64,000 bases of DNA, from NCBI RefSeq assembly GCF_000427425.1, contig NZ_KE386495.1, forward strand, positions 326,554 to 390,553, given 5' to 3'. The notes under the pieces were generated by a model. That model worked only from the letters and a program-made list of their open reading frames with translations. It did not search any database and was not told the DNA's origin. Made by a program: the position numbers and the translations under genes. Every line of letters starts with the position of its first letter. Position 1 is the stretch's first letter. This DNA is from Caldanaerobius polysaccharolyticus DSM 13641. Lineage in GTDB: Bacteria > Bacillota > Thermoanaerobacteria > Thermoanaerobacterales > Caldanaerobiaceae. This document shows positions 1 through 64,000 of this stretch, in pieces.

Positions 1-908
1 TGCCGGTCTCAACTATATCTTCAACAATTTCTTTGAGTGTTTCTAATTTCGCCTTTGAAACTTGTTTTTGTATTCCATCATCTGTGTTGACATAGCCTCC
101 GGTTATTTGCTGTAATCTCAGAAGTCTTGTTAACACATTTCTAACTGTGATCTCGCCATTTTCAAGCTCTGTATAGCTATCCTTCTTGATTTCTTCATAG
201 ATGCGCTTTGCTTTTGGCTCTAATTCACAGTATCTAAATTCATCTACTTGCTCCGGCAGATCCAATGCTTCTTCTTTTGTTACTCTGAATGCTATTGAGT
301 GTGCTTTTTGTATGAGTTCATCCAAGCGGTTATATCCTATTACCTGATGTCCTCCGTAACCGCCCATAATGGCATATCTTGCTCTAAATGCGTAATAGCT
401 TGTCCCAAATATCGAGTCGTCGAGGAATTTGTACTGCGAGAAAAAGTCCAAAGGCGTGTTTTGGACCGGGGTACCCGAAAGGATGAGTTTGTATTTTGCA
501 ACCTTCCCTAGCTTGTGCATTGCTTTTGATTGCTGGGCAGTTGGATTTTTGATGCGTTGGCTTTCATCTGCGATGACCATATCTGGCTTCCAAGCGAGAA
601 GTGCATCTATCATGCGCCATGTAGCCTCATAGTTTATTACTGCAATCCAGAGGCCCTCAGATTTAAAACTGTCGAGTATTTCTATGCGTTTTTCAATGGG
701 TCCCTCAAGCACTTTGATTTCATATGGTATCGCCGCCGCTTCAAATTCTTTGGGCCACACTGGACAAACTGAGGTAGGTGCGACGATAAGAAGTTTTTTA
801 ACCTTATTATTTAAATATGCTCTTGCTGCTACTGCTACGGCTATAAGTGATTTGCTCAACCGCAGCCCATTTCGGCAAGGATTGCACATCCGCCGCCGTT
901 ACGAGCTG
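1..908 (-). pseudogene. SNF2/DEAD-like helicase, C-terminal part (interrupted, frameshifted, runs off window)
   Basis: Translating the minus strand from about 908 down to 1 gives a continuous SNF2-family helicase: the Walker A region (AEMGCG), then KSLIAVAVA in another frame, motif II (IADESQRIKN) and motif III (LSGTPVQN). The first motif is broken by a TGA at 856-858. The reading frame after it is shifted by two, as if five bases were added between the glycine and lysine of Walker A. The N-terminal part is at 1510-1863, and an HNH endonuclease gene sits between the two. Such helicases act in phage DNA replication modules. As written, neither half can make an active ATPase. A sequencing error could explain the shift but not the HNH insertion. 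Confidence 0.75.
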
Positions 909-1520
909 TCATATTACATCACCAGCCTTTCGTTTTTCCCATGGTTTGTCATGCTCAGCATGCCATTTTGCATGTGCCGCTTGATTAGGGAAAATCATTA
1001 AATTTTCGAGCCTATTATCTAATTTATTACCATTGATATGATGGACTACTTCTTCTGGTAATAGCTTTCTCCCTAGCTTCTTTTCTGCTGCTACTCTGTG
1101 TTCGTGTCTGCCAAAATATTTTCTATAAGTTTTACCTTGACCAGTGCCTAAAAGAACATCCCTTTTTACTTTCCGTTTTTCGTATGTCCATCCTTCACTT
1201 CTGTTCATAGGATTATATTTCCTGTTATATTCAGTTAAATGAGGTGCTTTGTGTCCTTTGCTATGTCCTTTAACGTTTATATTTTCCTTGGTCCATTGTC
1301 CAAACCATTTTAAGCAATGCTCCTTGCAGCAGAAATTACGTTCTCTTTTTTGGCTTGGAGTAACCTCAATTTCTTTGTTGCACCAAGCACAGGTTGTTTT
1401 TATCCTTTTTTTCATAAATAAATTGTGATGTTCTTTACAACAAAAATGGTTTTTGCTGTTTTTGATTCGTGAGGGAGTTTTGTTAATTTCCTCCCCACAG
1501 TATGAACATTTAACAATCAT
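909..1520 (-). CDS. HNH homing endonuclease inserted in helicase gene
   Basis: The 203-residue protein has two N-terminal zinc-finger-like units (CSYC...CC and CAWC...CC, residues 5-65). An HNH nuclease fold follows near the C-terminus, with EHRVAAEKKLGRKL, HHINGNKLDN and RLENL as signatures. HNH proteins of this type nick or cut DNA and spread selfishly in phage genomes. It overlaps the end of the helicase N-terminal frame by 11 bases, and helicase coding resumes right after its stop. The insertion is therefore almost only the ORF, with no space for a conventional group I intron. Inferred role: a free-standing homing endonuclease that has split its host gene. A homing function is not proven by sequence. 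Confidence 0.8.
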   Translation of the reverse strand: MIVKCSYCGEEINKTPSRIKNSKNHFCCKEHHNLFMKKRIKTTCAWCNKEIEVTPSQKRERNFCCKEHCLKWFGQWTKENINVKGHSKGHKAPHLTEYNRKYNPMNRSEGWTYEKRKVKRDVLLGTGQGKTYRKYFGRHEHRVAAEKKLGRKLLPEEVVHHINGNKLDNRLENLMIFPNQAAHAKWHAEHDKPWEKRKAGDVI

Positions 1521-1863
1521 CGTTAAACACCCCTAAAATTAACCCTGCTAAGTTATAAGCTTTGATTTGGTGCTGAAAGGGTTTGAGTTTAATAGGCATT
1601 GGCTCAATAGGCTTAACTTCTTCTGCGAATTTTATATTTGTTGTTTTTTCTCGCAGTCGTTTTAATTCCTCGTATTTATTTTTGATGCTAATATCGACGT
1701 TCCCCGGAATATATTTGAGATGGTCTATTGCTTCGAGTGTTGCTGGCAATATCCAGACTTTTTTCTTAGGATCCCATCGCCTACCCGGAATGGCTTTAAT
1801 TGCTTCCTTGACATCAAAACAATTTACAACTTCTATGTGGTCATTAACGAGCATAGCCTTCAT
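1510..1863 (-). pseudogene. SNF2-type helicase, N-terminal fragment
   Basis: The 117 residues end with KLKPFQHQIKAYNLA, the conserved Q-motif-like lead-in to the Walker A of phage SNF2 helicases, followed by LILGVFNDDC and a stop. The matching Walker A continuation lies about 600 bases downstream, beyond the HNH gene. The N-terminal 60 residues carry a RRWDPKKKVW element, common in phage and plasmid helicases with a HARP-like front domain. Uninterrupted relatives are several hundred residues long, so this piece alone should not unwind DNA. Confidence 0.7.
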
Positions 1864-1878
1864 TCTCTCACCCTCATG

Positions 1879-2181
1879 CTATGCTATACTCTTTTTCTTT
1901 GCGTAATCATTCGCCAATGATGTAAGATATTCACGCAACTTTATGATTTCAGCATCAATACGTTGCGCCTCGTGTAACTTCTTTTCGTATATCTTCTTTG
2001 CCTCCTCAACTTCATGCCATGCCACTTTTTGTTCTATTTGAAGGTTAAATATCTCTTGGAGCGCTGACGCCATTTCAAACTCGATGTTTTCTCTTGATAA
2101 AACCTCTGTTGTTGTTATCAGTGAATCAACATACCTTTTGAATCCTTGCATGTCGCCCTTGAATTCTGCTATCTTGAACAT
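1879..2181 (-). CDS. Hypothetical coiled-coil phage protein, 100 aa
   Basis: The start at 2181 is chosen because AGGAAAGGGG lies about nine bases upstream. An upstream in-frame extension to 2289 lacks such a site and covers the preceding gene. The second half (from about residue 50) is rich in heptad-spaced Leu, Ile, Ala, Glu and Lys, so a coiled coil is likely. It follows two tiny genes in the same direction and precedes the helicase, so it is probably co-transcribed in the replication module. The family was not recognised. Confidence 0.6.
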   Translation of the reverse strand: MFKIAEFKGDMQGFKRYVDSLITTTEVLSRENIEFEMASALQEIFNLQIEQKVAWHEVEEAKKIYEKKLHEAQRIDAEIIKLREYLTSLANDYAKKKSIA

Positions 2182-2348
2182 TCTTTTGTTCCCCTTTCCT
2201 TTAACAAATCGCCTATACAAACCCACAAATGATTCTCTTTGTCGTATATTTCCTTTGCCTTCTTTACGTATTGTAGGAACAAATCCCAATCACCATTGAA
2301 ATACCGGATAATACTTCTGAAGCAATATGCCTGCACCTGTGGACTCAT
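2169..2348 (-). CDS. Hypothetical small protein, 59 aa
   Basis: The ATG at 2348 follows a strong AAGGAGG eight bases away, and the frame stays open for 59 codons. The protein begins MSPQVQAYCFRSIIRYF and is basic, with aromatic residues spread throughout. Its start codon overlaps the previous stop as ATGA, and its end overlaps the next gene by 13 bases. This is the compact packing usual in phage early operons. No family was recognised. The good ribosome-binding site and the tight packing are the only support. Confidence 0.6.
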   Translation of the reverse strand: MSPQVQAYCFRSIIRYFNGDWDLFLQYVKKAKEIYDKENHLWVCIGDLLKERGTKECSR

Positions 2349-2500
2349 ATCACTTTTGCCTCCTTCAGCTTTTTATACAGAAACTCCGCAATCGGGCGAT
2401 AATATTCGTCTTCATCTACTTCCGACACATCTACTACTTCTTCCTCCAGCTTTTCCCCTGTTTCTCTATCAAACGTTACCTTCACTGTTGCCACCCGCAT
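2345..2500 (-). CDS. Hypothetical acidic small protein, 51 aa
   Basis: The frame starts MRVATVKVTFDRETGEKL, has an acidic middle (EEEVVDVSEVDEDEYY) and ends with a basic helix. AAAGGGGG precedes the ATG. It appears to be the first gene of a minus-strand operon leading to the helicase. Its start region (2501-2540) faces the promoter of the plus-strand gene at 2593, so the two leaders are divergent. Function unknown. Confidence 0.55.
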   Translation of the reverse strand: MRVATVKVTFDRETGEKLEEEVVDVSEVDEDEYYRPIAEFLYKKLKEAKVI

Positions 2501-2538
2501 TTGTAAGGCCCCCTTTCTATTGTCCTTACCTACCGTTC

Positions 2539-2581
2539 TTGTTTTTCCCCTCTCTCCAAGTGGTAAAATATTCTTGGAGAG
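2539..2581 (+). promoter_or_regulatory. Promoter and 9-bp inverted repeat, module 1
   Basis: An extended -10 (TGGTAAAAT, 2561-2569) lies 19 bases after a TTGTTT element (2539-2544). The -10 is bracketed by a perfect inverted repeat, CTCTCCAAG (2552-2560) and CTTGGAGAG (2573-2581), which looks like an operator. The same TGGTAAAATnTTCTT leader recurs at 3047-3060 before the next plus-strand gene. Confidence 0.5.
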
Positions 2582-2592
2582 GAGGTGATATT

Positions 2593-2865
2593 GTGGATCT
2601 AACCGAATACTGCGAACTTAAACACATATGTCCGCCTGATCATACCAATGATTCTATAAATATCACCATTAATGAAGTAAATAAGCTTTTAGAAAATGGA
2701 TGGGTACTTATAGAAACATTTAAAACCTGTTATGATGAGAAATTTACCAATATACAAAAAGTACATTTCATACTTGGATATCCTACCCAGCGAAGAGCTT
2801 TAGAAAAAATATCGGGCGAATCTTATGATGAACTTATGAAAGAAGCATTGTCTGATTTTAAATGA
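2593..2865 (+). CDS. Small unknown protein with GWxLI...FILG core, 90 aa (module 1)
   Basis: The GTG start at 2593 is chosen for the GGAGG seven bases upstream. Upstream codons in this frame have no such signal. The core reads NEVNKLLENGWVLIETF and later VHFILGYPT, a helix-strand-strand pattern seen in many small phage and plasmid proteins of unknown role (DUF1737-like). Its 3' end overlaps the end of an opposing gene (2823-2996) by 43 bases. That opposing protein shows a similar pattern (EDWILLLAI...NFILGH). No function can be assigned. Confidence 0.6.
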   Translation: MDLTEYCELKHICPPDHTNDSINITINEVNKLLENGWVLIETFKTCYDEKFTNIQKVHFILGYPTQRRALEKISGESYDELMKEALSDFK

Positions 2866-2996
2866 CCTAGAATAAAATTTGTACCATCGGGGCTGGGTAT
2901 TGCTAGCAACAGTATCCAGTCCTCTTTTATAAATGTGTTTAATTCGTCGATGTCTTGTACTAGCTTTACTTTGTCAACTTTCTCTATAAGCCTCAT
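2823..2996 (-). CDS. Small unknown protein, convergent partner of 2593-2865, 57 aa
   Basis: The ATG at 2996 follows a GGAGGCGAGA leader. The frame holds MRLIEKVDKVKLVQDIDEL, then FIKEDWILLLAI and NFILGHLK. Its hydrophobic pattern resembles that of the 90-residue protein on the other strand, although the reading frames are not antisense copies of each other at the matching segment. The leader (AATCCGCAT then AGGAGG-like) is similar to the leader of the 38-residue gene at 3411-3527. Convergent overlap means the two transcripts would be antisense at their 3' ends. Function unknown. Confidence 0.55.
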   Translation of the reverse strand: MRLIEKVDKVKLVQDIDELNTFIKEDWILLLAIPSPDGTNFILGHLKSDNASFISSS

Positions 2997-3003
2997 TCTT
3001 CCA

Positions 3004-3025
3004 TCTCGCCTCCTTCATGCGGATT
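3004..3025. repeat. Module boundary repeat, copy 1
   Basis: TCTCGCCTCCTTCATGCGGATT here matches TCTCACCTCCTATGCGGATT at 3531-3550, apart from one substitution and a two-base gap. Each copy marks the outer end of a convergent gene pair and holds the ribosome-binding site of the minus-strand member. Confidence 0.55.
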
Positions 3026-3026
3026 C

Positions 3027-3055
3027 TTGGTTTCTTCCCTCATACATGGTAAAAT
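3027..3055 (+). promoter_or_regulatory. Promoter, module 2
   Basis: TTGGTT (3027-3032) and an extended -10, TGGTAAAAT (3047-3055; TAAAAT from 3050), are 17 bases apart. The segment is recognisably related to the module 1 promoter (2539-2569), including the CCCTC in the spacer and the TTCTT after the -10. Confidence 0.55.
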
Positions 3056-3078
3056 CTTCTTAAAAGGAGGTAGTGATA

Positions 3079-3414
3079 ATGCTTGACAAAAACTCTAAAA
3101 GAATTTTGAATATGCTTAACCATGTAGCAGACAAATACGGGATAGTGGATGACCACAAACTAATTTCTAACAACATGCCTAAAGGTTATAATCAAATTAA
3201 ATTAATATCTACTCTCGAATGCTTAAAAGATTTAGGCTACCTAGATTTTAGCTATAATATCGAACAAGAAGTTACTTTCTTAAAATTACTTCATAAAGGA
3301 TTAAATTACAGAAATATCGAATGGATTGAAATTAAAACATTTATCATTAGAAGTATCATTGTCCCTATAATTGTATCTTTGTCTACTACTTTGCTTGTTG
3401 AGTGGTTATTTTAA
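3079..3414 (+). CDS. Putative winged-helix protein with C-terminal membrane helix, 111 aa (module 2)
   Basis: The start at 3079 is set by AGGAGG eight bases upstream. A GTG at 3073 is too close to that site. Residues 5-75 look like a small winged helix (helices around ILNMLNHVADKYG and LISTLECLKDLGYLDF, then a strand pair and HKGLNY). Residues 88-111 form one hydrophobic helix with PIIVSLSTTLL, ending WLF. The helix resembles that of the opposing 38-residue gene (APIVVSIITTLI), whose stop codon overlaps this one. Possibly a membrane-tethered regulator or immunity-like protein. The role is unknown. Confidence 0.6.
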   Translation: MLDKNSKRILNMLNHVADKYGIVDDHKLISNNMPKGYNQIKLISTLECLKDLGYLDFSYNIEQEVTFLKLLHKGLNYRNIEWIEIKTFIIRSIIVPIIVSLSTTLLVEWLF

Positions 3415-3527
3415 AATCTCCCAAGCAACTTAAGCATTATTAGGGTGGTTATTATACTAACTACTATAGGCGCTATATAATCACTCAATATTTTTTTATC
3501 TATCTTTCTGATATCCTTATCCTTCAT
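3411..3527 (-). CDS. Tiny single-span membrane protein, possibly Fst-like, 38 aa
   Basis: The ATG at 3527 follows GGAGG eight bases away and 38 codons are open. The N-terminal half is charged (MKDKDIRKIDKK). Residues 18-34 form a hydrophobic helix with YIAPIVVSIITTL. Known Fst/TxpA-type type I toxins are 30-40 residue single-span peptides with a similar IAPIxVG core, so the likeness is suggestive only. No antisense RNA was identified. It lies 13 bases downstream of the repressor gene 3540-3791 and is probably co-transcribed with it. Its stop overlaps that of the convergent 3079-3414 gene. Confidence 0.5.
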   Translation of the reverse strand: MKDKDIRKIDKKILSDYIAPIVVSIITTLIMLKLLGRF

Positions 3528-3530
3528 CTT

Positions 3531-3550
3531 TCTCACCTCCTATGCGGATT
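3531..3550. repeat. Module boundary repeat, copy 2
   Basis: TCTCACCTCCTATGCGGATT matches 3004-3025. Here it covers the stop region of the repressor gene and the ribosome-binding site of the 38-residue gene. Confidence 0.55.
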
Positions 3551-3791
3551 GTTCAGATTGCTTTTCATTGTGACTATTTGACACATCGATAGGTAAAAAA
3601 ATATCTTCGATGCTTTTATTTAACACAGCTGCAATTTTAGCAGCCAATTCTAAAGAAGGATTTCTTTTGCCAAGCTCAATATTTACATAAGAAGCTCTAT
3701 GAATACCAACAATCTGTGCCAATTCTTTTGGAGTTAACCCTGCTTGTATTCTTGCTTCTTTTAATTTTTTTCTTAAAGTATACTGTCTCAT
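3540..3791 (-). CDS. XRE-family HTH regulator, 83 aa (Cro/repressor-like)
   Basis: This is a compact helix-turn-helix protein: residues 5-60 contain LKEARIQAGLTPKELAQIVGI and the recognition-helix region HRASYVNIELGKR. The tail is short and polar. Its promoter (3829-3857) is a perfect consensus with an operator inside the spacer, so it probably responds to itself or to the divergent regulator at 3955. It is likely one arm of the element's decision switch. Which of the two regulators keeps the element silent cannot be told from sequence. Confidence 0.85.
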   Translation of the reverse strand: MRQYTLRKKLKEARIQAGLTPKELAQIVGIHRASYVNIELGKRNPSLELAAKIAAVLNKSIEDIFLPIDVSNSHNEKQSEQSA

Positions 3792-3828
3792 ATTTTTACA
3801 CCTCTCTTGCGCCGTTCTGACACTTATA

Positions 3829-3857
3829 ATTATAATGCGTCATTTCGACGCTGTCAA
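3829..3857 (-). promoter_or_regulatory. Consensus sigma-A promoter for the small XRE gene with embedded operator
   Basis: On the minus strand TTGACA (3852-3857) and TATAAT (3829-3834) are exactly 17 bases apart. The spacer is almost filled by the inverted repeat GCGTCATTTCGACGC (3837-3851), so a repressor bound there would block polymerase. Confidence 0.85.
3837..3851. promoter_or_regulatory. Operator O1 of the element switch
   Basis: GCGTC and GACGC are inverted halves around five bases. The site agrees with O2 (3887-3901) at 12 of 15 positions. Confidence 0.65.
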
Positions 3858-3886
3858 GTATTTTTTTATAAAATTTTTACTTATAT

Positions 3887-3901
3887 GAGTCATATCGTCG
3901 C
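3887..3901. promoter_or_regulatory. Operator O2 of the element switch
   Basis: GAGTCATATCGTCGC is an imperfect copy of O1. It lies in the middle of the divergent intergenic region. Confidence 0.55.
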
Positions 3902-3906
3902 TAATG

Positions 3907-3922
3907 TTGCGTATTGACGCAA
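3907..3922. promoter_or_regulatory. Operator O3 of the element switch
   Basis: TTGCGT and ACGCAA form a perfect inverted repeat around four bases, 32 bases before the start codon at 3955. It shares the GCGT/ACGC half-site with O1 but has tighter spacing. It likely controls the rightward regulator-ImmA-integrase transcript. Confidence 0.6.
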
Positions 3923-3954
3923 TATTGGTTATTATATTCATGGAGGTGTTTCTT

Positions 3955-4350
3955 ATGGACACATTAGGAAAAAGAATAAAAGAATTAAGAACAGAACTTG
4001 GTTTGACTCAAGAAGAACTAGCAAAAAAAATAGGCGTTACGAGAGCCGCTTTATCATCTTGGGAAATAAATAGAAGAGATCCCGATACTACAACTTTACA
4101 AAAATTATCTGAAATATTTAATGTAAGCGTTGATTACATTCTCGGAAAAACTGATATACGTACCAGGGCTGATGAAATTACAGATGCAGTCAAAGACGAT
4201 CCAGAACTTTTGGCATTTTGGAATGAACTCAAAGAGCGCCCAGACCTTCAATTACTTTTTAAGCAAACCAGAAAGTTATCTCCAAAGACCATAAGGCAAG
4301 TAATTCGCATAATTAAAGCCATAGAGGACGAAGAATCCGCAACTATGTAA
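3955..4350 (+). CDS. XRE-family repressor, CI/ImmR-like, 131 aa
   Basis: The start at 3955 (MDTLGKRIKELR) follows GGAGGTG. The HTH domain (residues 5-60) contains LGLTQEELAKKIGVTRAALSSWE and ends VDYILGKTD, the typical XRE-to-linker junction. Residues 65-131 form a helical C-terminal domain that probably dimerises. It lies 17 bases before an ImmA-like protease gene, the pairing known from ICEBs1 ImmR-ImmA. There the protease cleaves the repressor to induce the element. By analogy this is the repressor that the neighbouring protease inactivates. Confidence 0.85.
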   Translation: MDTLGKRIKELRTELGLTQEELAKKIGVTRAALSSWEINRRDPDTTTLQKLSEIFNVSVDYILGKTDIRTRADEITDAVKDDPELLAFWNELKERPDLQLLFKQTRKLSPKTIRQVIRIIKAIEDEESATM

Positions 4351-4367
4351 AAAGGGGGAACTTCGAT

Positions 4368-4718
4368 ATGGCTATTGAAATTTTAGACAAGCCTCTTATG
4401 CAAGCATTGATGAATGAAGATATACCTTTCCATGAATTGATGGCGGCATATGATATACGGGTATCTATCGCAAATTTAGATACAGATGTTTACGGTTTTA
4501 CATATGTTAGCAGATTCGGGAATTACCATTTAATCTTAAACGGCAACATTGGATACAAGACACAATGTAAGGTATTTATCCACGAACTGAAGCACATACT
4601 GAACGATATCCCCAAGCAAAGCTACTACATAGGTTTAGATATGCAATACGAATACATAGAAATGGAAGCAGATAAAGTTGCAGAGGAAATTATAAATATT
4701 GTGTATAAGACCGTTTAA
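4368..4718 (+). CDS. ImmA/IrrE-family metallopeptidase
   Basis: The 116-residue protein carries the zinc-protease motif HELKH (residues 72-76) and a downstream EADKVAEE segment that should supply the third metal ligand. The length matches phage and ICE anti-repressor proteases. GGGGG precedes the start. It is likely co-expressed with the upstream repressor and degrades it on induction. The substrate is inferred from gene order only. Confidence 0.85.
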   Translation: MAIEILDKPLMQALMNEDIPFHELMAAYDIRVSIANLDTDVYGFTYVSRFGNYHLILNGNIGYKTQCKVFIHELKHILNDIPKQSYYIGLDMQYEYIEMEADKVAEEIINIVYKTV

Positions 4719-4745
4719 ATTAAACCACTTAGGGAGGGTAGGGTA

Positions 4746-6248
4746 ATGAAAGCAGTGGCATATTGTAGATATTCGAGTGACAATCAAAGAGAAGAAAGTA
4801 TTGAAGCACAAATTCGTGCTATTAAGGAATATGCTGATAGGAATAATATAGAAATCATAAAAATATACGCAGATGAAGCAAAAACAGCAACCACAGACGA
4901 CAGACCGCAATTTTTACAAATGGTCAAGGATAGCGAATTGGGTTTATTCCAAGCTGTTATTGTACATAAATTGGACCGCTTTGCTCGTAACCGATATGAT
5001 AGCGCATTTTATAAACGCCAACTTAAAAAGAATGGCGTAAAGCTCATATCTGTGCTTGAACCGCTTGACGATTCGCCAGAATCTATTATACTCGAGTCAG
5101 TTCTCGAAGGCATGGCTGAATACTACTCAAAAAACCTTGCAAGGGAGGTTATGAAAGGTTTGAAGGAAAATGCATATAAAGCACGATTTAATGGAGGTAT
5201 CCCTCCTTTAGGATACGATATAAAAGACGGCCATTACGTTATTAATGAAAAGGAAGCCGAAGCCGTCAGGCTTATATTTCAAATGTATAGAGATGATTAT
5301 GGTTATCGGCATATCATAGATGAGTTGAATTTGCGTGGCTACAAAACCAAAAAAGGCGGGAATTTTTCAAAAAATACCTTAAATGCTATACTCAAGAACC
5401 AAAAGTATATTGGCACCTATATATTTAACAAGGGTACAAAAAATAATCATAACATAACCAAAGACGATGTAATCATCATCGAAAATGCGATCCCGGCTAT
5501 AATAGACAAAAAAACTTTTGAGGAGGTGCAACAAAAAATGAAAAACACTAAAAAGACACAAGGGACTCACAACGCAAAAACTGTGTATTTACTGACTGGC
5601 TTGGTATATTGCGGCGAATGCGGTGCTGCTATGACTGGAAATCTGGGAAGGTCTAAATATAGATACTATCGTTGTAATGTCAAAGACCGGTCTAAACAGT
5701 GCAGTAATAAAGACATAAGTAAGGATAAACTGGAAGCATACATATTAGATCAGCTACAAAAAAAGATATTCAATGATGACGTGTTGCCTGTACTGGCAAA
5801 GAAGCTGAATAATGAGAACAAAAATATTGTGGCTGAAAGAGAGGATGAACGCAAAATACTTGCCAGAAGGTATGAAGAAATTATAAAAAGCATTAACGCT
5901 ATAGTGGATACTATTGCAGCTGGCCATTTTCATCCAAGCCTTGACGCAAAATTGACCGAACTTGAAAATCAAAAAAGCGAAATTGAAATAAGAATAAAAG
6001 AACTTGATATGAAACCAGATATAAGCATAATAACGGAAGAAATGATAAGAGAGTACCTGAACAAGGATAAAGGGGTGTTCGTAGCGGGTGACCTCCGAAA
6101 AATAAAACAGATTTTGTCTACATACATAAATAAAATAACGGTCTTTAAAGACCGTGTTGAAGCCAAATTTAAAATTGCAGTAGATAATACAGTTTGTGAA
6201 TGGTCAATAGCGGCGAGTGGAGTCGAACCACCGACACTGCGGGTATGA
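4746..6248 (+). CDS. Large serine recombinase (element integrase)
   Basis: The 500-residue protein has a resolvase catalytic domain (residues 1-135: nucleophile region YCRYSS with Ser10 or Ser11, arginines in KLDRFARNR at 75-83). A recombinase domain follows (about 150-265), then a zinc ribbon (Cys 289, 292, 310, 319) and a coiled coil (about 345-410) of the kind that controls directionality. It catalyses integration and excision between att sites. The last 12 or so codons (AASGVEPPTLRV) are the antisense reading of the tRNA-Met 3' half, so its natural C-terminus is set by the integration site. It forms an operon with the repressor and protease genes. Confidence 0.95.
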   Translation: MKAVAYCRYSSDNQREESIEAQIRAIKEYADRNNIEIIKIYADEAKTATTDDRPQFLQMVKDSELGLFQAVIVHKLDRFARNRYDSAFYKRQLKKNGVKLISVLEPLDDSPESIILESVLEGMAEYYSKNLAREVMKGLKENAYKARFNGGIPPLGYDIKDGHYVINEKEAEAVRLIFQMYRDDYGYRHIIDELNLRGYKTKKGGNFSKNTLNAILKNQKYIGTYIFNKGTKNNHNITKDDVIIIENAIPAIIDKKTFEEVQQKMKNTKKTQGTHNAKTVYLLTGLVYCGECGAAMTGNLGRSKYRYYRCNVKDRSKQCSNKDISKDKLEAYILDQLQKKIFNDDVLPVLAKKLNNENKNIVAEREDERKILARRYEEIIKSINAIVDTIAAGHFHPSLDAKLTELENQKSEIEIRIKELDMKPDISIITEEMIREYLNKDKGVFVAGDLRKIKQILSTYINKITVFKDRVEAKFKIAVDNTVCEWSIAASGVEPPTLRV

Positions 6249-6250
6249 AC
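6208..6250. other. Probable attachment-site junction in tRNA-Met 3' half
   Basis: The recombinase coding sequence runs through this segment and stops at 6248, inside the tRNA gene. The tRNA acceptor stem ends in a G1-U72 wobble. This could mean that the 3' strand came with the element. The exact core cannot be set without the other end or an empty site. Confidence 0.5.
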
Positions 6251-6281
6251 CGCATGCTCTAGCCAGCTGAGCTACGCCGCC
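6208..6281 (-). tRNA. tRNA-Met (CAT), elongator
   Basis: A cloverleaf folds on the minus strand: acceptor GGCGGCG with CGCCGCU, D arm TAGCTCAGCTGGC, anticodon loop TTCATAC, T arm GGTGG-TTCGACT-CCACC. CCA is not encoded. The 1-72 pair is G-U. It is the first of three tRNA genes and overlaps the end of the recombinase gene on the other strand. Confidence 0.9.
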
Positions 6282-6307
6282 TTGTTCTTTAATTATTCCT
6301 CTTTTAA

Positions 6308-6381
<74 letters not shown>

Positions 6382-6398
6382 GTGTTTTATCTCCTTCA

Positions 6399-6486
6399 TG
6401 CCGGAGACCGGAATCGAACCGGTACGAGTCTTTTAGGACCCGCAGGATTTTAAGTCCTGTGCGTCTGCCAGTTCCGCCACTCCGGC
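6399..6486 (-). tRNA. tRNA-Leu (TAA)
   Basis: This is a class II tRNA with a long variable arm. The acceptor is GCCGGAG with CTCCGGC, the anticodon loop CTTAAAA, and the T arm ACCGG-TTCGATT-CCGGT. The discriminator is A. Confidence 0.92.
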
Positions 6487-6531
6487 AAACCTCAACGACG
6501 ATATATATTATATATCCTTCTACATACTTTG

Positions 6532-7461
6532 TCAAGACATATTTTCAACTATTAGACCTTCTAGGTTATCCCATTCGCTAACTATAAGCTGGCTCAATCC
6601 CAACAGCTCCATCACTTTGAATAGTATTGCAGTACCTGCCACGATTATATCTGCCCTCTTAGCATATAACCCCTTTATATGCCTTCTCTCTTCTTCCTTC
6701 ATCTTCAACAGCAAATCGAGTATACTACATACTTTATCATATGTCAAGGTATAACCGTGAATTTTCTGGGGATCATAAACCTCCAGTTTCTGGTCTACTG
6801 CTGCCAGTGACGTCACAGTGCCACCTACTCCTACAGCCATAACTCCTTTGACGTCAATCAATTCTTTTAAAGACGACGACAGAGGGCAAAGGTTGGACTC
6901 GATGTCTTGAAATAAATCTTTTACGTCTTCTCTTTTCGCAGCGGAAACCACGCCATATCGCTCAGTCAACCTTACAGCCCCTATATTGACGCTGTGCCTG
7001 TATTTTATCTGTCCGCTTTTTCCCCAGGTAAACTCCGTGCTACCGCCGCCAATATCAACAATCAAAAGGGATACTCCGGCTTTTTCTACTTTTACGCCAG
7101 CTTGCACTCCTTTATAAGCCAGCTCAGCTTCCCTTTCTCCTGATATCACCTCAACTTCAATACCTGCTTTGTCCCACATTTCCTGAAATAGCACATCTCT
7201 ATTTGCTGCGTCCCTTACAGCACTGGTTGCTATAGCTATTATTTTATCGCAACCATAAGACATGGCTATTTTTTTAAAATCCACCACAGCATCAACAGTC
7301 CTGCGTATGGCATCTATATTTAAGGTACCGGTGTGATCCACACCAGTACCCAATCTCGTCGTATTTATGCCTTTATATATCCTAATCAATCCGTTTTTGC
7401 CATTATCTGCTATTAGCAGCCTCACAGAATTGGTCCCTATATCAATACAACCAAACCTCAT
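6532..7461 (-). CDS. ppx: Exopolyphosphatase / pppGpp phosphohydrolase family (Ppx/GppA)
   Basis: The 309-residue protein has the ASKHA fold. Phosphate motif 1 is IDIGTNSVRLLI at the N-terminus, phosphate motif 2 is DIGGGSTEF near residue 135, and VISGEREAELAY lies between them. Family members remove terminal phosphate from polyphosphate or pppGpp. At about 310 residues it is the short, two-domain form without the HD-like C-terminal domain. GAGGTGG precedes the start. It is the last gene of the leftward cluster that begins near mazG. Polyphosphatase and GppA activities cannot be separated by sequence. Confidence 0.88.
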   Translation of the reverse strand: MRFGCIDIGTNSVRLLIADNGKNGLIRIYKGINTTRLGTGVDHTGTLNIDAIRRTVDAVVDFKKIAMSYGCDKIIAIATSAVRDAANRDVLFQEMWDKAGIEVEVISGEREAELAYKGVQAGVKVEKAGVSLLIVDIGGGSTEFTWGKSGQIKYRHSVNIGAVRLTERYGVVSAAKREDVKDLFQDIESNLCPLSSSLKELIDVKGVMAVGVGGTVTSLAAVDQKLEVYDPQKIHGYTLTYDKVCSILDLLLKMKEEERRHIKGLYAKRADIIVAGTAILFKVMELLGLSQLIVSEWDNLEGLIVENMS

Positions 7462-7488
7462 CTGCCACCTCTATATAAACAAACATCA

Positions 7489-7920
7489 TTATCTTTCTAC
7501 CATTTTATTAAATCTACCTCTATATCCTCCGCCAGATCTCCTCCTGGAATCCTGGTTTTTCTTGAGCTGCTGTTGCCGCTCATCGCTATCCCTTAAAAAC
7601 TTGGCTAACCTGTCTTCAAAGGACATATTGCTCGACCTGTCGCGATTCCATTCTATTTCCTGTGGTCTGGACGATTTTTTTAATTCTGCGTTTGCTTTTT
7701 TAATCGACAAGCTTATTTTGCCATCAGGACCGATAGATAGAATTTTGACCTTAACCTTATCCTTTTCTTTTAAATAATCTCTAACGTCTTTTACGTATCT
7801 ATCTGCGACTTCTGATATGTGTACCAGCCCTGTTTTGCCTTCTGGTAACTGGACAAATGCTCCGAAGCTTGTTATGTTAAGCACCGTCCCGTCAACCACT
7901 TTGCCTACTTCAATTGGCAT
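7489..7920 (-). CDS. yabR: S1-domain RNA-binding protein (YabR/GSP13-like)
   Basis: Residues 1-75 form one S1 OB-fold: VGKVVDGTVLNITSFGAFVQLPEGKTGLVHISE and the KVKILSI strand. The remaining 65 residues are basic and arginine-rich (SRRRSGGGYRGRF) and probably bind RNA without fixed structure. GGAGGA precedes the ATG. The position after divIC matches Bacillus yabR. Such proteins associate with ribosomes, but the precise role here is unknown. Confidence 0.85.
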   Translation of the reverse strand: MPIEVGKVVDGTVLNITSFGAFVQLPEGKTGLVHISEVADRYVKDVRDYLKEKDKVKVKILSIGPDGKISLSIKKANAELKKSSRPQEIEWNRDRSSNMSFEDRLAKFLRDSDERQQQLKKNQDSRRRSGGGYRGRFNKMVER

Positions 7921-7993
7921 AAATAAAAGATTCCTCCTTTATAGATTTATATTATTAATATTATAATACAAACTGTAAATTATAACAAGATGC

Positions 7994-8263
7994 TCACTTA
8001 TTGTTTATGTCTATATACACGGTCTGCCCTTTTTTAACAAGGCCCAGTTCATCGCTGGCTATCTTTTTTATAAAATCTATCGTTTTTGAATACCTTATCT
8101 CCTTTTGAAGCCTCTTATTTTCTTTTTTTGCCATTTCGATCTTGTTGTACATATCCTGATGCTCTCGGTTAAGCCTATTTATAGTGATCTGTTGTTGAAC
8201 AAAAGTGATCAATGTATAGGCTATGACACCATAAATCACCAGTTTGCCCTTATTCCACTTCAC
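7994..8263 (-). CDS. divIC: Septum formation initiator, DivIC/FtsL-like
   Basis: A GTG start at 8263 is preferred because AGAGAGGG lies nine bases upstream. A TTG three codons earlier abuts that site. The protein has a short basic N-terminus, one membrane span (VIYGVIAYTLITFV) and an external coiled coil (about residues 30-62). It ends in a conserved segment (IASDELGLVKKGQTVYIDI) typical of the DivIC/FtsB family. It should act in the divisome with FtsL and DivIB at mid-cell. The order yabP-yabQ-divIC-yabR is the usual Firmicute one. Confidence 0.88.
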   Translation of the reverse strand: MKWNKGKLVIYGVIAYTLITFVQQQITINRLNREHQDMYNKIEMAKKENKRLQKEIRYSKTIDFIKKIASDELGLVKKGQTVYIDINNK

Positions 8264-8331
8264 CTGAAACAACCCTCTCTATACCGAAATCTTTTTTAAT
8301 AGAGATATTCGACAATCAGGCTTAAAACCCT

Positions 8332-8760
8332 CTATTTTTTTCTGAAATTTAACAAATTTTTAACCCAGATTATCCCACCTACTGCCCCATTGTACGCTGA
8401 CATAAAAGGATATGACACAATCCTAAAAAAAACCATCGCACCGCGCTTTAAAGCCCTAAGCATCTTAACGGAAATTCTTAAAAAGATATAGCTAAAAAGC
8501 CTCATGTAAATATAAAAACCGGTTATAAAGCCCAGAAAAGTGTAAAACCTGAGCTCAGCGTAATTGGCGAGAAATATCACCGAAAACACAAACAGCGAAC
8601 AGATCACCCAGAAAAGGGCATCTTCTATGTACGTCGCCCTTTTTTTAGGCTTAAACACCCTTCGGAATACCCTGTAGATGTCGTAAAAAAGGCCTAAAAA
8701 AATGCCGCCATACATGCATATTAAAAAAACCAATATCTGATTCGCTATGCTTCCTTCCAT
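8332..8760 (-). CDS. yabQ: Spore cortex biosynthesis membrane protein YabQ
   Basis: The 142 residues contain several hydrophobic spans near the N-terminus (QILVFLICMYGGIFLGLFYDIYR, then ALFWVICSLFVFSVIFLANY and a third). A conserved FYDIYRVFRR segment follows the first span. YabQ is a sporulation membrane protein needed for cortex formation in Bacillus. The position directly after yabP supports the call. The C-terminal 35 residues are basic and variable. Confidence 0.85.
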   Translation of the reverse strand: MEGSIANQILVFLICMYGGIFLGLFYDIYRVFRRVFKPKKRATYIEDALFWVICSLFVFSVIFLANYAELRFYTFLGFITGFYIYMRLFSYIFLRISVKMLRALKRGAMVFFRIVSYPFMSAYNGAVGGIIWVKNLLNFRKK

Positions 8761-8784
8761 AATACCACTCCAACACCTTCATCT

Positions 8785-8822
8785 AATAGAAAAACCCCCT
8801 TTTAAAAACAAGGAGGTAAGGT
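8785..8822 (-). terminator. Possible terminator between yabP and yabQ (weak)
   Basis: On the minus strand ACCTCCTT and AAGGGGGT can pair around an A/T loop, followed by TTTTTC. The stem contains a G-U pair. It may only attenuate, since the yab genes are usually co-transcribed. Confidence 0.35.
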
Positions 8823-8823
8823 G

Positions 8824-9093
8824 TTACCTAAACATTTTGCTCAATAAACCTCTGCTCTGGCCTTTAATATTCTCTTTATTGGTATAATTTAGGCTTATTA
8901 TGGTGCCTTCAATCACAAGCTCCCCTTCGTCCAGGTTTAGCTTGTTTATATGCAAATCCTTGCCTTTTATAGCTAATCCTCCCAGGTTTGTAGAGAGGTT
9001 GACGCTGTCGTCGTTAAAGCTCATAACTTCCACAACCCCGCTTATTTTAGCTTTCTGGCGTCCTTCTATGAATACATTGTGAGGCGCATCCAT
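8824..9093 (-). CDS. yabP: Sporulation protein YabP
   Basis: The 89-residue protein matches the YabP/YqfC family: HNVFIEGRQKAKISGVVEVMSFND, then NLGGLAIKGKDLHINKL and a final strand GTIISLNY. The family is all-beta and acts during sporulation, being required for proper cortex and coat maturation. AAGGTGAT lies before the start. yabQ follows downstream and the S4-domain gene lies upstream. Confidence 0.88.
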   Translation of the reverse strand: MDAPHNVFIEGRQKAKISGVVEVMSFNDDSVNLSTNLGGLAIKGKDLHINKLNLDEGELVIEGTIISLNYTNKENIKGQSRGLLSKMFR

Positions 9094-9153
9094 GCCTAAT
9101 CACCTTCTTACCCTGTCTAGTATAATATATGCAGGGCGGAAGAAGTTATGACT

Positions 9154-9393
9154 CTACAACATCTTATACATCTCACCAGCATTTTCTTTTAGCACATGCT
9201 CCTGTACCTGGGTTACCATTACTTTAACCGTCCTGGTGCCCAGTTGCAATTCAATCACATCTCCCACTTGCACATCCGTTCCGGCCTTCGCTACTTTTCC
9301 ATTTACCAAAACGCGCCCTTCATCGCAGGCCTCTTTTGCCACTGTCCTGCGCTTTATCAACCTCGAAACCTTAAGGTATTTATCTAACCTCAT
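9154..9393 (-). CDS. yabO: S4-domain RNA-binding protein (YabO/Hsp15-like)
   Basis: This is a single S4 domain: MRLDKYLKVSRLIKRRTVAKEACDEGRVLVNGKVAKAG with LNG-type turn residues. The start at 9393 is preferred because the family begins with MRLDKYLK. The upstream ATG at 9408 would add five unusual residues. In Bacillus the homologue is linked to recycling of stalled 50S subunits (RqcP). That role is plausible here but rests on homology. Confidence 0.87.
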   Translation of the reverse strand: MRLDKYLKVSRLIKRRTVAKEACDEGRVLVNGKVAKAGTDVQVGDVIELQLGTRTVKVMVTQVQEHVLKENAGEMYKML

Positions 9394-9422
9394 ACGCCAC
9401 CACCGCATCCCATAAATCTAAT

Positions 9423-9449
9423 AAAAAAATCAGGTCGCGCGACCCGATT
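9423..9449 (-). terminator. Rho-independent terminator after hup
   Basis: A GC-rich hairpin (ATCGGGTCGCGCGACCTGAT on the minus strand) is followed by a run of T. It overlaps the end of the HU gene. Confidence 0.8.
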
Positions 9450-9450
9450 T

Positions 9451-9723
9451 TTATTTAACTCTTTCTTTGAGCAATTTACCAGCTTTAAACACGGGAGCCT
9501 TTGAAGCAGGTATCATAATCTCCTCTTTTGTCTGGGGATTTATACCCTTGCGCTCAGCTCTTTCTCTGACCTCAAAGGTCCCAAAGCCCACCAGCTGTAT
9601 TTTGTCTCCCTTTTCCAGGGCTTCAATAACCGTCTCTATAAAAGCATCCAATGCTTTCTCAGCGTCTTTTTTAGTAAGCTCGCTTTTTTCTGCAATGCTT
9701 GAAACTACATCTGCCTTATTCAC
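9451..9723 (-). CDS. hup: HU-family DNA-binding protein
   Basis: The 90-residue protein is a standard HU: MNKADVVSSIAEKSELTKKDAEKAL (dimer helices), GFGTFEVRERAERKGINPQTKEEI (beta arm) and PVFKAGKLLKERV at the end. It binds DNA non-specifically as a dimer and organises the nucleoid. It lies between mazG and yabO, as in many Clostridia, and has its own terminator. AGGGAGG precedes the start. Confidence 0.97.
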   Translation of the reverse strand: MNKADVVSSIAEKSELTKKDAEKALDAFIETVIEALEKGDKIQLVGFGTFEVRERAERKGINPQTKEEIMIPASKAPVFKAGKLLKERVK

Positions 9724-9809
9724 CTTAAAACCTCCCTATTTCGTATTTTATAAATAGTTTCTTGCATTAATATATTCTGCAAAAAATCGCAAAATCCTGC
9801 TTTTTAAAG

Positions 9810-11282
9810 CTATTTTTGATCATCCTCTTGCAAATTATGCGATTTTGCTTCGTTCCATAGAGCATCCATCTCCGATAAACTCATGTCCTGTACAGATTTT
9901 CCCTTCTCTGCCGCTTTCTTTTCTATATAGCTAAACCTGCTTATAAACTTTTCTATAGTGCCAGTGAGAGCCTGTTCTGGTTCTACTTTTAAAAACCTAG
10001 ACACATTTACACACGCAAACAGCACATCGCCCATTTCTTCTACAATTTTTTCCCTGTCTCCTGATTTATATACCTCCTTTAACTCGTTTATCTCCTCATA
10101 GAGCTTGTCCATCGCATCTTCTACCTTATCCCAATCAAAACCTACTTTAGCCGCCTTGTGTTGCACTTTATAGCTTCTCATAAGCGCCGGCAGCTCCTTA
10201 GGTATATCTTTCAATATCTGAGTAGTTGAAGTATACCCTTTTTCCCCTTTTTTTATTTCATCCCAATTGCTTAAAACTTCATCGGTACCGCTGACTTTCA
10301 CGCCAGAAAAGATGTGGGGATGTCTCAGGATCATTTTGCTGCATACGCCATTTATAACATCGCCGATGTCAAATAACCCCTCTTCTTCAGCTATCCTAGA
10401 ATGAAAGACCACCTGAAACAATACGTCTCCCAGCTCCTCCTGAAGCTTACCAGGGTCTTTTTTGTTGATAGCTTCTATAACCTCATAGCATTCTTCAATG
10501 AGGTATTGTTTTAAACTCTCATGGGTCTGTTCCCTGTCCCATGGACACCCGCCTTCACCCCTTAACCTCTCCATTATACCCACAAGGTCTCTAAAATCAT
10601 AGGGCGATGAAGAAGCAGGAGGTATGTAAATGCACGTCAGGTGATCAATGTCTTTTTGCATATCCAGTTGGAACAATTTAATTCTCCTTACCGACTCCTG
10701 TTTAGGTATCCCCGCCGACCTGACGAACATGATGTCCTGTTCAGGATCATACACCTTCATAAGTTTTAATTTGATGTCTGAAGCCACCAACGCATCGTAC
10801 ACCTGTGTTATTATATTACCGCAAGAGCGGTCAGGCATCTGCGACCCCAAAGAGAGACCATCGATAATCTTCAAGCCGTTTACAGGATCGTACTTTACAG
10901 CTGTAATAACAGCATCTATAAAGCTAACAGCAGAATGTATACATACGTTTATACCTTTTTTCTGTGCTAAATTCATCAAGTGCTCTACAGATTTCTCAGC
11001 TATAAGGGGATGCCCTGGAACAGCGTAAGCCACTTTTTTACCACTCAGTACCTTCTCTATGAGAAAATCAGCAATTTTTATGTACACTTGCTCAAAGGAA
11101 TCACTGCTGTCGTACAAAAAATCGAAGGTCTCGTACTTAAACCCGTTTTTGTCCAACCACTCCGCAGAAGGGTGCCTTTTAGTCCTCAAGTAAATTTCGT
11201 CCGACCACTTCAAAACCTCTTCCGTTTGCTTCGTAATAAAACTTTCGTTTCCAGGGCCCAACCCTACTACATTAATCTCCAT
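9810..11282 (-). CDS. mazG: Tetrapyrrole methylase-MazG fusion, nucleotide pyrophosphohydrolase (YabN)
   Basis: The 490-residue protein has two parts. Residues 1-215 form a SAM-dependent tetrapyrrole-methylase-like domain (VVGLGPGNESFITKQ, YAVPGHPL). Residues 225-480 hold two MazG units, each with its acidic helices (EECYEVIEAI...EELGDVLFQVVFH and EEINELKEVY...EEMGDVLFACVN). MazG hydrolyses NTPs to NMPs and pyrophosphate and is thought to clear aberrant nucleotides. The methylase-like domain has no known substrate. The full-length fusion is normal for Firmicutes. Confidence 0.93.
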   Translation of the reverse strand: MEINVVGLGPGNESFITKQTEEVLKWSDEIYLRTKRHPSAEWLDKNGFKYETFDFLYDSSDSFEQVYIKIADFLIEKVLSGKKVAYAVPGHPLIAEKSVEHLMNLAQKKGINVCIHSAVSFIDAVITAVKYDPVNGLKIIDGLSLGSQMPDRSCGNIITQVYDALVASDIKLKLMKVYDPEQDIMFVRSAGIPKQESVRRIKLFQLDMQKDIDHLTCIYIPPASSSPYDFRDLVGIMERLRGEGGCPWDREQTHESLKQYLIEECYEVIEAINKKDPGKLQEELGDVLFQVVFHSRIAEEEGLFDIGDVINGVCSKMILRHPHIFSGVKVSGTDEVLSNWDEIKKGEKGYTSTTQILKDIPKELPALMRSYKVQHKAAKVGFDWDKVEDAMDKLYEEINELKEVYKSGDREKIVEEMGDVLFACVNVSRFLKVEPEQALTGTIEKFISRFSYIEKKAAEKGKSVQDMSLSEMDALWNEAKSHNLQEDDQK

Positions 11283-11330
11283 ACGACATCACCGCTTATT
11301 ATTTTACTACCATTTACTTTTAAAGACAAC

Positions 11331-11355
11331 AAAAAAGACCTGGAGAAGACCAGAT
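11331..11355 (-). terminator. Terminator after the 367-aa gene
   Basis: ATCTGG and CCAGGT pair (one wobble) around a six-base loop, followed by CTTTTTT on the minus strand. The stem begins at the stop codon of the upstream gene. Confidence 0.6.
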
Positions 11356-12458
11356 CAATCGTAATCCCTAAACAAAGGAGGCGGGGTAGGCTTAAGCGGT
11401 ACCGCTATCTGTCCTGTCAGCGCGTCAATGTGCATCAACCAGTACCCATCTGCGTCGTACTCCATCCGCTGGCCTTTTGCAGGTCTCCAGCAGACAAACC
11501 CCGTAAGGCCTCCATAAGGTTGATCAAAGGCGTTAAATTTGCCCGGCATAGCGTAAACTATGTATTTTACTTTATTGTCTTGGAAAGCTAATCCCATCAA
11601 GTAGTGATCCTTATCAAAAGCGTAGCCATTTTCCACCTTCCACCATCTATAACCATCCAAACTCTCTTCGAAGGGCTGTACCTCCTGTAAATGGGATATT
11701 ATATTGCTTATGTACTCTTTTAAACTTCGTATATACTGGCTTTCCTCAGGAGCTCCAGTATCCTTTAATTCCAGAGACTCCGCTATATTTTTAGCCTCTC
11801 CTGTATCAGCGTGATGATCTCCTTCGCCCTTTTCTTTTTCGTCTTTATCGCTTTCTTGCGCCTCATCTTCCTCAGCCTTTTCCTCTATCGTCTTTTCTTC
11901 TATCTCCTTTTCCTCTAAAGTTTCTTCTTCCATAGTCTCTTTTTCTACGGTTTCCTCTGCCTCTTGTGTATCTTCTAAAGGCTTTGGCGGTGAATCCTCT
12001 ACCTCCGGATTTTCTTGTTCTGGCTGTGAAAGCTCTGATTCCTCAGTGGCAATCATTTCTTTCCAGTTCCTGTAGCTATCGTCCATGATGCCCACCAGCG
12101 GCGTTATCAATCCACCGCCCAGTCTATCCACCGCAATGGCACACACCTTTAAGTCGTTCAGCCCAATCCCTTTTCCTTCAATGTCATCGGGATCAAAAAT
12201 CCACTGAGAAATGCACCTGCCCATATCGTCCACTTTTAAATCGCCCATATCGATCACAGAAGGAATATTATCTTTAAAGCCCACAAGCATTCCTCTATAT
12301 GAAAAATCCACCGGCTGTCTCAGGCCTGTCACGTATATGGTAACCCTACCCCTATTGCCAAACCTCTCAAACTTAAAAAAACCGTCAGCTTCTCCCCCGT
12401 CTACACAATACGCCCTATCATCCGGCTTTAAAACCACAAAAAATCTCTTAAAAAGCAT
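11355..12458 (-). CDS. Conserved clostridial protein with Glu-rich linker, 367 aa
   Basis: The start at 12458 (MLFKRFFVVLKPDD) is chosen for GGAGGG eight bases upstream. An ATG at 12515 has no site. Residues 1-130 form a compact beta-rich domain (YCVDGGEADGFFKFERFGNRGRV). Residues 140-245 are very acidic with repeated EE-TIEE-type runs and should be unfolded. Residues 250-367 form a second domain (YRWWKVENGYAF, DHYLMGLAF, GKFNAFDQPYGGLTGF). No signal peptide is seen. Similar two-domain proteins occur beside ksgA in Clostridia. A spore-related role is possible but not shown. Confidence 0.75.
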   Translation of the reverse strand: MLFKRFFVVLKPDDRAYCVDGGEADGFFKFERFGNRGRVTIYVTGLRQPVDFSYRGMLVGFKDNIPSVIDMGDLKVDDMGRCISQWIFDPDDIEGKGIGLNDLKVCAIAVDRLGGGLITPLVGIMDDSYRNWKEMIATEESELSQPEQENPEVEDSPPKPLEDTQEAEETVEKETMEEETLEEKEIEEKTIEEKAEEDEAQESDKDEKEKGEGDHHADTGEAKNIAESLELKDTGAPEESQYIRSLKEYISNIISHLQEVQPFEESLDGYRWWKVENGYAFDKDHYLMGLAFQDNKVKYIVYAMPGKFNAFDQPYGGLTGFVCWRPAKGQRMEYDADGYWLMHIDALTGQIAVPLKPTPPPLFRDYD

Positions 12459-12526
12459 ACCTGCTCCCTCCTCACAATATAAGGTATGCTGGTCCTTGCT
12501 AAATATATATGGCATACCTTATACTT

Positions 12527-13324
12527 TTAGAACAGGAGCTGTTCAAGCTTGTTAGACAGACAGGCAAACTGATACAGGCTGAGGGTTTCTGCTCTTGCCC
12601 CTGGATCTATACCGCACTCCACAATAACCTTTCGCAATACATTTTTGTCGCCTGCGATATTTCCGTACAAGGCGTTTAATAGCGTCTTTCTCCTGCTGGA
12701 AAAAGCGGCTCTGACCACCTTAAAAAAATTCTCTTCATTTACATCCACAAGGGGCTTTTCTCTCATGCGCATTCTCACCACCACAGAGTCCACCGCTGGT
12801 TGGGGCTTAAAGCATTCCCTGGGAACCTCCAGTACCAACTCGGGAATGGCGTTGTATTGAACAGCGATGGAAAGCGCGCCATAATCTTTACTTCCCGGCA
12901 CCGCTACGATTCTCCTGCCTACTTCTTTTTGGACCATGACTACTACCTTGTCGATTTTAGCCCGAAATTCCATTAGGCGCATGATTATAGGCGTGGTGAT
13001 ATAGTAAGGTAGATTGGCTACCACCGCAAACTGCCCTTCAAAAAAATCATCTAGATTGACATTCATTATGTTTCCCCAAACCAACACCACATTTTCCCTT
13101 TGTTCCATCCGCTCTTTTAATCGGTTGTACAATCGACGGTCTAATTCTACAGCTACCAACCTTTTTGCAACGTCAGCAAGCTTAAAAGTGAGAGCACCAG
13201 TTCCCGGTCCAATCTCCAGGACATCCCGACCTTTTACATCAGCTTCTCTCACAATAGCGTTAGCGATAGCATCATCTATGAGAAAGTTTTGTCCTAATCT
13301 CTTTTGTGGCTTTATTTTCGCCAT
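12527..13324 (-). CDS. rsmA: 16S rRNA (adenine1518/1519-N6,N6)-dimethyltransferase
   Basis: The 265-residue KsgA protein has KPQKRLGQNFLID at its start, the SAM-binding loop EIGPGTGALTFKLA, and the catalytic NLPYYITTPI. It ends in a helical C-terminal domain (FSSRRKTLLNAL). It dimethylates two adenines in helix 45 of 16S rRNA late in 30S assembly. It follows ribonuclease M5 with a short gap, the standard Firmicute pair. Confidence 0.96.
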   Translation of the reverse strand: MAKIKPQKRLGQNFLIDDAIANAIVREADVKGRDVLEIGPGTGALTFKLADVAKRLVAVELDRRLYNRLKERMEQRENVVLVWGNIMNVNLDDFFEGQFAVVANLPYYITTPIIMRLMEFRAKIDKVVVMVQKEVGRRIVAVPGSKDYGALSIAVQYNAIPELVLEVPRECFKPQPAVDSVVVRMRMREKPLVDVNEENFFKVVRAAFSSRRKTLLNALYGNIAGDKNVLRKVIVECGIDPGARAETLSLYQFACLSNKLEQLLF

Positions 13325-13334
13325 AGCGCACCTC

Positions 13335-13868
13335 TCAATTAATGTGGTCCAATGCCTTCATAAATTCTTCTCTTGATATGTCGTACATATTTAACCTCTT
13401 TAAAAATTGGCTGGCGTTGGCATAACCTATGCCCAAAATGCATCCGACCTTTGCCCGCCTCACAGCAGCACAATGATTACCTACAAGCCCTGCGTCTATC
13501 ATATCTTCCATTGTAAATACTTCCTTCCTATCTACCCTCCGAACCCTCGCTCTTTCTAGCGCCTTAATAATGCTCTCAGGTGAGGCATTTTCTACCCCTA
13601 TGTCGCCATTTAAAGTCGCTTCGTCTCTGGGTATAAAGGCATGTCTTACGCCTTTTACCAGCGACGATATCTTTTTCCTGATCATCTCGCCGGCGTGATC
13701 GGGGTCTGTCAATACGATTACCCCTCTTTTTTTTTGAGCTGTCCGTATCAGCTGAATTGTCTCTTTACTCAGCCTGAAGCCTCCGGTAACAATAACATCT
13801 GTATCCACTGCTCTTTTAACAGCGCTTAAATCATCTCTTCCCTCTACTACAATCACTTCTTTTAACAT
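13335..13868 (-). CDS. rnmV: Ribonuclease M5
   Basis: The 177-residue protein has an N-terminal Toprim domain: VVEGRDDLSAVKRAVD (catalytic Glu), VIVLTDPDHAGEMIRKKI (DxD-type metal site). A C-terminal domain that recognises 5S rRNA follows. It trims the 5S rRNA precursor with help from ribosomal protein L18. It is followed by rsmA, as in Bacillus. Confidence 0.95.
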   Translation of the reverse strand: MLKEVIVVEGRDDLSAVKRAVDTDVIVTGGFRLSKETIQLIRTAQKKRGVIVLTDPDHAGEMIRKKISSLVKGVRHAFIPRDEATLNGDIGVENASPESIIKALERARVRRVDRKEVFTMEDMIDAGLVGNHCAAVRRAKVGCILGIGYANASQFLKRLNMYDISREEFMKALDHIN

Positions 13869-13889
13869 GTCAACCGCCTCCAGAAGCCA

Positions 13890-14834
13890 TTATTTCAGGA
13901 TATACACCTTTACCAGCCGGCGACCATAGCGTTGTGCCTTTTCAGGCTCAGTAAAATATAGGTCTATTTTATTACCTACTATAGCGCTCCCTGTGTCGGC
14001 AGCTAACGCATAGCCATATCCTTCGACGTACAACCTGGTCCCCAAAGGTATAACAGAAGGATCTACCGCCGCAACCCCAGGCCTTGCCTTTATCCCTAAA
14101 GCCGTTATACCATAGCCTCTATCTCCTGGGGATTTACCTGTATCGCTATAACTGCAACTGTACGCTGTAGCTTCCATGGTCATAACCCTTGAGTACCTAA
14201 TCGTCTCACCTCTGGAAGTTGTAATCATCCCTATAGTGCCCACAGCTATCACTTTGCTTATGGGAGCTTTAATCACTTTTTCTTCCAGCAAAGTACGAGC
14301 TATTTCTTTACCGTCCTTCAATATCACCTTGTACTTTAATTGTTTTTTGCCCTGTTGCCCTTCCTGAATAACCTTTGATTTACCTACTTCCAACCTAGTC
14401 GTATAACTCTTTTTCACATCAAAAGGAACATCTTTTACCTCAGTAACAATGCGTTCATCAACCCTGTATATCCTTATGGTTTCACCTGATTTAACGATTT
14501 CCCATAAAGAGGGTTTGACTTCATCCTTATTCCCAATCTTTATCCCAGCCTGTTTTATTATGTCTGCCACAAATTTTTTATCAGTTGATGTCTTTATTTT
14601 TTTGTTACCAATCTGTATGTTTACCCACTTAAGCTGTAAGTCAGGGTTGCCAAAAAGCCTTTGATTTATCCTGGCCAGCTGATTTCGGGGGATATTATAT
14701 ACAACAGCATTTTTAAACAATAGCTTTTTCCATCCGCTATTTTCCCTGACACGCGCTCTAAATAAAAAAGGCATCCAAACCAATGCAATAGCTATAGCAG
14801 TTACAAAGAGGTACCACCTCTTTTTCACTACCAC
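13890..14834 (-). CDS. yabE: G5 and 3D domain cell-wall protein (YabE/Rpf-like)
   Basis: A GTG start at 14834 is placed seven bases after AAAGGAGG. An ATG at 14852 lies within that signal. One signal-anchor (YLFVTAIAIALVWMPFLF) is followed by DUF348-type repeats and a G5 domain (about residues 145-200). The C-terminal 3D domain (ATAYSCSYSDTGKSPGDRGYGITALG, then VDPSVIPLGTRLYVEGYG and DTGSAI) has the three conserved Asp. 3D domains resemble lytic transglycosylase MltA, so a peptidoglycan-cleaving role in germination or resuscitation is likely. Confidence 0.88.
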   Translation of the reverse strand: MVVKKRWYLFVTAIAIALVWMPFLFRARVRENSGWKKLLFKNAVVYNIPRNQLARINQRLFGNPDLQLKWVNIQIGNKKIKTSTDKKFVADIIKQAGIKIGNKDEVKPSLWEIVKSGETIRIYRVDERIVTEVKDVPFDVKKSYTTRLEVGKSKVIQEGQQGKKQLKYKVILKDGKEIARTLLEEKVIKAPISKVIAVGTIGMITTSRGETIRYSRVMTMEATAYSCSYSDTGKSPGDRGYGITALGIKARPGVAAVDPSVIPLGTRLYVEGYGYALAADTGSAIVGNKIDLYFTEPEKAQRYGRRLVKVYILK

Positions 14835-14860
14835 CTCATCCCCTCCTTTCATTGCCCTAT

Positions 14861-14889
14861 ATTTTAACCTAAAAAAAAATTTGTGTCAA
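14861..14889 (-). promoter_or_regulatory. Sigma-A promoter for the yabE-rnmV-rsmA operon
   Basis: On the minus strand TTGACA (14884-14889) and TAAAAT (14861-14866) are 17 bases apart. The -10 lies about 26 bases upstream of the yabE start. Confidence 0.8.
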
Positions 14890-14957
14890 ATTGTGTATCA
14901 TTTAAAAATATGCTATTATAATATTATGCGATAATTATACCAAAATATACGCTGATT

Positions 14958-14990
14958 GTAAAAAATAGAGAGGTTACCCTCTCTGTTTTT
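14958..14990. terminator. Bidirectional terminator
   Basis: AGAGAGG (14967-14973) and CCTCTCT (14978-14984) pair around four bases, with T runs on both sides. It ends the minus-strand transcript of the Met-rich gene. Confidence 0.75.
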
Positions 14991-14999
14991 AATACTATC

Positions 15000-15323
15000 T
15001 TAATAATTTGAATAAATCCCATGGTACGTATGCATGTGCCTCATGCACATATCGATGTGCAACATCAAAAGTGCAACAATATACCTCATCTCTATCAGCT
15101 CCTCATCCATCGGATGGGCTGGCATACCTGAATAAGGCATACCTGGCATCCAAGGCCAAGGCATCATGCCAGGCATATACCATGGCCCCATATCAGGACA
15201 AGGCATCGTTCCCGGCATTGTACCATGGTAAGGATAGTAAGGATACAACCCGGGGTCATACCAGTTTTTAGGCGCATTGCCACTGGACATATTCGCCAAA
15301 GGGTCTTTCTCTATATTATCCAT
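15000..15323 (-). CDS. Met/Pro/Tyr-rich protein, possible spore coat component, 107 aa
   Basis: The frame begins after a clear GGGGAGG. Residues 18-70 are dominated by Pro, Met, Tyr, Gly and Trp (PYYPYHGTMPGTMP, WYMPGMMPWPWMPGMP), and the last 35 form a helix (EELIEMRYIVALLMLHIDMCM). Low-complexity Tyr/Pro-rich proteins of this size are frequent among clostridial spore coat proteins. The Met content (over 15 per cent) is unusual. It has its own terminator. The coat assignment is inference. Metal binding through Met, His and Cys is an alternative. Confidence 0.6.
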   Translation of the reverse strand: MDNIEKDPLANMSSGNAPKNWYDPGLYPYYPYHGTMPGTMPCPDMGPWYMPGMMPWPWMPGMPYSGMPAHPMDEELIEMRYIVALLMLHIDMCMRHMHTYHGIYSNY

Positions 15324-15387
15324 TTATATACCTCCCCATGAAAATCGCTTACTACAATATATGTTATAAAAAACCCATATGTGATGC

Positions 15388-15936
15388 TTACAGCCCCAAT
15401 AAGCCATGAAGAGGTGTATAATAAAGTATAACGCCCAATAGCCCACATATCAGCGTAAGCAAAATAGGGTCAAAATCTCTGTACGTCAGCACAAAAGCCA
15501 GCAAGAATATAAGCCAGCTGTACACATCTGTAAAAGCACCCCTGGCCATCGATAGCGCTGCAGCTGCTATAAGCCCTATACTGGCAGGCCTTATCCCTTT
15601 AAACATCCACTGTACTGCAGGTTTATAAGAAAACCGCGTAAAATATCTGGCTATGATTAAAATGATTATAAACGAAGGCAAGATCACCCCTACAGTGGCC
15701 AGTGCCGAGCCTAAAATACCCTTTAAAGCGTATCCTACGTATGTAGCAGAATTTATAGCTATAGGCCCTGGTGTTATTTGAGATATGGCTACCACATCAA
15801 TAAATTCTTTACCGGAAATCCAATGGTTTACGCTCACTATCTCTTTCTGCATAACAGCCAGAACAGCATATCCTCCTCCAAAGCTAAATGCCCCTATCTT
15901 TATGAAGGAAAGCAACAATTTAATCAGTATCGCCAT
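15388..15936 (-). CDS. Chromate transporter family (CHR), second half
   Basis: The 182-residue membrane protein has the CHR signature near the N-terminus (SFIKIGAFSFGGGYAVLAVMQKEIV) and the ITPGPIAINSATYVGY motif, with about six hydrophobic spans. Short-chain CHR proteins work as pairs. The upstream gene (15920-16477) is the partner and overlaps by 17 bases. The family exports chromate in exchange for other ions, but in anaerobes without chromate stress the real substrate is uncertain. Confidence 0.85.
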   Translation of the reverse strand: MAILIKLLLSFIKIGAFSFGGGYAVLAVMQKEIVSVNHWISGKEFIDVVAISQITPGPIAINSATYVGYALKGILGSALATVGVILPSFIIILIIARYFTRFSYKPAVQWMFKGIRPASIGLIAAAALSMARGAFTDVYSWLIFLLAFVLTYRDFDPILLTLICGLLGVILYYTPLHGLLGL

Positions 15937-16477
15937 GCTCTTCTCCTCCTAAAATCACCATTGCCGATATCCCACCCAAAGCGGACAAAATTATGACGAG
16001 GATAGGATGCAGGTTCAAAAAAGCAACTGCTACAGCCGCCAGTATCGTGACAAGCAGCGAAGCACCTCTAATTTTAGTGGATTTAAGCAGGGTTACCACA
16101 GAGGCAGCTATCATAGCCGCCACAGCAGGTCTTATACCTTTAAATATGGCCTCTATTAGAGGGTTACTTTTCACAGACCTAAAAAACATGGCCACCAGCA
16201 AAATGGTAATAAAAGAAGGAAGGGAGGACCCCAAGGTAGCTATGATAGAACCTATGTACCCGCCCAACTTGTATCCCACGTATATGGACGTGTTTATTGA
16301 AATAGGTCCAGGGGCAGATTGGGCCACTGCTAATATGTCCAAAAATTCCTCGTCGTTAAGCCATTTGCGCTTTTCAGTGATCTCCTTTTTCATAAGAGGT
16401 ACCATAGCGTATCCCCCGCCCAAGGTAAACGCCCCAATTTTAAAAAAGGCCAGAAACATCTCCCACATAAGCCTCAT
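15920..16477 (-). CDS. Chromate transporter family (CHR), first half
   Basis: This 185-residue protein is related to its downstream neighbour: FFKIGAFTLGGGYAMVPLMKKEI and AVAQSAPGPISINTSIYVGY. It is co-translated with the neighbour (17-base overlap), and its stop meets the end of the prmC frame. Together they should form the two-subunit, antiparallel CHR transporter. The ion carried is not shown by sequence. Confidence 0.85.
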   Translation of the reverse strand: MRLMWEMFLAFFKIGAFTLGGGYAMVPLMKKEITEKRKWLNDEEFLDILAVAQSAPGPISINTSIYVGYKLGGYIGSIIATLGSSLPSFITILLVAMFFRSVKSNPLIEAIFKGIRPAVAAMIAASVVTLLKSTKIRGASLLVTILAAVAVAFLNLHPILVIILSALGGISAMVILGGEEHGDTD

Positions 16478-17337
16478 TAGCGCACTCGCCTCCCAACAAC
16501 TACTCTTTCAATGCCCGACAAATCCTTTACCGTGTACACCGAATACCAAGACATCATGGATGCTACCTCTCGGGCTTGATTATATCCCACTTCAAAGGCT
16601 AATATCCCCTCTTTTTTAAGGTACAAAGGAGCTCCTGAGATTATTCTCCTGTAGAAATCAAGCCCATCCTCCCCTCCATCCAGCGCCAATACCGGTTCGC
16701 TCCTTACGTCTAAAGGCAAATCCTTTATACTACGGGATGGGATATAAGGGGGATTGGATACAATAGCATCAAATTTATGGGCAAATTCCTTTGGCAAAGC
16801 GCTATACAGGTCCCCTAAATAAAAAAACACCCTTGCATCGACGCTAAGTTTTCTAGCATTAAACGCAGCAATTTCCAATGCTGGCGCTGATACATCCACT
16901 GCGCAAACAACGCTGTCAGGGACAAAGCGCGCAATGCTTATACCGATACAACCACAGCCTGTGCCTATATCCAGCACCCAGGGAGCCTTTATCTTCTTGA
17001 TTTCATCTATTACAGACTCTACCAGTACCTCTGTGTCAGGCCTCGGTATCAACACGCTGGGGTTAACGGCAAAATCCATACCCATAAACTCTTTTACGCC
17101 TGTTATGTAAGCGACGGGAATCCCCTTTATCCGTTTTTTTATAAGCTGCGCATAGCTTTCAATTTCATCCGGGCTCAGCGTTCTATCCCGCGCTGCTATA
17201 AGGTGGGATCTTTCGCATTTTAATGCGTAAGACATAATAAGCTCGGCATCCAGGCGAGACGTCTGGACACCGGCTTTTTTCAGTGACTTGGCTCCCCATA
17301 GAATAGCATCACGGACATTCCACTGTCTTTCCCTCAT
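16477..17337 (-). CDS. prmC: Release factor glutamine methyltransferase
   Basis: An ATG at 17337 is preferred (AAAGGG eight bases upstream). The GTG at 17346 sits inside that site. The protein has the N-terminal helical domain that holds the release factor, the SAM loop LDIGTGCGCIGISIA and the catalytic NPPYIPS. PrmC methylates the Gln of the GGQ motif in RF1 and RF2. It overlaps the DUF1385 gene by 29 bases, which suggests coupled translation. The usual partner prfA is not adjacent here. Confidence 0.93.
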   Translation of the reverse strand: MRERQWNVRDAILWGAKSLKKAGVQTSRLDAELIMSYALKCERSHLIAARDRTLSPDEIESYAQLIKKRIKGIPVAYITGVKEFMGMDFAVNPSVLIPRPDTEVLVESVIDEIKKIKAPWVLDIGTGCGCIGISIARFVPDSVVCAVDVSAPALEIAAFNARKLSVDARVFFYLGDLYSALPKEFAHKFDAIVSNPPYIPSRSIKDLPLDVRSEPVLALDGGEDGLDFYRRIISGAPLYLKKEGILAFEVGYNQAREVASMMSWYSVYTVKDLSGIERVVVGRRVR

Positions 17338-18205
17338 CCAAAACACCCTTTAGAGAACAAATAGCTACTTCAAGCTGGGAGTCATCGGGTTCCCTCGTGG
17401 TAAACTTCTGCAAGTAAAGTCCTAGCGCCGTCAGCCATTTTACAATCCTGTTATCGCTTCTGCCAGCCAGCTTGATAAATTCGTAAGAAATACCTGCTAC
17501 TACAGGCAGCAAAACTATCCTGAGCACGATCCTCGCCTGGAGAGAAGGCCATTGGAAAACCGAAAAGACGATTATACTCACTATCATTACCACAAACAAA
17601 AAATTAGTACCACACCTGGGATGCAATGTAGAGTACTTTCTGGCATTTTCCACAGTCAGCTCTTCACCGTGTTCCAGGCAATGTATGACCTTGTGCTCAG
17701 CTCCATGGTACTGAAATACCCTCTGGATGTCTCTCATCATGGAGATTAGCGAAAGATAAATAAGGAATATTACAACTCGTAAAACGCCTTCCATTACATT
17801 TAAACCTGCAGACGATGGGACAATAACCTTTAAAAACGAGCTCACATAAGTGGGCAATATAAAAAACAAAAGCACGGCAAAGACCATTGACAGGAACAAC
17901 GATGCCATCATCATAATCGAATCTTTTAAAGATTTTTCTTTCGGTCCATCATTATTTTCCTCAACCACATCAGCCGAGTACATCAGCGCTTTAATGCCGA
18001 CGTAAAGAGAATCAAATAAAACGAAAGTACCCCTCAAAAAAGGCACATTTAAAATAGGGGCCCTTTTAGTAATAGGCAAAGACGGCTGTTTAAAAATACT
18101 TATGCTGCCATCCTGTTTTCTGACAGCCACGGCATACCCATTTTTGCCCCTCATCATAACGCCTTCTATGACCGCCTGGCCGCCGTAATCAAATTTCCTG
18201 CCCAA
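17309..18205 (-). CDS. DUF1385 membrane protein (YqhQ-like)
   Basis: The 298-residue protein starts with the family hallmark YGGQAVIEGVMMRGKNGYAVA and later has the EHKVIHCLEHGEELTVENAR and HPRCGTNF segments, with conserved His and Cys suggestive of metal binding. It has four or five membrane spans. DUF1385 proteins are widespread in Firmicutes between rpmE and prmC, as here. No biochemical function is established. Confidence 0.85.
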   Translation of the reverse strand: MGRKFDYGGQAVIEGVMMRGKNGYAVAVRKQDGSISIFKQPSLPITKRAPILNVPFLRGTFVLFDSLYVGIKALMYSADVVEENNDGPKEKSLKDSIMMMASLFLSMVFAVLLFFILPTYVSSFLKVIVPSSAGLNVMEGVLRVVIFLIYLSLISMMRDIQRVFQYHGAEHKVIHCLEHGEELTVENARKYSTLHPRCGTNFLFVVMIVSIIVFSVFQWPSLQARIVLRIVLLPVVAGISYEFIKLAGRSDNRIVKWLTALGLYLQKFTTREPDDSQLEVAICSLKGVLDEGKTVECP

Positions 18206-18244
18206 ATCACATCACCCCATTCTCCTTCATTATAGCATAACTGC

Positions 18245-18288
18245 AAAAAAATAAAAGGGAACGACTAGCTTCCCTTTTATTTTTTTTC
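18245..18288 (-). terminator. Terminator after rpmE
   Basis: A perfect 14-bp stem (AAAATAAAAGGGAA with TTCCCTTTTATTTT) is flanked by T and A runs. It overlaps the rpmE stop codon. Confidence 0.85.
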
Positions 18289-18489
18289 GCCCCAACCGTA
18301 TTTCTTTGTAAACCGCTCCACACGGCCACCGGTATCTACAAATTTCTGCTGCCCTGTAAAGAAAGGATGGCACTTTGAACAGATCTCCACGTGGATCTCC
18401 TTTTTTGTAGATCCGGTAACAAACGTATTTCCACACGCGCACTTGACAATGGCATCATGGTAATACGTTGGATGTATACCTTTTTTCAT
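18277..18489 (-). CDS. rpmE: Ribosomal protein L31 (zinc form)
   Basis: The 70-residue protein is a typical bL31: [23 protein letters not shown] and [26 protein letters not shown]. All four zinc-binding positions of the C+ type are present (CAC...CSKC). It sits at the subunit interface of the 50S. It lies between rho and DUF1385, the normal clostridial order. Another frame over the same DNA was ignored. Confidence 0.97.
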
Positions 18490-18592
18490 CTACCTCACCT
18501 CTCTCCCATAGACCTTGCCATGGATTAATAATCTCAAATGACACTCTCTTATTATAATTGATTTTAGCCCTCTCGTCAATCGCGCCAACCTG

Positions 18593-20191
18593 TCAAACAA
18601 TGGCGCTTTTAATCCCCTCTATAAATTCGCTGTTGTCCTTTGTCTTCATGAGCCTGTTTATGAGGAGCTCCATAATCTCCGCCGGCGGCGTCGTAGCCAT
18701 GGCTTTCCTTATAAGCCACGTGGCTTCTAACTCGCGGCTGGAAAGAAGCAGCTCTTCCCGCCTGGTACCTGATTTGTATATATCAATAGCAGGGAATATC
18801 CTTCGCTCTGAAAGCTTTCTATCCAGGTGAAGCTCCATATTGCCTGTGCCTTTAAATTCTTCAAATATGACGTCATCCATTCTGCTACCTGTTTCAATGA
18901 GAGCAGTAGCCAGTATCGTCAAACTGCCTCCTTCTTCGATGTTTCGCGCGGCGCCGAAAAACCTCTTAGGCGGATGCAATGCAGCGGGATCCAGTCCCCC
19001 TGAGAGTGTTCTACCAGAAGGCGGAGTAGTAAGGTTATACGCTCTGGCCAGCCTCGTGATGCTATCCAGCAATATCACCACATCCTTTTTTTGCTCCACC
19101 ATCCTCTTGGCCCTCTCCAGTACCATCTCAGCAACCTCTGTGTGATGCTCCGGAAGCTCATCAAAGGTGGAATACACCACTTCACCGTTAATAGACCTCT
19201 GCATATCAGTGACCTCTTCAGGTCTCTCGTCAATTAATAAAACTATCAGGTGCACTTCAGGATGATTTATCGATATGCTATTAGCTATTTTTTTCAAAAG
19301 AGTTGTTTTGCCCGCTTTAGGAGGAGCCACAATGAGACCCCTTTGCCCTTTTCCAATAGGGGCAATGAGATCCACCAGCCTGGTGGACAAATCGATAGGT
19401 GACGTCTCCAGTTTTAGCCTTTTTTTAGGGAAAATAGGCGTTAGATTTTCAAAGGGAATTCTATTTCTTATGGCATCAGGCCTGTCTCCGTTTACCGACT
19501 GAACGTATATTACCGCGCCGTACTTTTCATTCTCCTTAGGCAGCCTTATGATTCCTTTTACCCAATCCCCTACTTTTAAGCCAAAACGGCGAATTTGAGA
19601 TTGGGAAATGTAGATGTCTTTATCTCCCTGAACGTAATTCTCAGCTCTTAAAAACCCGTAGCCGTCGGGCATTATGTCCAGTACGCCTTCTCCGATAGCT
19701 TCCCCTTGGGTTTCAATCATGTTGAGAATAGTCTCATCTTCCAGTTGTGTTACAATCCTCTTGATTTCTTTTTTGTTTTCCTCATCGATATCCTTTTTAT
19801 CTATAACCGAAAGGACTTCCTGCTTTTCCTCGCTGATGCTTTTAAACCGCTTCTTTTTTAACTCATCTTCATCTATTACCCTCTCTTCAACCCCTGTATC
19901 CAGTTCTTCTTCCATTTCATCTTCTAACTTAGGAATTGCCATCTCCTCTTCCTTTTGGTCTTCAACAGGCTTGTTTTCCTGGATATCAGGTTGATCCGGC
20001 TGTTGTAACGCCTGCTCTTTTTCCTCTTCCTCCTTGCGATCTTCCTCTGAGCCTTTCACGCTTTCCAGATGGCTTTTAATAAAATCGATCAGTTCTTTTT
20101 TTCTGTACTTTGTAAAACCTTTTAGACCCATGCTTTTTGCAAAATCTCTTAGCTCAAATATACCCATTTCATCCAAATTTGGTATTTGCAA
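18593..20191 (-). CDS. rho: Transcription termination factor Rho
   Basis: A TTG at 20191 is the likely start because GGAGGTG lies six bases before it. The ATG at 20206 is part of that site. Residues 5-45 form the N-terminal helical domain. Residues 45-160 are an acidic, low-complexity insertion ([12 protein letters not shown]). An RNA-binding OB fold follows ([20 protein letters not shown]) and then the ATPase (Walker [35 protein letters not shown]). It is a hexameric RNA translocase. The insertion makes it longer than the usual 420 residues, as in several Clostridia. Confidence 0.95.
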
Positions 20192-20242
20192 ATAAAACAC
20201 CTCCATTATTTCATGAATATTATTGCCATATTTTCCGGTATA

Positions 20243-21235
20243 TTAACATATCCTCGGTAAAATTTCTCCTGCAGGCATATCTACGAATCTCTCTGTGCCG
20301 TACACGGTTTTCATCGTGACAATGCCCTTTCCCTGGTAGACTTCGCCTATTATATTGCAATCTCCGAACAAGGGGTCTGATTTTAAAATGGCCACCACAT
20401 CATCCGCCACTGTCGGAGACGCAAATATAACGAGTTTTCCCTCATTAGCCAGAGTCAGCACGTCCAGTCCTAATATCTCGCAAGCGTTTACCACCTCTTC
20501 TTTTACGGGTATTTCGCTTTCGTAAATCCTTATATCCACATGACTGGATACAGCAATTTCGTTTAAAACTGCTGCCAACCCACCTCTCGTGGGATCTCTC
20601 ATGGCGTGTATCTCGCTTCCCAACGGAAATAGCTTTTCTACTACCCTGTTCAAAGGAGCACAATCGCTTACCACGTCCACATTCAGGTTAAGCCCTTCTC
20701 GCTTTGCCAGCACCGATATGCCGTGCTCGCCTAGAGTCCCTGTCACAATAACCTTATCGCCAGGCTTGACATTATGAGCTGAAATTCCCTTTATTTTAAC
20801 CACGCCTATTCCAGACGTATTGATGTATAAGCCATCGGCCTTTCCTCTCTCAACGACTTTAGTATCACCTGTAACTATTTTTACCCCCACTTCTTTAGCC
20901 GTTTCAGCCATGGACTTAACTATCTTTTCCAGATCCTCAATTTCAAATCCTTCTTCAATTATAAATGACGTAGAAATATATTCAGGAATTGCACCTCTTG
21001 AAGAAAGGTCATTAACAGTTCCGCATATAGACAATTTGCCAATATCTCCACCAGGGAAAAACAGGGGTTTTACTACAAAGGAATCTGTAGTAAATGCAAT
21101 TTCCCCATTTGCGTTTAGAATAGACGCATCTTCCAAACCCCTTAAAATGTCGTTATCAAAATACTTTAAAAACAACTTTAAAATATCCTGCGAAGACCTG
21201 CCACCGCCACCATGCTTTAATTCTATCCTTCCCAT
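20243..21235 (-). CDS. hypE: Hydrogenase maturation protein HypE
   Basis: The start at 21235 (MGRIELKHGGGGRSS) follows AGAGGTG. The protein is an ATP-dependent dehydratase that turns the carbamoyl group on its C-terminal Cys into a cyanide ligand. It has the N-terminal glycine-rich segment, AIR-synthase-like folds (DAS...ATTDSFVVKPLFFPGG-type region, GDTKVVERGKADG) and the terminal PRIC motif, whose Cys carries the ligand. It is the last hyp gene of the hydrogenase operon; rho follows downstream. Confidence 0.95.
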   Translation of the reverse strand: MGRIELKHGGGGRSSQDILKLFLKYFDNDILRGLEDASILNANGEIAFTTDSFVVKPLFFPGGDIGKLSICGTVNDLSSRGAIPEYISTSFIIEEGFEIEDLEKIVKSMAETAKEVGVKIVTGDTKVVERGKADGLYINTSGIGVVKIKGISAHNVKPGDKVIVTGTLGEHGISVLAKREGLNLNVDVVSDCAPLNRVVEKLFPLGSEIHAMRDPTRGGLAAVLNEIAVSSHVDIRIYESEIPVKEEVVNACEILGLDVLTLANEGKLVIFASPTVADDVVAILKSDPLFGDCNIIGEVYQGKGIVTMKTVYGTERFVDMPAGEILPRIC

Positions 21236-21333
21236 TTTTACACCTCTTTTATTATAACATAAATTGTACCTTTCAAAAATATTTTTTGTAAAAATTTTAA
21301 CCAATTTTTCACCGCAAATTTAATACAAAATGG

Positions 21334-23631
21334 CTATTTCGATAAACCTTTGAAATAAGCTATAGCTGCCTGTCCCAATGAAATACCTCCGTCATTGCAG
21401 GGCACTTTGCTGTGAACGTAGACGTTGAAACCCTTGCTTTTTAATTGGCTTTTAATATTACTGAGCAAGTATCGGTTTTGAAATACTCCTCCTGTGAGAA
21501 CGACGTCGAGCACGCCAGTAAGGCGTCCCACCCTTTCCACGGCGTCCACTGTAAACCTGACAATGGAATTGTGAAACCTAAGGGCAATGGCGCCTAGCGG
21601 CTCTCCCGCTTCCAGATCCCTGTACGCCGACACGACTGTGTTCACAGGATTAATAACGCCTTTTCCCTGGCCCAGAGGATCGCTTTCTATGCTGTATTCG
21701 TAATAACCAGAAGCCTTCTCGTCTATAAGTGATTCTAGCTGAGCAGCCGCCTGACCTTCGTAGCTTACATAATGCCTTATTCCCAATACCGCAGCAACGG
21801 CATCAAACAACCTGCCCATACTTGATACTTCTGGCGCATTGATCCTCTTTTCCCACTGGGCTTTAAGCAGGCAAAGCTCTTTCTGGTCAATGCTTTGCTC
21901 AAAAAGCTTGAAATCTGACCCCGATTCAAACATATACGCCAGCCCTGTTTTGTAAATTTTCTTTATAGCGCTGGCTCCTCCTATAAGGGGAATGTACTTT
22001 AAATGGTAATACCTGCTGTAGCCGCCAAGATCAGCTATCATTATCTCTCCGCCCCACAGCCTGCCGTCGTCCCCATACCCTGTACCGTCATATGCAACAC
22101 CTATTACCTTTCCTGAAAGGCCACTGTCCACCATGCATGACACGATATGGGCGTGATGGTGCTGCACGGCTATCTTTTTCAAATCCTTTGCAGCCTCGGC
22201 GTATTGAGTGGTAATATAGTCAGGGTGCATATCGTATGCGATAATCTCAGGTTTTATCCTGAACAGTTTTTTGTACCTCTCTATGGTCTCCTGAAAGTAT
22301 TCAAAAGTCTTGATACTTTCCATATCTCCTATATGCTGGCTCACAAAGAAATAGCCATCCCTTGCCAGGCATACCGTCACTTTGTCATGAGGCCCAACCG
22401 CTATAACCTGCAAACTCTTGGGTGGTTTTTGTGATTTATTTAACCAAGCTTGGTACAAAATAGGCTGCGGGGCATACCCCCGGGCCCTCCTTATTAAAAC
22501 CTCCTCCCCGTCTACCACCATGGCAACAGAATCGTCGATGCGAGCAAAAATATCCCTGTCATGTATCAGGAGCCCATCGGCAATGCCTTTTAGCCTCTCT
22601 AAGGCCTCATCGTTGTCCTTTGCAATTGGCTCCTCAGAGAGATTGCCGCTGGTCATAACCAGCGGCCTGCCAAAATCACAAGCTATGAGGTAATGTAGAG
22701 GGGCAGGCGGGAGCATAACCCCTATCGTGTCAACACCAGGAGCTACTGACGGGGCAATGCAAGTCGTCCCGGGCCTCTTTTTTAGCAAAACTATGGGCCT
22801 CCTCTGAGAGGCCAACAGCTTCTCCTCCGCAGGTGAAACCTCCGCAAAGGACCTGACCGCATTTACATCAGCTGCCATAACAGCCAGAGGCTTTTCATAC
22901 CTGTGCTTTCTCTCCCTTAACCGCTTTACGGCCTCTTCATCAGTGGCATCTACCGCCAGGTTAAAGCCTCCAACACCTTTTATAGCCACAATGCGGCCCT
23001 TTTTTAAAAAATTCACAGCCTTTTTTACAGCATCCTCACCGAATAAAAGGAAATCTTGGCCGTTGCAATCCACCCACGACACACGAGGGCCACAAACAGC
23101 ACACGCATTGGGCTGGGCGTGAAACCTCCTATCAGAAGGGTTGTTGTATTCCCGCTGGCAATCCGGACACATGGCGAATCTCGCCATTGTGGTCATTGGC
23201 CTATCGTAAGGAATATCCTTTATAATAGAATACCTGGGCCCGCAATTGGTACAATTGATAAAAGGATATCGGTATCTTCTATTGCCTCTGTCAAAAAGCT
23301 CCGCCAAGCATTCATCGCAAATCCCCATATCTGGCGAAACAGGCAAAAAGCCTCCATCATCTTGGCTTTGCACTATTTTAAAATCACTATAATCCTTTTC
23401 GCGTAATTCCACCACTTTAACAGATTGTATTACAGAGAGTAAAGGAGGATTGCGCTTTATCTCGTCCAATAATTCTTCCAGCGCTTCGGGGCTTCCCTGA
23501 GCGTCAATGTACACCCCATAAGATGTATTTTTTATATAACCCCTGATACCCAGTTTTTTTGAAAGGTTATAAATAAAGGGGCGAAAACCCACCCCTTGAA
23601 CAATACCGTATACGTAAATCTTTTTCCTCAT
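21334..23631 (-). CDS. hypF: Carbamoyltransferase HypF
   Basis: The 765-residue protein has four parts: acylphosphatase-like (residues 1-90, GIVQGVGFRPFIYNL), paired zinc fingers (CDECLAELFD, CTNCGPRYS, CPDCQREY, CAVCGPRVS), a YrdC-like domain (about 200-380) and a Kae1-like carbamoyltransferase (HHHAHIVSC, GVAYDGTGYGDDG). It activates carbamoyl phosphate and transfers the carbamoyl to HypE for cyanide synthesis. All motifs are intact and the length is normal. It overlaps hypD by four bases. Confidence 0.97.
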   Translation of the reverse strand: MRKKIYVYGIVQGVGFRPFIYNLSKKLGIRGYIKNTSYGVYIDAQGSPEALEELLDEIKRNPPLLSVIQSVKVVELREKDYSDFKIVQSQDDGGFLPVSPDMGICDECLAELFDRGNRRYRYPFINCTNCGPRYSIIKDIPYDRPMTTMARFAMCPDCQREYNNPSDRRFHAQPNACAVCGPRVSWVDCNGQDFLLFGEDAVKKAVNFLKKGRIVAIKGVGGFNLAVDATDEEAVKRLRERKHRYEKPLAVMAADVNAVRSFAEVSPAEEKLLASQRRPIVLLKKRPGTTCIAPSVAPGVDTIGVMLPPAPLHYLIACDFGRPLVMTSGNLSEEPIAKDNDEALERLKGIADGLLIHDRDIFARIDDSVAMVVDGEEVLIRRARGYAPQPILYQAWLNKSQKPPKSLQVIAVGPHDKVTVCLARDGYFFVSQHIGDMESIKTFEYFQETIERYKKLFRIKPEIIAYDMHPDYITTQYAEAAKDLKKIAVQHHHAHIVSCMVDSGLSGKVIGVAYDGTGYGDDGRLWGGEIMIADLGGYSRYYHLKYIPLIGGASAIKKIYKTGLAYMFESGSDFKLFEQSIDQKELCLLKAQWEKRINAPEVSSMGRLFDAVAAVLGIRHYVSYEGQAAAQLESLIDEKASGYYEYSIESDPLGQGKGVINPVNTVVSAYRDLEAGEPLGAIALRFHNSIVRFTVDAVERVGRLTGVLDVVLTGGVFQNRYLLSNIKSQLKSKGFNVYVHSKVPCNDGGISLGQAAIAYFKGLSK

Positions 23632-24719
23632 ATTTCATCCACTCTCTTATGAGACCTTTCAGAATACCATATACCACAGCTGCCCTCCGATGACACCATG
23701 CACGGACCTACAGGGGTGTCAGGAGTACATCTCCTGGCAAAAAGAGGACATTGTTCAGGTTCTATTACACCCCTTAACACATCGCCACACCTGCACCCTG
23801 CTGGTTCCTCAGAGTCAGGCACCTTTAAATCAAATCTCTTAGTGGCATCAAATTCGGCATACTCCGGCTTTATAATAAGACCTGAACCTCTTATAACCCC
23901 TATCCCCCTCCAGCGGGCATCGCAGGGCTCAAAAACCTCCTCCATGGCTTTTAGCGCTTCTACATTTCCTTCCTCCCTGACCACGCGGCTATACTGGTTT
24001 TGTATTTTAGGACCATCTTTTAGCTGTTTGAGCATGGCAGCAATACTCAACAATATATCTTCTGGCTGAAATCCCGATATAACGCCACCTACGCCGTACT
24101 GCGCAGGTAAAAACTCATATGGTTTCACCCCTATAATGGCGCTTACATGGCCTGGCAGCAAAAAACCGTCTATCTTTACCTCTCCCAGGTTCAGAAGGGC
24201 TTTCAAAGCTTCAGGCACGGTCTTGTGAAGTGACAAGACCGAAAAATTCTTTATGTTCTCTTTCTTAGCCCTCATTATTGCGTCAGCCACAGAGGGAGCA
24301 GTAGTCTCAAAGCCCACCCCTTCAAATACCACCTGCTTAGATGGGTTTTCCAACGCCATATCCAGCGCGTCATATACCGAATAAACAACTCTTACGTCGC
24401 AGCCCCGGGCTCTCATCTGCGACAAACTGGTTTGACTGCCAGGTACCCTTACCATGTCGCCGAAAGTTGTCAGGATAACATCGGGCAAACTGGCAAAGGA
24501 TATGGCATAATCGATGTCCCTCGCCGACGTCACGCACACAGGACAACCAGGCCCTGATATCATCCTTATGTTATCAGGTAACATCTGCCTGATACCTGCC
24601 CGGGCAATAGACATGGTGTGAGTGCCGCATACTTCCATAAATACTATAGGTATACCAGGATTTAATTGCTCAATTTTACGCCTTATTTGGCGTATAAATT
24701 CCACGTTGATCTTTTTCAT
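23628..24719 (-). CDS. hypD: Hydrogenase maturation protein HypD
   Basis: The 363-residue iron-sulfur scaffold holds the Fe(CN)2CO centre with HypC. It has conserved Cys in VCGTHTMSIA and GPGCPVCVTSARDIDYA, and a C-terminal set (CRCGDVLRGVIEPEQCPLFARRC) that binds the 4Fe-4S cluster. It lies between hypC and hypF on the same strand with minimal spacing. Confidence 0.97.
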   Translation of the reverse strand: MKKINVEFIRQIRRKIEQLNPGIPIVFMEVCGTHTMSIARAGIRQMLPDNIRMISGPGCPVCVTSARDIDYAISFASLPDVILTTFGDMVRVPGSQTSLSQMRARGCDVRVVYSVYDALDMALENPSKQVVFEGVGFETTAPSVADAIMRAKKENIKNFSVLSLHKTVPEALKALLNLGEVKIDGFLLPGHVSAIIGVKPYEFLPAQYGVGGVISGFQPEDILLSIAAMLKQLKDGPKIQNQYSRVVREEGNVEALKAMEEVFEPCDARWRGIGVIRGSGLIIKPEYAEFDATKRFDLKVPDSEEPAGCRCGDVLRGVIEPEQCPLFARRCTPDTPVGPCMVSSEGSCGIWYSERSHKRVDEI

Positions 24720-24731
24720 CCAATCAGCCCT

Positions 24732-24947
24732 TTACAAACCCATTACTTCTCTCCACAGCTCAAGCTCCTCCAGCGCTTCCTTCTCATCAACCTTGCTTAT
24801 AGCGTATCCCGCGTGAACGATGACGTAATCGCCTACTTTTGCATCAGGTAACATCGCTATGGAGACTTTTCTGCTGGCTCCTCCAAATTCCACCAGAGCC
24901 TTATCCCCTTCAACCTCTATAATCTTTGCAGGAACACCAAGGCACAT
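24732..24947 (-). CDS. hypC: Hydrogenase maturation chaperone HypC
   Basis: The 71-residue OB-fold chaperone begins MCLGVPAKI. The Cys at position 2, exposed after Met removal, is the iron ligand used in the HypC-HypD complex. It then escorts the iron centre to the large subunit (EchE here). There is a single copy, so it must serve this hydrogenase. Confidence 0.96.
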   Translation of the reverse strand: MCLGVPAKIIEVEGDKALVEFGGASRKVSIAMLPDAKVGDYVIVHAGYAISKVDEKEALEELELWREVMGL

Positions 24948-24959
24948 GTCCTCCGCCTT

Positions 24960-25616
24960 TCAGGCTTCCCCCTTTCCTTCGCCGATGTGCTCAAGCCAAT
25001 CAATCCACTGGTCCAGGCCCTCTTCTGTCTTCGCGCTGAGGACAAAAAGATTGTAATCAGGATTCAACGCCTTCAACCCCTCTTTGAAAAACTCCATATC
25101 GAAGTCTACATAGGGTAACAAATCGGCTTTTGTGAGGACTACAGCACTGGCTTTAGAAAATATGAGGGGATACTTGTAAGGCTTATCGTGCCCTTCAGGC
25201 ACGCTTATAACTGCTACCTTATGGTCCTCACCTATTTCAAATTCAGCGGGACAAACCAGATTGCCCACATTTTCTATAAAAAGAATCCCTTTTTTTAAAT
25301 CCATTTCATTTAATGACATCTTAATCATATTGGCATCCAGGTGGCAAGCTCCACCGGTATTTATTTGCACAGCCGTGGAGCCAGCAGCACTTATCTTCTC
25401 GGCATCAATAGACGATTGGATATCCCCCTCAATTACCTGGATATTCAGTTTGCCCTTTAACCTCTCAATGGTCTTTAAAATCAAGCTGGTTTTTCCACAA
25501 CCTGGTGAGCCTATGATGTTTACGGCGGTAATTCCCTTTTCCTTGAACAAAGCGCGGATTTCGCCAGCAATCCTGTCATTGGCATCAAGTATATTCTTTA
25601 AAACCTTTATCTCCAT
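24960..25616 (-). CDS. hypB: Hydrogenase nickel-incorporation GTPase HypB
   Basis: The start at 25616 follows GAGGTGG. The P-loop is GSPGCGKTS, with switch residues EGDIQSSIDAEKI, a conserved zinc/nickel site (GGACHLDANM) and the guanine motif LTKADL. The histidine-rich N-terminal stretch of some HypB proteins is missing, so it should not store nickel. HypB works with HypA to load nickel after the iron centre is in place. It overlaps hypA by 32 bases. Confidence 0.96.
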   Translation of the reverse strand: MEIKVLKNILDANDRIAGEIRALFKEKGITAVNIIGSPGCGKTSLILKTIERLKGKLNIQVIEGDIQSSIDAEKISAAGSTAVQINTGGACHLDANMIKMSLNEMDLKKGILFIENVGNLVCPAEFEIGEDHKVAVISVPEGHDKPYKYPLIFSKASAVVLTKADLLPYVDFDMEFFKEGLKALNPDYNLFVLSAKTEEGLDQWIDWLEHIGEGKGEA

Positions 25617-25959
25617 CAAATTCCACCTCTATATTTTCTATATAAAGCTCGTTACCTTTTTTCAGGATAACACCAGAATTGCCACAATGGGGACATCTAA
25701 AAGAAAAGCCGCTTCTATTGTACACGCGGCCGCACTTATCACAGTAAAACTCCGCCGGCACGCGCTTAAAAGAGAGGCTAGCCCCTTCAGCTAACGTACC
25801 TGGGCTTATAAGCTCAAAATAGAACTCAACGCTGTCTTCGACAATTCCCGTCAATTCACCTACTACAATGCTTATCCTTTTCACCGAAGAGGCCCCTGCT
25901 CTTTTCGCCTCAGCCACCACCATATCCACAAGGGCCTGGGTAACTGAAAGCTCGTGCAT
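25585..25959 (-). CDS. hypA: Hydrogenase nickel metallochaperone HypA
   Basis: The 124-residue protein begins MHELSVTQAL, whose His2 binds nickel. It contains a zinc site of two CxxC pairs (CDKCGRVY and CPHCGNSG). The second of two adjacent ATG codons is chosen, as the mature family starts MHE. Its start overlaps the echF stop, which ties maturation to the structural genes. Confidence 0.95.
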   Translation of the reverse strand: MHELSVTQALVDMVVAEAKRAGASSVKRISIVVGELTGIVEDSVEFYFELISPGTLAEGASLSFKRVPAEFYCDKCGRVYNRSGFSFRCPHCGNSGVILKKGNELYIENIEVEFDGDKGFKEYT

Positions 25960-26390
25960 CATGCCACCTCATTTTTTTCACTATCTGAATCCTTTTTCTC
26001 GGTGGACTGTTTTTCAGATTTTCCCTGTTCTCCATCGGATTTTGTCCCTTTTGTAGGCTTAACAGGCAGTTTTCCTTTGTAATCCTTTAATTCCTTTCTG
26101 TACGCCGGATCCCTGTACTCTTTATGCATAAACAACGCTTTGGTAGGACATACGTCAACGCACGCACCGCATATTATGCACTCAAAGGGATTTATTTCCC
26201 ACGTAGCAGCTTTCCTATCCACTTTTATACATCCTGAAGGGCATTCCCTAAAACACCTTCCACAAAATATGCACTTTTCTATATCTATATCTATATGACC
26301 CCTTTGTTTTTCATAAGGTTCTCTTTTTTTAAGCCTTGTGGCAGGTCCTGAAAAGAGGTTCTTAAACAACCTTATGCCCATCTTCAACAT
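25959..26390 (-). CDS. echF: Ech-type hydrogenase subunit F, 2[4Fe-4S] ferredoxin-like
   Basis: An ATG at 26390 is preferred (AGGAGG nine bases upstream) over a TTG two codons before. Two clusters are evident: CIFCGRCFRECPSGC and CIICGACVDVCPTKA. It is the NuoI-like electron entry subunit that takes electrons from ferredoxin. The last 45 residues are Lys, Glu and Ser rich and look unfolded, an extension not needed for the clusters. Confidence 0.9.
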   Translation of the reverse strand: MLKMGIRLFKNLFSGPATRLKKREPYEKQRGHIDIDIEKCIFCGRCFRECPSGCIKVDRKAATWEINPFECIICGACVDVCPTKALFMHKEYRDPAYRKELKDYKGKLPVKPTKGTKSDGEQGKSEKQSTEKKDSDSEKNEVA

Positions 26391-26403
26391 AAGCAAATGC
26401 CTC

Positions 26404-27483
26404 CTATCTTTCGGTACAGCTTATACACGGATCTATGGTAAGCACCAACACAGGTACATCCGCCAGCTGAGATCCCGGTACGATCTTTAAAAGAGCCGCT
26501 ACATTGGCAAAAGTCGGCGTCCTCACCCTTAGCCTTTCAAGGTTTTTGCTGCCGTTGGCCTTTATATAATAAAGCACCTCTCCCCTGGACTGCTCCACGC
26601 GGGATATTACTTCTCCTTCGGGATTTCCTTTTACTTTTACGCTTATCTCACCTTGGGGCATTTTTTCAAGAGCCTTCCTTATGAGATCAATAGATTGAAA
26701 CAGCTCTCTCATCCTCACCATCATCCTAGCGTAACTGTCTCCGCCTTTTTCTACCACAGGGCTAAAATCCAGGTCTTTATAGGCTGCATAACCCGTCATT
26801 CTCACATCCTGGCTGACACCGCTGGCCCTTAGCATGGGCCCCACAAGCCCTAGCTCATAGGCCTCTTCAGCGCTTATAACGCCTACGCCCACCGTCCTCT
26901 TCTTTACGGTGTAGTCGTCTTTCATTATATTAAATACCTCTCTTAGCTCATTTTCGATGTCGTTCAGGTTTTCCAAGACCCATTTCTTCAATTCTTCGTC
27001 GATATCCCGTTTAACTCCACCTACTACGTTTACTGATATTATAACTCTGTTGCCAGCGGTCCTGTCCAGCAAATCCATTATTTTCTCTCTAATCCTCCAG
27101 GTCTGCATAAAAAGACTTTCATATCCAAAGGCATCAGCCAGCAGCCCCAGCCACAAAAGATGGCTGTGCATGCGGTGTAATTCCGCCCATACCACCCGCA
27201 GATACCTGGCCCTCTCGGGCACCTCCACGCCCATAAGCTCCTCTATGCCCTGGCAATAAGCGAGGGCATGCATACAGCTGCATATACCGCATATGCGTTC
27301 CACCACATATACCATCTGATCAGTGCTCTTTATGTCCACCAGTTTCTCTAATCCCCTGTGGACGTAACCCACTGCAGGCAGGGCTTCTACCACTTTTTCA
27401 TCTTCTACCACCAATCTCAGGTGTATTGGCTCGGGCAACACGGGATGTTGGGGCCCAAAAGGAATAATGCTCCTATCGCCCAT
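26404..27483 (-). CDS. echE: Ech-type [NiFe]-hydrogenase large subunit
   Basis: The 359-residue catalytic subunit is NuoD-like. The two nickel motifs are present: RICGICSCMH (about residue 62) and DPCISCTER at the extreme C-terminus. The protein stops directly after this Arg, so there is no cleavable tail. This is known for CooH- and Ech-type enzymes, which need no maturation protease. Proton reduction occurs at the Ni-Fe(CN)2CO site. The gene overlaps echD by 11 bases. Confidence 0.94.
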   Translation of the reverse strand: MGDRSIIPFGPQHPVLPEPIHLRLVVEDEKVVEALPAVGYVHRGLEKLVDIKSTDQMVYVVERICGICSCMHALAYCQGIEELMGVEVPERARYLRVVWAELHRMHSHLLWLGLLADAFGYESLFMQTWRIREKIMDLLDRTAGNRVIISVNVVGGVKRDIDEELKKWVLENLNDIENELREVFNIMKDDYTVKKRTVGVGVISAEEAYELGLVGPMLRASGVSQDVRMTGYAAYKDLDFSPVVEKGGDSYARMMVRMRELFQSIDLIRKALEKMPQGEISVKVKGNPEGEVISRVEQSRGEVLYYIKANGSKNLERLRVRTPTFANVAALLKIVPGSQLADVPVLVLTIDPCISCTER

Positions 27484-27946
27484 TTTTTTCGCCTCCCTCT
27501 GAGAGCAAATCGTCCTTCCCTATATTTGCTTCTTTATTCAGAGCATCAGCCATTTTCGCGTTTTCCGATGCGCCACTGGAAGTTTTTCTCACAACCTCAA
27601 TATGGGCCTGGGGTGTCAACGGCGAATCTTCACCCAGCATAAATTTCCCACCGTAATCCACTGCCAAGCCCTCAAATTTCACCCCAAACATATCCTGCAT
27701 CTCGTTTTCTGGCAAAATGCTGCAGTAGTAGATAGAAGATATGCTGGGAACCCTTGTGTTTTTATCCACCGTCAGTTTAAGATTCTCCAGCTTCAGGTCT
27801 TTGTCAAAGTGGTAGTAGATCTGAAATACATCGCCCATATCCACACACGTAGTAGTCACAAACCTGTATCCGGCGTCGTGATAACGCCTTACCTCATCTA
27901 TTAAACTGTCAACGGTTACTTCCTTTGCCTCTATCACAGCGTTCAC
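27473..27946 (-). CDS. echD: Ech-type hydrogenase subunit D (NuoC-like)
   Basis: The 157-residue protein has the 30-kDa complex I subunit fold: YRFVTTTCVDMGDVFQIYYHF and the conserved NEMQDMFGVKFEG, where complex I has ERExxDxFG. It has no cofactor and supports assembly of the small and large subunits. The tail of about 40 residues is polar and variable. Confidence 0.9.
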   Translation of the reverse strand: MNAVIEAKEVTVDSLIDEVRRYHDAGYRFVTTTCVDMGDVFQIYYHFDKDLKLENLKLTVDKNTRVPSISSIYYCSILPENEMQDMFGVKFEGLAVDYGGKFMLGEDSPLTPQAHIEVVRKTSSGASENAKMADALNKEANIGKDDLLSEGGEKNGR

Positions 27947-27952
27947 ATCCTT

Positions 27953-28411
27953 TCACACAGGATCCTTATCGCTTCTTCTCATATTGTCTCTCTTTTCAGC
28001 CAGTTTGTCTATAGCCATTTTAATGCCGTCCAAAATCTGCTCAGGCCGCGCGGGACAACCAGGGATATAAACATCTACAGGGATTATTTTATCGATTCCC
28101 CCCAACACATTGTAACAATCCCTGAAAATGCCACCGGTACACGCGCACACCCCTATCGCCACCACCACTTTAGGATCAGGCATCTGATCGTAGATATTTT
28201 TAAGCACATGCTTGTTTTGCTGATTTACCGTCCCCGTTACCACCAATATATCGGCTTGTTTGGGATTTCCTACATTTACTATACCAAACCTCTCCACATC
28301 GTATAATGGAGTAAGGCACGCCAGCAACTCTATATCACAGCCATTGCAGCTGCCACAGTCGTAGTGGATCAACCACGGCGATAGCTTTCTGGCTTTATCC
28401 ATCAAGTCCAT
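27953..28411 (-). CDS. echC: Ech-type hydrogenase small subunit (NuoB-like)
   Basis: The 152-residue protein carries the proximal [4Fe-4S] ligands: CGSCNGCDIE (residues 19-28), CACTGG and GCPARPEQ. It passes electrons to the Ni-Fe site in EchE. The length is normal for group 4 small subunits, which lack the second and third clusters of uptake hydrogenases. Confidence 0.94.
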   Translation of the reverse strand: MDLMDKARKLSPWLIHYDCGSCNGCDIELLACLTPLYDVERFGIVNVGNPKQADILVVTGTVNQQNKHVLKNIYDQMPDPKVVVAIGVCACTGGIFRDCYNVLGGIDKIIPVDVYIPGCPARPEQILDGIKMAIDKLAEKRDNMRRSDKDPV

Positions 28412-28427
28412 ACACTCAACACCACCT

Positions 28428-29276
28428 TTATTTCACAAAATACAGCCACGTGATGTTGGCAACAGCCAGTATCAAGCCAACTATCCACGTAAATTGAATC
28501 ATCCACCTTATAGTCAACCTCGCCGTTACGTTGTCAATAAATATCTCAAAGAGCACATACGCCAAAGCTACAGCGGCTCCCAATATCCAGTTGTTTGCAA
28601 AAAACAGCATTATTATTCCTAGAAGCAGCATCAGGTCATACCAGTGGGCTGCTTCAACCAACGCCAGGTACAAGCCGGAATAATCCGTCAGCACCCCTCT
28701 CACTATCTCCTGATGGGCGTGTTCTGACGCCGATATATCAAAAGGCGACTTGCGCAGTTTGATGCCCAGAACAATGCTCATAACCAGAAAAATCAGTGGC
28801 AATTTAACTATAAGAGGTAATGGATAACTGGATATAACGCTTATATTAAAGCTCCCCGTTACCAGGTACATGCCTACGATGACCAATATCAAAAGGGGTT
28901 CATACGCCAGCATCTGTAAAAGTTCCCTCTGACTACCCACCTGGCTATAAGGCGACTTAACTGAAAGCGCCCCGATGACCAAAAATACCGCACCTATGGA
29001 CATCACAAAAACAATCATCAAGAGATCCTGCTTTAGCACAAAGAGCAAAAGGCTCAACGCCGAGGATGTAAAATATATACAGGCGCTCAACGCCTGAAAG
29101 CCATTTACCAGTTGCCTCTGCTTTCCCACAAGCTTTAAGAAATCGTAAAAAGGTTGGAGAATCGGCGGCCCATATCGGCCCTGAAGCCTTGCTGTAAGCT
29201 TTCTATCCACGCCCGTTATCAAACCGCCTATTATAGGCAACACCACCAGTGCCAGAATGTACTTTATAAATATCAC
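28428..29276 (-). CDS. echB: Ech-type hydrogenase membrane subunit B (NuoH-like)
   Basis: The 282-residue protein has about eight membrane spans. Complex I ND1 features are clear: GVDRKLTARLQGRYGPPILQPFYDFLKL near the start and KSPFDISASEHAHQEIVRG in a cytoplasmic loop. It anchors the soluble module and should contribute to the ion path. It overlaps echA by four bases. Confidence 0.94.
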   Translation of the reverse strand: MIFIKYILALVVLPIIGGLITGVDRKLTARLQGRYGPPILQPFYDFLKLVGKQRQLVNGFQALSACIYFTSSALSLLLFVLKQDLLMIVFVMSIGAVFLVIGALSVKSPYSQVGSQRELLQMLAYEPLLILVIVGMYLVTGSFNISVISSYPLPLIVKLPLIFLVMSIVLGIKLRKSPFDISASEHAHQEIVRGVLTDYSGLYLALVEAAHWYDLMLLLGIIMLFFANNWILGAAVALAYVLFEIFIDNVTARLTIRWMIQFTWIVGLILAVANITWLYFVK

Positions 29277-31186
29277 AATAACATCACCCCAAATAGCATT
29301 AAAATCAATACCACAGCTACGATGTTAATCCAGACCGCCCATTTGCGCTCCGACACTATATGGGCAAAGTAGTAGTTTTTAACTATCACGTCATCCACTT
29401 TTTCTAAACGGTCATTCACCTTAATATCTTTGTAATCCTTTAATGTCTCACCGCACATGTAAGGCGTCGCATTGACCTGAGTCCTCCTGAGAAAAACCAA
29501 ACCCAACACCAAAGCCACAGCCATGGCCAGAAATACAGGAAACAGCGTAAATGCCCCTATCGACATAGACAATATACCATGAGATGCTTTTATCCCCAAG
29601 GATTTGTAATAGGATATGACCTCTGGTGCTACCATGGCATTAAATACCTGGGTCACAAGCAAGCTCACCAGCACAGCTCCCAGGGCCAACGCGCTTATAG
29701 GAGCCATTATAGCCGGCGCTACTCTCTCCCTTTGTACCCTGTCCTGGCAGGCCGTGTCCACAATCAAAATCCCTATCCATCGGGTGTAGTACATTACAGT
29801 TAAAGCGCTGCCCATCGCTATCAACAGTACCAACAGCGGATTGCTAGATGCGGTCTCAATAACCAGCCACTTACTCAGCAAAACGCCAAAAGGCGGCAAA
29901 AGCATGGTTATCAAGCCTACCACTGTAACCATAGCGGTATACGGCATCCTGGTAAAAAGCCCTCTCATATCCTCTATGTCCCTGCTCCCTATATGGTGCT
30001 CAATGGTACCTACGCACAGGAACAAAAGGCCCTTTGATATGGCATGGAATATTATGAGGAGTATACCAGCAGCTATAGCCGCAGGTGTATTTATTCCCGC
30101 AGCCGCTATTATAAGCCCCAGGTTGGCTATGGTAGAATAGGCCAGAATACGCTTTGCATTGGACTGACCGATTGCCAAAAGAGATGTGACCAAAAAGGTA
30201 AACGCCCCAAATACAGCTATCACATCGCTCACCCACGTGCCTCTAAACGCAGGGGCTAACCGCAGCACAAGATAAACGCCTGCTTTAACCATGGTACTGG
30301 AGTGAAGTAGTGCTGACACAGGGGTAGGAGCTACCATAGCACCTAAAAGCCAGCTCTGAAAGGGAACCTGTGCTGATTTAGTAAAGGCAGCTATACACAA
30401 CAACACCACAGGCTCCAGCAACAGACCTGCAGGTTTAATCGCGATTATCTTCTGTATATCAAGGGTGCCGTACTCGTAATAAGCGATTATAATAGCTGCT
30501 ACAAAAGCCACACCACCGATGCTGTTCAAAGTCAAAGCTCTTATAGCCGAATTCATAGCTTCCTGCGTTCTATCATGCCCTATTAACAGGAACGAGCTCA
30601 ATGTGGTTATTTCCCAGAAAAAATACACCCACATAAGGCTATTGGACAACACCAGTGCGTTCATGGCACCTATAAACAGGATTAACACAAAGAAAAACCT
30701 GTGCTGCCTGGAAGGATGCACCTTCTTATGCTCCTCGTCCTCCGGCATATAACCCGTGGAGAAAATCCATATCAGCGTTCCTATTATGGACACGATTAAG
30801 TTCAAGACCATGGACAAATTGTCGATGTAGAGGGCGTTTTTAACCTCTACGCTTGTTCCTGCCAGCCGCTCAAATACAAACATCGGAATGACCTGAGCGA
30901 GAGATAAAATCACCAGATACCACTTTTTAAGCGATATAGATAGGTAAAGTATATATAACCCCAGCAAGAGGTCTAAAACCTCAATCACCTTATCCCATGG
31001 CATCCCCATAATTGAACCTGATGACACCACAATAGGCTTATGGAACCACAAATACACAGAGCTCGCAATTACAAGTCCCGCGGTGGTAAAGATAAATGCA
31101 TTTCTCACCTTTGTATTTCTTATAAAGTATATTACAAATGCTATAGCAAACGGTAACAAAATGTTTACAGCCAAAGCTGCACGCAT
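29273..31186 (-). CDS. echA: Ech-type hydrogenase membrane subunit A (NuoL-like antiporter)
   Basis: The 637-residue protein has some 15 membrane spans and is of the Mrp/NuoL type: WVYFFWEITTLSSFLLIGHD holds the conserved Glu, and KSAQVPFQSWLLGAMVAPTPVSALLHSSTMVKAG holds the channel Lys. It should pump protons or sodium as ferredoxin is oxidised and H2 released. It is the first gene of the ech-hyp operon. Confidence 0.94.
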   Translation of the reverse strand: MRAALAVNILLPFAIAFVIYFIRNTKVRNAFIFTTAGLVIASSVYLWFHKPIVVSSGSIMGMPWDKVIEVLDLLLGLYILYLSISLKKWYLVILSLAQVIPMFVFERLAGTSVEVKNALYIDNLSMVLNLIVSIIGTLIWIFSTGYMPEDEEHKKVHPSRQHRFFFVLILFIGAMNALVLSNSLMWVYFFWEITTLSSFLLIGHDRTQEAMNSAIRALTLNSIGGVAFVAAIIIAYYEYGTLDIQKIIAIKPAGLLLEPVVLLCIAAFTKSAQVPFQSWLLGAMVAPTPVSALLHSSTMVKAGVYLVLRLAPAFRGTWVSDVIAVFGAFTFLVTSLLAIGQSNAKRILAYSTIANLGLIIAAAGINTPAAIAAGILLIIFHAISKGLLFLCVGTIEHHIGSRDIEDMRGLFTRMPYTAMVTVVGLITMLLPPFGVLLSKWLVIETASSNPLLVLLIAMGSALTVMYYTRWIGILIVDTACQDRVQRERVAPAIMAPISALALGAVLVSLLVTQVFNAMVAPEVISYYKSLGIKASHGILSMSIGAFTLFPVFLAMAVALVLGLVFLRRTQVNATPYMCGETLKDYKDIKVNDRLEKVDDVIVKNYYFAHIVSERKWAVWINIVAVVLILMLFGVMLL

Positions 31187-31212
31187 ACTGTCGCACCTGC
31201 CTTTCGCTTGAT

Positions 31213-31229
31213 TTGTGTACTGTATACAA
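31213..31229. promoter_or_regulatory. Near-palindrome in the ech leader, candidate operator
   Basis: TTGTATACAGTACACAA (minus strand) has eight-base halves that match at seven positions. It lies about 30 bases downstream of the -10, where a bound protein would block elongation. The TTGT/ACAA ends recall Rex sites, but the length is odd (17), so Rex binding is not claimed. Confidence 0.4.
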
Positions 31230-31260
31230 TATGACTAAATCTTAATTTTCCTACCTATAT

Positions 31261-31288
31261 ATTTTATTCGCTACCTGTAAAAAGTCAA
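31261..31288 (-). promoter_or_regulatory. Promoter of the ech-hyp operon
   Basis: TTGACT (31283-31288) and TAAAAT (31261-31266) on the minus strand are 16 bases apart. The leader to the echA start is about 70 bases. Confidence 0.65.
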
Positions 31289-31326
31289 CGTTAGTTTTTT
31301 AATTATCAAATATATCAGCATAAGTT

Positions 31327-31351
31327 AAAGGATGACTTCATGTCATCCTTT
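31327..31351 (-). terminator. Hairpin after fba
   Basis: A perfect 10-bp inverted repeat, AAAGGATGAC / GTCATCCTTT, with a five-base loop lies just past the fba stop. The T run is short, so termination may be partial. Confidence 0.6.
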
Positions 31352-31363
31352 AAACCTCTTACA

Positions 31364-32215
31364 TCAGGCCTTTCCGGCGCTCCCAAACATCCTTATCTTC
31401 TGCGCCACGACATTCTTCATCGCTTCCCTGGGAACCGCCAGTATTTTTCTGGGATCATATTGATCAGGATTCTCGTTTAAATACCTTCTAAGCGAGGAAT
31501 TAAATGCCTGCCTTAAATCGGTGTCTATGTTGATCTTATTGACACCCAACTCAACCGCTTTAACAATAGATTCTTCCGGAACCCCCGAAGCGCCATGTAA
31601 TACAATAGGCATATTCAATAAGGATTTTATCTTTTTCAATCTGTCAAAATCCAGCTTGGGCTCCCCTTTATAAACCCCGTGAGCCGTCCCTATGGCAATA
31701 GCGAGGTAATCCACTCCTGTCTGTTCCACAAAGCGCACCGCCTCATCGGGGTCTGTCATCGTAGCTTCCCTTTCATCAACTGTTATGTGATCCTCGGTAC
31801 CTCCGATCTTTCCCAGCTCCGCCTCTACAGACACCCCCATAGGATGGGCGATGTTCACTATATTTCTCGTTATGGCTACATTTTCTTCAAAGGGGTACTT
31901 AGACCCATCAAACATGACAGAAGTCCACCCGTGCCTTAGGCACTGCATAACCACGTCAAAATCCGTACCGTGGTCCAGGTGTAAGGCCACAGGGACCCGA
32001 GCATTTTTTGCAGCAGTTGTCACTATCGCCGCAATGTTCTCTATTCCCGCGTATTTAATCGCACTCATGCTCACCTGTATTATAACAGGTGCTTTTTCCT
32101 CTTCAGCTGCCTGGATTATTGCCTGAGTTATCTCCAGGTTGCTGGTATTAAATGCTCCTACCGCATAGCCGCCTTCATTTGCCTTTTGAAGTATCTCTTT
32201 ACCTGAAACTAACAT
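31364..32215 (-). CDS. fba: Fructose-bisphosphate aldolase, class II
   Basis: The start at 32215 (MLVSGKEILQKANEGGYAVGAFN) follows GGAGG. Zinc-site segments are LHLDHGTDFD, SVEAELGKIGG and LHGASGVPEESI. It reversibly splits fructose 1,6-bisphosphate into dihydroxyacetone phosphate and glyceraldehyde 3-phosphate. The order spo0F, Cys-rich protein, fba resembles Bacillus spo0F-fbaA. Sequence does not exclude tagatose-bisphosphate use. Confidence 0.93.
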   Translation of the reverse strand: MLVSGKEILQKANEGGYAVGAFNTSNLEITQAIIQAAEEEKAPVIIQVSMSAIKYAGIENIAAIVTTAAKNARVPVALHLDHGTDFDVVMQCLRHGWTSVMFDGSKYPFEENVAITRNIVNIAHPMGVSVEAELGKIGGTEDHITVDEREATMTDPDEAVRFVEQTGVDYLAIAIGTAHGVYKGEPKLDFDRLKKIKSLLNMPIVLHGASGVPEESIVKAVELGVNKINIDTDLRQAFNSSLRRYLNENPDQYDPRKILAVPREAMKNVVAQKIRMFGSAGKA

Positions 32216-32229
32216 ATTGAACCTCCACT

Positions 32230-32853
32230 TCACTTAGTCCTTTGAGTTTTTCTGGATATGAGCTGTACATATCCTTTTTCATCCAATGCAAGAAGATCTT
32301 CAATATTCCTTGCATTGATTGTAATACTATCACAACACTTCTCACATGTCAATAAAACGGCATTGCTCATCAACCTCAAAAACAAATCAGGATTACCGCA
32401 CGAGCACTGAATATTGCCTTTATGGGCGTAATCGTGTATCTTATCTAAGATTTGTATCATTATATCCTGGTTGACAAACTGGCTTTTAAGCCCCATTTCC
32501 TCTGCTATTATATTTAAATCGCTTTCAAGCTTCTCCAGCATTTTTACCACCGATTCCTGGCTGCCAACATAAAATAAATTCTCTTTGGAATAAGGGCATA
32601 CTACGCTTTTTAATTTAAACAGGTCACCAATAGCAAAAGAATAACTATGGATACAACCGCAGTCAAAACACGATACTCTAAAAATACAATTTTTCTCTTT
32701 CCTAGCTATAATTATACGGCTGTTTTCGCAATCGCATTTCAGCTTTACTACCCTCTCTGGAGATACATCAAAAAGATTTACCTTGTTGACGTTAAGCCTG
32801 CCACAGACGCCACACTTATATCCTATTGTTATGACAGGTACCAATACGGGCAT
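32230..32853 (-). CDS. Cysteine-rich probable zinc-ribbon protein, 207 aa
   Basis: The start at 32853 (MPVLVPVITIGYKCGVCG) is set by GGGAGGGG. At least six Cys clusters occur: YKCGVCG, LKCDCEN, SCFDCGC, a single Cys in VVCPYS, QCSCGN and TCEKCC. They are spaced like several zinc ribbons or rubredoxin knuckles. No catalytic motif is seen. It sits between the Spo0F-like gene and fba with short gaps, so it is probably co-transcribed. The family is not named here. A redox or nucleic-acid-binding role is possible. Confidence 0.7.
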   Translation of the reverse strand: MPVLVPVITIGYKCGVCGRLNVNKVNLFDVSPERVVKLKCDCENSRIIIARKEKNCIFRVSCFDCGCIHSYSFAIGDLFKLKSVVCPYSKENLFYVGSQESVVKMLEKLESDLNIIAEEMGLKSQFVNQDIMIQILDKIHDYAHKGNIQCSCGNPDLFLRLMSNAVLLTCEKCCDSITINARNIEDLLALDEKGYVQLISRKTQRTK

Positions 32854-32928
32854 TTTTCCCCTCCCAAACCGTAATGCTTTTAGTTTATATATTCTACATC
32901 TGCTGTAAAATTCCTTTATTGCCCGCAA

Positions 32929-33267
32929 CTATTCTATCATGTTTCTCAGATCATCCACGTCAAAAGGCTTTTTCAATACGCTTACAAAAGGAGGCACCTT
33001 ATCTTTGATATCCCATATGTCATACGCTGTCATGAGGATACACTCCATATCAGGGTATTGGCTTTTAACCCACTTTAACAGCTCCAGTCCGTCGTTTTCG
33101 CCTATATAAAAATCAAAAATCCCTATATCTGGATTGGTCCTCTTTAAGGCGTCTTTTAACCCGTCCTCATCGTGAGCTACTTCTATATTGTATTTTTCTT
33201 TAAACAACTCTTTTATGATAAAGCACAGGGCTTTTTGATCGTCTACCACTAACATGTTTTTCTTCAT
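32929..33267 (-). CDS. spo0F: Single-domain response regulator, Spo0F-like
   Basis: The 112-residue receiver domain has acidic pocket D9-D10, phosphoacceptor D52, T80 and K100, and no output domain. Together with linkage to fba this matches Spo0F of the sporulation phosphorelay. Clostridia often lack a full phosphorelay (no Spo0B), so its partners may differ. The sequence after D52 (FYIGENDG) departs from Bacillus Spo0F. Confidence 0.75.
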   Translation of the reverse strand: MKKNMLVVDDQKALCFIIKELFKEKYNIEVAHDEDGLKDALKRTNPDIGIFDFYIGENDGLELLKWVKSQYPDMECILMTAYDIWDIKDKVPPFVSVLKKPFDVDDLRNMIE

Positions 33268-33357
33268 CGCTTTCCCCTCTTTATCAGCAAATACTGCTCA
33301 AAAACTACTACATATATATTTCTCCTTAAAATTCAAAAAACCTTTTTATGTCAAGTT

Positions 33358-34377
33358 TCATGAACTAGCTATAAACTCCCTGGTGCTCTCGCGTACAACC
33401 AATTGTGTGGGTATAATAGTGACCGGCGCTTTAAAGGACTTATCGTTTATCATGTTTATTAATGACCAGGCAGCTGCTTTACCCATCATCGCTTTGTCTT
33501 GCCTTACAGTGGTAAGCGATGGCGTAAATATCTTAGCAGACCTTATATCGTCAAATCCCACTACTGAAATGTCATCAGGAACTTTCATACCGTGCTCGTT
33601 AATAGCGCTTATAGCGCCAAACGCCATCTCATCGCCGGTGACCACCATGGCAGTAGGCAAACTGCCTTTTTTAAAAATCTCGTTCATCGCTGTATATCCG
33701 CTTTCCCTGCTAAAATCCCCCTCTTCGATCCAGTCGTTTACAACGCTTATATTATGCTTTTTCATAGCGTACATAAAGCCCTTATAACGTTCCTTTGCAG
33801 GGTATATATCCGCAGCGCCGTTTATTAAGCCGATCTTTTTATGTCCCAGTTGTACCAGGTAATCCACTGCCTTTATAACGCCACCGTAATTGTCAGAGGT
33901 TACATAGCCGCACTTTTTCCCACTTATAGGAATATCTATGCCTATACAAGGTATTTCCCTGACGATAAGCTCTTTTATATACGGATCGTCATCCTTAAAC
34001 CCAATTACCAAAATCCCATTTAAGCTGTACTGTTCACAATAACTGACATAAGATATGTTTTCCTTTTTAATCTTGTACACATTTAAAAAGAGTATATTAT
34101 ACCCTTGCTCTTCCACAGTACGCTTAAAGCTCATTATTATTTCATTAAAAAATTCGTTCTCATAATCCCTCCAGACATCGTAAAGCAATCCGATAAGCCA
34201 GGACTTTTTGGTACACAATACCCGGGCAATCTGATTGGGCTGGTAATTAAAACGTTTTATTACCTCCATAACTTTTTCCCGGGTTTGTTCGCTTATGTCT
34301 TCGTATCCATTTATCACCTTAGAAACCGTAGAAACCGAGACCCCTGCCTCTTTAGCTATAGTTTTTATATTTACAAT
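33358..34377 (-). CDS. LacI-family transcriptional regulator with apparent ATT start
   Basis: The HTH (VNIKTIAKEAGVSVSTVSKVINGYEDIS) is followed by a periplasmic-binding-like effector domain (GILVIGFKDDD, GKKCGYVTSDNYGG, ISVVGFDDI). No ATG, GTG or TTG lies in frame just before the HTH. An ATT at 34377 stands nine bases after AAAGGGGG and is the best start. The only in-frame ATG upstream (34455) lies inside the terminator of the hom gene. It would control a sugar gene set elsewhere, since none is adjacent. Confidence 0.8.
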   Translation of the reverse strand: MVNIKTIAKEAGVSVSTVSKVINGYEDISEQTREKVMEVIKRFNYQPNQIARVLCTKKSWLIGLLYDVWRDYENEFFNEIIMSFKRTVEEQGYNILFLNVYKIKKENISYVSYCEQYSLNGILVIGFKDDDPYIKELIVREIPCIGIDIPISGKKCGYVTSDNYGGVIKAVDYLVQLGHKKIGLINGAADIYPAKERYKGFMYAMKKHNISVVNDWIEEGDFSRESGYTAMNEIFKKGSLPTAMVVTGDEMAFGAISAINEHGMKVPDDISVVGFDDIRSAKIFTPSLTTVRQDKAMMGKAAAWSLINMINDKSFKAPVTIIPTQLVVRESTREFIASS

Positions 34378-34430
34378 ATGGATTACCCCCTTTGCAGTAA
34401 ACGTTGTCTGATCTTTTACATATATATTAC

Positions 34431-34465
34431 AAAAAAAATAAAGGGATTGCAACATTTATCCCTTT
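34431..34465 (-). terminator. Terminator after the SAM-controlled hom gene
   Basis: AAAGGGAT and ATCCCTTT pair perfectly around ten bases, then ATTTTTTTT follows on the minus strand. Confidence 0.85.
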
Positions 34466-35436
34466 GCAGTACGCTCGTACTTGCCCAAAATATCCACTAT
34501 ATCAGAAAGCACTGCGTCACCTGTGGGCATCTGTCCGGCTCCATATCCTACAAAAAACTGCTGTCCAAAACCATCCCCTTTTATCACTACAGCATTTTCT
34601 ACCCCGTTTACCTGTCCAAAAAGGCTGTTAACAGGAAAAAACTCCGGCTTAACGCCTGCATTTATTTCATCGCCATTCTTTTTAGCCCACGCATAGAGTT
34701 TAATCCTTTGACCTCTTGCTTTGGCCTTTTCTACATCTTTCTTAGAAATACCGGCTATACCTTCTACCTCTATGTCTTTTACATCCATATCAATGTCAAA
34801 CACCTCCCTTATGAGTATCATAAGTTTAAACAGCGAATCGTAACCCTGTACATCATAAGATGGATCGCTTTCGGCATATCCTAAGCGCTGGGCTTCTTTA
34901 AGGGCTGTACCATAATCCCATTTATTGAGTTCCATCTGCGTAAGTATATAGTTGCACGTGCCATTTAATATACCTCCTATGTAATCAATCTCGTCGGTGA
35001 TTTTAAAACGCCTTACCTGACGTATCACCGGTATAGCTCCCGCCACTGTAGCTTCATACCTTAAATCCACCCCATAGGACTTGGCCAATTGCAAAAGCTC
35101 TCTACCATGTTTTGCTATTAATTCTTTGTTGGCTGTTACTACATCCTTCCCGCTCTTTATAGCCTTCTCCACGTATTCTCTCGCAGGGTAAACGCCACCA
35201 ATAGCTTCTACTACTAAATTTACACCATCATCCGAGAGAATATCATCGGCTATTGTGGTAAATAAACTGTCGTTTAATGGCACGGCTCTTGTTTTCTTAG
35301 GATCTCTTATCAGTACTTTTTTTACAAATACATCACATCCCATTTTATCTCTCATGTTTTGCTTTCTCAGTTCAACAAGCCTGTATACCCCTGAACCCAC
35401 CGTGCCAAAACCTAAAAGCCCCACTCCAATCCTCAT
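34456..35436 (-). CDS. hom: Homoserine dehydrogenase without ACT domain
   Basis: The 326-residue enzyme has the NAD(P) fold GVGLLGFGTVGSGVYRLV and the catalytic segments TANKELIAKHGRELL, YEATVAGAIPVIR and LNGTCNYILT. It reduces aspartate semialdehyde to homoserine. It lacks the C-terminal ACT domain that gives threonine feedback control; the second hom gene (50075-51352) has it. A SAM-I riboswitch directly upstream suggests it feeds methionine synthesis. Confidence 0.92.
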   Translation of the reverse strand: MRIGVGLLGFGTVGSGVYRLVELRKQNMRDKMGCDVFVKKVLIRDPKKTRAVPLNDSLFTTIADDILSDDGVNLVVEAIGGVYPAREYVEKAIKSGKDVVTANKELIAKHGRELLQLAKSYGVDLRYEATVAGAIPVIRQVRRFKITDEIDYIGGILNGTCNYILTQMELNKWDYGTALKEAQRLGYAESDPSYDVQGYDSLFKLMILIREVFDIDMDVKDIEVEGIAGISKKDVEKAKARGQRIKLYAWAKKNGDEINAGVKPEFFPVNSLFGQVNGVENAVVIKGDGFGQQFFVGYGAGQMPTGDAVLSDIVDILGKYERTAKG

Positions 35437-35464
35437 CGCAAAACCTCCTGAAAGAATTTATTAT

Positions 35465-35498
35465 TTAAAAAAGCTCCCTTCGATGATGAAGAGAGCTT
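35465..35498 (-). terminator. Riboswitch expression-platform terminator
   Basis: An 11-bp stem (AAGCTCTCTTC with GAAGGGAGCTT, one wobble) is followed by six T on the minus strand, between the aptamer and hom. Confidence 0.85.
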
Positions 35499-35621
35499 TT
35501 TCTTGCAAAGCTATCCTCTCATCTCTCAGGTTTCCCTGCAGGATTTGGCACCAGACGCACTTATGTGCCGGCTGCCGGGTTTCATCGGGCCAGTCCCTCC
35601 ACCGCTCTCGATAAGAGTAGC
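35499..35621 (-). ncRNA. SAM-I (S-box) riboswitch aptamer
   Basis: The minus strand has CTTATCGAGAGCGGTGGAGG, then GACTGGCCCGATGAAACCCGG, GGTGCCAAATCCTGCAGG and GATGAGAG, the S-box signature in order, with P1 pairing CTCTTATC to GATGAGAG. High SAM should favour the downstream terminator and switch off hom. Confidence 0.95.
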
Positions 35622-35657
35622 TTTTATATTCAATTGTCTCATTAAAGTATAAACTTT

Positions 35658-36101
35658 TTATTGCAACTTTTCAAGCACTTCTTTGGCGTATTCTTTAGCG
35701 GTAAATAAAGAGTGATCTCTGTAATTGCCGCACTGAACTTCGTTGGTAGCTGGTACTTCTTCTTCCTTTGTGTTTATAATCCTTTCCAGGACCTTTTTCA
35801 ACACACCTTCAATTTCCTTTTCCGGCGTATCGCCGAATTTGATCATATAAAATCCTGTACGACAACCCATAGGCGATATATCTATTATACCTTCCATGTA
35901 ATCCCTGAAATAAACAGCAAACAAATGCTCCAGGGTATGAAGCCCCCCTGTGGGTATTGCATCCATATTGGGCTGAACAAGCCTTATATCGTATTTAGCT
36001 ATCACATCGCCTTTAGGTCCCACCAACCGCCCGGCTTTTCTCACATACGGAGCTTTGACAGTTCTATGGTCTAATTGAAAACTCTCCACTTTAACCTCCA
36101 T
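35658..36101 (-). CDS. luxS: S-ribosylhomocysteine lyase (LuxS)
   Basis: The start at 36101 (MEVKVESFQLDHRTV) follows GGAGGGATC. The metal site is HTLEH (H55, H59) with C124; catalytic E58 and C80 (MGCRTGFY) are present. It splits S-ribosylhomocysteine into homocysteine and DPD, the AI-2 precursor, and so recycles the methyl cycle. Its own leader (36150-36211) is structured. It lies upstream of the SAM-controlled hom gene but is separated from it by the riboswitch. Confidence 0.95.
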   Translation of the reverse strand: MEVKVESFQLDHRTVKAPYVRKAGRLVGPKGDVIAKYDIRLVQPNMDAIPTGGLHTLEHLFAVYFRDYMEGIIDISPMGCRTGFYMIKFGDTPEKEIEGVLKKVLERIINTKEEEVPATNEVQCGNYRDHSLFTAKEYAKEVLEKLQ

Positions 36102-36149
36102 GGCGATCCCTCCTATCACTACAATTTTATCATATATCTATCAATTTAA

Positions 36150-36211
36150 CCACATCTCTATTAGCATTAAGGACGCACCTTTCTCTCAGCTCTTGCGAGC
36201 ACCCCTAGTGG
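36150..36211 (-). ncRNA. Structured leader upstream of luxS, TPP-aptamer-like 5' half
   Basis: The minus strand reads CCAC, then CTAGGGGTGCTCGCAAGAGC and TGAGAG, close to the first half of a THI box. The second half (AACCTGATCTGG) is absent. Outer CCAC/GUGG and inner AGGGGUGC/GCGUCCUU (with wobbles) can pair, so a closed fold is possible. It may be a degenerate or different aptamer. Confidence 0.35.
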
Positions 36212-36326
36212 AATTACAACGCTAACTTATTATATCACTATGGGCTGAAAAATACCATAATAACAGCTATTTAATACATTTGTAACACAATAATAATATT
36301 GCCTTAACTCATTTAGCAGGCTGTTT

Positions 36327-36335
36327 TGATATAAT
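36327..36335 (+). promoter_or_regulatory. Extended -10 promoter of the deacetylase gene
   Basis: TGATATAAT lies 36 bases before the start codon at 36371. No clear -35 is seen. Confidence 0.5.
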
Positions 36336-36370
36336 CTCATCAGAAAGGCAAACTACTGGAGAGTGTTACA

Positions 36371-37195
36371 ATGATAAAGAAAATCACCGTAATTCTATTG
36401 TTGCTATTTACCTTAGGCATCACCTCATCCTCTCAGAGGATTTCTCAAAATCCAAGCAATATGCCGGTAATAAACAATGTCAAAGAGGAGGAAAAAGCAA
36501 TCCCTCTGAAAAAAGTGGAAATACCTAAGGAAAAGAGCGCAACACCCGATGATGAGGCAAAGTTAAGAGAGCTAATGTTTGGGCCAAGGTTACAGCAAAT
36601 ACCTAAATTATTAGGTTCGCACCCAAATAGTGAAAACAACATCGCCATCACTTTTGACGATGGGCCCAGCTACGCCTATACCGCAAAATACATTGAAATA
36701 TTAAAACAATACAACGCTAAAGCCACGTTCTTTTTAACCGGTGAAAATGTCGAAAAAAATCCTGGCCTCGTCAAACTGATAGCCGACAACGGGTTCGAAA
36801 TCGGCACTCATTCCTATAGCCATGGAGATATGGCCAAGATGTCACAGGAAGAAATAAAAAGGGAGTTATGGCGTTCTTCGCTTTTAATTCACAAAATAAC
36901 AGGTCAAAAGGTTACCCTGTTTAGGCCACCTTACGGATCTGTCAGCGACAGCTTAAAAATCGCATGCCAAGACTTTGGCCTTCGCATAATATACTGGAAT
37001 GTAGACCCTAGAGATTGGGAAAACCCGGACTACTGGACTATTGCAAACCGCATAGCAAAAAACGCCCACAGCGGTTCTATTATTTTAATGCACGAAGGGC
37101 GCAAAAATACCCTTAAGGCTTTGCCTTATATACTGCAGTATTTACACAGCAAAGGCTACAAACTCGTCACTATAAGCGAACTGCTAAGCCACTAA
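36371..37195 (+). CDS. Polysaccharide deacetylase (CE4), membrane-anchored or secreted
   Basis: A signal peptide or anchor (ITVILLLLFTLGITSS) is followed by a low-complexity linker to about residue 90 and a NodB domain. Motifs: ITFDDGPS (catalytic and metal Asp), HSYSH (metal His), RPPYG, and LMHEGR near the end with the catalytic His. It should remove acetyl groups from peptidoglycan or another N-acetylated wall polymer outside the cell. It stands alone between luxS and yjbQ. Confidence 0.9.
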   Translation: MIKKITVILLLLFTLGITSSSQRISQNPSNMPVINNVKEEEKAIPLKKVEIPKEKSATPDDEAKLRELMFGPRLQQIPKLLGSHPNSENNIAITFDDGPSYAYTAKYIEILKQYNAKATFFLTGENVEKNPGLVKLIADNGFEIGTHSYSHGDMAKMSQEEIKRELWRSSLLIHKITGQKVTLFRPPYGSVSDSLKIACQDFGLRIIYWNVDPRDWENPDYWTIANRIAKNAHSGSIILMHEGRKNTLKALPYILQYLHSKGYKLVTISELLSH

Positions 37196-37315
37196 TAGGA
37201 AACGCCTTGTGACATATTTCTCCATATTCCCCGGGAAATTGACAGTGGTATAATAAATAGTATAAAATAGATAATGCATGTCCAAGAGGGAGGGAAGGCC
37301 GTCAAGGGTGCGGAA

Positions 37316-37732
37316 ATGAAAAGCTATAGAAAAGAATTATGGTTTGAAACAAAAAAGCGAAGAGAATTTATAAATATCACGCCCATGATTGAAGAATGTG
37401 TAAGAGAAAGTGGAATCAAAGAAGGACTGTTGTTGTGCAACGCTATGCACATAACGTCCAGTGTATTCATAAATGACGATGAAAGTGGACTCCATCAGGA
37501 TTTTGAGAATTTTTTGGAAAAATTAGCCCCTGAAAAACCCTATGAGCAGTACCACCATAATGTATTTGAAGACAACGCCGATGCTCACTTAAAGCGCACG
37601 ATAATGGGCAGAGAAGTGGTGGTAGCAATTACCAACGGCAAACTGGATTTTGGCCCATGGGAGCAAATTTTTTATGGTGAATTTGATGGAAAAAGAAAAA
37701 AGCGCGTACTGGTAAAAATAATAGGAGAATGA
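37316..37732 (+). CDS. yjbQ: YjbQ/UPF0047 family protein
   Basis: The start at 37316 ([22 protein letters not shown]) gives 138 residues, the family norm. The earlier in-frame ATG (37274) adds an atypical leader. Signature segments: [38 protein letters not shown], and [13 protein letters not shown]. Members have been reported to show weak thiamine-phosphate synthase activity, but the true role is unsettled. A terminator follows at once. Confidence 0.87.
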
Positions 37733-37783
37733 AAAAGGACCTCCATTTCCATCTTGTATGTGGATTTGGAGGTCCTTATCTTT
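37731..37783. terminator. Terminator between convergent yjbQ and DUF1048-like gene
   Basis: A perfect 11-bp stem (AAGGACCTCCA / TGGAGGTCCTT) is followed by TTTTTC on the minus strand and a weaker T stretch on the plus strand. It should mainly end the PadR operon. Bases 37784-37935 beyond it hold no feature that can be recognised. Confidence 0.75.
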
Positions 37784-37935
37784 GGAGTAAAGCCACACTC
37801 TCCACGTGGCACGAGAGGACAGAATAAATGTCATTTGAGATATGTCCGTTCTCGGAAACATATCTATCGCAAATTTTGCACTTACGGTAGACGGGAACGC
37901 GTCGACTTAGCAAAATCAAATTAAGAAAATCTCAT

Positions 37936-38598
37936 TTACGCTCTTTCACTTATAATTTTCCAAATAACAAAAATCAATATGACAGTTATTGCTGCTAACC
38001 ATAAAGAAATATTCACTGCAATGGTTCTAAAGTATACATTACTCAATATCATAGCTACCAAAACAGCTGCAGCAATAAACCACGCTTTTAAAAAAGAAAC
38101 TACTTTTTTTTCTTTCTTTGCACCAAATGCTGTTTTAGTAATATACAATACAATCACATTTGCTATAAGGATAATTGCAAGTCCATTTATAATATCCCCA
38201 ACGGTTAAGATAAACTCAAACCCAGCTTTATTTGAAATTAAGCTAATTATAAAGTTTTTAGCTAAAGAAATAACACCTAAAACCCATAGTGCATGAAGAG
38301 ACATATCTAAAAAATCCATCACCTTATCTTTTTTTGTCTTCTTAGGCATAGCTTCGATAATCTGATCACAGATTTCCTTATATCTGCCTCCCATGACTTT
38401 TTTAATATTATCGCCTCGTTGCTGACCATCAATAATTAGTTCAATAATATCTCCTCTTACAACTTCTTGATTGTACTCTGATAAATCAGAACCCCGTAAG
38501 TAGACAATCATATTTGTATAAATTTCTTTGTTTTCATCAAATATCGCTTTTTCCCTATTATTATTTTTCTTTAATAATTCCTTTGCTAATTTATTCAT
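37936..38598 (-). CDS. DUF1048/DUF1129-like membrane protein, PadR-linked
   Basis: The start at 38598 (MNKLAKELLKKNNN) follows GGGAGGAAAA. The cytoplasmic N-terminal 100 residues are helical (YLRGSDLSEYNQEVVRGDIIELI). Four or five membrane spans follow. Its start overlaps the padR stop by eight bases, the usual layout of PadR-regulated pairs. Such proteins are linked to envelope or drug stress in other Firmicutes, but the mechanism is not known. Confidence 0.75.
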   Translation of the reverse strand: MNKLAKELLKKNNNREKAIFDENKEIYTNMIVYLRGSDLSEYNQEVVRGDIIELIIDGQQRGDNIKKVMGGRYKEICDQIIEAMPKKTKKDKVMDFLDMSLHALWVLGVISLAKNFIISLISNKAGFEFILTVGDIINGLAIILIANVIVLYITKTAFGAKKEKKVVSFLKAWFIAAAVLVAMILSNVYFRTIAVNISLWLAAITVILIFVIWKIISERA

Positions 38599-38923
38599 GT
38601 TCTTTTCCTCCCATAAATAATTGATTAACCGCATGATCTAGTTCTTGCCAGTTAACTTTAAATTCACTTAGACTAATAACCCCCTTCTCAGTTAAATGAT
38701 AATATTTGCGCTTCGGTCCGCTATTAGAGTCTTGTAAAGTAGCTTTCACAAGTTCACTTTTCTGTAGGCGCAAAATAATAGGATATATTGTTCCTTCAGA
38801 TATCTCTCCAAATCCATATCGCTCTAACTGTTTCGAGATTTCATATGCATAAGTCTCTTGTTTTCGGATTATCTCTAAAATGCATCCTTCTAACACACCT
38901 TTTAACATTTGTGAAGGAATCAT
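38591..38923 (-). CDS. PadR-family transcriptional regulator
   Basis: The start at 38923 (MIPSQMLKGVLEGCILEIIRKQETYAYEI) follows GGGAGG. The winged helix includes GEISEGTIYPIILRLQKSELV and the wing SGPKRKYYHLTEKG, as in PadR subfamily 1. It should repress its own operon by binding the large palindrome directly upstream. The inducer is unknown. Confidence 0.92.
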   Translation of the reverse strand: MIPSQMLKGVLEGCILEIIRKQETYAYEISKQLERYGFGEISEGTIYPIILRLQKSELVKATLQDSNSGPKRKYYHLTEKGVISLSEFKVNWQELDHAVNQLFMGGKEHE

Positions 38924-38939
38924 AATAAAACCTCCCATT

Positions 38940-38987
38940 TAGTATCTTGCAATGCAATATACAGGTATATTGTATTGCAAGATACTA
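38940..38987. promoter_or_regulatory. 48-bp near-perfect palindromic PadR operator
   Basis: The left 23 bases (TAGTATCTTGCAATGCAATA then TAC) and the right 23 are inverted copies with one mismatch around AG. It covers the -10 box and spacer of the padR promoter, enough for two dimers. Confidence 0.8.
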
Positions 38988-38997
38988 ACTTTGTCAA
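38969..38997 (-). promoter_or_regulatory. Promoter of the padR operon
   Basis: TTGACA (38992-38997) and TACAAT (38969-38974) on the minus strand are 17 bases apart. The -10 is inside the palindrome. Confidence 0.85.
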
Positions 38998-38999
38998 GT

Positions 39000-39315
39000 T
39001 TCTTTTTGCTCACTCTAAATGATAACATCATTCTCAATAAATTGATTTTTTATGAGCTATTAATAAAACGAAACCGCCAATCAAGAGAATTCATCTCCTG
39101 ATCAGCGGTCAGCTCAATATATTAAATTCAATATCACCAATTTTTACATCTATCCTATCTCCACAACTCTATGACGTTATCTATTCTATCAACTCGACCC
39201 TACTTCATTTTTCGGTTCTTTTTCTATCCATCGATATGTTCCCGCGGACGCATTTAAAACTATACGTCGAGTAGACAAGATAAGTATAATCCTGCAAACC
39301 CAGTAAGTTCAAGGC
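39000..39315. other. Gene-free stretch with decayed coding fragments
   Basis: No intact gene is found. On the minus strand short open pieces in different frames read VDRIDNVIELWR, DRIDVKIGDIEFNILS and LTADQEMNSLDWRFRF, each closed by stops. They look faintly like tails of recombinase-type proteins, but the match is too weak to name. An ACCGC...GCGGT inverted repeat lies at about 39076-39115. Confidence 0.35.
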
Positions 39316-40668
39316 TTACACCCTTGACATCAATGTTACGCATTCCACATGAGGAGTATGGGGAAACATGTCCATGCATTTTACCTTTTTTACTTTATAT
39401 CCTTTCTCCTCTAAAATTCTCAAATCCCTGACCATGCTCTCGGGGTTGCAAGACACGTATACGATCTTCTCAGGGCTGAATCCGCATATGTCATCTATAG
39501 CCTTAGGGCTAACACCAGATCTAGGTGGGTCCACCACCACTATATCAGGACTGTCTTGGATTCGCGTCAAAGCCTCAGCTACATCCGCTGCGTAAAACAC
39601 ACAGTTGTCAAGGCCATTTAAGCGGGCGTTTTCATAGGCAGCTTCCACAGCCTCATTTACTATTTCCACACCTATTACCTTTCTAGCCCACGGTGCCATA
39701 ACAATGCCAATAGTCCCTGTACCGCAGTACAGATCAAAAACCACCTTACCAGACAGATCCCCTGCCAAATCCTTTACTATGCTATACAGCGCCTCTGCTC
39801 CATACGTGTTGGTCTGGAAAAAAGAAAATGGGCTTATCTTAAACTTAAGGCCAAGCAACTCCTCTACGATATAATCCCTGCCGCACAAAACTTCAAGCTT
39901 TTCGCATATAACAGCATCTGATAACTTGTCGTTGTACGTATGCAAAATGCCAACTACATTGCCATTTAGGCGCAGCTTTTTTACCCTGTCAGCAAATTCA
40001 CTTAAATCTGCGCTCAGTTGAGTCGTCGTGACCAGGTTTACGAGTATCTCCCCCGTTTTTAAAGCCTTTCTCACTACCAGATGACGCATATAACCGCTGT
40101 GGGTACGGGAATCATAATAAGGCAGGTGATTATCACGGCCATACTCCAGGGCGCATTTTAATATCTCGACATAGTCTTGGTCTACCAACATGCATTCGTT
40201 TAAAGGCACTACTTCATAAAACCTTGCCCTTTTGTGCATGCCCAGCGTCAGCTGTCCTTCAGCATCTCTGCCAAAAGTAAATTCCATCTTGTTCCTGTAC
40301 CCGTTTTCTCTAGGGCTTTCCTTTATTCCCAGGAAATCAAATTGCTTTATGCCCGCACCATCCAGAAGCTTTTTTACCATATCTTCTTTTATTTTAAGCT
40401 GTTCTTGATAGCTTACGTTTAAATACATGCATCCACCGCATGACCCAAAAGCCGGACATATACCCTCTCGCTCATATGGTGACCTTTGTATAACGCTCAC
40501 AGCGCGCGCTTCAACGGTTTTACCTTTTATCCTATTTACTGCAGCCCTTACCCTTTGGCCTTTTACAGCGCCTTTTACTTTTACTTTAAAGCCTTCCACA
40601 TATCCTACGCCGTATCCAGGGTATTCTACATCAACTACATCCAATACTAGTTCCTGTCCTTTTTTCAT
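39316..40668 (-). CDS. rlmCD: 23S rRNA (uracil-C5)-methyltransferase, RlmCD/TrmA family
   Basis: The start at 40668 (MKKGQELVLDVVDVEYPG) follows GAGGGG. The protein has a TRAM domain (residues 1-60), a [4Fe-4S] site (CPAFGSCGGCMYL with a distal Cys in ECMLVD or nearby), a SAM site (FDLYCGTGTIGIVMA), DPPRSG and the catalytic Cys segment VYVSCNPESM. It methylates one or two uridines of 23S rRNA. Which position is used cannot be read from the sequence. Confidence 0.9.
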   Translation of the reverse strand: MKKGQELVLDVVDVEYPGYGVGYVEGFKVKVKGAVKGQRVRAAVNRIKGKTVEARAVSVIQRSPYEREGICPAFGSCGGCMYLNVSYQEQLKIKEDMVKKLLDGAGIKQFDFLGIKESPRENGYRNKMEFTFGRDAEGQLTLGMHKRARFYEVVPLNECMLVDQDYVEILKCALEYGRDNHLPYYDSRTHSGYMRHLVVRKALKTGEILVNLVTTTQLSADLSEFADRVKKLRLNGNVVGILHTYNDKLSDAVICEKLEVLCGRDYIVEELLGLKFKISPFSFFQTNTYGAEALYSIVKDLAGDLSGKVVFDLYCGTGTIGIVMAPWARKVIGVEIVNEAVEAAYENARLNGLDNCVFYAADVAEALTRIQDSPDIVVVDPPRSGVSPKAIDDICGFSPEKIVYVSCNPESMVRDLRILEEKGYKVKKVKCMDMFPHTPHVECVTLMSRV

Positions 40669-40697
40669 ACACACCCCTCGTATATTTTAAACCTATA

Positions 40698-43600
40698 TCA
40701 CGAGATCAAAAAAGCCCGTGCCTTTCCTATGCCAAAAGGCAATAGTGAATATGTTTCCGTAAATCTGCTAAAATCCACAAAGGTGCGCGGGCTTACCCAT
40801 TCTTCTTCTAATATCCCGGCGATCCTGTGGGGCCCCATGAGGTTAAACAGTGTGGTGGCAGCTACCACTTTGATCTCGTTTCTTCCCTCTCTTAAAAACT
40901 CGGTTACATCAAATGCATAGGGCCTCCAGTATTTAATGCCGGCATACTGGCCATTTACGTATAACTTTACGCACGCTGCATTTACATCGCTTAGCTCTAA
41001 ATAAACCCTCTGCCCTTTTTCCCTGTATTCAAAGCTAGAACTAAACTGAACCTTGCCCGCGTAAAAGGGATACCCCGATGCCGTTAAATCCCTGGAATCT
41101 GGCTCGCCCACCTCACTATCTATGGCAAAGCTCCTCCTGTCAAAATCCACAACGGCAAAGTTCCCAACTACGTACACCGTCTCTACCTCTGTAGGCATAT
41201 GGTGTTCAAAGTCTTTTACCCTCACATGGCATCCAGGACCTGATATGTTGTTGTCCTTCTTGCCCTCCAGCGCCAGCACGTTTAACCCTCTGTGAATATA
41301 GCCTTTTAATGGGACCTTTGTGAAATTGACATCTTTCCAGCTCTTTTGGGGATCTAATGATCCCATCTCCCCTGGCTTTTTTAGTGGCTTTACTTCAACC
41401 CCATTGATGGTGATTTTATCTAGATTTTCTGCCATTTCAATCGCCGCAAATACATCTCCACAAGGTACGTTTAATACCTCAAATTTGTACTCCGCTCTAA
41501 ACGGCGTGCCGTCAGGGGCTGCGTAAAAGTACCGATGCCATGCCTTGGCTACCGGTTGGTCTTGTAGCACTTTTTCGCCGTTTAAATACAAAGTCACGTC
41601 ATTTAACGGCAATACATTTTGCTCTAAGACCTCTACATCCCACCTGTCTATGGTGCTTTGCTGTGCCTTGTCAAATTTAAAAGCTACACCGCTATCTAAA
41701 AAAGGTGGTACCGTTGGCGCCTTCATCTCTGATAACGGATAAAAAAGCAACATGCTGCCCGCTGGATATAACTTCACATCCACCTCTCTTCTACCGCTTT
41801 TAACCTTGGAAGGTATGGAGTACACATCACCGCTCATAAGGTCTAGAAGATACGGCATCTCTTCTCCAGGCAAAGATATTAAAGCGTCCACTTCTCTCTC
41901 TTCATCGGTATTGACTATAAATACCAGCTTACCTTCAGACGCGGTGCGGCTATGGCAATAGACTTTATCCGCGTTGGCCTCTGTCCTTTTGTCTGTAATC
42001 CTGATTCTTTCGCTGTAATACCTGTCGACTATCTCCAGCGCCTCATCTACGGAATCAACGCATATAACCTCTCGTGGCAAGTTCATGTCACCGGATATCC
42101 CATCGATCCTCTCCGGCACCGGCTTTATAAATATAAGCCTATCAGGCCCAGCTTGCTTTACAAACTCTTTTAGCAAAGCTAATGTAGTGGATCTCAGCGT
42201 AAGCGATGGCGGTACCAGCACAGTGGAATACTCGTGTTTCCCTATTATAAGCTTGCCTCTCTCTACCTTTGCGCTGTTTTCCATGATTATTTCGTCGCCG
42301 TAGTGAAAGTCCAGTTTTAAGGCCATCAGCTTCTTTGACAACATCTCAAAGGGTTTGTCGTACACGTTGTTCTCCACGGGGAATCCGTGCTTTTTATGAA
42401 GAGGAGAGTACTCGCTCCACACGCTGGCTATAGGGTGCACTACCAGTATATCCACATCCCTTTTGCCCTGAGAAACAGCGTAGTTTACCCTGCCTATGTA
42501 ATCAGCAAACGGGCGCTCGCAATCCCACCATGGTTGCTGATAAAAAAGGTTTGCTGGATAGTCCCTCTTTCTCTCACCCCTCATGGAATAAAGGGATAGA
42601 TGGGAATTTACAAAGCTTATGCCCAGCACAGCCTGCCAGTCAGCTATCCATTTGCGGTGATAAAAGCTCACCTGCTGTCCCACACAGCCAAATACCTCGC
42701 AAAAGGCCCTCTCTTTATCTAACTGGTCTACCGCTGATGTCACCTGCTTTACCGTCACCAGCTGCTGTACATGCCTGCCCAGTTTATCAATTCCGGGCCA
42801 GTGCATGAACTGGTAATGGGGCATGGCTGCGCCTATCCACTGCGTCTGGGATATGAGGCTATCTTCTGCCATAAAATGCCCCGTCATCTTGAGGTTGTTT
42901 TGTTCACACCAGCGGTAATACTGTTTAGTCCAACTGTCTACAAAAAGCCTCGTCGCAGCATCGTAAAAGTCAAAGCGCACCTTTTTGTAATCCCCTACGT
43001 CAAAGAACAACTCTTTCAGGTGATCCTCAATGGAATAGCCTTTTAGTCTTTTAAAGTATTCCGGAAGGCAATCAGACCACGGCACCGCCGGACAAAGGTA
43101 ATCTCTTTCTCTAAGATAACAGGGCTCATCGGTGAATATCCCCGGTATTTCCTTTCCAAAGTACATCCCTACAGCCTCTTTATACCTTTCGTGGGTGCTA
43201 TTTATAAATGCTTTTACCGTCTCAGGGTTCATAAGGTCCACGTAGCACGCGCCGTTAAACCACACATCTCCCAGAGGCGATACTCTTTTGCATATGACGT
43301 ACTCCTCTCCATCCCACTTCACTTGAACGACAGGGGTATCATTTTCTGTAACTTCCTCAGGCTTTACTAAAACCAAAGCGCGGCTCCTATACTTTTCATC
43401 TGCTTCGGGGACTTCGCCCCCTGCAAATCCCGAGGGCCACTTGTCTTCGTCATACAGCCACGCATACGTGCCGGTGGCCTTAGCCTCCTCAGCACAGGTC
43501 TTTACCATATCCATCCATTCCCTGGATAGATAACCTGTCACAAGGCCAACGCGGGAATGCATAAAGTATCCGCCCCAGCCTTTGTCCGCCATCTCTCTTA

Positions 43601-43700
43601 TCTGTCTCCTAAGTTCGTCCCTGTCCAGCCTGTCATTCCAGCTCCAGAATGGCGCATTTCTGTACATGGCACCAGGGTCTTTAAATTCCTTCAAATCCAT
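40698..43700 (-). CDS. Glycoside hydrolase, GH106-like (alpha-L-rhamnosidase family)
   Basis: The 1000-residue protein begins FKDPGAMYRNAPFWSWNDRLDRDELRRQI and MADKGWGGYFMHSRVGLVTGYLSREWM, typical of GH106-type catalytic barrels. YDEDKWPSGFAGG and FTDEPCY hold candidate acidic residues. The last 250 residues contain GH2-like beta-sandwich segments (YLELSDVNAACVKLYVNGQYAG). No signal peptide is present, so it acts on imported oligosaccharides. The exact sugar specificity is uncertain. Terminal rhamnose is the best guess from family. Confidence 0.75.
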   Translation of the reverse strand: MDLKEFKDPGAMYRNAPFWSWNDRLDRDELRRQIREMADKGWGGYFMHSRVGLVTGYLSREWMDMVKTCAEEAKATGTYAWLYDEDKWPSGFAGGEVPEADEKYRSRALVLVKPEEVTENDTPVVQVKWDGEEYVICKRVSPLGDVWFNGACYVDLMNPETVKAFINSTHERYKEAVGMYFGKEIPGIFTDEPCYLRERDYLCPAVPWSDCLPEYFKRLKGYSIEDHLKELFFDVGDYKKVRFDFYDAATRLFVDSWTKQYYRWCEQNNLKMTGHFMAEDSLISQTQWIGAAMPHYQFMHWPGIDKLGRHVQQLVTVKQVTSAVDQLDKERAFCEVFGCVGQQVSFYHRKWIADWQAVLGISFVNSHLSLYSMRGERKRDYPANLFYQQPWWDCERPFADYIGRVNYAVSQGKRDVDILVVHPIASVWSEYSPLHKKHGFPVENNVYDKPFEMLSKKLMALKLDFHYGDEIIMENSAKVERGKLIIGKHEYSTVLVPPSLTLRSTTLALLKEFVKQAGPDRLIFIKPVPERIDGISGDMNLPREVICVDSVDEALEIVDRYYSERIRITDKRTEANADKVYCHSRTASEGKLVFIVNTDEEREVDALISLPGEEMPYLLDLMSGDVYSIPSKVKSGRREVDVKLYPAGSMLLFYPLSEMKAPTVPPFLDSGVAFKFDKAQQSTIDRWDVEVLEQNVLPLNDVTLYLNGEKVLQDQPVAKAWHRYFYAAPDGTPFRAEYKFEVLNVPCGDVFAAIEMAENLDKITINGVEVKPLKKPGEMGSLDPQKSWKDVNFTKVPLKGYIHRGLNVLALEGKKDNNISGPGCHVRVKDFEHHMPTEVETVYVVGNFAVVDFDRRSFAIDSEVGEPDSRDLTASGYPFYAGKVQFSSSFEYREKGQRVYLELSDVNAACVKLYVNGQYAGIKYWRPYAFDVTEFLREGRNEIKVVAATTLFNLMGPHRIAGILEEEWVSPRTFVDFSRFTETYSLLPFGIGKARAFLIS

Positions 43701-43738
43701 TATTTATACTCCCCCTTATTTAATTAAATATAAGCTTT

Positions 43739-44395
43739 TTATTTCATCGCGTAACATGTAGGTATGATTTCTTCAGGATTTATCAGCACCGCAGAATTAT
43801 CCCTTGCTCTTAAATTTTCAGATACATCAAAATCCATGACATCCCAAAAATTGCACTGGGACTCCACGTAACTTTCGCCAAAAGCCACAATAATCCTGAC
43901 TTTATAAACCTGTCCTGGTTTTAACGCTATTTCTTTAATAGGCTTAGAGGTACCTATAATAAAGCACAGCTTTTCATCAGAGACCACAATTAAATTGTTT
44001 AAATTTTTAACCACGACGCTATGGCCGCTGATCATGGTAGGATTTACCTTCACCTTGGGAATAAAAACAGTTAAACTCCCGGATATGTTTTCAATATCCA
44101 CATCCCGTATCAGTGCCCTTTTATTGTCAACCATGGAATCAATGGATACCACCTTTAACTTCGACGTCTTGCAGCCCGTCTCCAGTATATTATATGGGTT
44201 TAGATACCGCTGATATACCGGTGTGTATTCTTCCCCTACCTCCAGCGTAATATTGCCACCCGCTTTTGAATCTATAGTAGATGCGAACAAGGGAAATTTG
44301 CTCAAGGAAGGGACACAAAGCCAGTCCACGCTCAACCTCTCAGATATGGCAGCTGCCGTTATACCATTGCCAATAAAAGAACAGCCTTTCTTCAC
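43739..44395 (-). CDS. Free-standing GH15-type N-terminal beta-sandwich domain, 218 aa
   Basis: A GTG at 44395 is preferred (GAGGTGG five bases upstream). The protein resembles only the N-terminal domain of bacterial glucoamylases and trehalases of GH15: CSFIGNGITAAAISERLSVDWLCVPSLSKFPLFASTID, AGGNITLEV and the YLNPYNILETGCKTS segment (family: IGNG..AALV..GSIDWLCWPRFDS...YLPDTNILET). The catalytic helical barrel is missing, and the gene ends cleanly with its own stop. It may be a sugar-binding or partner protein. A truncated relic is the alternative. Confidence 0.6.
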   Translation of the reverse strand: MKKGCSFIGNGITAAAISERLSVDWLCVPSLSKFPLFASTIDSKAGGNITLEVGEEYTPVYQRYLNPYNILETGCKTSKLKVVSIDSMVDNKRALIRDVDIENISGSLTVFIPKVKVNPTMISGHSVVVKNLNNLIVVSDEKLCFIIGTSKPIKEIALKPGQVYKVRIIVAFGESYVESQCNFWDVMDFDVSENLRARDNSAVLINPEEIIPTCYAMK

Positions 44396-44416
44396 CGTTA
44401 CCACCTCGTGTTCTGC

Positions 44417-45148
44417 TTACTTTACATAGTTCTCCAGTTCGCCTATGCCTTCAATAACAAATCTTATGGTATCGCCGGGCTTTACAGGGCCAACACCTGC
44501 GGGCGTTCCTGTGAGTATAACATCCCCTCCCTTTAGCGTCATCACAGAGGATATAAAGCTTACCAGTTTGTCCACTCCGAAGATCATATCTTTAGTATTA
44601 CCGCTTTGCTTAAGTTCACCATTGACGTACAGCTTAAGTTCCAATCCGGCAGCAGGGTCCACATCTGTTTCAATCCATGGCCCAATGGGCAAAAAGGTGT
44701 CAAAAGACTTAGCCCTTGTCCATTGACCATCCTTATGCTGCAGGTCACGGGCAGTCATATCCAGGGCACAGGTGTAACCCAGGATGTGTTTCTTTGCCTC
44801 TTGCTCCGTAACATTTTTTATATCGTCCTTTATTACCACCGCCAGTTCCCCTTCATAGTCCAGCCTCTCGCAACAAGTTGGCTTTACTATCCACTGGCAA
44901 GGCCCGATCACAGCAGTAGAAGGCTTTATAAATAAAACAGGCTCCGGGGCCTCCCCCATCTCTTGAGCGTGGTCTTTGTAATTCAGCCCTACGCACACAG
45001 CCTTAGAGGGCTTAACAGGAGAAAGCAGCTTTACATCGCCCAGTCTATAGGTTTTTAAGCCTCCATCGGCATCCCCCTCGTATACCACATCGCTCTCTAC
45101 AAAACCTGTATGCTCCAGTCCCTCATGACAAAAACGCACTATTTTCAT
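44417..45148 (-). CDS. Fumarylacetoacetate hydrolase (FAH) family protein
   Basis: The 243-residue protein has the FAH fold: AVCVGLNYKDHAQEMGE, CERLDYEGELAVVI (metal Glu and Asp), KSFDTFLPIGPWI and LTGTPAGVGPVKPGD. Members hydrolyse C-C bonds, isomerise or decarboxylate oxo-acids, for example 2-keto-3-deoxy sugar acid derivatives. The substrate cannot be deduced. Its position beside glycosidase genes suggests sugar-acid breakdown. Confidence 0.88.
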   Translation of the reverse strand: MKIVRFCHEGLEHTGFVESDVVYEGDADGGLKTYRLGDVKLLSPVKPSKAVCVGLNYKDHAQEMGEAPEPVLFIKPSTAVIGPCQWIVKPTCCERLDYEGELAVVIKDDIKNVTEQEAKKHILGYTCALDMTARDLQHKDGQWTRAKSFDTFLPIGPWIETDVDPAAGLELKLYVNGELKQSGNTKDMIFGVDKLVSFISSVMTLKGGDVILTGTPAGVGPVKPGDTIRFVIEGIGELENYVK

Positions 45149-45163
45149 AACGCTTTTCCTCCA

Positions 45164-46738
45164 CTATCGATTTTTAGACAACCTGTACCTGCTAAAGGCC
45201 CTTGTAGCTACGTCCCCGGCCAATTTCACTTCTTCCACCCTAAAGGCCACAAGGAAGAAAGCGTACACTGCTAAGCCCAAAATTGATGAACCTGCAAAAG
45301 AAATACCCCATTTCAAAACGCCTTCAAAAGAAAGCTTTGCTGCCAGCCAATCATTAAAAAAGTATATGGTCACAGCCATAAGCGCGGTAGATGCAAATAT
45401 CTTGCCTGTAGTTACAAGCATATCTGTTATCCCGATGCCGTTTAACTTTTTCCTTAAAGCAAAGAAAAGTAAAATAGAAGTAAGTATAGCCGCCAGAGAG
45501 GTAGACAGTGCAAGCCCTCCTACACCCATTATCCTGACCAGAAACAAGTTAGATACTATGTTGATTAAAACAGCGTATACACCGTATATCATAGGAGTTT
45601 TAGTATCCTGCAAGGAGTAAAAAGCTCTATTGATAACGTCTCTTACAGAAAAAGCTGTCATACCCACGGCATAATACAGCAGCGCTAATCCCGTCATATA
45701 AGCAGCCTTTTCGTCAAACGCTCCTCTTTTATACACAATGTTTATAATTGGTACCCTCAACAGCATAGTAATAGCTGTTATAGGTATCATAACCATAAAT
45801 ATGGCATTTACGGCCTTTTTAAAAGACTTTTTGTAACTGTCATAATCATTTAAAGAGATGTGCTTTGAAAGGGTAGGGTAGATAACCGTAGAAATGGCCG
45901 TTCCGAAGATACCCATGACAAACCCATTAAGTCTGTTTGCGTAGTTTAAAGACGCCACAGCACCTTCTTGCAATCCTGATGCAAAAATCTTGTCTACAAC
46001 AACGTTGATCTGATTTACCGCAGAACCTATTAAGACAGGCAAAACGAGGATAAGTACCTTAAATACCCCTGGGTGTTTGAAGTTTAAGACAAACCTGTAC
46101 CGATAGCCCAATTTATACATGTCTGGGATCTGCACCAGGAGCTGTAATAAAGTCGCTATGACTGTAGCAAAAGCTACAGCATATATGCCAAAATCTTTGG
46201 TAAATGCCACCAAAGCAATTATAATGACAATGTTATACGGGATCCCTATAAAAGCTGGCATTGTAAAGCGATTTTGAGCTTGAAGTACCCCTGTGGCCAC
46301 ATTGGCAAGCCCAATGAATACGATCATGGGAAACATGATTCTCGTCAACGCCACAGTGAGATAATATCGCTCTCCGACGTAACCAGGAGCGATCAGCTTT
46401 ACAAGAGCAGGTGACAACACTATTCCACCGATGGATACGATGAAGCTGACCACCAATATTATATTTATTATATTATTGGTGAGGTCATAAGCCTTTTCTC
46501 TGCCTTCTCTTGTCACATACTCGGTAAAGACAGGAATAAAAGTAGTACCTATAGAACTGCCTATCAGCTGAAATACCACCAGCGGTATTGTGGTAGCCAT
46601 AACATAAGCATCAGAAGCGGAGCTGGCGCCAAATTTTGCCGCCAGAACCGTCTCTCTGCCAAAGCCCAGAATTTTGCTGAGAAAAGCCAGTATCATTATT
46701 ACACCTGCAGCTTTTGCGACTTTTACAGCATCAGACAT
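45164..46738 (-). CDS. murJ: Lipid II flippase MurJ
   Basis: The 524-residue protein has 14 membrane spans of the MOP superfamily. The start VAKAAGVIMILAFLSKILGFGRETVLAAKFGAS is typical of MurJ, with conserved Arg in the first loop, and INVVVDKIFASGL follows later. It moves lipid II across the membrane for peptidoglycan synthesis. Firmicutes often have several copies, and some act on other polymers. Confidence 0.92.
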   Translation of the reverse strand: MSDAVKVAKAAGVIMILAFLSKILGFGRETVLAAKFGASSASDAYVMATTIPLVVFQLIGSSIGTTFIPVFTEYVTREGREKAYDLTNNIINIILVVSFIVSIGGIVLSPALVKLIAPGYVGERYYLTVALTRIMFPMIVFIGLANVATGVLQAQNRFTMPAFIGIPYNIVIIIALVAFTKDFGIYAVAFATVIATLLQLLVQIPDMYKLGYRYRFVLNFKHPGVFKVLILVLPVLIGSAVNQINVVVDKIFASGLQEGAVASLNYANRLNGFVMGIFGTAISTVIYPTLSKHISLNDYDSYKKSFKKAVNAIFMVMIPITAITMLLRVPIINIVYKRGAFDEKAAYMTGLALLYYAVGMTAFSVRDVINRAFYSLQDTKTPMIYGVYAVLINIVSNLFLVRIMGVGGLALSTSLAAILTSILLFFALRKKLNGIGITDMLVTTGKIFASTALMAVTIYFFNDWLAAKLSFEGVLKWGISFAGSSILGLAVYAFFLVAFRVEEVKLAGDVATRAFSRYRLSKNR

Positions 46739-46801
46739 GATATCCCTCTCTTTTCTTTCGTCTGAATTATATTATACAATTATTCGTGAATTTGTACAAG
46801 A

Positions 46802-49183
46802 TCAGAACACTTTTTCAGCGATTTTAACTGCCTCCATAGCGTCTTTTCCGTAAAAGTCAGCACCTATGCTGCATGCATAATCCTGTGTCACTACAGCGCC
46901 GCCTACCATTACCTTGCATTGGGTTTTTTCTTTTATCAGCTTTACCGTAACTTCCATGGCCTTTAACGATGTGGTCATAAGGGCACTTAATCCCACAAGC
47001 CCAGCACCGCTTTGTACTACAGCTTTCAATACATCCTCAGGTGACACATCTTTACCCAAATCTATAACCTCGTACCCATAATTCTCCAAAAGAGCTCTGA
47101 CAATATTCTTGCCAATATCGTGAATATCGCCTTTTACAGTGGCAAGGACGATTTTCCCCTTTGATTCGTTAGCTGAGGGGAACTTTTCTTTAATGACGTC
47201 AAAGGCTCCCTGGACAGCGCCAGCAGATTTTATGAGCTGGGGCAAAAAGTACTGCCCTGACTCATATCTATCTCCCACTTCATTTAAAGCAGGAACTATT
47301 ATTTTATCGATTACCTCTAAAGGATGCTTCGTCACAAGTTCCGCCTTTACCGCTTCTATCGCCTGGGCTTTATTCCCTTCCAATATACTCTGGTATAAGC
47401 TCTCGTCTGAAATTGCTTCACCTTTTGCGCTCGCGTCGTCTTTTTGCCTTTTACTTTTACCGCCGTATGCTAAAATATATCGCTCGGCTCCTTCGTCTCT
47501 GCCCGATAAGACTTCCGATGCCTTTATCACATGCCTGTACTCTTCCACAGAGGGATTTATTATAACAGCATCCAATCCAGCCCCTATAGCCATAGCCAGA
47601 AAAGCGCCGTTGAGTTTTTTTCTGTCAGGAAGACCGAAGGACACGTTGCTTACTCCCAATACCGTCTTAACTCCCAGGTTCTCTTTGACAAGCTTTATTG
47701 CCTTTATCGTCTCCATCACAGAGTCCTGATTGGAACTGGCAGTCAGCGTGATACAATCAATAAATATGTCCTCAAGAGATATACCGTATTTCAACGCCTT
47801 ATCTACTATCTTTTTAGCTATTCTAAAGCGCCCTTCCGCTTTTGCCGGTATGCCCTGTTCATCCATGGTTAGCCCTATGACAGCAGCACCATACTTTTTT
47901 ACCAAAGGAAGTATTGTCTTTATGCTCTCCTCTTGCCCATTTACAGAATTGACCAGTGCTTTTCCCTGGTAATACCTTAAAGCGCCTTCAATAGCCTCGG
48001 GATTGGAGGAATCGATGCAAAGAGGTACCCGTACCATCGCCTGCAATTCCAATACCACATCCACCATGGTCTTAATCTCATCGATGCCGGGAACCCCCAC
48101 GTTCACATCCAGCACGTTAGCTCCCGCTTTGACCTGATCCAGCCCTTCCTGAATCGCTGGGTATATGTCGCCATCCTTTAAGGCTTTTGCCAGTTCTTTC
48201 CTTCCGGTAGGATTTATCCTTTCACCTATTATCATCAACGGCGATTTTTCGCTTAACCACACGGTTTTAACAGCAGATGCCAGCGCCGTTATGTCATTCC
48301 TCTTTTCCACTTCTGCCATGTCAAGTCCAGATTGGACCATCTTCTTTATATGGGCTGGCGTGGTACCGCAACACCCTCCTATCAGCGACACCCCCGCCCT
48401 GGCAAACAACCTGCAGGCGCTGGCGTACTCTTCAGGACCTACGGGGTACACCAGGCGCTCACCATCTACCACGGGCAATCCCGCATTGGGTTGGACAAAA
48501 ACAGGCACTCTGCTGGCCTTTACCATGTTTTCCACCAACGGTACCATCTCCCGAGGGCCAAGGGAACAATTTATACCAACCCCGTCAACCCCTAAAGAGG
48601 ACAAAACCACGGCGGCTGTCTCTACATCGGTACCGGAAAGGGTGCGGCCCATTTGATCAAAGGTCATAGAGCACAATACAGGCTTGTCGGTCGCCTCCTT
48701 CGCGGCCAGCACCGCCGCCCTCGCCTCATTTAAAACAGACATGGTTTCAATCAATATAATATCAGCACCAGCATCAGACAATATTTTTATCTGCTCATAA
48801 AAAGCGTTGTACGCCTCATCAAAGGAAAAATCCCCCACAGGTTGAACCAGCTTGCCCGTGGGCCCTACGGAAGCAGCCACCAATACCCCTGGGTATTTCT
48901 CAGCCGCTTCCCTGGCCAGTTTTACCCCTGCGGCGTTGAGCTCCGCAAGCCTATCTTCAAGCCCCCATTCTCCCAACTTAACCCTGTTGCCGCCAAAGGT
49001 ATTGGTCTCTATGATCTGAGCCCCTGCCAAAATATATTCCTCATGTATTTCCTTAACCACATCAGGGTTCTGCACATTCAAAAGTTCAGGGCATCCTTCT
49101 TTAAAACCCATGTTCATAAGCATAGTCCCCATAGCTCCGTCTAGGTACACTATGCCGCTACGCATCAAATCTTTAAATTTCAA
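46802..49183 (-). CDS. metH: Cobalamin-dependent methionine synthase, short form without reactivation domain
   Basis: The 793-residue protein has a homocysteine domain (1-300, LDGAMGTML, zinc Cys in GGCCGTTPAHI), a pterin-binding domain (about 320-580, IGERINPTGRKELAKAL) and a B12 cap and binding domain with the KGDIHDIGKNIV His motif near residue 680. The C-terminal SAM-binding reactivation domain is absent, so a separate reactivation factor must be used. It transfers methyl from methyl-THF to homocysteine. It overlaps or nearly touches metF upstream. Confidence 0.93.
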   Translation of the reverse strand: MKFKDLMRSGIVYLDGAMGTMLMNMGFKEGCPELLNVQNPDVVKEIHEEYILAGAQIIETNTFGGNRVKLGEWGLEDRLAELNAAGVKLAREAAEKYPGVLVAASVGPTGKLVQPVGDFSFDEAYNAFYEQIKILSDAGADIILIETMSVLNEARAAVLAAKEATDKPVLCSMTFDQMGRTLSGTDVETAAVVLSSLGVDGVGINCSLGPREMVPLVENMVKASRVPVFVQPNAGLPVVDGERLVYPVGPEEYASACRLFARAGVSLIGGCCGTTPAHIKKMVQSGLDMAEVEKRNDITALASAVKTVWLSEKSPLMIIGERINPTGRKELAKALKDGDIYPAIQEGLDQVKAGANVLDVNVGVPGIDEIKTMVDVVLELQAMVRVPLCIDSSNPEAIEGALRYYQGKALVNSVNGQEESIKTILPLVKKYGAAVIGLTMDEQGIPAKAEGRFRIAKKIVDKALKYGISLEDIFIDCITLTASSNQDSVMETIKAIKLVKENLGVKTVLGVSNVSFGLPDRKKLNGAFLAMAIGAGLDAVIINPSVEEYRHVIKASEVLSGRDEGAERYILAYGGKSKRQKDDASAKGEAISDESLYQSILEGNKAQAIEAVKAELVTKHPLEVIDKIIVPALNEVGDRYESGQYFLPQLIKSAGAVQGAFDVIKEKFPSANESKGKIVLATVKGDIHDIGKNIVRALLENYGYEVIDLGKDVSPEDVLKAVVQSGAGLVGLSALMTTSLKAMEVTVKLIKEKTQCKVMVGGAVVTQDYACSIGADFYGKDAMEAVKIAEKVF

Positions 49184-49184
49184 A

Positions 49185-50057
49185 TTATCTACCCCCTCGC
49201 CCCAATTCTCTCGCTATCTCTATCACCGCGCTTAAACGACCTAACGGCATCACGTGAATTCCATCGGCAAAATCCCTGGCTTTTGTGGCAATTTCCACAG
49301 CTATTTTCACGCCACAGGTTGGATCAGCCTTTAACTGGCTCAAAATGTTTTCAGGTATTTTCACCCCAGGTACTTTTTCGTTAAAGTGAACTGCCATCTT
49401 ATAGGATTTTAAAGGCATTATACCCATTATTATTTTAACGCCTAGATTGCCCACCTTATCTATAAATCTTCTGTAGGCGTCCACATCGTAAACAGGCTGT
49501 GTCTGGAAAAATGCAACACCTGCATCGATTTTCCTCTTCATCTTGTCTATTTCCAGATCTATATCAGGGTTTAAAGGATTTAAAACGCCTCCAATCAAAA
49601 AACCCGTTTTAGCGTTTAATTCGTTGCCGCTTATGTCAAACCCATTGTTTAGACTGCAGGCTATCTTGGCAAGACCTATGGAATCACAGTCGTAAACACC
49701 TGTAGACGAAGGGTTATCGCCCCTTTTAGGATCATCACCGGTAAGGGTCAATATATTGGTAATGCCCAGGGCCCATGCGCCCAAAAGCTCTGATTGAAGC
49801 CCCAGGAGGTTCCTGTCCCTGCACGTCAGGTGAAAGATAGTGTCTATGCCCAGCTGCTCGTGTATTATATGGGATAAGGCTATAGGGCTCATGCGCAAAT
49901 TAGCCATGGGATTGTCGCATATATTTACCGCATCCACGTATCCACGAAGCTTTTTTATCTTCTCCAGCTCATCCCCAAAATCCGGTCCTTTTGGAGATTC
50001 TACTTCCGCTGTAATGACGAATTCGCCTTTGTGCAATTTGTCCTGCAACTTATTCAT
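49185..50057 (-). CDS. metF: Methylenetetrahydrofolate reductase (MetF)
   Basis: The start at 50057 (MNKLQDKLHKGEFVITAEVESPKGPDFG) follows GGAGGAAGAT. TIM barrel features: HLTCRDRNLLGLQSELLGA, LTGDDPKRGDNPSS and FFQTQPVYDVDAY. It reduces methylene-THF to methyl-THF, the methyl donor for the adjacent MetH. At 290 residues it is the flavin-only length. The redox partner is not shown. Confidence 0.92.
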   Translation of the reverse strand: MNKLQDKLHKGEFVITAEVESPKGPDFGDELEKIKKLRGYVDAVNICDNPMANLRMSPIALSHIIHEQLGIDTIFHLTCRDRNLLGLQSELLGAWALGITNILTLTGDDPKRGDNPSSTGVYDCDSIGLAKIACSLNNGFDISGNELNAKTGFLIGGVLNPLNPDIDLEIDKMKRKIDAGVAFFQTQPVYDVDAYRRFIDKVGNLGVKIIMGIMPLKSYKMAVHFNEKVPGVKIPENILSQLKADPTCGVKIAVEIATKARDFADGIHVMPLGRLSAVIEIARELGRGGR

Positions 50058-50074
50058 ATCTTCCTCCATCTCTC

Positions 50075-51352
50075 CTATCTAATTTCCCTTATAATGTTTT
50101 CCACCTTTACCACAGCCGGTAAAAGCCTGACCTCTACCAGTGCATCGCTTACACACTTCTCCATTATATCATGGGTGAGCAATACGATTTCTGCCTCCTC
50201 CCCTTTTACATCTTTCTGTATAATAGACTGGAGGCTAACCCCATGGTCTCCAAAGGCCTTGGCAATTGACGCCATAACACCTGGCCTATCTTTAACCCTT
50301 ATCCGTATATAGTACTTGCTCACAATACAATTCATATCGATTACAGGTATACTTTCATCGTACTGGCTTTCGACTCTGTTTACAGTGCCTGTTTTTATAT
50401 TTCTTATGATATCTATAATATCAGCGACCACAGCGCTGGCCGTGGGCATCTGTCCGGCTCCTCTCCCGTACAGCATTATCTCCCCTATGGCATTTCCCTT
50501 TATGAAAATACCGTTAAAAACGTCATTAACTTGTGCCAGCGGATGGCTTTTATTTATAAGCGCAGGGTGAACCCTGAGCTCCAGGCCATCAGACCTTTGC
50601 CTTCCTATGGCCAGCAATTTTATGGCGTAACCCAGCTCATCGGCATATTTTATATCGATTTTGCTTATTTTCGTAATGCCCTCCGTGTAAATATCCATAA
50701 CATCTATCCTAGCCCCAAAAGCCAGTGTAGCCAATATAGCCAATTTATACCTGGCATCATATCCCTCCACATCGGACGTGGGATCAGCCTCTGCATAACC
50801 CAACTGCTGGGCCTCCTTGAGGACGTCAGCGTATTCTCTGCCTTCATGGGCCATTTTGGTGAGTATGTAATTGGTGGTACCATTTATTATACCTATTATT
50901 TCATCAATCCTGTTGGCGGTCAAAGATTCTTTCATAGGCCTTATAATAGGTATACCTCCCGCAACGCTGGCCTCATAGTACACATCCACCCCTCGGCTTT
51001 TAGCCAGGCTCAAAATTCGCCATCCTTCTTTGGCCATCATCTCTTTGTTGGCCGTCACCACGTGCTTTTTGTTTTCAATAGCCCTCAACACGTAATCCAG
51101 GGTCGGATCTATTCCCCCTATCACTTCCACCACTATATCTATATCCGGGTCATCCAGTATTTCACCAGGGTCTGTGGTAAGCAATTTATTGTCTACTTTT
51201 ACAGCCCTGCTCTTTGAAGGATCTCTTACCAGCACTTTTTTAATACTCACTTCTTCGCCTGTTCTTTTCTTTATAAGTTCATTATTTTCTTGAAAAATCT
51301 TTATAACACCGGAGCCTACAGTTCCAAGGCCCAATATCCCTATATTGATCAT
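50075..51352 (-). CDS. hom: Homoserine dehydrogenase with ACT domain
   Basis: The start at 51352 (MINIGILGLGTVGSGVIKIF) follows AGGAGG seven bases away. The NAD(P) domain and catalytic segments (TANKEMMAKEGWRIL, YEASVAGGIPIIR, INGTTNYILT) are followed by a C-terminal ACT domain (residues about 345-425, YYIRIRVKDRPGVMASIA), which usually binds threonine for feedback inhibition. It starts an operon with metF and metH. Its leader contains a terminator-like hairpin. Confidence 0.94.
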   Translation of the reverse strand: MINIGILGLGTVGSGVIKIFQENNELIKKRTGEEVSIKKVLVRDPSKSRAVKVDNKLLTTDPGEILDDPDIDIVVEVIGGIDPTLDYVLRAIENKKHVVTANKEMMAKEGWRILSLAKSRGVDVYYEASVAGGIPIIRPMKESLTANRIDEIIGIINGTTNYILTKMAHEGREYADVLKEAQQLGYAEADPTSDVEGYDARYKLAILATLAFGARIDVMDIYTEGITKISKIDIKYADELGYAIKLLAIGRQRSDGLELRVHPALINKSHPLAQVNDVFNGIFIKGNAIGEIMLYGRGAGQMPTASAVVADIIDIIRNIKTGTVNRVESQYDESIPVIDMNCIVSKYYIRIRVKDRPGVMASIAKAFGDHGVSLQSIIQKDVKGEEAEIVLLTHDIMEKCVSDALVEVRLLPAVVKVENIIREIR

Positions 51353-51417
51353 AAGCATACCTCCTGGATGTTTATAATATGAGTACATGTGTTTATAGAT
51401 TAAGTACATAATATCAT

Positions 51418-51455
51418 AAAAAACACCCCAGGTGCAACACCATGTTTAACCTGGG
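51418..51455 (-). terminator. Terminator-like hairpin in the hom-metF-metH leader
   Basis: CCCAGGT and ACCTGGG pair on the minus strand, followed by GTGTTTTTT, about 65 bases before the hom start. The upstream gene is divergent, so this can act only on the hom transcript: a candidate attenuator. A short frame starting inside it (MVLHLGCFL) is not Thr- or Met-rich. Confidence 0.6.
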
Positions 51456-51491
51456 CTAAAAGATACGTCAGGTAAATTTTAAAACTAATAA

Positions 51492-51520
51492 TTGACTTTT
51501 AAATAAATTATGATTAATAT
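51492..51520 (+). promoter_or_regulatory. Promoter of ndk
   Basis: TTGACT (51492-51497) and TAATAT (51515-51520) are 17 bases apart, leaving a leader of about 70 bases. Confidence 0.65.
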
Positions 51521-51599
51521 ATAAATGTGAAAATATCATTTATATTAAAGTGAATTATATATAATACGTGTCTCCAATAATAATTATTGAGGTGATTGA

Positions 51600-52049
51600 A
51601 TGAAAAAAAGCAATGTAGAAAAAACCTTCGCAATGATCAAACCAGATGGCGTCAGGCGAGGCCTTGTAGGTGAGATAATAAAAAGATACGAACAAAAAGG
51701 ATTGCGCATAGTTGCGGCAAAACTGATACAGGCAGATAGAGAAACCGCTGAACAGCACTACAGTGAGCTCAAATCGAGATCTTTTTTCAATGAACTGATA
51801 GATTATATCACATCAGGCCCGATGATGGTCATGATCTTAGAAGGTGAAAATGCTATTAAAATGGTTCGAATGATAAACGGTCCCACCCATATCGAAGAAG
51901 CGCTCCCAGGCACCATAAGGGGTGATTTTGCTACATCCACAGCACATAACATAGTTCACGGCTCGGACAGCTATGAAAACGCTCAAAGGGAAATAAAGTT
52001 GTGGTTTCCAGAGCTAGAAGAAAATCAATTAAAGCTATCAGTCTTATAA
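51600..52049 (+). CDS. ndk: Nucleoside diphosphate kinase
   Basis: The 149-residue protein has KTFAMIKPDGVRRGLVGEI at the start, and the phosphorylated His is H120 in NIVHGSDS. It balances NTP pools by phosphate transfer from ATP through this His. Its length and motifs are standard. The start follows GAGGTGATTGA, and a strong terminator ends the gene. It is a lone plus-strand gene among leftward operons. Confidence 0.96.
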   Translation: MKKSNVEKTFAMIKPDGVRRGLVGEIIKRYEQKGLRIVAAKLIQADRETAEQHYSELKSRSFFNELIDYITSGPMMVMILEGENAIKMVRMINGPTHIEEALPGTIRGDFATSTAHNIVHGSDSYENAQREIKLWFPELEENQLKLSVL

Positions 52050-52092
52050 TTAAAAACATCTACATCGCGAAGATGTAGATGTTTTTAATTTC
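52048..52092. terminator. Bidirectional terminator between ndk and Gfo/Idh gene
   Basis: An 11-bp or longer stem (ACATCTACATC / GATGTAGATGT) is flanked by A and T runs on both sides. Confidence 0.9.
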
Positions 52093-53179
52093 ACTTAAAA
52101 TACACCGGTTGACCGCTCTTGGCTGACTTGTAAATGGCTTCGAGTATCTGGCTTACCACATAAGCCTCTTCTGGCTTGACTACAGGCTCTTTGTCGTTGA
52201 CTACAGCGTCGATCCATTGCCTTGCTTCCACTTCTCCCGGATCGGAGCTGTTGCCTTCAAAATAGGCAACGCCACCTGTTTCTAACTCGGGCTTGGTGGT
52301 GTACAGCCTGCTGTACTTCTCTCCATTGATCCTGAGCCCATCCAGCATATCAGCGCCAGCTTCTGTCCCGCATAATACAGTCATAGCTTCACCTATTTGA
52401 AGGGTATTCAAAGCCCAGCTGGCTTCCAGAATAATCGTCGCCCCATTTTTCATCTTTACGAATCCAAAGGCAGAATCCTCTACAGTAAACTTATCAGGAT
52501 CCCAGGGACCCCACGCGTTAGCAGCGTTTTTCCTGCTCCCCAACTTGTGATATGTAGTACCTACCACCATTTCAGGCTCGTAATTGTTCATCATCCACAA
52601 TGTGAGGTCAAGGGCATGCGTCCCTATGTCAATCAGCGGTCCACCGCCTTGTTTCTCTTCGTCTAAAAAGCTACCCCAGGTAGGAACAGCGCGGCGCCTT
52701 ACAGCTAAAGCCTTTGCGAAATAAATCTCTCCCAATTCCCCGTTGTCACAGAGCTGCTTTAAGTACTGCGAATCAGGCCTAAAACGGTTTTGATAACCTA
52801 TAGTCAATTTTTTACCTGTGCGTTTTGCGGCGTCTACCATCTTTTTGGCTTCTTCCGAGTTTATGGCCATGGGCTTTTCGCACATCACGTGCTTACCCGC
52901 TTCCAATGCATCTACAGTGATGTAAGAATGGGCGTCGTTGGTAGTGCACACATGCACCACGTCGATATCTTTCACCTTAAGAAGATCCCTGTAATCTGTA
53001 AACACTTCTGCGTCATGGGTACCGTACTTTCTGGCTCCTTCTTCTGCCCTCTCCCTGATCAGATCACAAAAGGCAACCATTTCAACGTTTTCAATCTTAG
53101 CGAGATTGGGCATATGCTTACCATTGGCTATGCCACCTACTCCTATAATCCCTACCCTAACCTTTTTGTCCGAACCCAT
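52091..53179 (-). CDS. Gfo/Idh/MocA-family oxidoreductase 1
   Basis: The start at 53179 (MGSDKKVRVGIIGVGGIANGKHMP) follows GGGAGG. The NAD(P) fold is followed by CEKPMAINSEEAKKMV, with the EKP catalytic-site Lys, and a beta-sheet domain (GGPLIDIGTHALDLTLWMM). It oxidises a sugar, polyol or sugar acid. It has its own promoter but lies directly after the carbohydrate operon, and is probably part of the same pathway. Confidence 0.9.
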   Translation of the reverse strand: MGSDKKVRVGIIGVGGIANGKHMPNLAKIENVEMVAFCDLIRERAEEGARKYGTHDAEVFTDYRDLLKVKDIDVVHVCTTNDAHSYITVDALEAGKHVMCEKPMAINSEEAKKMVDAAKRTGKKLTIGYQNRFRPDSQYLKQLCDNGELGEIYFAKALAVRRRAVPTWGSFLDEEKQGGGPLIDIGTHALDLTLWMMNNYEPEMVVGTTYHKLGSRKNAANAWGPWDPDKFTVEDSAFGFVKMKNGATIILEASWALNTLQIGEAMTVLCGTEAGADMLDGLRINGEKYSRLYTTKPELETGGVAYFEGNSSDPGEVEARQWIDAVVNDKEPVVKPEEAYVVSQILEAIYKSAKSGQPVYFK

Positions 53180-53254
53180 TAGAGAAACCTCCCTGTTAAA
53201 CGTTATACACAAGCATACAAGACAAGGCAGATTCTTCTCGTATGCTCGATCTTA

Positions 53255-53283
53255 ATCATATCACAACTGTTGGGCGGTTGCAA
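53255..53283 (-). promoter_or_regulatory. Promoter of Gfo/Idh gene 1
   Basis: TTGCAA (53278-53283) and TATGAT (53255-53260) on the minus strand are 17 bases apart. GCATAC and GTATGC inverted repeats lie between it and the start. Confidence 0.6.
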
Positions 53284-53298
53284 CAACAATATTTTAGA

Positions 53299-54063
53299 TT
53301 AAACGCATCCCATCGCTTTAAGGTTTTTAAGGCTTATGCCAAGGCTTTCAAAGGGATCTCTCTGGCATATATCCTGCTCTACTATAAGCCATTCTACACC
53401 GGCGTAATCACACGCCTCAATTATGGCCGGCCAGTTTAAGTTGCCTTCTCCTACTTCTGCCATCATCTGCCCATCTTTGCCCATAACCATGTCCTTAAAG
53501 TGAACCACCGGCGCCCTCCCCTTTAGCCTCCTTATCCAATCAGCAGGATCTCCCCCTCCGTGCTGCACCCAATAGGTATCTATTTCGCTGAAAAATACCT
53601 GAGGATCACTTTCTTCGTACAGTATTTCAAGCCCTGTTTTGCCATCAAATTTTTGAAACTCAAAGCTGTGGTTATGATATACGAATACAAAGCCGGCCTC
53701 AGCCAACCTTCTGGCTACCTCTGAGGCTTCTTTTGCAAACCTCTTAAATCCGTCTTTTCCTTCTTTCCTGTACTCAGGTGGCATGCTGCCTACTCCCACG
53801 TATTTGCAATTCCAGAGCTTATGCTCTTCTATTACATCCTGCGTCTTATCCCTTAATCGCTCAAAAGAATCGTGGGTTGCGCATATATAAAGTCCTTCCT
53901 CATCCGCGATTTCCTTTAACTTTACCGGATCTATAGGGCCAAGGGCTGAAAGCTGAACGGCTTTGTATCCCAGCTGACTCACTTTGTGCATGGTAACCTT
54001 TATGTCCTCAGGGGTCTTGGTGTAATCCCTGAGGGTATAAAGTTGTGCGGCTATCTTTGACAT
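53299..54063 (-). CDS. Sugar phosphate isomerase/epimerase, TIM barrel 1
   Basis: The 254-residue xylose-isomerase-like barrel (AP_endonuc_2 family) has the segments VFVYHNHSFEFQKF, FFSEIDTYWVQHGGGDP, VHFKDMVMG and WLIVEQD, which provide Glu, Asp and His metal ligands. Such enzymes epimerise or isomerise ketoses or keto-inositols. It is the last gene of the operon from 61294. The substrate is unknown. Confidence 0.87.
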   Translation of the reverse strand: MSKIAAQLYTLRDYTKTPEDIKVTMHKVSQLGYKAVQLSALGPIDPVKLKEIADEEGLYICATHDSFERLRDKTQDVIEEHKLWNCKYVGVGSMPPEYRKEGKDGFKRFAKEASEVARRLAEAGFVFVYHNHSFEFQKFDGKTGLEILYEESDPQVFFSEIDTYWVQHGGGDPADWIRRLKGRAPVVHFKDMVMGKDGQMMAEVGEGNLNWPAIIEACDYAGVEWLIVEQDICQRDPFESLGISLKNLKAMGCV

Positions 54064-54085
54064 AAAAACTCTCCTCCCCTTTATT

Positions 54086-55000
54086 TTATAATCTCGCCCA
54101 TGCCTCTAATAACGTCCTCTTGGCATTGGCTATAACCACTTCCGGTGACTCATTGGGAAGAGGTTTTACCTCAAAGCTTACTATAGGAGGATTGGTGTCA
54201 TTTAAAAAGCCTATATCAAAGAGTACCCTGAGGAATTGCACAAGCTGCGGCACATCGTTTTCTCCTCCCTTTATACCGAACCTGGGATGAGCGTCACCGT
54301 AAGCCACGTGGTCTTTATCTTTCACAACGCAATTGCCTATATGGACATGGGTCAGATGATCTTTTACAGGTATGAGAGCCTGCTCAGGGGTTTCATTTAG
54401 CAGCGGCAAGTGACTCAAATCCACCACCAGCCCAAAATTATCGCATTTCTTCTTCACCATTTCAGCAAGCTGTACCGCATCAGCAGTGGGACCAATAAGG
54501 GATTTTTTCTCTACGTCTCTGTCAAACACCTCCAACTCTACCAGCATATCTCCTTTGGATTTAGCGTAATCGCAAATCTCCTGTATAGACTCACAGAGCA
54601 ACTCCATAGCCTTTTGTTTGTTTTCTTCGCCAGGGTATTTCCCGCTTAAAAACGCTATACCCTGCGCACCCAGGTAATAGGCTTCGTCCACCCCTTCTTT
54701 TATGGTGTCCACAGCTTTTCTCCTCAGACTTTCGTCAAAAGAGTTGAGGTCAAAGCCCGTGGTCAACAACCGAGGTTGTGCGCCGTAAGCCACAGTAACA
54801 TGGGCCGCCTCCAATCGATTTTTGACCTTATCTCTCACAGAATCATCCTTAACCCATGAGACCTCTACGGCGTTAAAGAACTCGTCCTCCAGTATTTTCT
54901 GCAATGTCTCAAAGACAGGTCCTTCTCCTTTCATGGTGTCAGGAAACGCCATAAAGTGAATTATCCCCACCTTCATGTACTTATACATGCTTTCATTCAC
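54086..55000 (-). CDS. Sugar phosphate isomerase/epimerase, TIM barrel 2
   Basis: A GTG start at 55000 is supported by AAGGAGG nine bases upstream. The 304-residue barrel has LVELEVFDRD, LVVDLSHLPLL, THVHIGNCVV and a GDAHPRFGIKGGEND segment. The last is unusual, and it makes this member larger and distinct from the other two in the cluster. A metal-dependent isomerase is expected. The substrate is unknown. Confidence 0.82.
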   Translation of the reverse strand: MNESMYKYMKVGIIHFMAFPDTMKGEGPVFETLQKILEDEFFNAVEVSWVKDDSVRDKVKNRLEAAHVTVAYGAQPRLLTTGFDLNSFDESLRRKAVDTIKEGVDEAYYLGAQGIAFLSGKYPGEENKQKAMELLCESIQEICDYAKSKGDMLVELEVFDRDVEKKSLIGPTADAVQLAEMVKKKCDNFGLVVDLSHLPLLNETPEQALIPVKDHLTHVHIGNCVVKDKDHVAYGDAHPRFGIKGGENDVPQLVQFLRVLFDIGFLNDTNPPIVSFEVKPLPNESPEVVIANAKRTLLEAWARL

Positions 55001-55018
55001 CCTGATCTACCTCCTTAA

Positions 55019-56539
55019 TCATATTTCAGCCAGTTTATCGTAAATTGGCTCAAGGGCTTTGTAAATTTCGTTGTAAATACCGTACAGTTTAGAATAAAGC
55101 CTGTAATTGCCCCCGTCAGGCAAATACTCTTTTACAATGCCGTTGAGCCTCTTAGAGCAAGCTTTCGCATCGCCAAACACCCCAACGCCGGTGCCGGCCA
55201 GTATCATCGCACCCAATGACGCCGCATCGGTTACTGCTGGGACTTTTATGGGCCTTCCGCATACGTCAGCCTTTATCTGGTTCCACAAAGCGCCTTTCGC
55301 GCCGCCCCCCATAGCCACGATCTCGTCTACAGATAGCCCCATAGACTGCAATATATCCAGGCATGCCCTTATCTCATAAGCCACACCTTCCAGTATAGCC
55401 CTGCCTATGTCTCTCTTTTTGGTATTGAGGGTAAGCCCCAGCAAAGCTCCTCGTGCACTGGCATTCCACCTGGTGGATTTAGCCCCCATAAAAAAAGGTA
55501 AAAGCACTAAACCACCAGCCCCCGGGGAACTCATGGCCAGTTCTCTGTCGATAAGCGCGTAATCCCTTTCCCCGATCTCACCGGCTACAGACGTCTCCAT
55601 GGCGCAGAAGTTGTCCCTAAACCACCTGTTTATAGTGCCAGACGTGGTCATCCCCTGCTCTATAAGCCAATGACCTCTCAAAACGTGGCAGGATATTATA
55701 ACCCTTTCATCTACCTGGTCTACCAAGACATCGGTCCCCATAGACACATTGGTAGTAGTACCTGTAGACTCCATGGCCCGGTTTCCAAAAATCCCTGCTC
55801 CCAGCGCTTCACACTGCCTGTCACCGCCTCCCACCACCACCGGGATTCCTGACCTGATCCCCATCAATGGCGCCACGTCGTCCTTTACGTACCCCACCAC
55901 TTCGTCGGAATACTTTATCGGTGGAAACTGCTCTTCTTTTACGCCTATGTAGTCAAATATGTCTTTAATCCAGCACCTGTTCTTTACATCCAGCATCATG
56001 GTCCTGGACGCCAGGGAGTAATCGGTGGCGCACTCCCCCGTCAGTTTATAGGCTATATACTCTTTGGGCTGCAGGAATTTATAGGCCTTCTGGATGATCT
56101 CGGGCCTGTTTTCTTTGTACCATAAAAGCTTTGTAGCAGTAAAAGTAGAATCAGGGATCATCCCTGTCATCCTGTGGAGGTTTTCCCTGCCGTAATGATC
56201 CACCAATTCCTCAGCCTGGCCCTTTGCCCGCCTATCCATCCACAATATGGCATCATCCAGCTTATTTCCCTCCCTGTCAATGGGCACCACCGTTTCGCGC
56301 TGGGAGGAAAGCCCTATTGCTATTATCTCCGGCATGTCCTCAAGCGATGCAATGCAGCCCTTAACCGTGCTTACAGCCGCACCCCACCAATCATCGGGGT
56401 CCTGCTGCGCCCATGTAGGCTTTTCCTGATATATAGGGTACTCCTTACCCTGTTCCGCAAGTATTCTGCCCTCCAGGTCAAATACGATGGCCTTGCACGC
56501 AGTAGTACCTATATCCAGCGTCAATATGGCCTTCAACAT
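55019..56539 (-). CDS. FGGY-family carbohydrate kinase (xylulokinase-like)
   Basis: The start at 56539 (MLKAILTLDIGTTACKAIVFD) is preferred over a GTG three codons before. Motifs: LDIGTT phosphate loop, WMDRRA, STGTTTNVSMG, and the C-terminal MGGGAKGALWNQIKADV. The protein phosphorylates a pentulose or similar ketose with ATP. At about 506 residues it is full length. It follows isomerase and dehydrogenase genes, so it probably commits the product of that pathway. Confidence 0.87.
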   Translation of the reverse strand: MLKAILTLDIGTTACKAIVFDLEGRILAEQGKEYPIYQEKPTWAQQDPDDWWGAAVSTVKGCIASLEDMPEIIAIGLSSQRETVVPIDREGNKLDDAILWMDRRAKGQAEELVDHYGRENLHRMTGMIPDSTFTATKLLWYKENRPEIIQKAYKFLQPKEYIAYKLTGECATDYSLASRTMMLDVKNRCWIKDIFDYIGVKEEQFPPIKYSDEVVGYVKDDVAPLMGIRSGIPVVVGGGDRQCEALGAGIFGNRAMESTGTTTNVSMGTDVLVDQVDERVIISCHVLRGHWLIEQGMTTSGTINRWFRDNFCAMETSVAGEIGERDYALIDRELAMSSPGAGGLVLLPFFMGAKSTRWNASARGALLGLTLNTKKRDIGRAILEGVAYEIRACLDILQSMGLSVDEIVAMGGGAKGALWNQIKADVCGRPIKVPAVTDAASLGAMILAGTGVGVFGDAKACSKRLNGIVKEYLPDGGNYRLYSKLYGIYNEIYKALEPIYDKLAEI

Positions 56540-56567
56540 CCCCACCACCTTTCCAAGATCCGCCTTT

Positions 56568-57638
56568 TTACCTCACCAGTATATCCGGCCTTAAAACCCT
56601 CTGCCCTTCATACTCTACTTCTATCAAGGGATACTCCCCCGTCTGGGTGATAATTTCGTTTTCCCCTTCACGAACCAGTATGGTATCTTCTGACTTGGTC
56701 CCGCTTATGGAAGGATTCCATGCAAACGCTTGGTTTGCACCTATTACAATATCCATATCAGGAGTGGCTTTATATTCCCGGGAACTATAACCAGTAAGCC
56801 CTCCTTGATGGTGGCATTTCCATTGCCCCTCAAAACCCGTCTCTTGGTACGCCTTTATGGCCTTTTTGAATACCTGACCCACGGTGTTGCCCGGCCTGGT
56901 ATTGGCTATAAAACACGCGTCTACTCTTACAACAGCTTCAAACCTTTTCCTTATCTCATCAGGTACCTGTCCAAAGCAAACAAGCCTTGTAGCGGATACC
57001 CATAAGCCGAACTTCATGGCATTCACCGCTACAAGGGCGTACTTGTCCAATCTCTTATCCGTGGGCAACGGATGGCGGTATTTTTCCGCGCGCCAGTCCG
57101 TCCCTACCAGGTGCACAAAAGGCTCCAGCCCTCTATCAAGGCACTTTTTACACAACACCCCGCTTATCTCCCACTCGCTCATCCCCGGCAATATCTCCCG
57201 ACAAGTCTCCTCCACCGCCTGACCTACCAGTCTGCCAATCACCTTGTACCTTTCTACATCTTCCTCGCACAGCGTGTACCTAAGCAAGGATATTTCCTTT
57301 TTAAGCTGCACATCAGTTATGAACTTGCCATTTCCCAGCGCGCTATATATGCACCTATTCTGCCCGTTAACCTCATGCCAGCCGTATTCAATTACCTCTA
57401 TCTCATCGCCGATCTCTTCTTCTTTCAGCCTTTGAGCTTCGATATTATTAGCTATGAGAAAAACGCGGTCTTTGGTTATGAGAATCGGGGCAACAGACCC
57501 TTCGCTGTTGCCGTTTATATAAGCTCTGCCTCCTGTAAGCCACGAAAAATTGACCTGCTGGGTAACGAGGATGCCTTCCACGCTGCACTCCTTTAACAAA
57601 TCCCTCAGCATCTTAACTCTTGCAAGAAAGATAGACAT
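56568..57638 (-). CDS. M24-fold protein lacking metal ligands (pseudo-aminopeptidase or creatinase-like)
   Basis: The 356-residue protein has the two-domain M24 pattern: creatinase N-domain (residues 1-125) and pita-bread domain (125-356). The expected metal ligands are replaced. The DxG..SDxTR region reads VNAMKFGLWVSATR (N206, no Asp before T217), the His region is HHQGG (276-280), and the Glu-Pro-Gly site is WNP (308-310). Only the last acidic site (SED, E317) remains. It is therefore unlikely to be a metallopeptidase. Creatinase also lacks metal. The sugar cluster context suggests a hydrolase or lyase of an unusual substrate. Confidence 0.75.
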   Translation of the reverse strand: MSIFLARVKMLRDLLKECSVEGILVTQQVNFSWLTGGRAYINGNSEGSVAPILITKDRVFLIANNIEAQRLKEEEIGDEIEVIEYGWHEVNGQNRCIYSALGNGKFITDVQLKKEISLLRYTLCEEDVERYKVIGRLVGQAVEETCREILPGMSEWEISGVLCKKCLDRGLEPFVHLVGTDWRAEKYRHPLPTDKRLDKYALVAVNAMKFGLWVSATRLVCFGQVPDEIRKRFEAVVRVDACFIANTRPGNTVGQVFKKAIKAYQETGFEGQWKCHHQGGLTGYSSREYKATPDMDIVIGANQAFAWNPSISGTKSEDTILVREGENEIITQTGEYPLIEVEYEGQRVLRPDILVR

Positions 57639-57654
57639 ATCGCCACTACCACCT

Positions 57655-58407
57655 TTAACAGATTACAACCTTAACCATATCCTCCAACCTGCGAAGGACT
57701 TCCTCATCGGCATTACCTGCCAGTATCAAGCAGTCCACATCTGAAAAAGACGCAAAAGTAATCAACGCATTTTTACCTATCTTGCTGGAATCTGCCACCA
57801 CTATTTTTTCTCTGGCCGCCCGTATCATCGATTTTTTCACTTCCGCGCCGTAAATATCAGACGTGGTAAAGCCCTTTGTGAGGGTTATTCCGCTGGTGGC
57901 TATAAACGCCACATCCACATTGTAACTTTCAATGCTCTTCTGGGTTTCAGGACCGTACAAAGCCATGGCCTCTCCTGATAATTTACCTCCTGTCACGAAG
58001 ACGTTTATGGCGCTTTTTTCTTTAAGTTCGTAGGCTATGTTTATATCATTGGTGATAACTGTCATCTTTTTGTTATCAAGCTTTCTGGCTATTTGAAAAG
58101 TAGTAGTACCTGCATCCAGCAGCACAATGCTCCCTTCTTTTATAAACTCCACAGCCTTTTCGGCTACAAGCTTTTTCTCTTCCAGGTTTTCCGTCGCCCT
58201 TATGGAAAGAGGTGGCACAGTGGCGCTTTCCACAAGCACAGCGCCACCGTAGTTTCGCTCCAGTATTCCCTCGTTTTCCAGAGCTTCTAAATCCCTTCTT
58301 ATAGTCTCCTCAGATACGTTAAACAAGCGGCTTAGCTCATTTACCTTTACGTACTTTTTTTCTAATATGATCCTTTTTATTTCTCTCTTTCTGCTCGCAG
58401 CTATCAA
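57655..58407 (-). CDS. DeoR-family transcriptional regulator
   Basis: The 250-residue protein starts at TTG with a weak AGTAGGGATCTGA site. The N-terminal HTH (KYVKVNELSRLFNVSEETIRRDLEALENEGILERNYGGAVL) is characteristic. The DeoR sensor domain (LLDAGTTTFQIARKL, ITNDINIA, GLTLTKG-type segment) binds a phosphorylated sugar. It lies inside the carbohydrate operon and probably represses it. Confidence 0.93.
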   Translation of the reverse strand: MIAASRKREIKRIILEKKYVKVNELSRLFNVSEETIRRDLEALENEGILERNYGGAVLVESATVPPLSIRATENLEEKKLVAEKAVEFIKEGSIVLLDAGTTTFQIARKLDNKKMTVITNDINIAYELKEKSAINVFVTGGKLSGEAMALYGPETQKSIESYNVDVAFIATSGITLTKGFTTSDIYGAEVKKSMIRAAREKIVVADSSKIGKNALITFASFSDVDCLILAGNADEEVLRRLEDMVKVVIC

Positions 58408-58415
58408 TCAGATCC

Positions 58416-59402
58416 CTACTTTCCCAGTTTATTTAAAACTTCTCTGTTCACCAAAGTCCTTGGCACCCTGCCCTCATAAGCATCCAGTATGTTGCTGGCA
58501 GCGAGTATGCCCATATCCTCCCTAGACTTGGTCGTAGCGCTTCCGATGTGGGGCAGTAGCACCACATTGTCCATCTCATATAATTCCGGTTCTGCTGCCG
58601 GCTCGTTCTCATATACGTCCAGCCCTGCAGCAAATATCTTTCCCTCTTTAAGCGCCCTGACCAACGCCTTTTCGTCTACGATAGGACCTCTCGCTGTATT
58701 TATCAAAACAGCCGTCTTCTTCATCAAATCAAACTCCTTATCCCCTATAAGATGCCTTGTAGACGGCAACAGCGGGCAATGGATGGACACGAAATCCGAT
58801 TCTCTCAACAAAGTCTCCTTATCCACATACTGACCGCCTGTTTGCTCTTCAAATCGGGGGTTGGGTTTTTCATCAGCGTACAATATCCTCATGTTAAATC
58901 CCTTAGCCTTCACGGCAAATGCAGTGCCTATCCTGCCAGCACCTATAACGCCTAAGGTCTTCCCCGATACACCCTGTCCTAACAACAGCATAGGGCTCCA
59001 GCTTTTATACTTGCCCGCTCTAAAGTATTTATCCGCTTCCACAATCCTGCGGGCAGCAGCAAACAGCAATGCCCATGCCAGCTCAGCTGTGGCATCAGTC
59101 AACACATCAGGGGTATTTGAAATCATGACGCCTCGCTGTGTAGCCGCATCCACATCTATATTGTCGTAGCCCACAGCGTAGTTAGCAATTATCTTAACCC
59201 CTTTAGCAGCATCCAGCAACTCGGCATCCACTTTATCCACCAGCTGGGTCAGTACGGCATCCCTGCCCTTCACCTTTTCCAGTATCTCTTCCCTGGTAAG
59301 AGGCCTATCCTCAGGATTAACTTCGACGTTAAAGTGCTGCTCTAAAAATTCCATCGCAGCAGGGGGCAACATCCTGGTAACGTAAACATTCCACTTTTCC
59401 AC
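58416..59402 (-). CDS. D-2-hydroxyacid dehydrogenase (glyoxylate/hydroxypyruvate reductase-like)
   Basis: A GTG start at 59402 follows GGAGGAGG. The NAD(P)-binding loop is LGVIGAGRIGTAFAVKAKG; the catalytic Arg, Glu and His lie in NTARGPIVDEKAL, DVYENEP and LLPHIGSATTKSR. It reduces 2-keto acids to D-2-hydroxyacids or the reverse. In this cluster it may reduce glyoxylate, hydroxypyruvate or a keto-sugar acid produced by the pathway. Confidence 0.9.
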   Translation of the reverse strand: MEKWNVYVTRMLPPAAMEFLEQHFNVEVNPEDRPLTREEILEKVKGRDAVLTQLVDKVDAELLDAAKGVKIIANYAVGYDNIDVDAATQRGVMISNTPDVLTDATAELAWALLFAAARRIVEADKYFRAGKYKSWSPMLLLGQGVSGKTLGVIGAGRIGTAFAVKAKGFNMRILYADEKPNPRFEEQTGGQYVDKETLLRESDFVSIHCPLLPSTRHLIGDKEFDLMKKTAVLINTARGPIVDEKALVRALKEGKIFAAGLDVYENEPAAEPELYEMDNVVLLPHIGSATTKSREDMGILAASNILDAYEGRVPRTLVNREVLNKLGK

Positions 59403-59426
59403 CTTAAAAACCTCCTCCGTGTATTT

Positions 59427-60233
59427 TTACATTATTCTATCCAATACATCTTTAAGGGCTTTATAAGCTACGCCAAAAAGCTCAGGGCCACCGCCCGGCA
59501 AGCTGTTGTTCAAATGGGGTTCTATGGACAAAAAGCCTTCAAATCCGCCTTCATACAGGCTTTTGAGCAGCTCCTCTACGCGCCCATCGCCCTGCCCTAC
59601 AGGCGTCACCACACCTCCATCAAATTTAGCATCCTTTATGTGTACGTACTTAATATAGTCTTTTAAAAGTTCATAGGCATCAGGATAAGGCACTACGCCG
59701 CACTGAACAAAATTGGCAGGATCAAAGGTAGCCCAAAGGTTAGGGCTGTTTACGCCCTTTAAAATCTTCAAACACCTATCAGCCGTATCGCCGTATATAT
59801 CTTTCTCGTTTTCATGGAGGAGCACCAGGTCCTCCGCCCTGGCCATGTCAGCCATTTTGCCTATCCTGTCCACCACCATGCTCTCGTACTCATCCGCTTT
59901 CCCTTTGGGAGGATAAAAGGAAAACATCCTTATATATCTGGTACCCAATATATGAGCCACTTCCATGCACCATTTAAATTTATCCAGGTACTTATCAAAG
60001 TCCACCGATATGTCCACCTTGCCGATAGGCGAGCCCACTGCAGATACCTTAAATCCTCTGCTGTCCAGCCTTTCCTTTATGCCTTCCAGCTCTTGTTTCG
60101 TGTAATCCAGCACAGGCTTATCAGCAGATCTAAATTCTATATACTTTACGCCGTGAGCGTCCAGCACGTCCATCTGCACACCCAGGTCCTTGCTGATCTC
60201 ATCGGCAAATGCAGACAACACAAACCGCGCCAT
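59427..60233 (-). CDS. Sugar phosphate isomerase/epimerase, TIM barrel 3
   Basis: The start at 60233 (MARFVLSAFADEISKDLGVQMD) follows AAAGGGGG. Metal-ligand segments: LVLLHENEKDIYGDTA, LWATFDPANFVQCG, YVHIKDAKFDGG and GFLSIEPHL. It is a third member of the xylose-isomerase-like fold in the operon. Its start overlaps nothing, but the Gfo/Idh gene ends 21 bases upstream. The substrate is unknown. Confidence 0.87.
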   Translation of the reverse strand: MARFVLSAFADEISKDLGVQMDVLDAHGVKYIEFRSADKPVLDYTKQELEGIKERLDSRGFKVSAVGSPIGKVDISVDFDKYLDKFKWCMEVAHILGTRYIRMFSFYPPKGKADEYESMVVDRIGKMADMARAEDLVLLHENEKDIYGDTADRCLKILKGVNSPNLWATFDPANFVQCGVVPYPDAYELLKDYIKYVHIKDAKFDGGVVTPVGQGDGRVEELLKSLYEGGFEGFLSIEPHLNNSLPGGGPELFGVAYKALKDVLDRIM

Positions 60234-60253
60234 AAGCACTCCCCCTTTTACCC

Positions 60254-61294
60254 TCATTTTAACGGAAGCTTTACGGGTTCATGCCTTCTCGCCGACTCGT
60301 ATATAGCCAGGATGATTTCAAGGGGTTTTCTCCCCTCTTCCCCTGTGACCTTAGGATCCCTGCCCTCGTGTATAGCATCAATCATGTCCTGGATCTCTTT
60401 TTTATGGGAGCTATGCCATATATCAGCTGAGCTGGTGCCCACAATCAATTTCTCTTTGACATCAGCCGTCTCCGGTTTTGCCTCACCACTTTTGAGTTTC
60501 CACTCCTTAACCCTGTCATTTTCCACAATAACGCTTCCTTCGGTTCCATATATGTCCAATCGCGTGCAAAAGCCAGGGTATGCCGCTGTGTTGCCTTCAA
60601 TAACCCCTATGGCTCCGTTTTTAAATTTTACCGCCGCTATGGCCTCGTCCTCCACCTCTATCCTCACGTGAGCTCTGGTAGCGCAATAAGCGTAAACTTC
60701 CTCCACGGGTCCCATGATGTGCTGCAAAAGGTCCACGTAGTGTATAGACTGATTCATCAACGCCCCTCCGCCGTCCAATTCCCACGTACCTCTCCAATCG
60801 CCGCTGTCATAATACTCCTGGCTCCTGTACCACTTGGTATGAGAACCGCCGAAGTTCAACTGGCCCAACTTGCCCTCATCCACTGCTTTTTTAAGTACCA
60901 CGATATCGTCGTCAAAGCGGTGCTGGGATATGGTGCACAGCTTAACTCCAGCTTCACGGCAAGCTTTTATAAGAGCATCAGCTTTTTCCAGCGTCACATC
61001 TATGGGCTTTTCCACTATGACATGCTTGCCCGCGCTGGCAGCGTCAATCCCTACCATGGCGTGCAAACCACTGGGTGTGGTTACGTTTACTACGTCCACA
61101 TCTTCCCTTTTCAACAGCTGGTGATAGTCGGTATAATAATCGCAATTGTACTCCTGGGCAAGCTTTTTAGCCCTTTCTTCGATTATATCAGCTACAGCCA
61201 CCAGTTGAGCGTCAGGCAACTCGCTTATACATCTGGCGTGGGTTTTAGATATAACTCCACACCCCACAATAGCAAAACCCAGCTTTTTTTTCAT
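60254..61294 (-). CDS. Gfo/Idh/MocA-family oxidoreductase 2
   Basis: The 346-residue protein has the NAD fold FAIVGCGVISKTHARCI, then VEKPIDVTLEKADALI with the EKP Lys, and the GGGALMNQSIHYVDLL substrate-site segment. It appears to be the first gene of the carbohydrate operon that runs to 53299. Paired with the second Gfo/Idh gene at 52091 it may catalyse the first oxidation of a sugar or a later reduction. AGGGGGATT precedes the start. Confidence 0.9.
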   Translation of the reverse strand: MKKKLGFAIVGCGVISKTHARCISELPDAQLVAVADIIEERAKKLAQEYNCDYYTDYHQLLKREDVDVVNVTTPSGLHAMVGIDAASAGKHVIVEKPIDVTLEKADALIKACREAGVKLCTISQHRFDDDIVVLKKAVDEGKLGQLNFGGSHTKWYRSQEYYDSGDWRGTWELDGGGALMNQSIHYVDLLQHIMGPVEEVYAYCATRAHVRIEVEDEAIAAVKFKNGAIGVIEGNTAAYPGFCTRLDIYGTEGSVIVENDRVKEWKLKSGEAKPETADVKEKLIVGTSSADIWHSSHKKEIQDMIDAIHEGRDPKVTGEEGRKPLEIILAIYESARRHEPVKLPLK

Positions 61295-61385
61295 CTTTAA
61301 TCCCCCTAACTAATCCCAAATAATTGTTGCTTTATGCCTGTTTAATATTATATATTCAACATAAATCAAAAAAATCCTTCATTTT

Positions 61386-61423
61386 TTAAAAAATATAAGA
61401 GCTCATGTATCACATAAGCTCTT
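61386..61423 (-). terminator. Terminator after rex
   Basis: AAGAGCT and AGCTCTT pair around a 13-base loop; ATATTTTTT follows on the minus strand. Confidence 0.7.
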
Positions 61424-61426
61424 ACA

Positions 61427-62083
61427 TCATTTGTTTTTCAGTTTTTTAAACAACTCGTCCTCGTTTAACCTGTAAGATATGGTAAACAAACTGTCGCTTA
61501 AATGAACGCTTTCAACGATTACATCGTCAGGGACATTTATATCCACCGCAGAAAAATTCCAGAACGCTTTAACCCCCACAGCTATCAACCTGTCCGCAAT
61601 TTCCTGAGCCCTCTCTTTGGGTATAGTCAAAATAGCTATATCTATAGGGTTCTTGCTCACGAAATCTTCCATAAGGTCCACATCCAGCACTTCCACATCC
61701 CGGATCTTTAGACCTATAAGTTTAGGATTTACATCAAACAAGGCCTTCAGCCTAAACCCCCAGATCTGGAAATTGGTATAATTGGCTATTGCCTGTCCCA
61801 GATTTCCCGCTCCTACTATAATGGAATCATACGTTTTCTCAAGCCCTAATATCATGGTTATCGCATCGTACAGATCTTTAACATTATACCCATAGCCTTG
61901 CTGACCAAAACCGCCAAAACTATTGAGATCCTGCCTTATTTGAGAAGCCGTAACACCCATTTTTTTGCTTAATTCCTGCGAAGATATCCTGGTAACACCG
62001 TTGTTTAAAAGCTCTCCTAAATACCTATGGTATCGGGGTAATCGCCTTATTATAGCCATAGAAACTTTCGTATCTTTCGCCAT
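61427..62083 (-). CDS. rex: Redox-sensing repressor Rex
   Basis: The start at 62083 (MAKDTKVSMAIIRRLPRYHRYL) follows GAGAGGTG. The winged helix includes RISSQELSKKMGVTASQIRQDLNSFGGFGQQGYGYNV. The NAD(H) domain has VGAGNLGQAIANY. Rex senses the NADH/NAD ratio and represses fermentation and hydrogen genes in Clostridia. The ech operon in this window is a conceivable target, but no perfect Rex box was found there. Confidence 0.96.
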   Translation of the reverse strand: MAKDTKVSMAIIRRLPRYHRYLGELLNNGVTRISSQELSKKMGVTASQIRQDLNSFGGFGQQGYGYNVKDLYDAITMILGLEKTYDSIIVGAGNLGQAIANYTNFQIWGFRLKALFDVNPKLIGLKIRDVEVLDVDLMEDFVSKNPIDIAILTIPKERAQEIADRLIAVGVKAFWNFSAVDINVPDDVIVESVHLSDSLFTISYRLNEDELFKKLKNK

Positions 62084-62112
62084 ATCGTCACCTCTCAATT
62101 ATACTCCATTTC

Positions 62113-62141
62113 ATTATATATTTTCCAGATCAATAAGTCAA
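62113..62141 (-). promoter_or_regulatory. Promoter of rex
   Basis: TTGACT (62136-62141) and TATAAT (62113-62118) on the minus strand are 17 bases apart. Confidence 0.8.
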
Positions 62142-62147
62142 TATTGA

Positions 62148-62175
62148 TTGACATTTGAAAATAACGCGATATAAT
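62148..62175 (+). promoter_or_regulatory. Promoter of the riboflavin operon
   Basis: TTGACA (62148-62153) and TATAAT (62170-62175) are 16 bases apart. Its -35 lies only six bases from the rex -35. Confidence 0.82.
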
Positions 62176-62195
62176 ATAAAGAAAAAATATAATTC

Positions 62196-62326
62196 ATCCT
62201 TCGGGGCAGGGTGAAATTCCCGACCGGCGGTATGCAGCAATAAGCGCTGCGAGCCCGCAAGCCACACCTGTGGTAGATCTGGTGAGAGGCCAGAGCCGAC
62301 AGTAAAGTCTGGATGGGAGAAGGATT
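62196..62326 (+). ncRNA. FMN riboswitch (RFN element)
   Basis: The conserved blocks appear in order: TTCGGGGCAGGGTGAAATTC, CCGACCGGCGGT, GAGCCCGC, GGTGAGAGGCCAGAGCCGAC and AGTAAAGTCTGGATGGGAGA, with P1 ATCCTTC / GAAGGAT. FMN binding should stop transcription at the terminator downstream. Confidence 0.97.
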
Positions 62327-62353
62327 AATGTCTAATACCTAAGAAAAGTGCAT

Positions 62354-62385
62354 GCCCTGAAGTATTATTACTTCAGGGCTTTTTT
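62354..62385 (+). terminator. Terminator of the FMN riboswitch
   Basis: A perfect 10-bp stem (GCCCTGAAGT / ACTTCAGGGC) is followed by six T, 31 bases before ribD. Confidence 0.92.
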
Positions 62386-62415
62386 AATGCGTTGCCTACA
62401 TCAGGAGGTGATAAA

Positions 62416-63504
62416 TTGCACAACCCTGAGCATTATATGGAACAGGCATTAAAACTGGCTGCAAAAGGCTGGGGCTTGACAAATCCCAATCCGTTAGTTG
62501 GAGCTGTTATAGTAAAAGACGGCAAGATCATAGGCGAAGGCTATCATCAAAAAATCGGAGGTCCCCATGCTGAGATAAACGCCTTGGAAGACGCCCGCAA
62601 AAAAGGCCATGACGTTACAGGCAGCACATTGTACGTAAACCTGGAGCCTTGCAGCCATTACGGCAGGACACCGCCCTGCAGCGAAGCTATAATCAAAGCA
62701 GGTATCAAAGAGGTTTACGTGGGCATGAAAGACCCCAATCCAAGAGTATCCGGTCGCGGCATAAAAATGCTACAGGATGCTGGTATAGAAGTAAATGTAG
62801 GGATTCTAGAAAAAGAAGCCATAAAATTAAACGAAATATTTATAAAGTATATAACGACAAAGATGCCTTTTGTAATTATGAAAGCCGCAATGAGCATAGA
62901 CGGTAAAATCGCTACATTTACAGGAGACTCAAAATGGATTACATCAGAAACATCCAGAGAATACGTTCGAAGGATACGTGGCAAGGTAGCATCAATAATG
63001 GTAGGTGTAAACACGGTTATAAAAGACGATCCACTCCTTACCACCAGGATCGAAGGATTAAAAGACCCTATGAAAATAATAATCGATAGTTACGGCAGAA
63101 CGCCCTTAAACTCTAATGTTTTAAAATCCGGCGTTAACACCATTATATTTACCACCGATTTGATAGATAAAAATAAATTAAGTGAGCTAAAAAAATACGC
63201 TGATGTCATTGTATTAAAAGCAAAATCAACCCATGTCCCCCTTAAAAAGGTCATGGAATACCTGGGACAAATGGAAATTGACAGCGTCCTCTTAGAAGGC
63301 GGTGGTACCCTAAATTGGTCAGCAGTTAAAGATGGCATTGTGGACAAAGTAATGTTTTTTATATCCCCGATGATAATAGGCGGTGTAGGAGCAAAAACAC
63401 CTGTAGAAGGCAATGGATTTGAAACCATAAACCAATGCCTTAGGTTAAAAAACATCACCGTTACTACAGTAGATACCGACATCTTGTTAGAAGGTTATTT
63501 TTAA
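62416..63504 (+). CDS. ribD: Bifunctional riboflavin deaminase/reductase RibD
   Basis: A TTG start at 62416 is supported by AGGAGG, and earlier codons overlap the terminator tail. The deaminase domain has zinc ligands H51, C79 and C88 with E53 (HAEINAL, PCSHYGRTPPC). The reductase domain begins near residue 145 (MPFVIMKAAMSIDGKIA) with VLLEGGGTLNWS. It converts the GTP-derived pyrimidine to the ribitylamino form. It is the first gene of the rib operon. Confidence 0.95.
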   Translation: MHNPEHYMEQALKLAAKGWGLTNPNPLVGAVIVKDGKIIGEGYHQKIGGPHAEINALEDARKKGHDVTGSTLYVNLEPCSHYGRTPPCSEAIIKAGIKEVYVGMKDPNPRVSGRGIKMLQDAGIEVNVGILEKEAIKLNEIFIKYITTKMPFVIMKAAMSIDGKIATFTGDSKWITSETSREYVRRIRGKVASIMVGVNTVIKDDPLLTTRIEGLKDPMKIIIDSYGRTPLNSNVLKSGVNTIIFTTDLIDKNKLSELKKYADVIVLKAKSTHVPLKKVMEYLGQMEIDSVLLEGGGTLNWSAVKDGIVDKVMFFISPMIIGGVGAKTPVEGNGFETINQCLRLKNITVTTVDTDILLEGYF

Positions 63505-63548
63505 AAAGCCATCTGCGGCATCATATAGAAAGGCAAAGGGGGGATATT

Positions 63549-64000
63549 TTGTTTACAGGTATAATCGAAGAAATAGGCGTAGTAAAAGAAATATCATCAG
63601 GGCAAAATGCAAAAATTTCAATCACGTGTAACAAGGTTTTAGATTCCACTAGCATAGGTGACAGCATAGCTGTAAATGGCGTATGTCTAACCGTAACCCA
63701 AAAAACGAATGACGGTTTTACTGCCGATATAATGCCCGAGACGTATAATACGACCACACTGTCGTTTATAAAAAAGGGCGATCGCGTCAATCTAGAAAGA
63801 GCTCTTTCTCTAACAAAGAAACTCGGCGGACATATCGTCACGGGTCACGTTGATGGCATTGGCACTATTGTAAATAAGATAAACAAATCAAATGCCGTTA
63901 TATTTAAGATTACTTTAGAAAATCAATTATTGAAATACATTGCACGCAAAGGTTCTGTAGCCGTTGACGGAATAAGCCTAACCGTAGTTGAGGCTGGCGC
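63549..64000 (+). CDS. ribE: Riboflavin synthase alpha subunit, partial at window end
   Basis: A TTG start at 63549 follows AAAGGGGGG. The open part encodes FTGIIEEIGVVKEI, SIAVNGVCLTVT, ADIMPETYNTT, NLERALSL and GGHIVTGHVDGIGTI. This covers the first lumazine-binding repeat and the start of the second (VAVDGISLTVVEAGA). It dismutates two molecules of dimethylribityllumazine into riboflavin. The rest lies beyond the window. Confidence 0.95.
   Translation, partial: MFTGIIEEIGVVKEISSGQNAKISITCNKVLDSTSIGDSIAVNGVCLTVTQKTNDGFTADIMPETYNTTTLSFIKKGDRVNLERALSLTKKLGGHIVTGHVDGIGTIVNKINKSNAVIFKITLENQLLKYIARKGSVAVDGISLTVVEAG

Follow-up and report, generated by a model that had tools for sequence, protein, structure and literature searches.

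What two pairs of small genes behind near-identical leaders are doing directly downstream from the cro gene of a prophage is the question raised by a segment near the start of the window, the 64,000-nt stretch of Caldanaerobius polysaccharolyticus DSM 13641 DNA that was analyzed (contig NZ_KE386495.1, positions 326,554 to 390,553). An earlier note, made from the letters alone, had described two tandem modules, each a plus-strand gene facing a minus-strand gene, and had proposed an interchangeable type of cassette that perhaps carries toxin-immunity or superinfection genes. Its four frames and both of its leader types were recovered to the base (Table 1).

The first 6.25 kb of the window form the right end of a prophage, whose serine recombinase gene adjoins three tRNA genes. 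The plus strand of this prophage carries the CI-like, ImmA/IrrE-like, and recombinase genes, and the minus strand carries the cro-like gene and early genes. The two-module segment sits within the minus-strand early operon, immediately downstream from cro, and the GC content of its modules is 0.35 and 0.31, compared with 0.32-0.40 in the surroundings. We consider it fairly likely that this locus serves temperate phages of the Clostridia type as a slot for accessory genes, located just after cro and holding two tandem cassettes, each of them a pair of genes that would be oppositely expressed. Farther along the same prophage, a gene for an SNF2-type helicase (window 1-1863, minus strand) is interrupted, close to the ATP-binding part, by a frame for an HNH endonuclease (909-1520, minus strand). 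The homolog in a second prophage of this genome (L004 4448-6118) is intact and has no HNH insertion, and an Rfam search of window 500-6700 matched no intron family.

Table 1. Genes and signals of the two modules and of the adjoining prophage region, in window coordinates
Feature	Position	Strand	Details
Module 1 plus leader	2542..2588	+	TTGTTT-like -35; extended -10 TGGTAAAAT at 2561-2569; SD GAGGAGGTGA; 56 bits
Gene A	2593..2865	+	90 aa; GTG start; motif GWVLI..HFILG; codon-use z 3.1
Gene B	2823..2996	-	57 aa; motif DWILL..NFILG; codon-use z 1.9
Gene A intrinsic terminator (predicted), inside gene B	2889..2933	+	14-bp stem 2889-2923, then CTTTTATAAA; -19.9 kcal/mol
Relic of cro 3' end, without a cro gene	3015..3047	-	in frame MYEGRNQESA-stop; stop runs into gene B SD
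Module 2 plus leader	3030..3072	+	TTGGTT -35; extended -10 TGGTAAAAT at 3047-3055; SD AAAGGAGG; 44.7 bits
Gene C	3079..3414	+	111 aa; winged-helix-like N part; C-terminal transmembrane helix; codon-use z 1.7
Gene D	3411..3527	-	38 aa; one transmembrane segment resembling that of gene C
Gene C intrinsic terminator (probable), inside gene D	3443..3496	+	hairpin 3443-3488, then TATTTTTT; -11.2 kcal/mol, weaker
Cro-like repressor gene, early lytic operon gene 1	3540..3791	-	HTH_3 6e-17
Last codons of cro	3' end of 3540..3791	-	AATCCGCATAG, overlapping SD of gene D
Early lytic promoter (predicted)	3829..3857	-	TTGACA-17-TATAAT, 12/12; GCGTC..GACGC operator-like repeats alongside
CI-like repressor gene	3958..4350	+	lysogeny strand, shared with genes A and C
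ImmA/IrrE-like gene	4368-4718	+	lysogeny strand
Serine recombinase gene	4746-6248	+	lysogeny strand

Evidence that the four frames are coding comes from PHROG families for genes C and D, and from codon use and mutual resemblance for genes A and B. Gene C matches phrog_12206 across almost its full length (E 8e-6), and gene D matches phrog_20650 (E 9e-8) as well as the C-terminal part of phrog_12206 (E 1.3e-4). A below-threshold match links gene B to Phage_gp38 (E 0.004). Gene A matched no Pfam, PHROG, or NCBIfam family, and its residues 27-73 weakly match PDC-M08A, a candidate defense family of PADLOC (E 1.2e-3, 17 bits). No homologs outside the window were recovered by tblastn searches of annotated phages with C and D (E up to 10), by scans of viral contigs for A and C, or by a phrog_12206 search of 398 genomes. 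The AlphaFold model of A has a mean pLDDT of 61 and gave no PDB match at E below 0.4, and that of C, with a mean pLDDT of 47, was too poor for use. Purifying selection, whose absence the earlier note would have held against its proposal, is evident for a cassette common to two other loci at moderate distance, L151 and L082 (dN 0.20 and dS 1.33 for one gene, 0.36 and 2.21 for the other; dN/dS about 0.15 and 0.16). The four genes of the window, for which we found no close homolog that would permit a dN/dS test, have coding-like codon use only.

The likeness that had been claimed between the two proteins of each pair is real though modest, with a BLASTP E of 0.005 for A and B and an E of 7e-4, in the transmembrane segment, for C and D. 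Resemblance within a pair was also seen at loci L057 and L155. As a general rule, within-pair homology was rejected, because it was found in 3/21 pairs across loci (permutation p 0.005). At L155 (201-783 relative to a hairpin match), a winged-helix gene whose product has a C-terminal membrane helix converges on a gene for a single-helix membrane protein, which is the layout of C and D, and BLASTP found no similarity between this winged-helix gene and gene C.

The plus leaders contain TGGTAAAATATTCTT (2561-2575) and TGGTAAAATCTTCTT (3047-3061), with GGAGG after each, and the minus leaders contain AATCCGCAT (3025-3017 and 3550-3542), with GGAGG..GAGA after each copy. When the module 1 leader was aligned with 12 others, the extended -10 and the SD were conserved across leaders, and a -35-like TTGTTT was present in many. 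Only three copies of the plus leader TGGTAAAATnTTCTT..GGAGG exist in the 2.5-Mb genome, two of them here and one in the second prophage, whose leader is 89% identical over 66 bp (E 5e-18). The pattern TGGTAnAATnTTCTT likewise has three genome matches, all in this arrangement (a reversed-pattern control gave one), and the combined minus-leader pattern has exactly three, at the three plus-leader slots. An inverted repeat around the -10 was considered as an operator and is not claimed, its own arms barely beating swapped arms (p 0.05).

Control DNA had been said to be kept while the coding parts differ. This holds for the conservation of the leaders, but the minus leader is not a free-standing control element, being the 3' end of cro. 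The string AATCCGCAT-AGGAGG reads CAA TCC GCA TAG, or Q-S-A-stop, and the stop of cro overlaps the SD of the next gene. At most leader-type loci the minus gene is preceded by a cro-like tail, most often ending S/T-A-stop, and at one such locus an antirepressor-like gene takes the place of cro. Between the modules of the window, the tail persists as a relic, and a relic tail abutting the next plus leader also joins the two modules of viral contig L058. A different tail repeat, ACCGGTACTGATGGGTAG, occurs at several junctions of L141. These relic joints fit a gain of cassettes that would have occurred via recombination at gene-boundary sequences, and cassettes may have been exchanged by recombination at their common leaders. 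In L059 and L142, several early genes in succession (cro, the gene that follows it, and the antirepressor gene) all end Q-T-A-stop, as if the tails were repeated joints.

The idea of an interchangeable cassette type is well supported, since matching leaders flank differing pairs in the second prophage, in relatives, and in viral contigs. The second prophage (C3:172300) carries a 107-aa phrog_2211-like plus gene facing a 53-aa minus gene and then cro, and this cargo is unrelated to that of the window. Nonconservation of the leaders in relatives had been named as evidence that would count against the proposal, and they are conserved: among 60 relatives, the leader pattern yielded three further cases beside cro, each with a distinct pair, in order-level relatives (G003, G008, and G019). 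Viral contigs with the leader are L048, L055/L050 (with DUF2188), L058, and L059. A leader model that uses sequence only and was built from 13 leaders (R1) gave six matches of at least 44 bits among the 37 class genomes, each of them in this setting, and the next match scored 24 bits. In a phylum sample the model added G366, whose pair is that of L059 though it comes from a different collection, and G330 (L141), which has four convergent pairs in a row downstream from cro. Loci recovered by the leader pattern necessarily have the leader in common, but its exclusivity within the genome and the gap in scores are independent of that. Tandem slots thus number two in the window, two in L058, and four in L141, and L151 appears to have two.

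A pattern scan of genome contigs gave mostly chance matches, the only similar arrangements being two Sutcliffiella loci, and a minus-leader scan of viral contigs gave chance matches in other gene contexts. At the Sutcliffiella loci (L019 and L033), a TGGTATAATTTTCTT leader precedes a small gene facing minus genes in Bacillus-type prophages, which suggests that the layout extends beyond Clostridia. Cargo with Pfam matches at the plus positions of comparable slots includes YjcQ (PF09639; L137/L147, E 5e-18) and DUF2188 (PF09954; L055, E 7e-29), families to which none of genes A-D belongs. Zinc ribbons and membrane-tailed winged-helix proteins (gene C; L155) are further cargo of such slots.

Joining is tail to tail in 21/21 pairs, the two genes either overlapping or adjoining at their 3' ends (-3 to +59 bp), with overlaps of 43 bp for A and B and 4 bp for C and D. 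Because of this, the terminator of the plus gene must fall inside the minus gene. In a codon test, the codons of each minus gene were shuffled among synonymous positions, for which the smallest possible p per cassette is 0.016. Over 21 cassettes, which are not fully independent because four come from L141 and two from L058, the real plus terminators were more stable than those of the synonymous shuffles (Fisher p 1.7e-7). The mirror control, which sought terminators for minus genes inside plus genes, was null (p 0.42). Module 1 alone gave a nonsignificant result (p 0.15), and the terminator is weak or missing in L058m1, L126, L141r3, and L141r4. As judged from these shuffles, the codon choice of minus genes strengthens the predicted plus terminators set-wide.

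That codon choice maintains terminators in facing genes unrelated to one another is difficult to reconcile with plain early-region mosaicism, by which there would be no functional slot and the leaders would be alike through recent common ancestry only. The same is true of highly identical leaders whose facing coding sequences are unrelated, and of relic joints and tandem copies that recur in unrelated prophages. Phage early regions are indeed mosaic, and strong leader conservation is confined to Thermoanaerobacterales-type phages and some viral contigs, but on balance we regard mosaicism as an improbable account of the locus.

The commonest terminator hairpin reads, in protein, RVTALExRxPEQP (general form RVxxLExRxPEQP). 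A covariance model of this hairpin (R2) found matches in 15/398 genomes. About a dozen of the matches fall within small phage genes of the early region, most of which face a convergent small gene, and represent prophages of other Bacillota families. About four were chance or host sites; weak matches at L159 (in recR), L162/L165, and L164 were rejected as chance or host terminators. In an alignment of 14 matches fitted to the model, 94.7% of cells are paired and 24 both-side changes occur, a result that 0/500 shuffles equaled; the three seed sequences alone are 100% paired, with four compensating pairs. Because the R2 loci were found independently of the leader and mostly bear other leaders, the welded-pair layout is wider than the leader.

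A second leader type, TTGTCGAAATGGTnGTTGTCCAG, was seen about 51-58 nt before the start of other convergent small genes (L154, L157, L158, L163, L141, and L173). A scan of 299 genomes for this pattern gave eight sites in seven genomes, at least two of them before convergent prophage genes. It includes TGTCGAA, which resembles a Spo0A box.

How such a cassette might work can be proposed from its anatomy. Two small genes are fused tail to tail between two inward-facing conserved leaders. The plus gene (A or C), on the strand of cI, would form a self-contained unit with an extended -10 promoter, a strong SD, and a predicted intrinsic terminator. The minus gene (B or D) follows cro or a cro relic and is probably translationally coupled to that tail. 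In a repressed prophage the cro promoter would be off, and A and C would be read from promoters of their own, with transcription halting inside their partner genes. On induction, the predicted promoter at 3857-3829 would fire leftward into cro, D, and B, crossing C and A antisense. Because lytic transcription would cross the plus gene antisense, the members of a pair would belong to opposite phage states, A and C probably to lysogeny and B and D probably to the early lytic phase.

By another reading, the plus transcripts would chiefly be antisense RNAs that stabilize lysogeny by acting against cro and the early operon, with proteins of little account. Their promoters aim at the minus genes and cro, and superinfection exclusion by the Salmonella prophage BTP1 is mediated by an antisense RNA (PMC7067206). 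We find such a role quite unlikely, because the plus unit would stop at the predicted terminator within the minus gene, short of cro, and because plus frames have retained strong SDs and codon use typical of coding sequence, with a dN/dS of about 0.15 where testable.

The suggestion of toxin-immunity genes found little favor. With the two partners predicted to be expressed in opposite phage states, an antitoxin would appear in the lytic state only, and no toxin, antitoxin, or defense family matched genes A-D above its curated cut-off. Moreover, similar slots hold such commonplace cargo as DUF2188 and YjcQ. Although the genes are small and paired, and those of module 2 encode small membrane proteins, as a toxin-antitoxin or toxin-immunity module might, we judge this explanation to be very unlikely.

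A two-component unit is somewhat easier to entertain, though still unlikely. The lysogen would make the plus protein, and the early minus protein would neutralize it on induction, sparing the phage's own lytic growth. Welded genes are co-inherited, but welding by itself keeps pairs together without a functional link. Partner proteins are alike in A/B, C/D, L057, and L155, but similarity within pairs reaches just 3/21. Certain partners recur, as with the zinc ribbon and its VLxxxLxxxQA partner (L008, L058, and L141) or the YjzC-like protein and KHYITKY (L082 and L151), but the zinc-ribbon case amounts to three weakly similar partners (23-30% identity) from a common minus family.

For the accessory-gene slot that we favor, our guess is that the plus genes serve lysogenic conversion, most likely by interfering with other phages. 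By analogy with morons and with mycobacteriophage variable regions, interference would be the likeliest role, with some support here from the weak match of gene A to PDC-M08A, and the earlier proposal of superinfection genes is plausible given the strand, the predicted independent promoter, and the fast turnover of these genes.

Morons and other prophage accessory loci comprise small, nonessential-looking genes that have their own promoter and terminator, lie antisense to lytic genes, and vary among related phages (PMC7067206; PMC3952083). Genes A and C resemble them in opposing the cro operon from the cI strand, in having predicted terminators of their own (Table 1), and in being cargo that is replaced in related phages. 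Unlike morons, each is welded at its 3' end to a probable early lytic gene in which its terminator lies, and they occupy a fixed slot after cro and come in tandem arrays with common leaders; they are predicted to be expressed in the lysogen.

The SAS/ESAS elements of cluster K mycobacteriophages similarly place a short conserved sequence at the translation starts of numerous genes unrelated to each other, in some cases just downstream from an inverted repeat. SAS, a 13-bp element interpreted as a translation signal, is present 11-19 times per genome and almost always in one orientation (PMC3203893). In contrast, the leader described here has one or two copies per prophage, includes a predicted promoter, and is oriented against the early operon, and its inverted repeat is weakly supported. 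A 13-bp repeat of the GGGATAGGAGCCC type at many gene starts was not found, the leader having three copies genome-wide and a different sequence.

In the central variable region of cluster N mycobacteriophages, and in the gene pairs of Sbash, CarolAnn, and Butters, fast-changing small genes expressed in lysogeny, some with a membrane partner, defend the lysogen against other phages (PMC6426596, PMC7542560). However, these genes lie between the lysis and immunity cassettes, those of a pair share one strand, and no homology to the window genes is known. We regard the locus as a variant of the moron kind, notable for its tail-to-tail fusion, its tandem slots, and terminators placed inside facing genes.

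It is tempting to go further and view the locus as an undescribed but widespread architecture of Bacillota phages, in which the terminator of a lysogeny gene is written in the facing early lytic gene, the welded pair moves together as an opposed switch, and the minus protein counteracts the plus protein on induction. We hold this broader view to be doubtful as a whole. If it were true, the RVxxLExRxPEQP motif would exist mainly as the DNA of another gene's terminator.

At the least, scattered annotations of hypothetical proteins near cro in Bacillota prophages become a recognizable slot. The leader and hairpin models R1 and R2 are search handles for systematically collecting accessory genes, some of which are possibly anti-phage. 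The locus is also an example of a predicted terminator and a protein specified on opposite strands of one DNA stretch, and it suggests why small phage proteins that are not related would repeatedly carry a coiled-coil motif.
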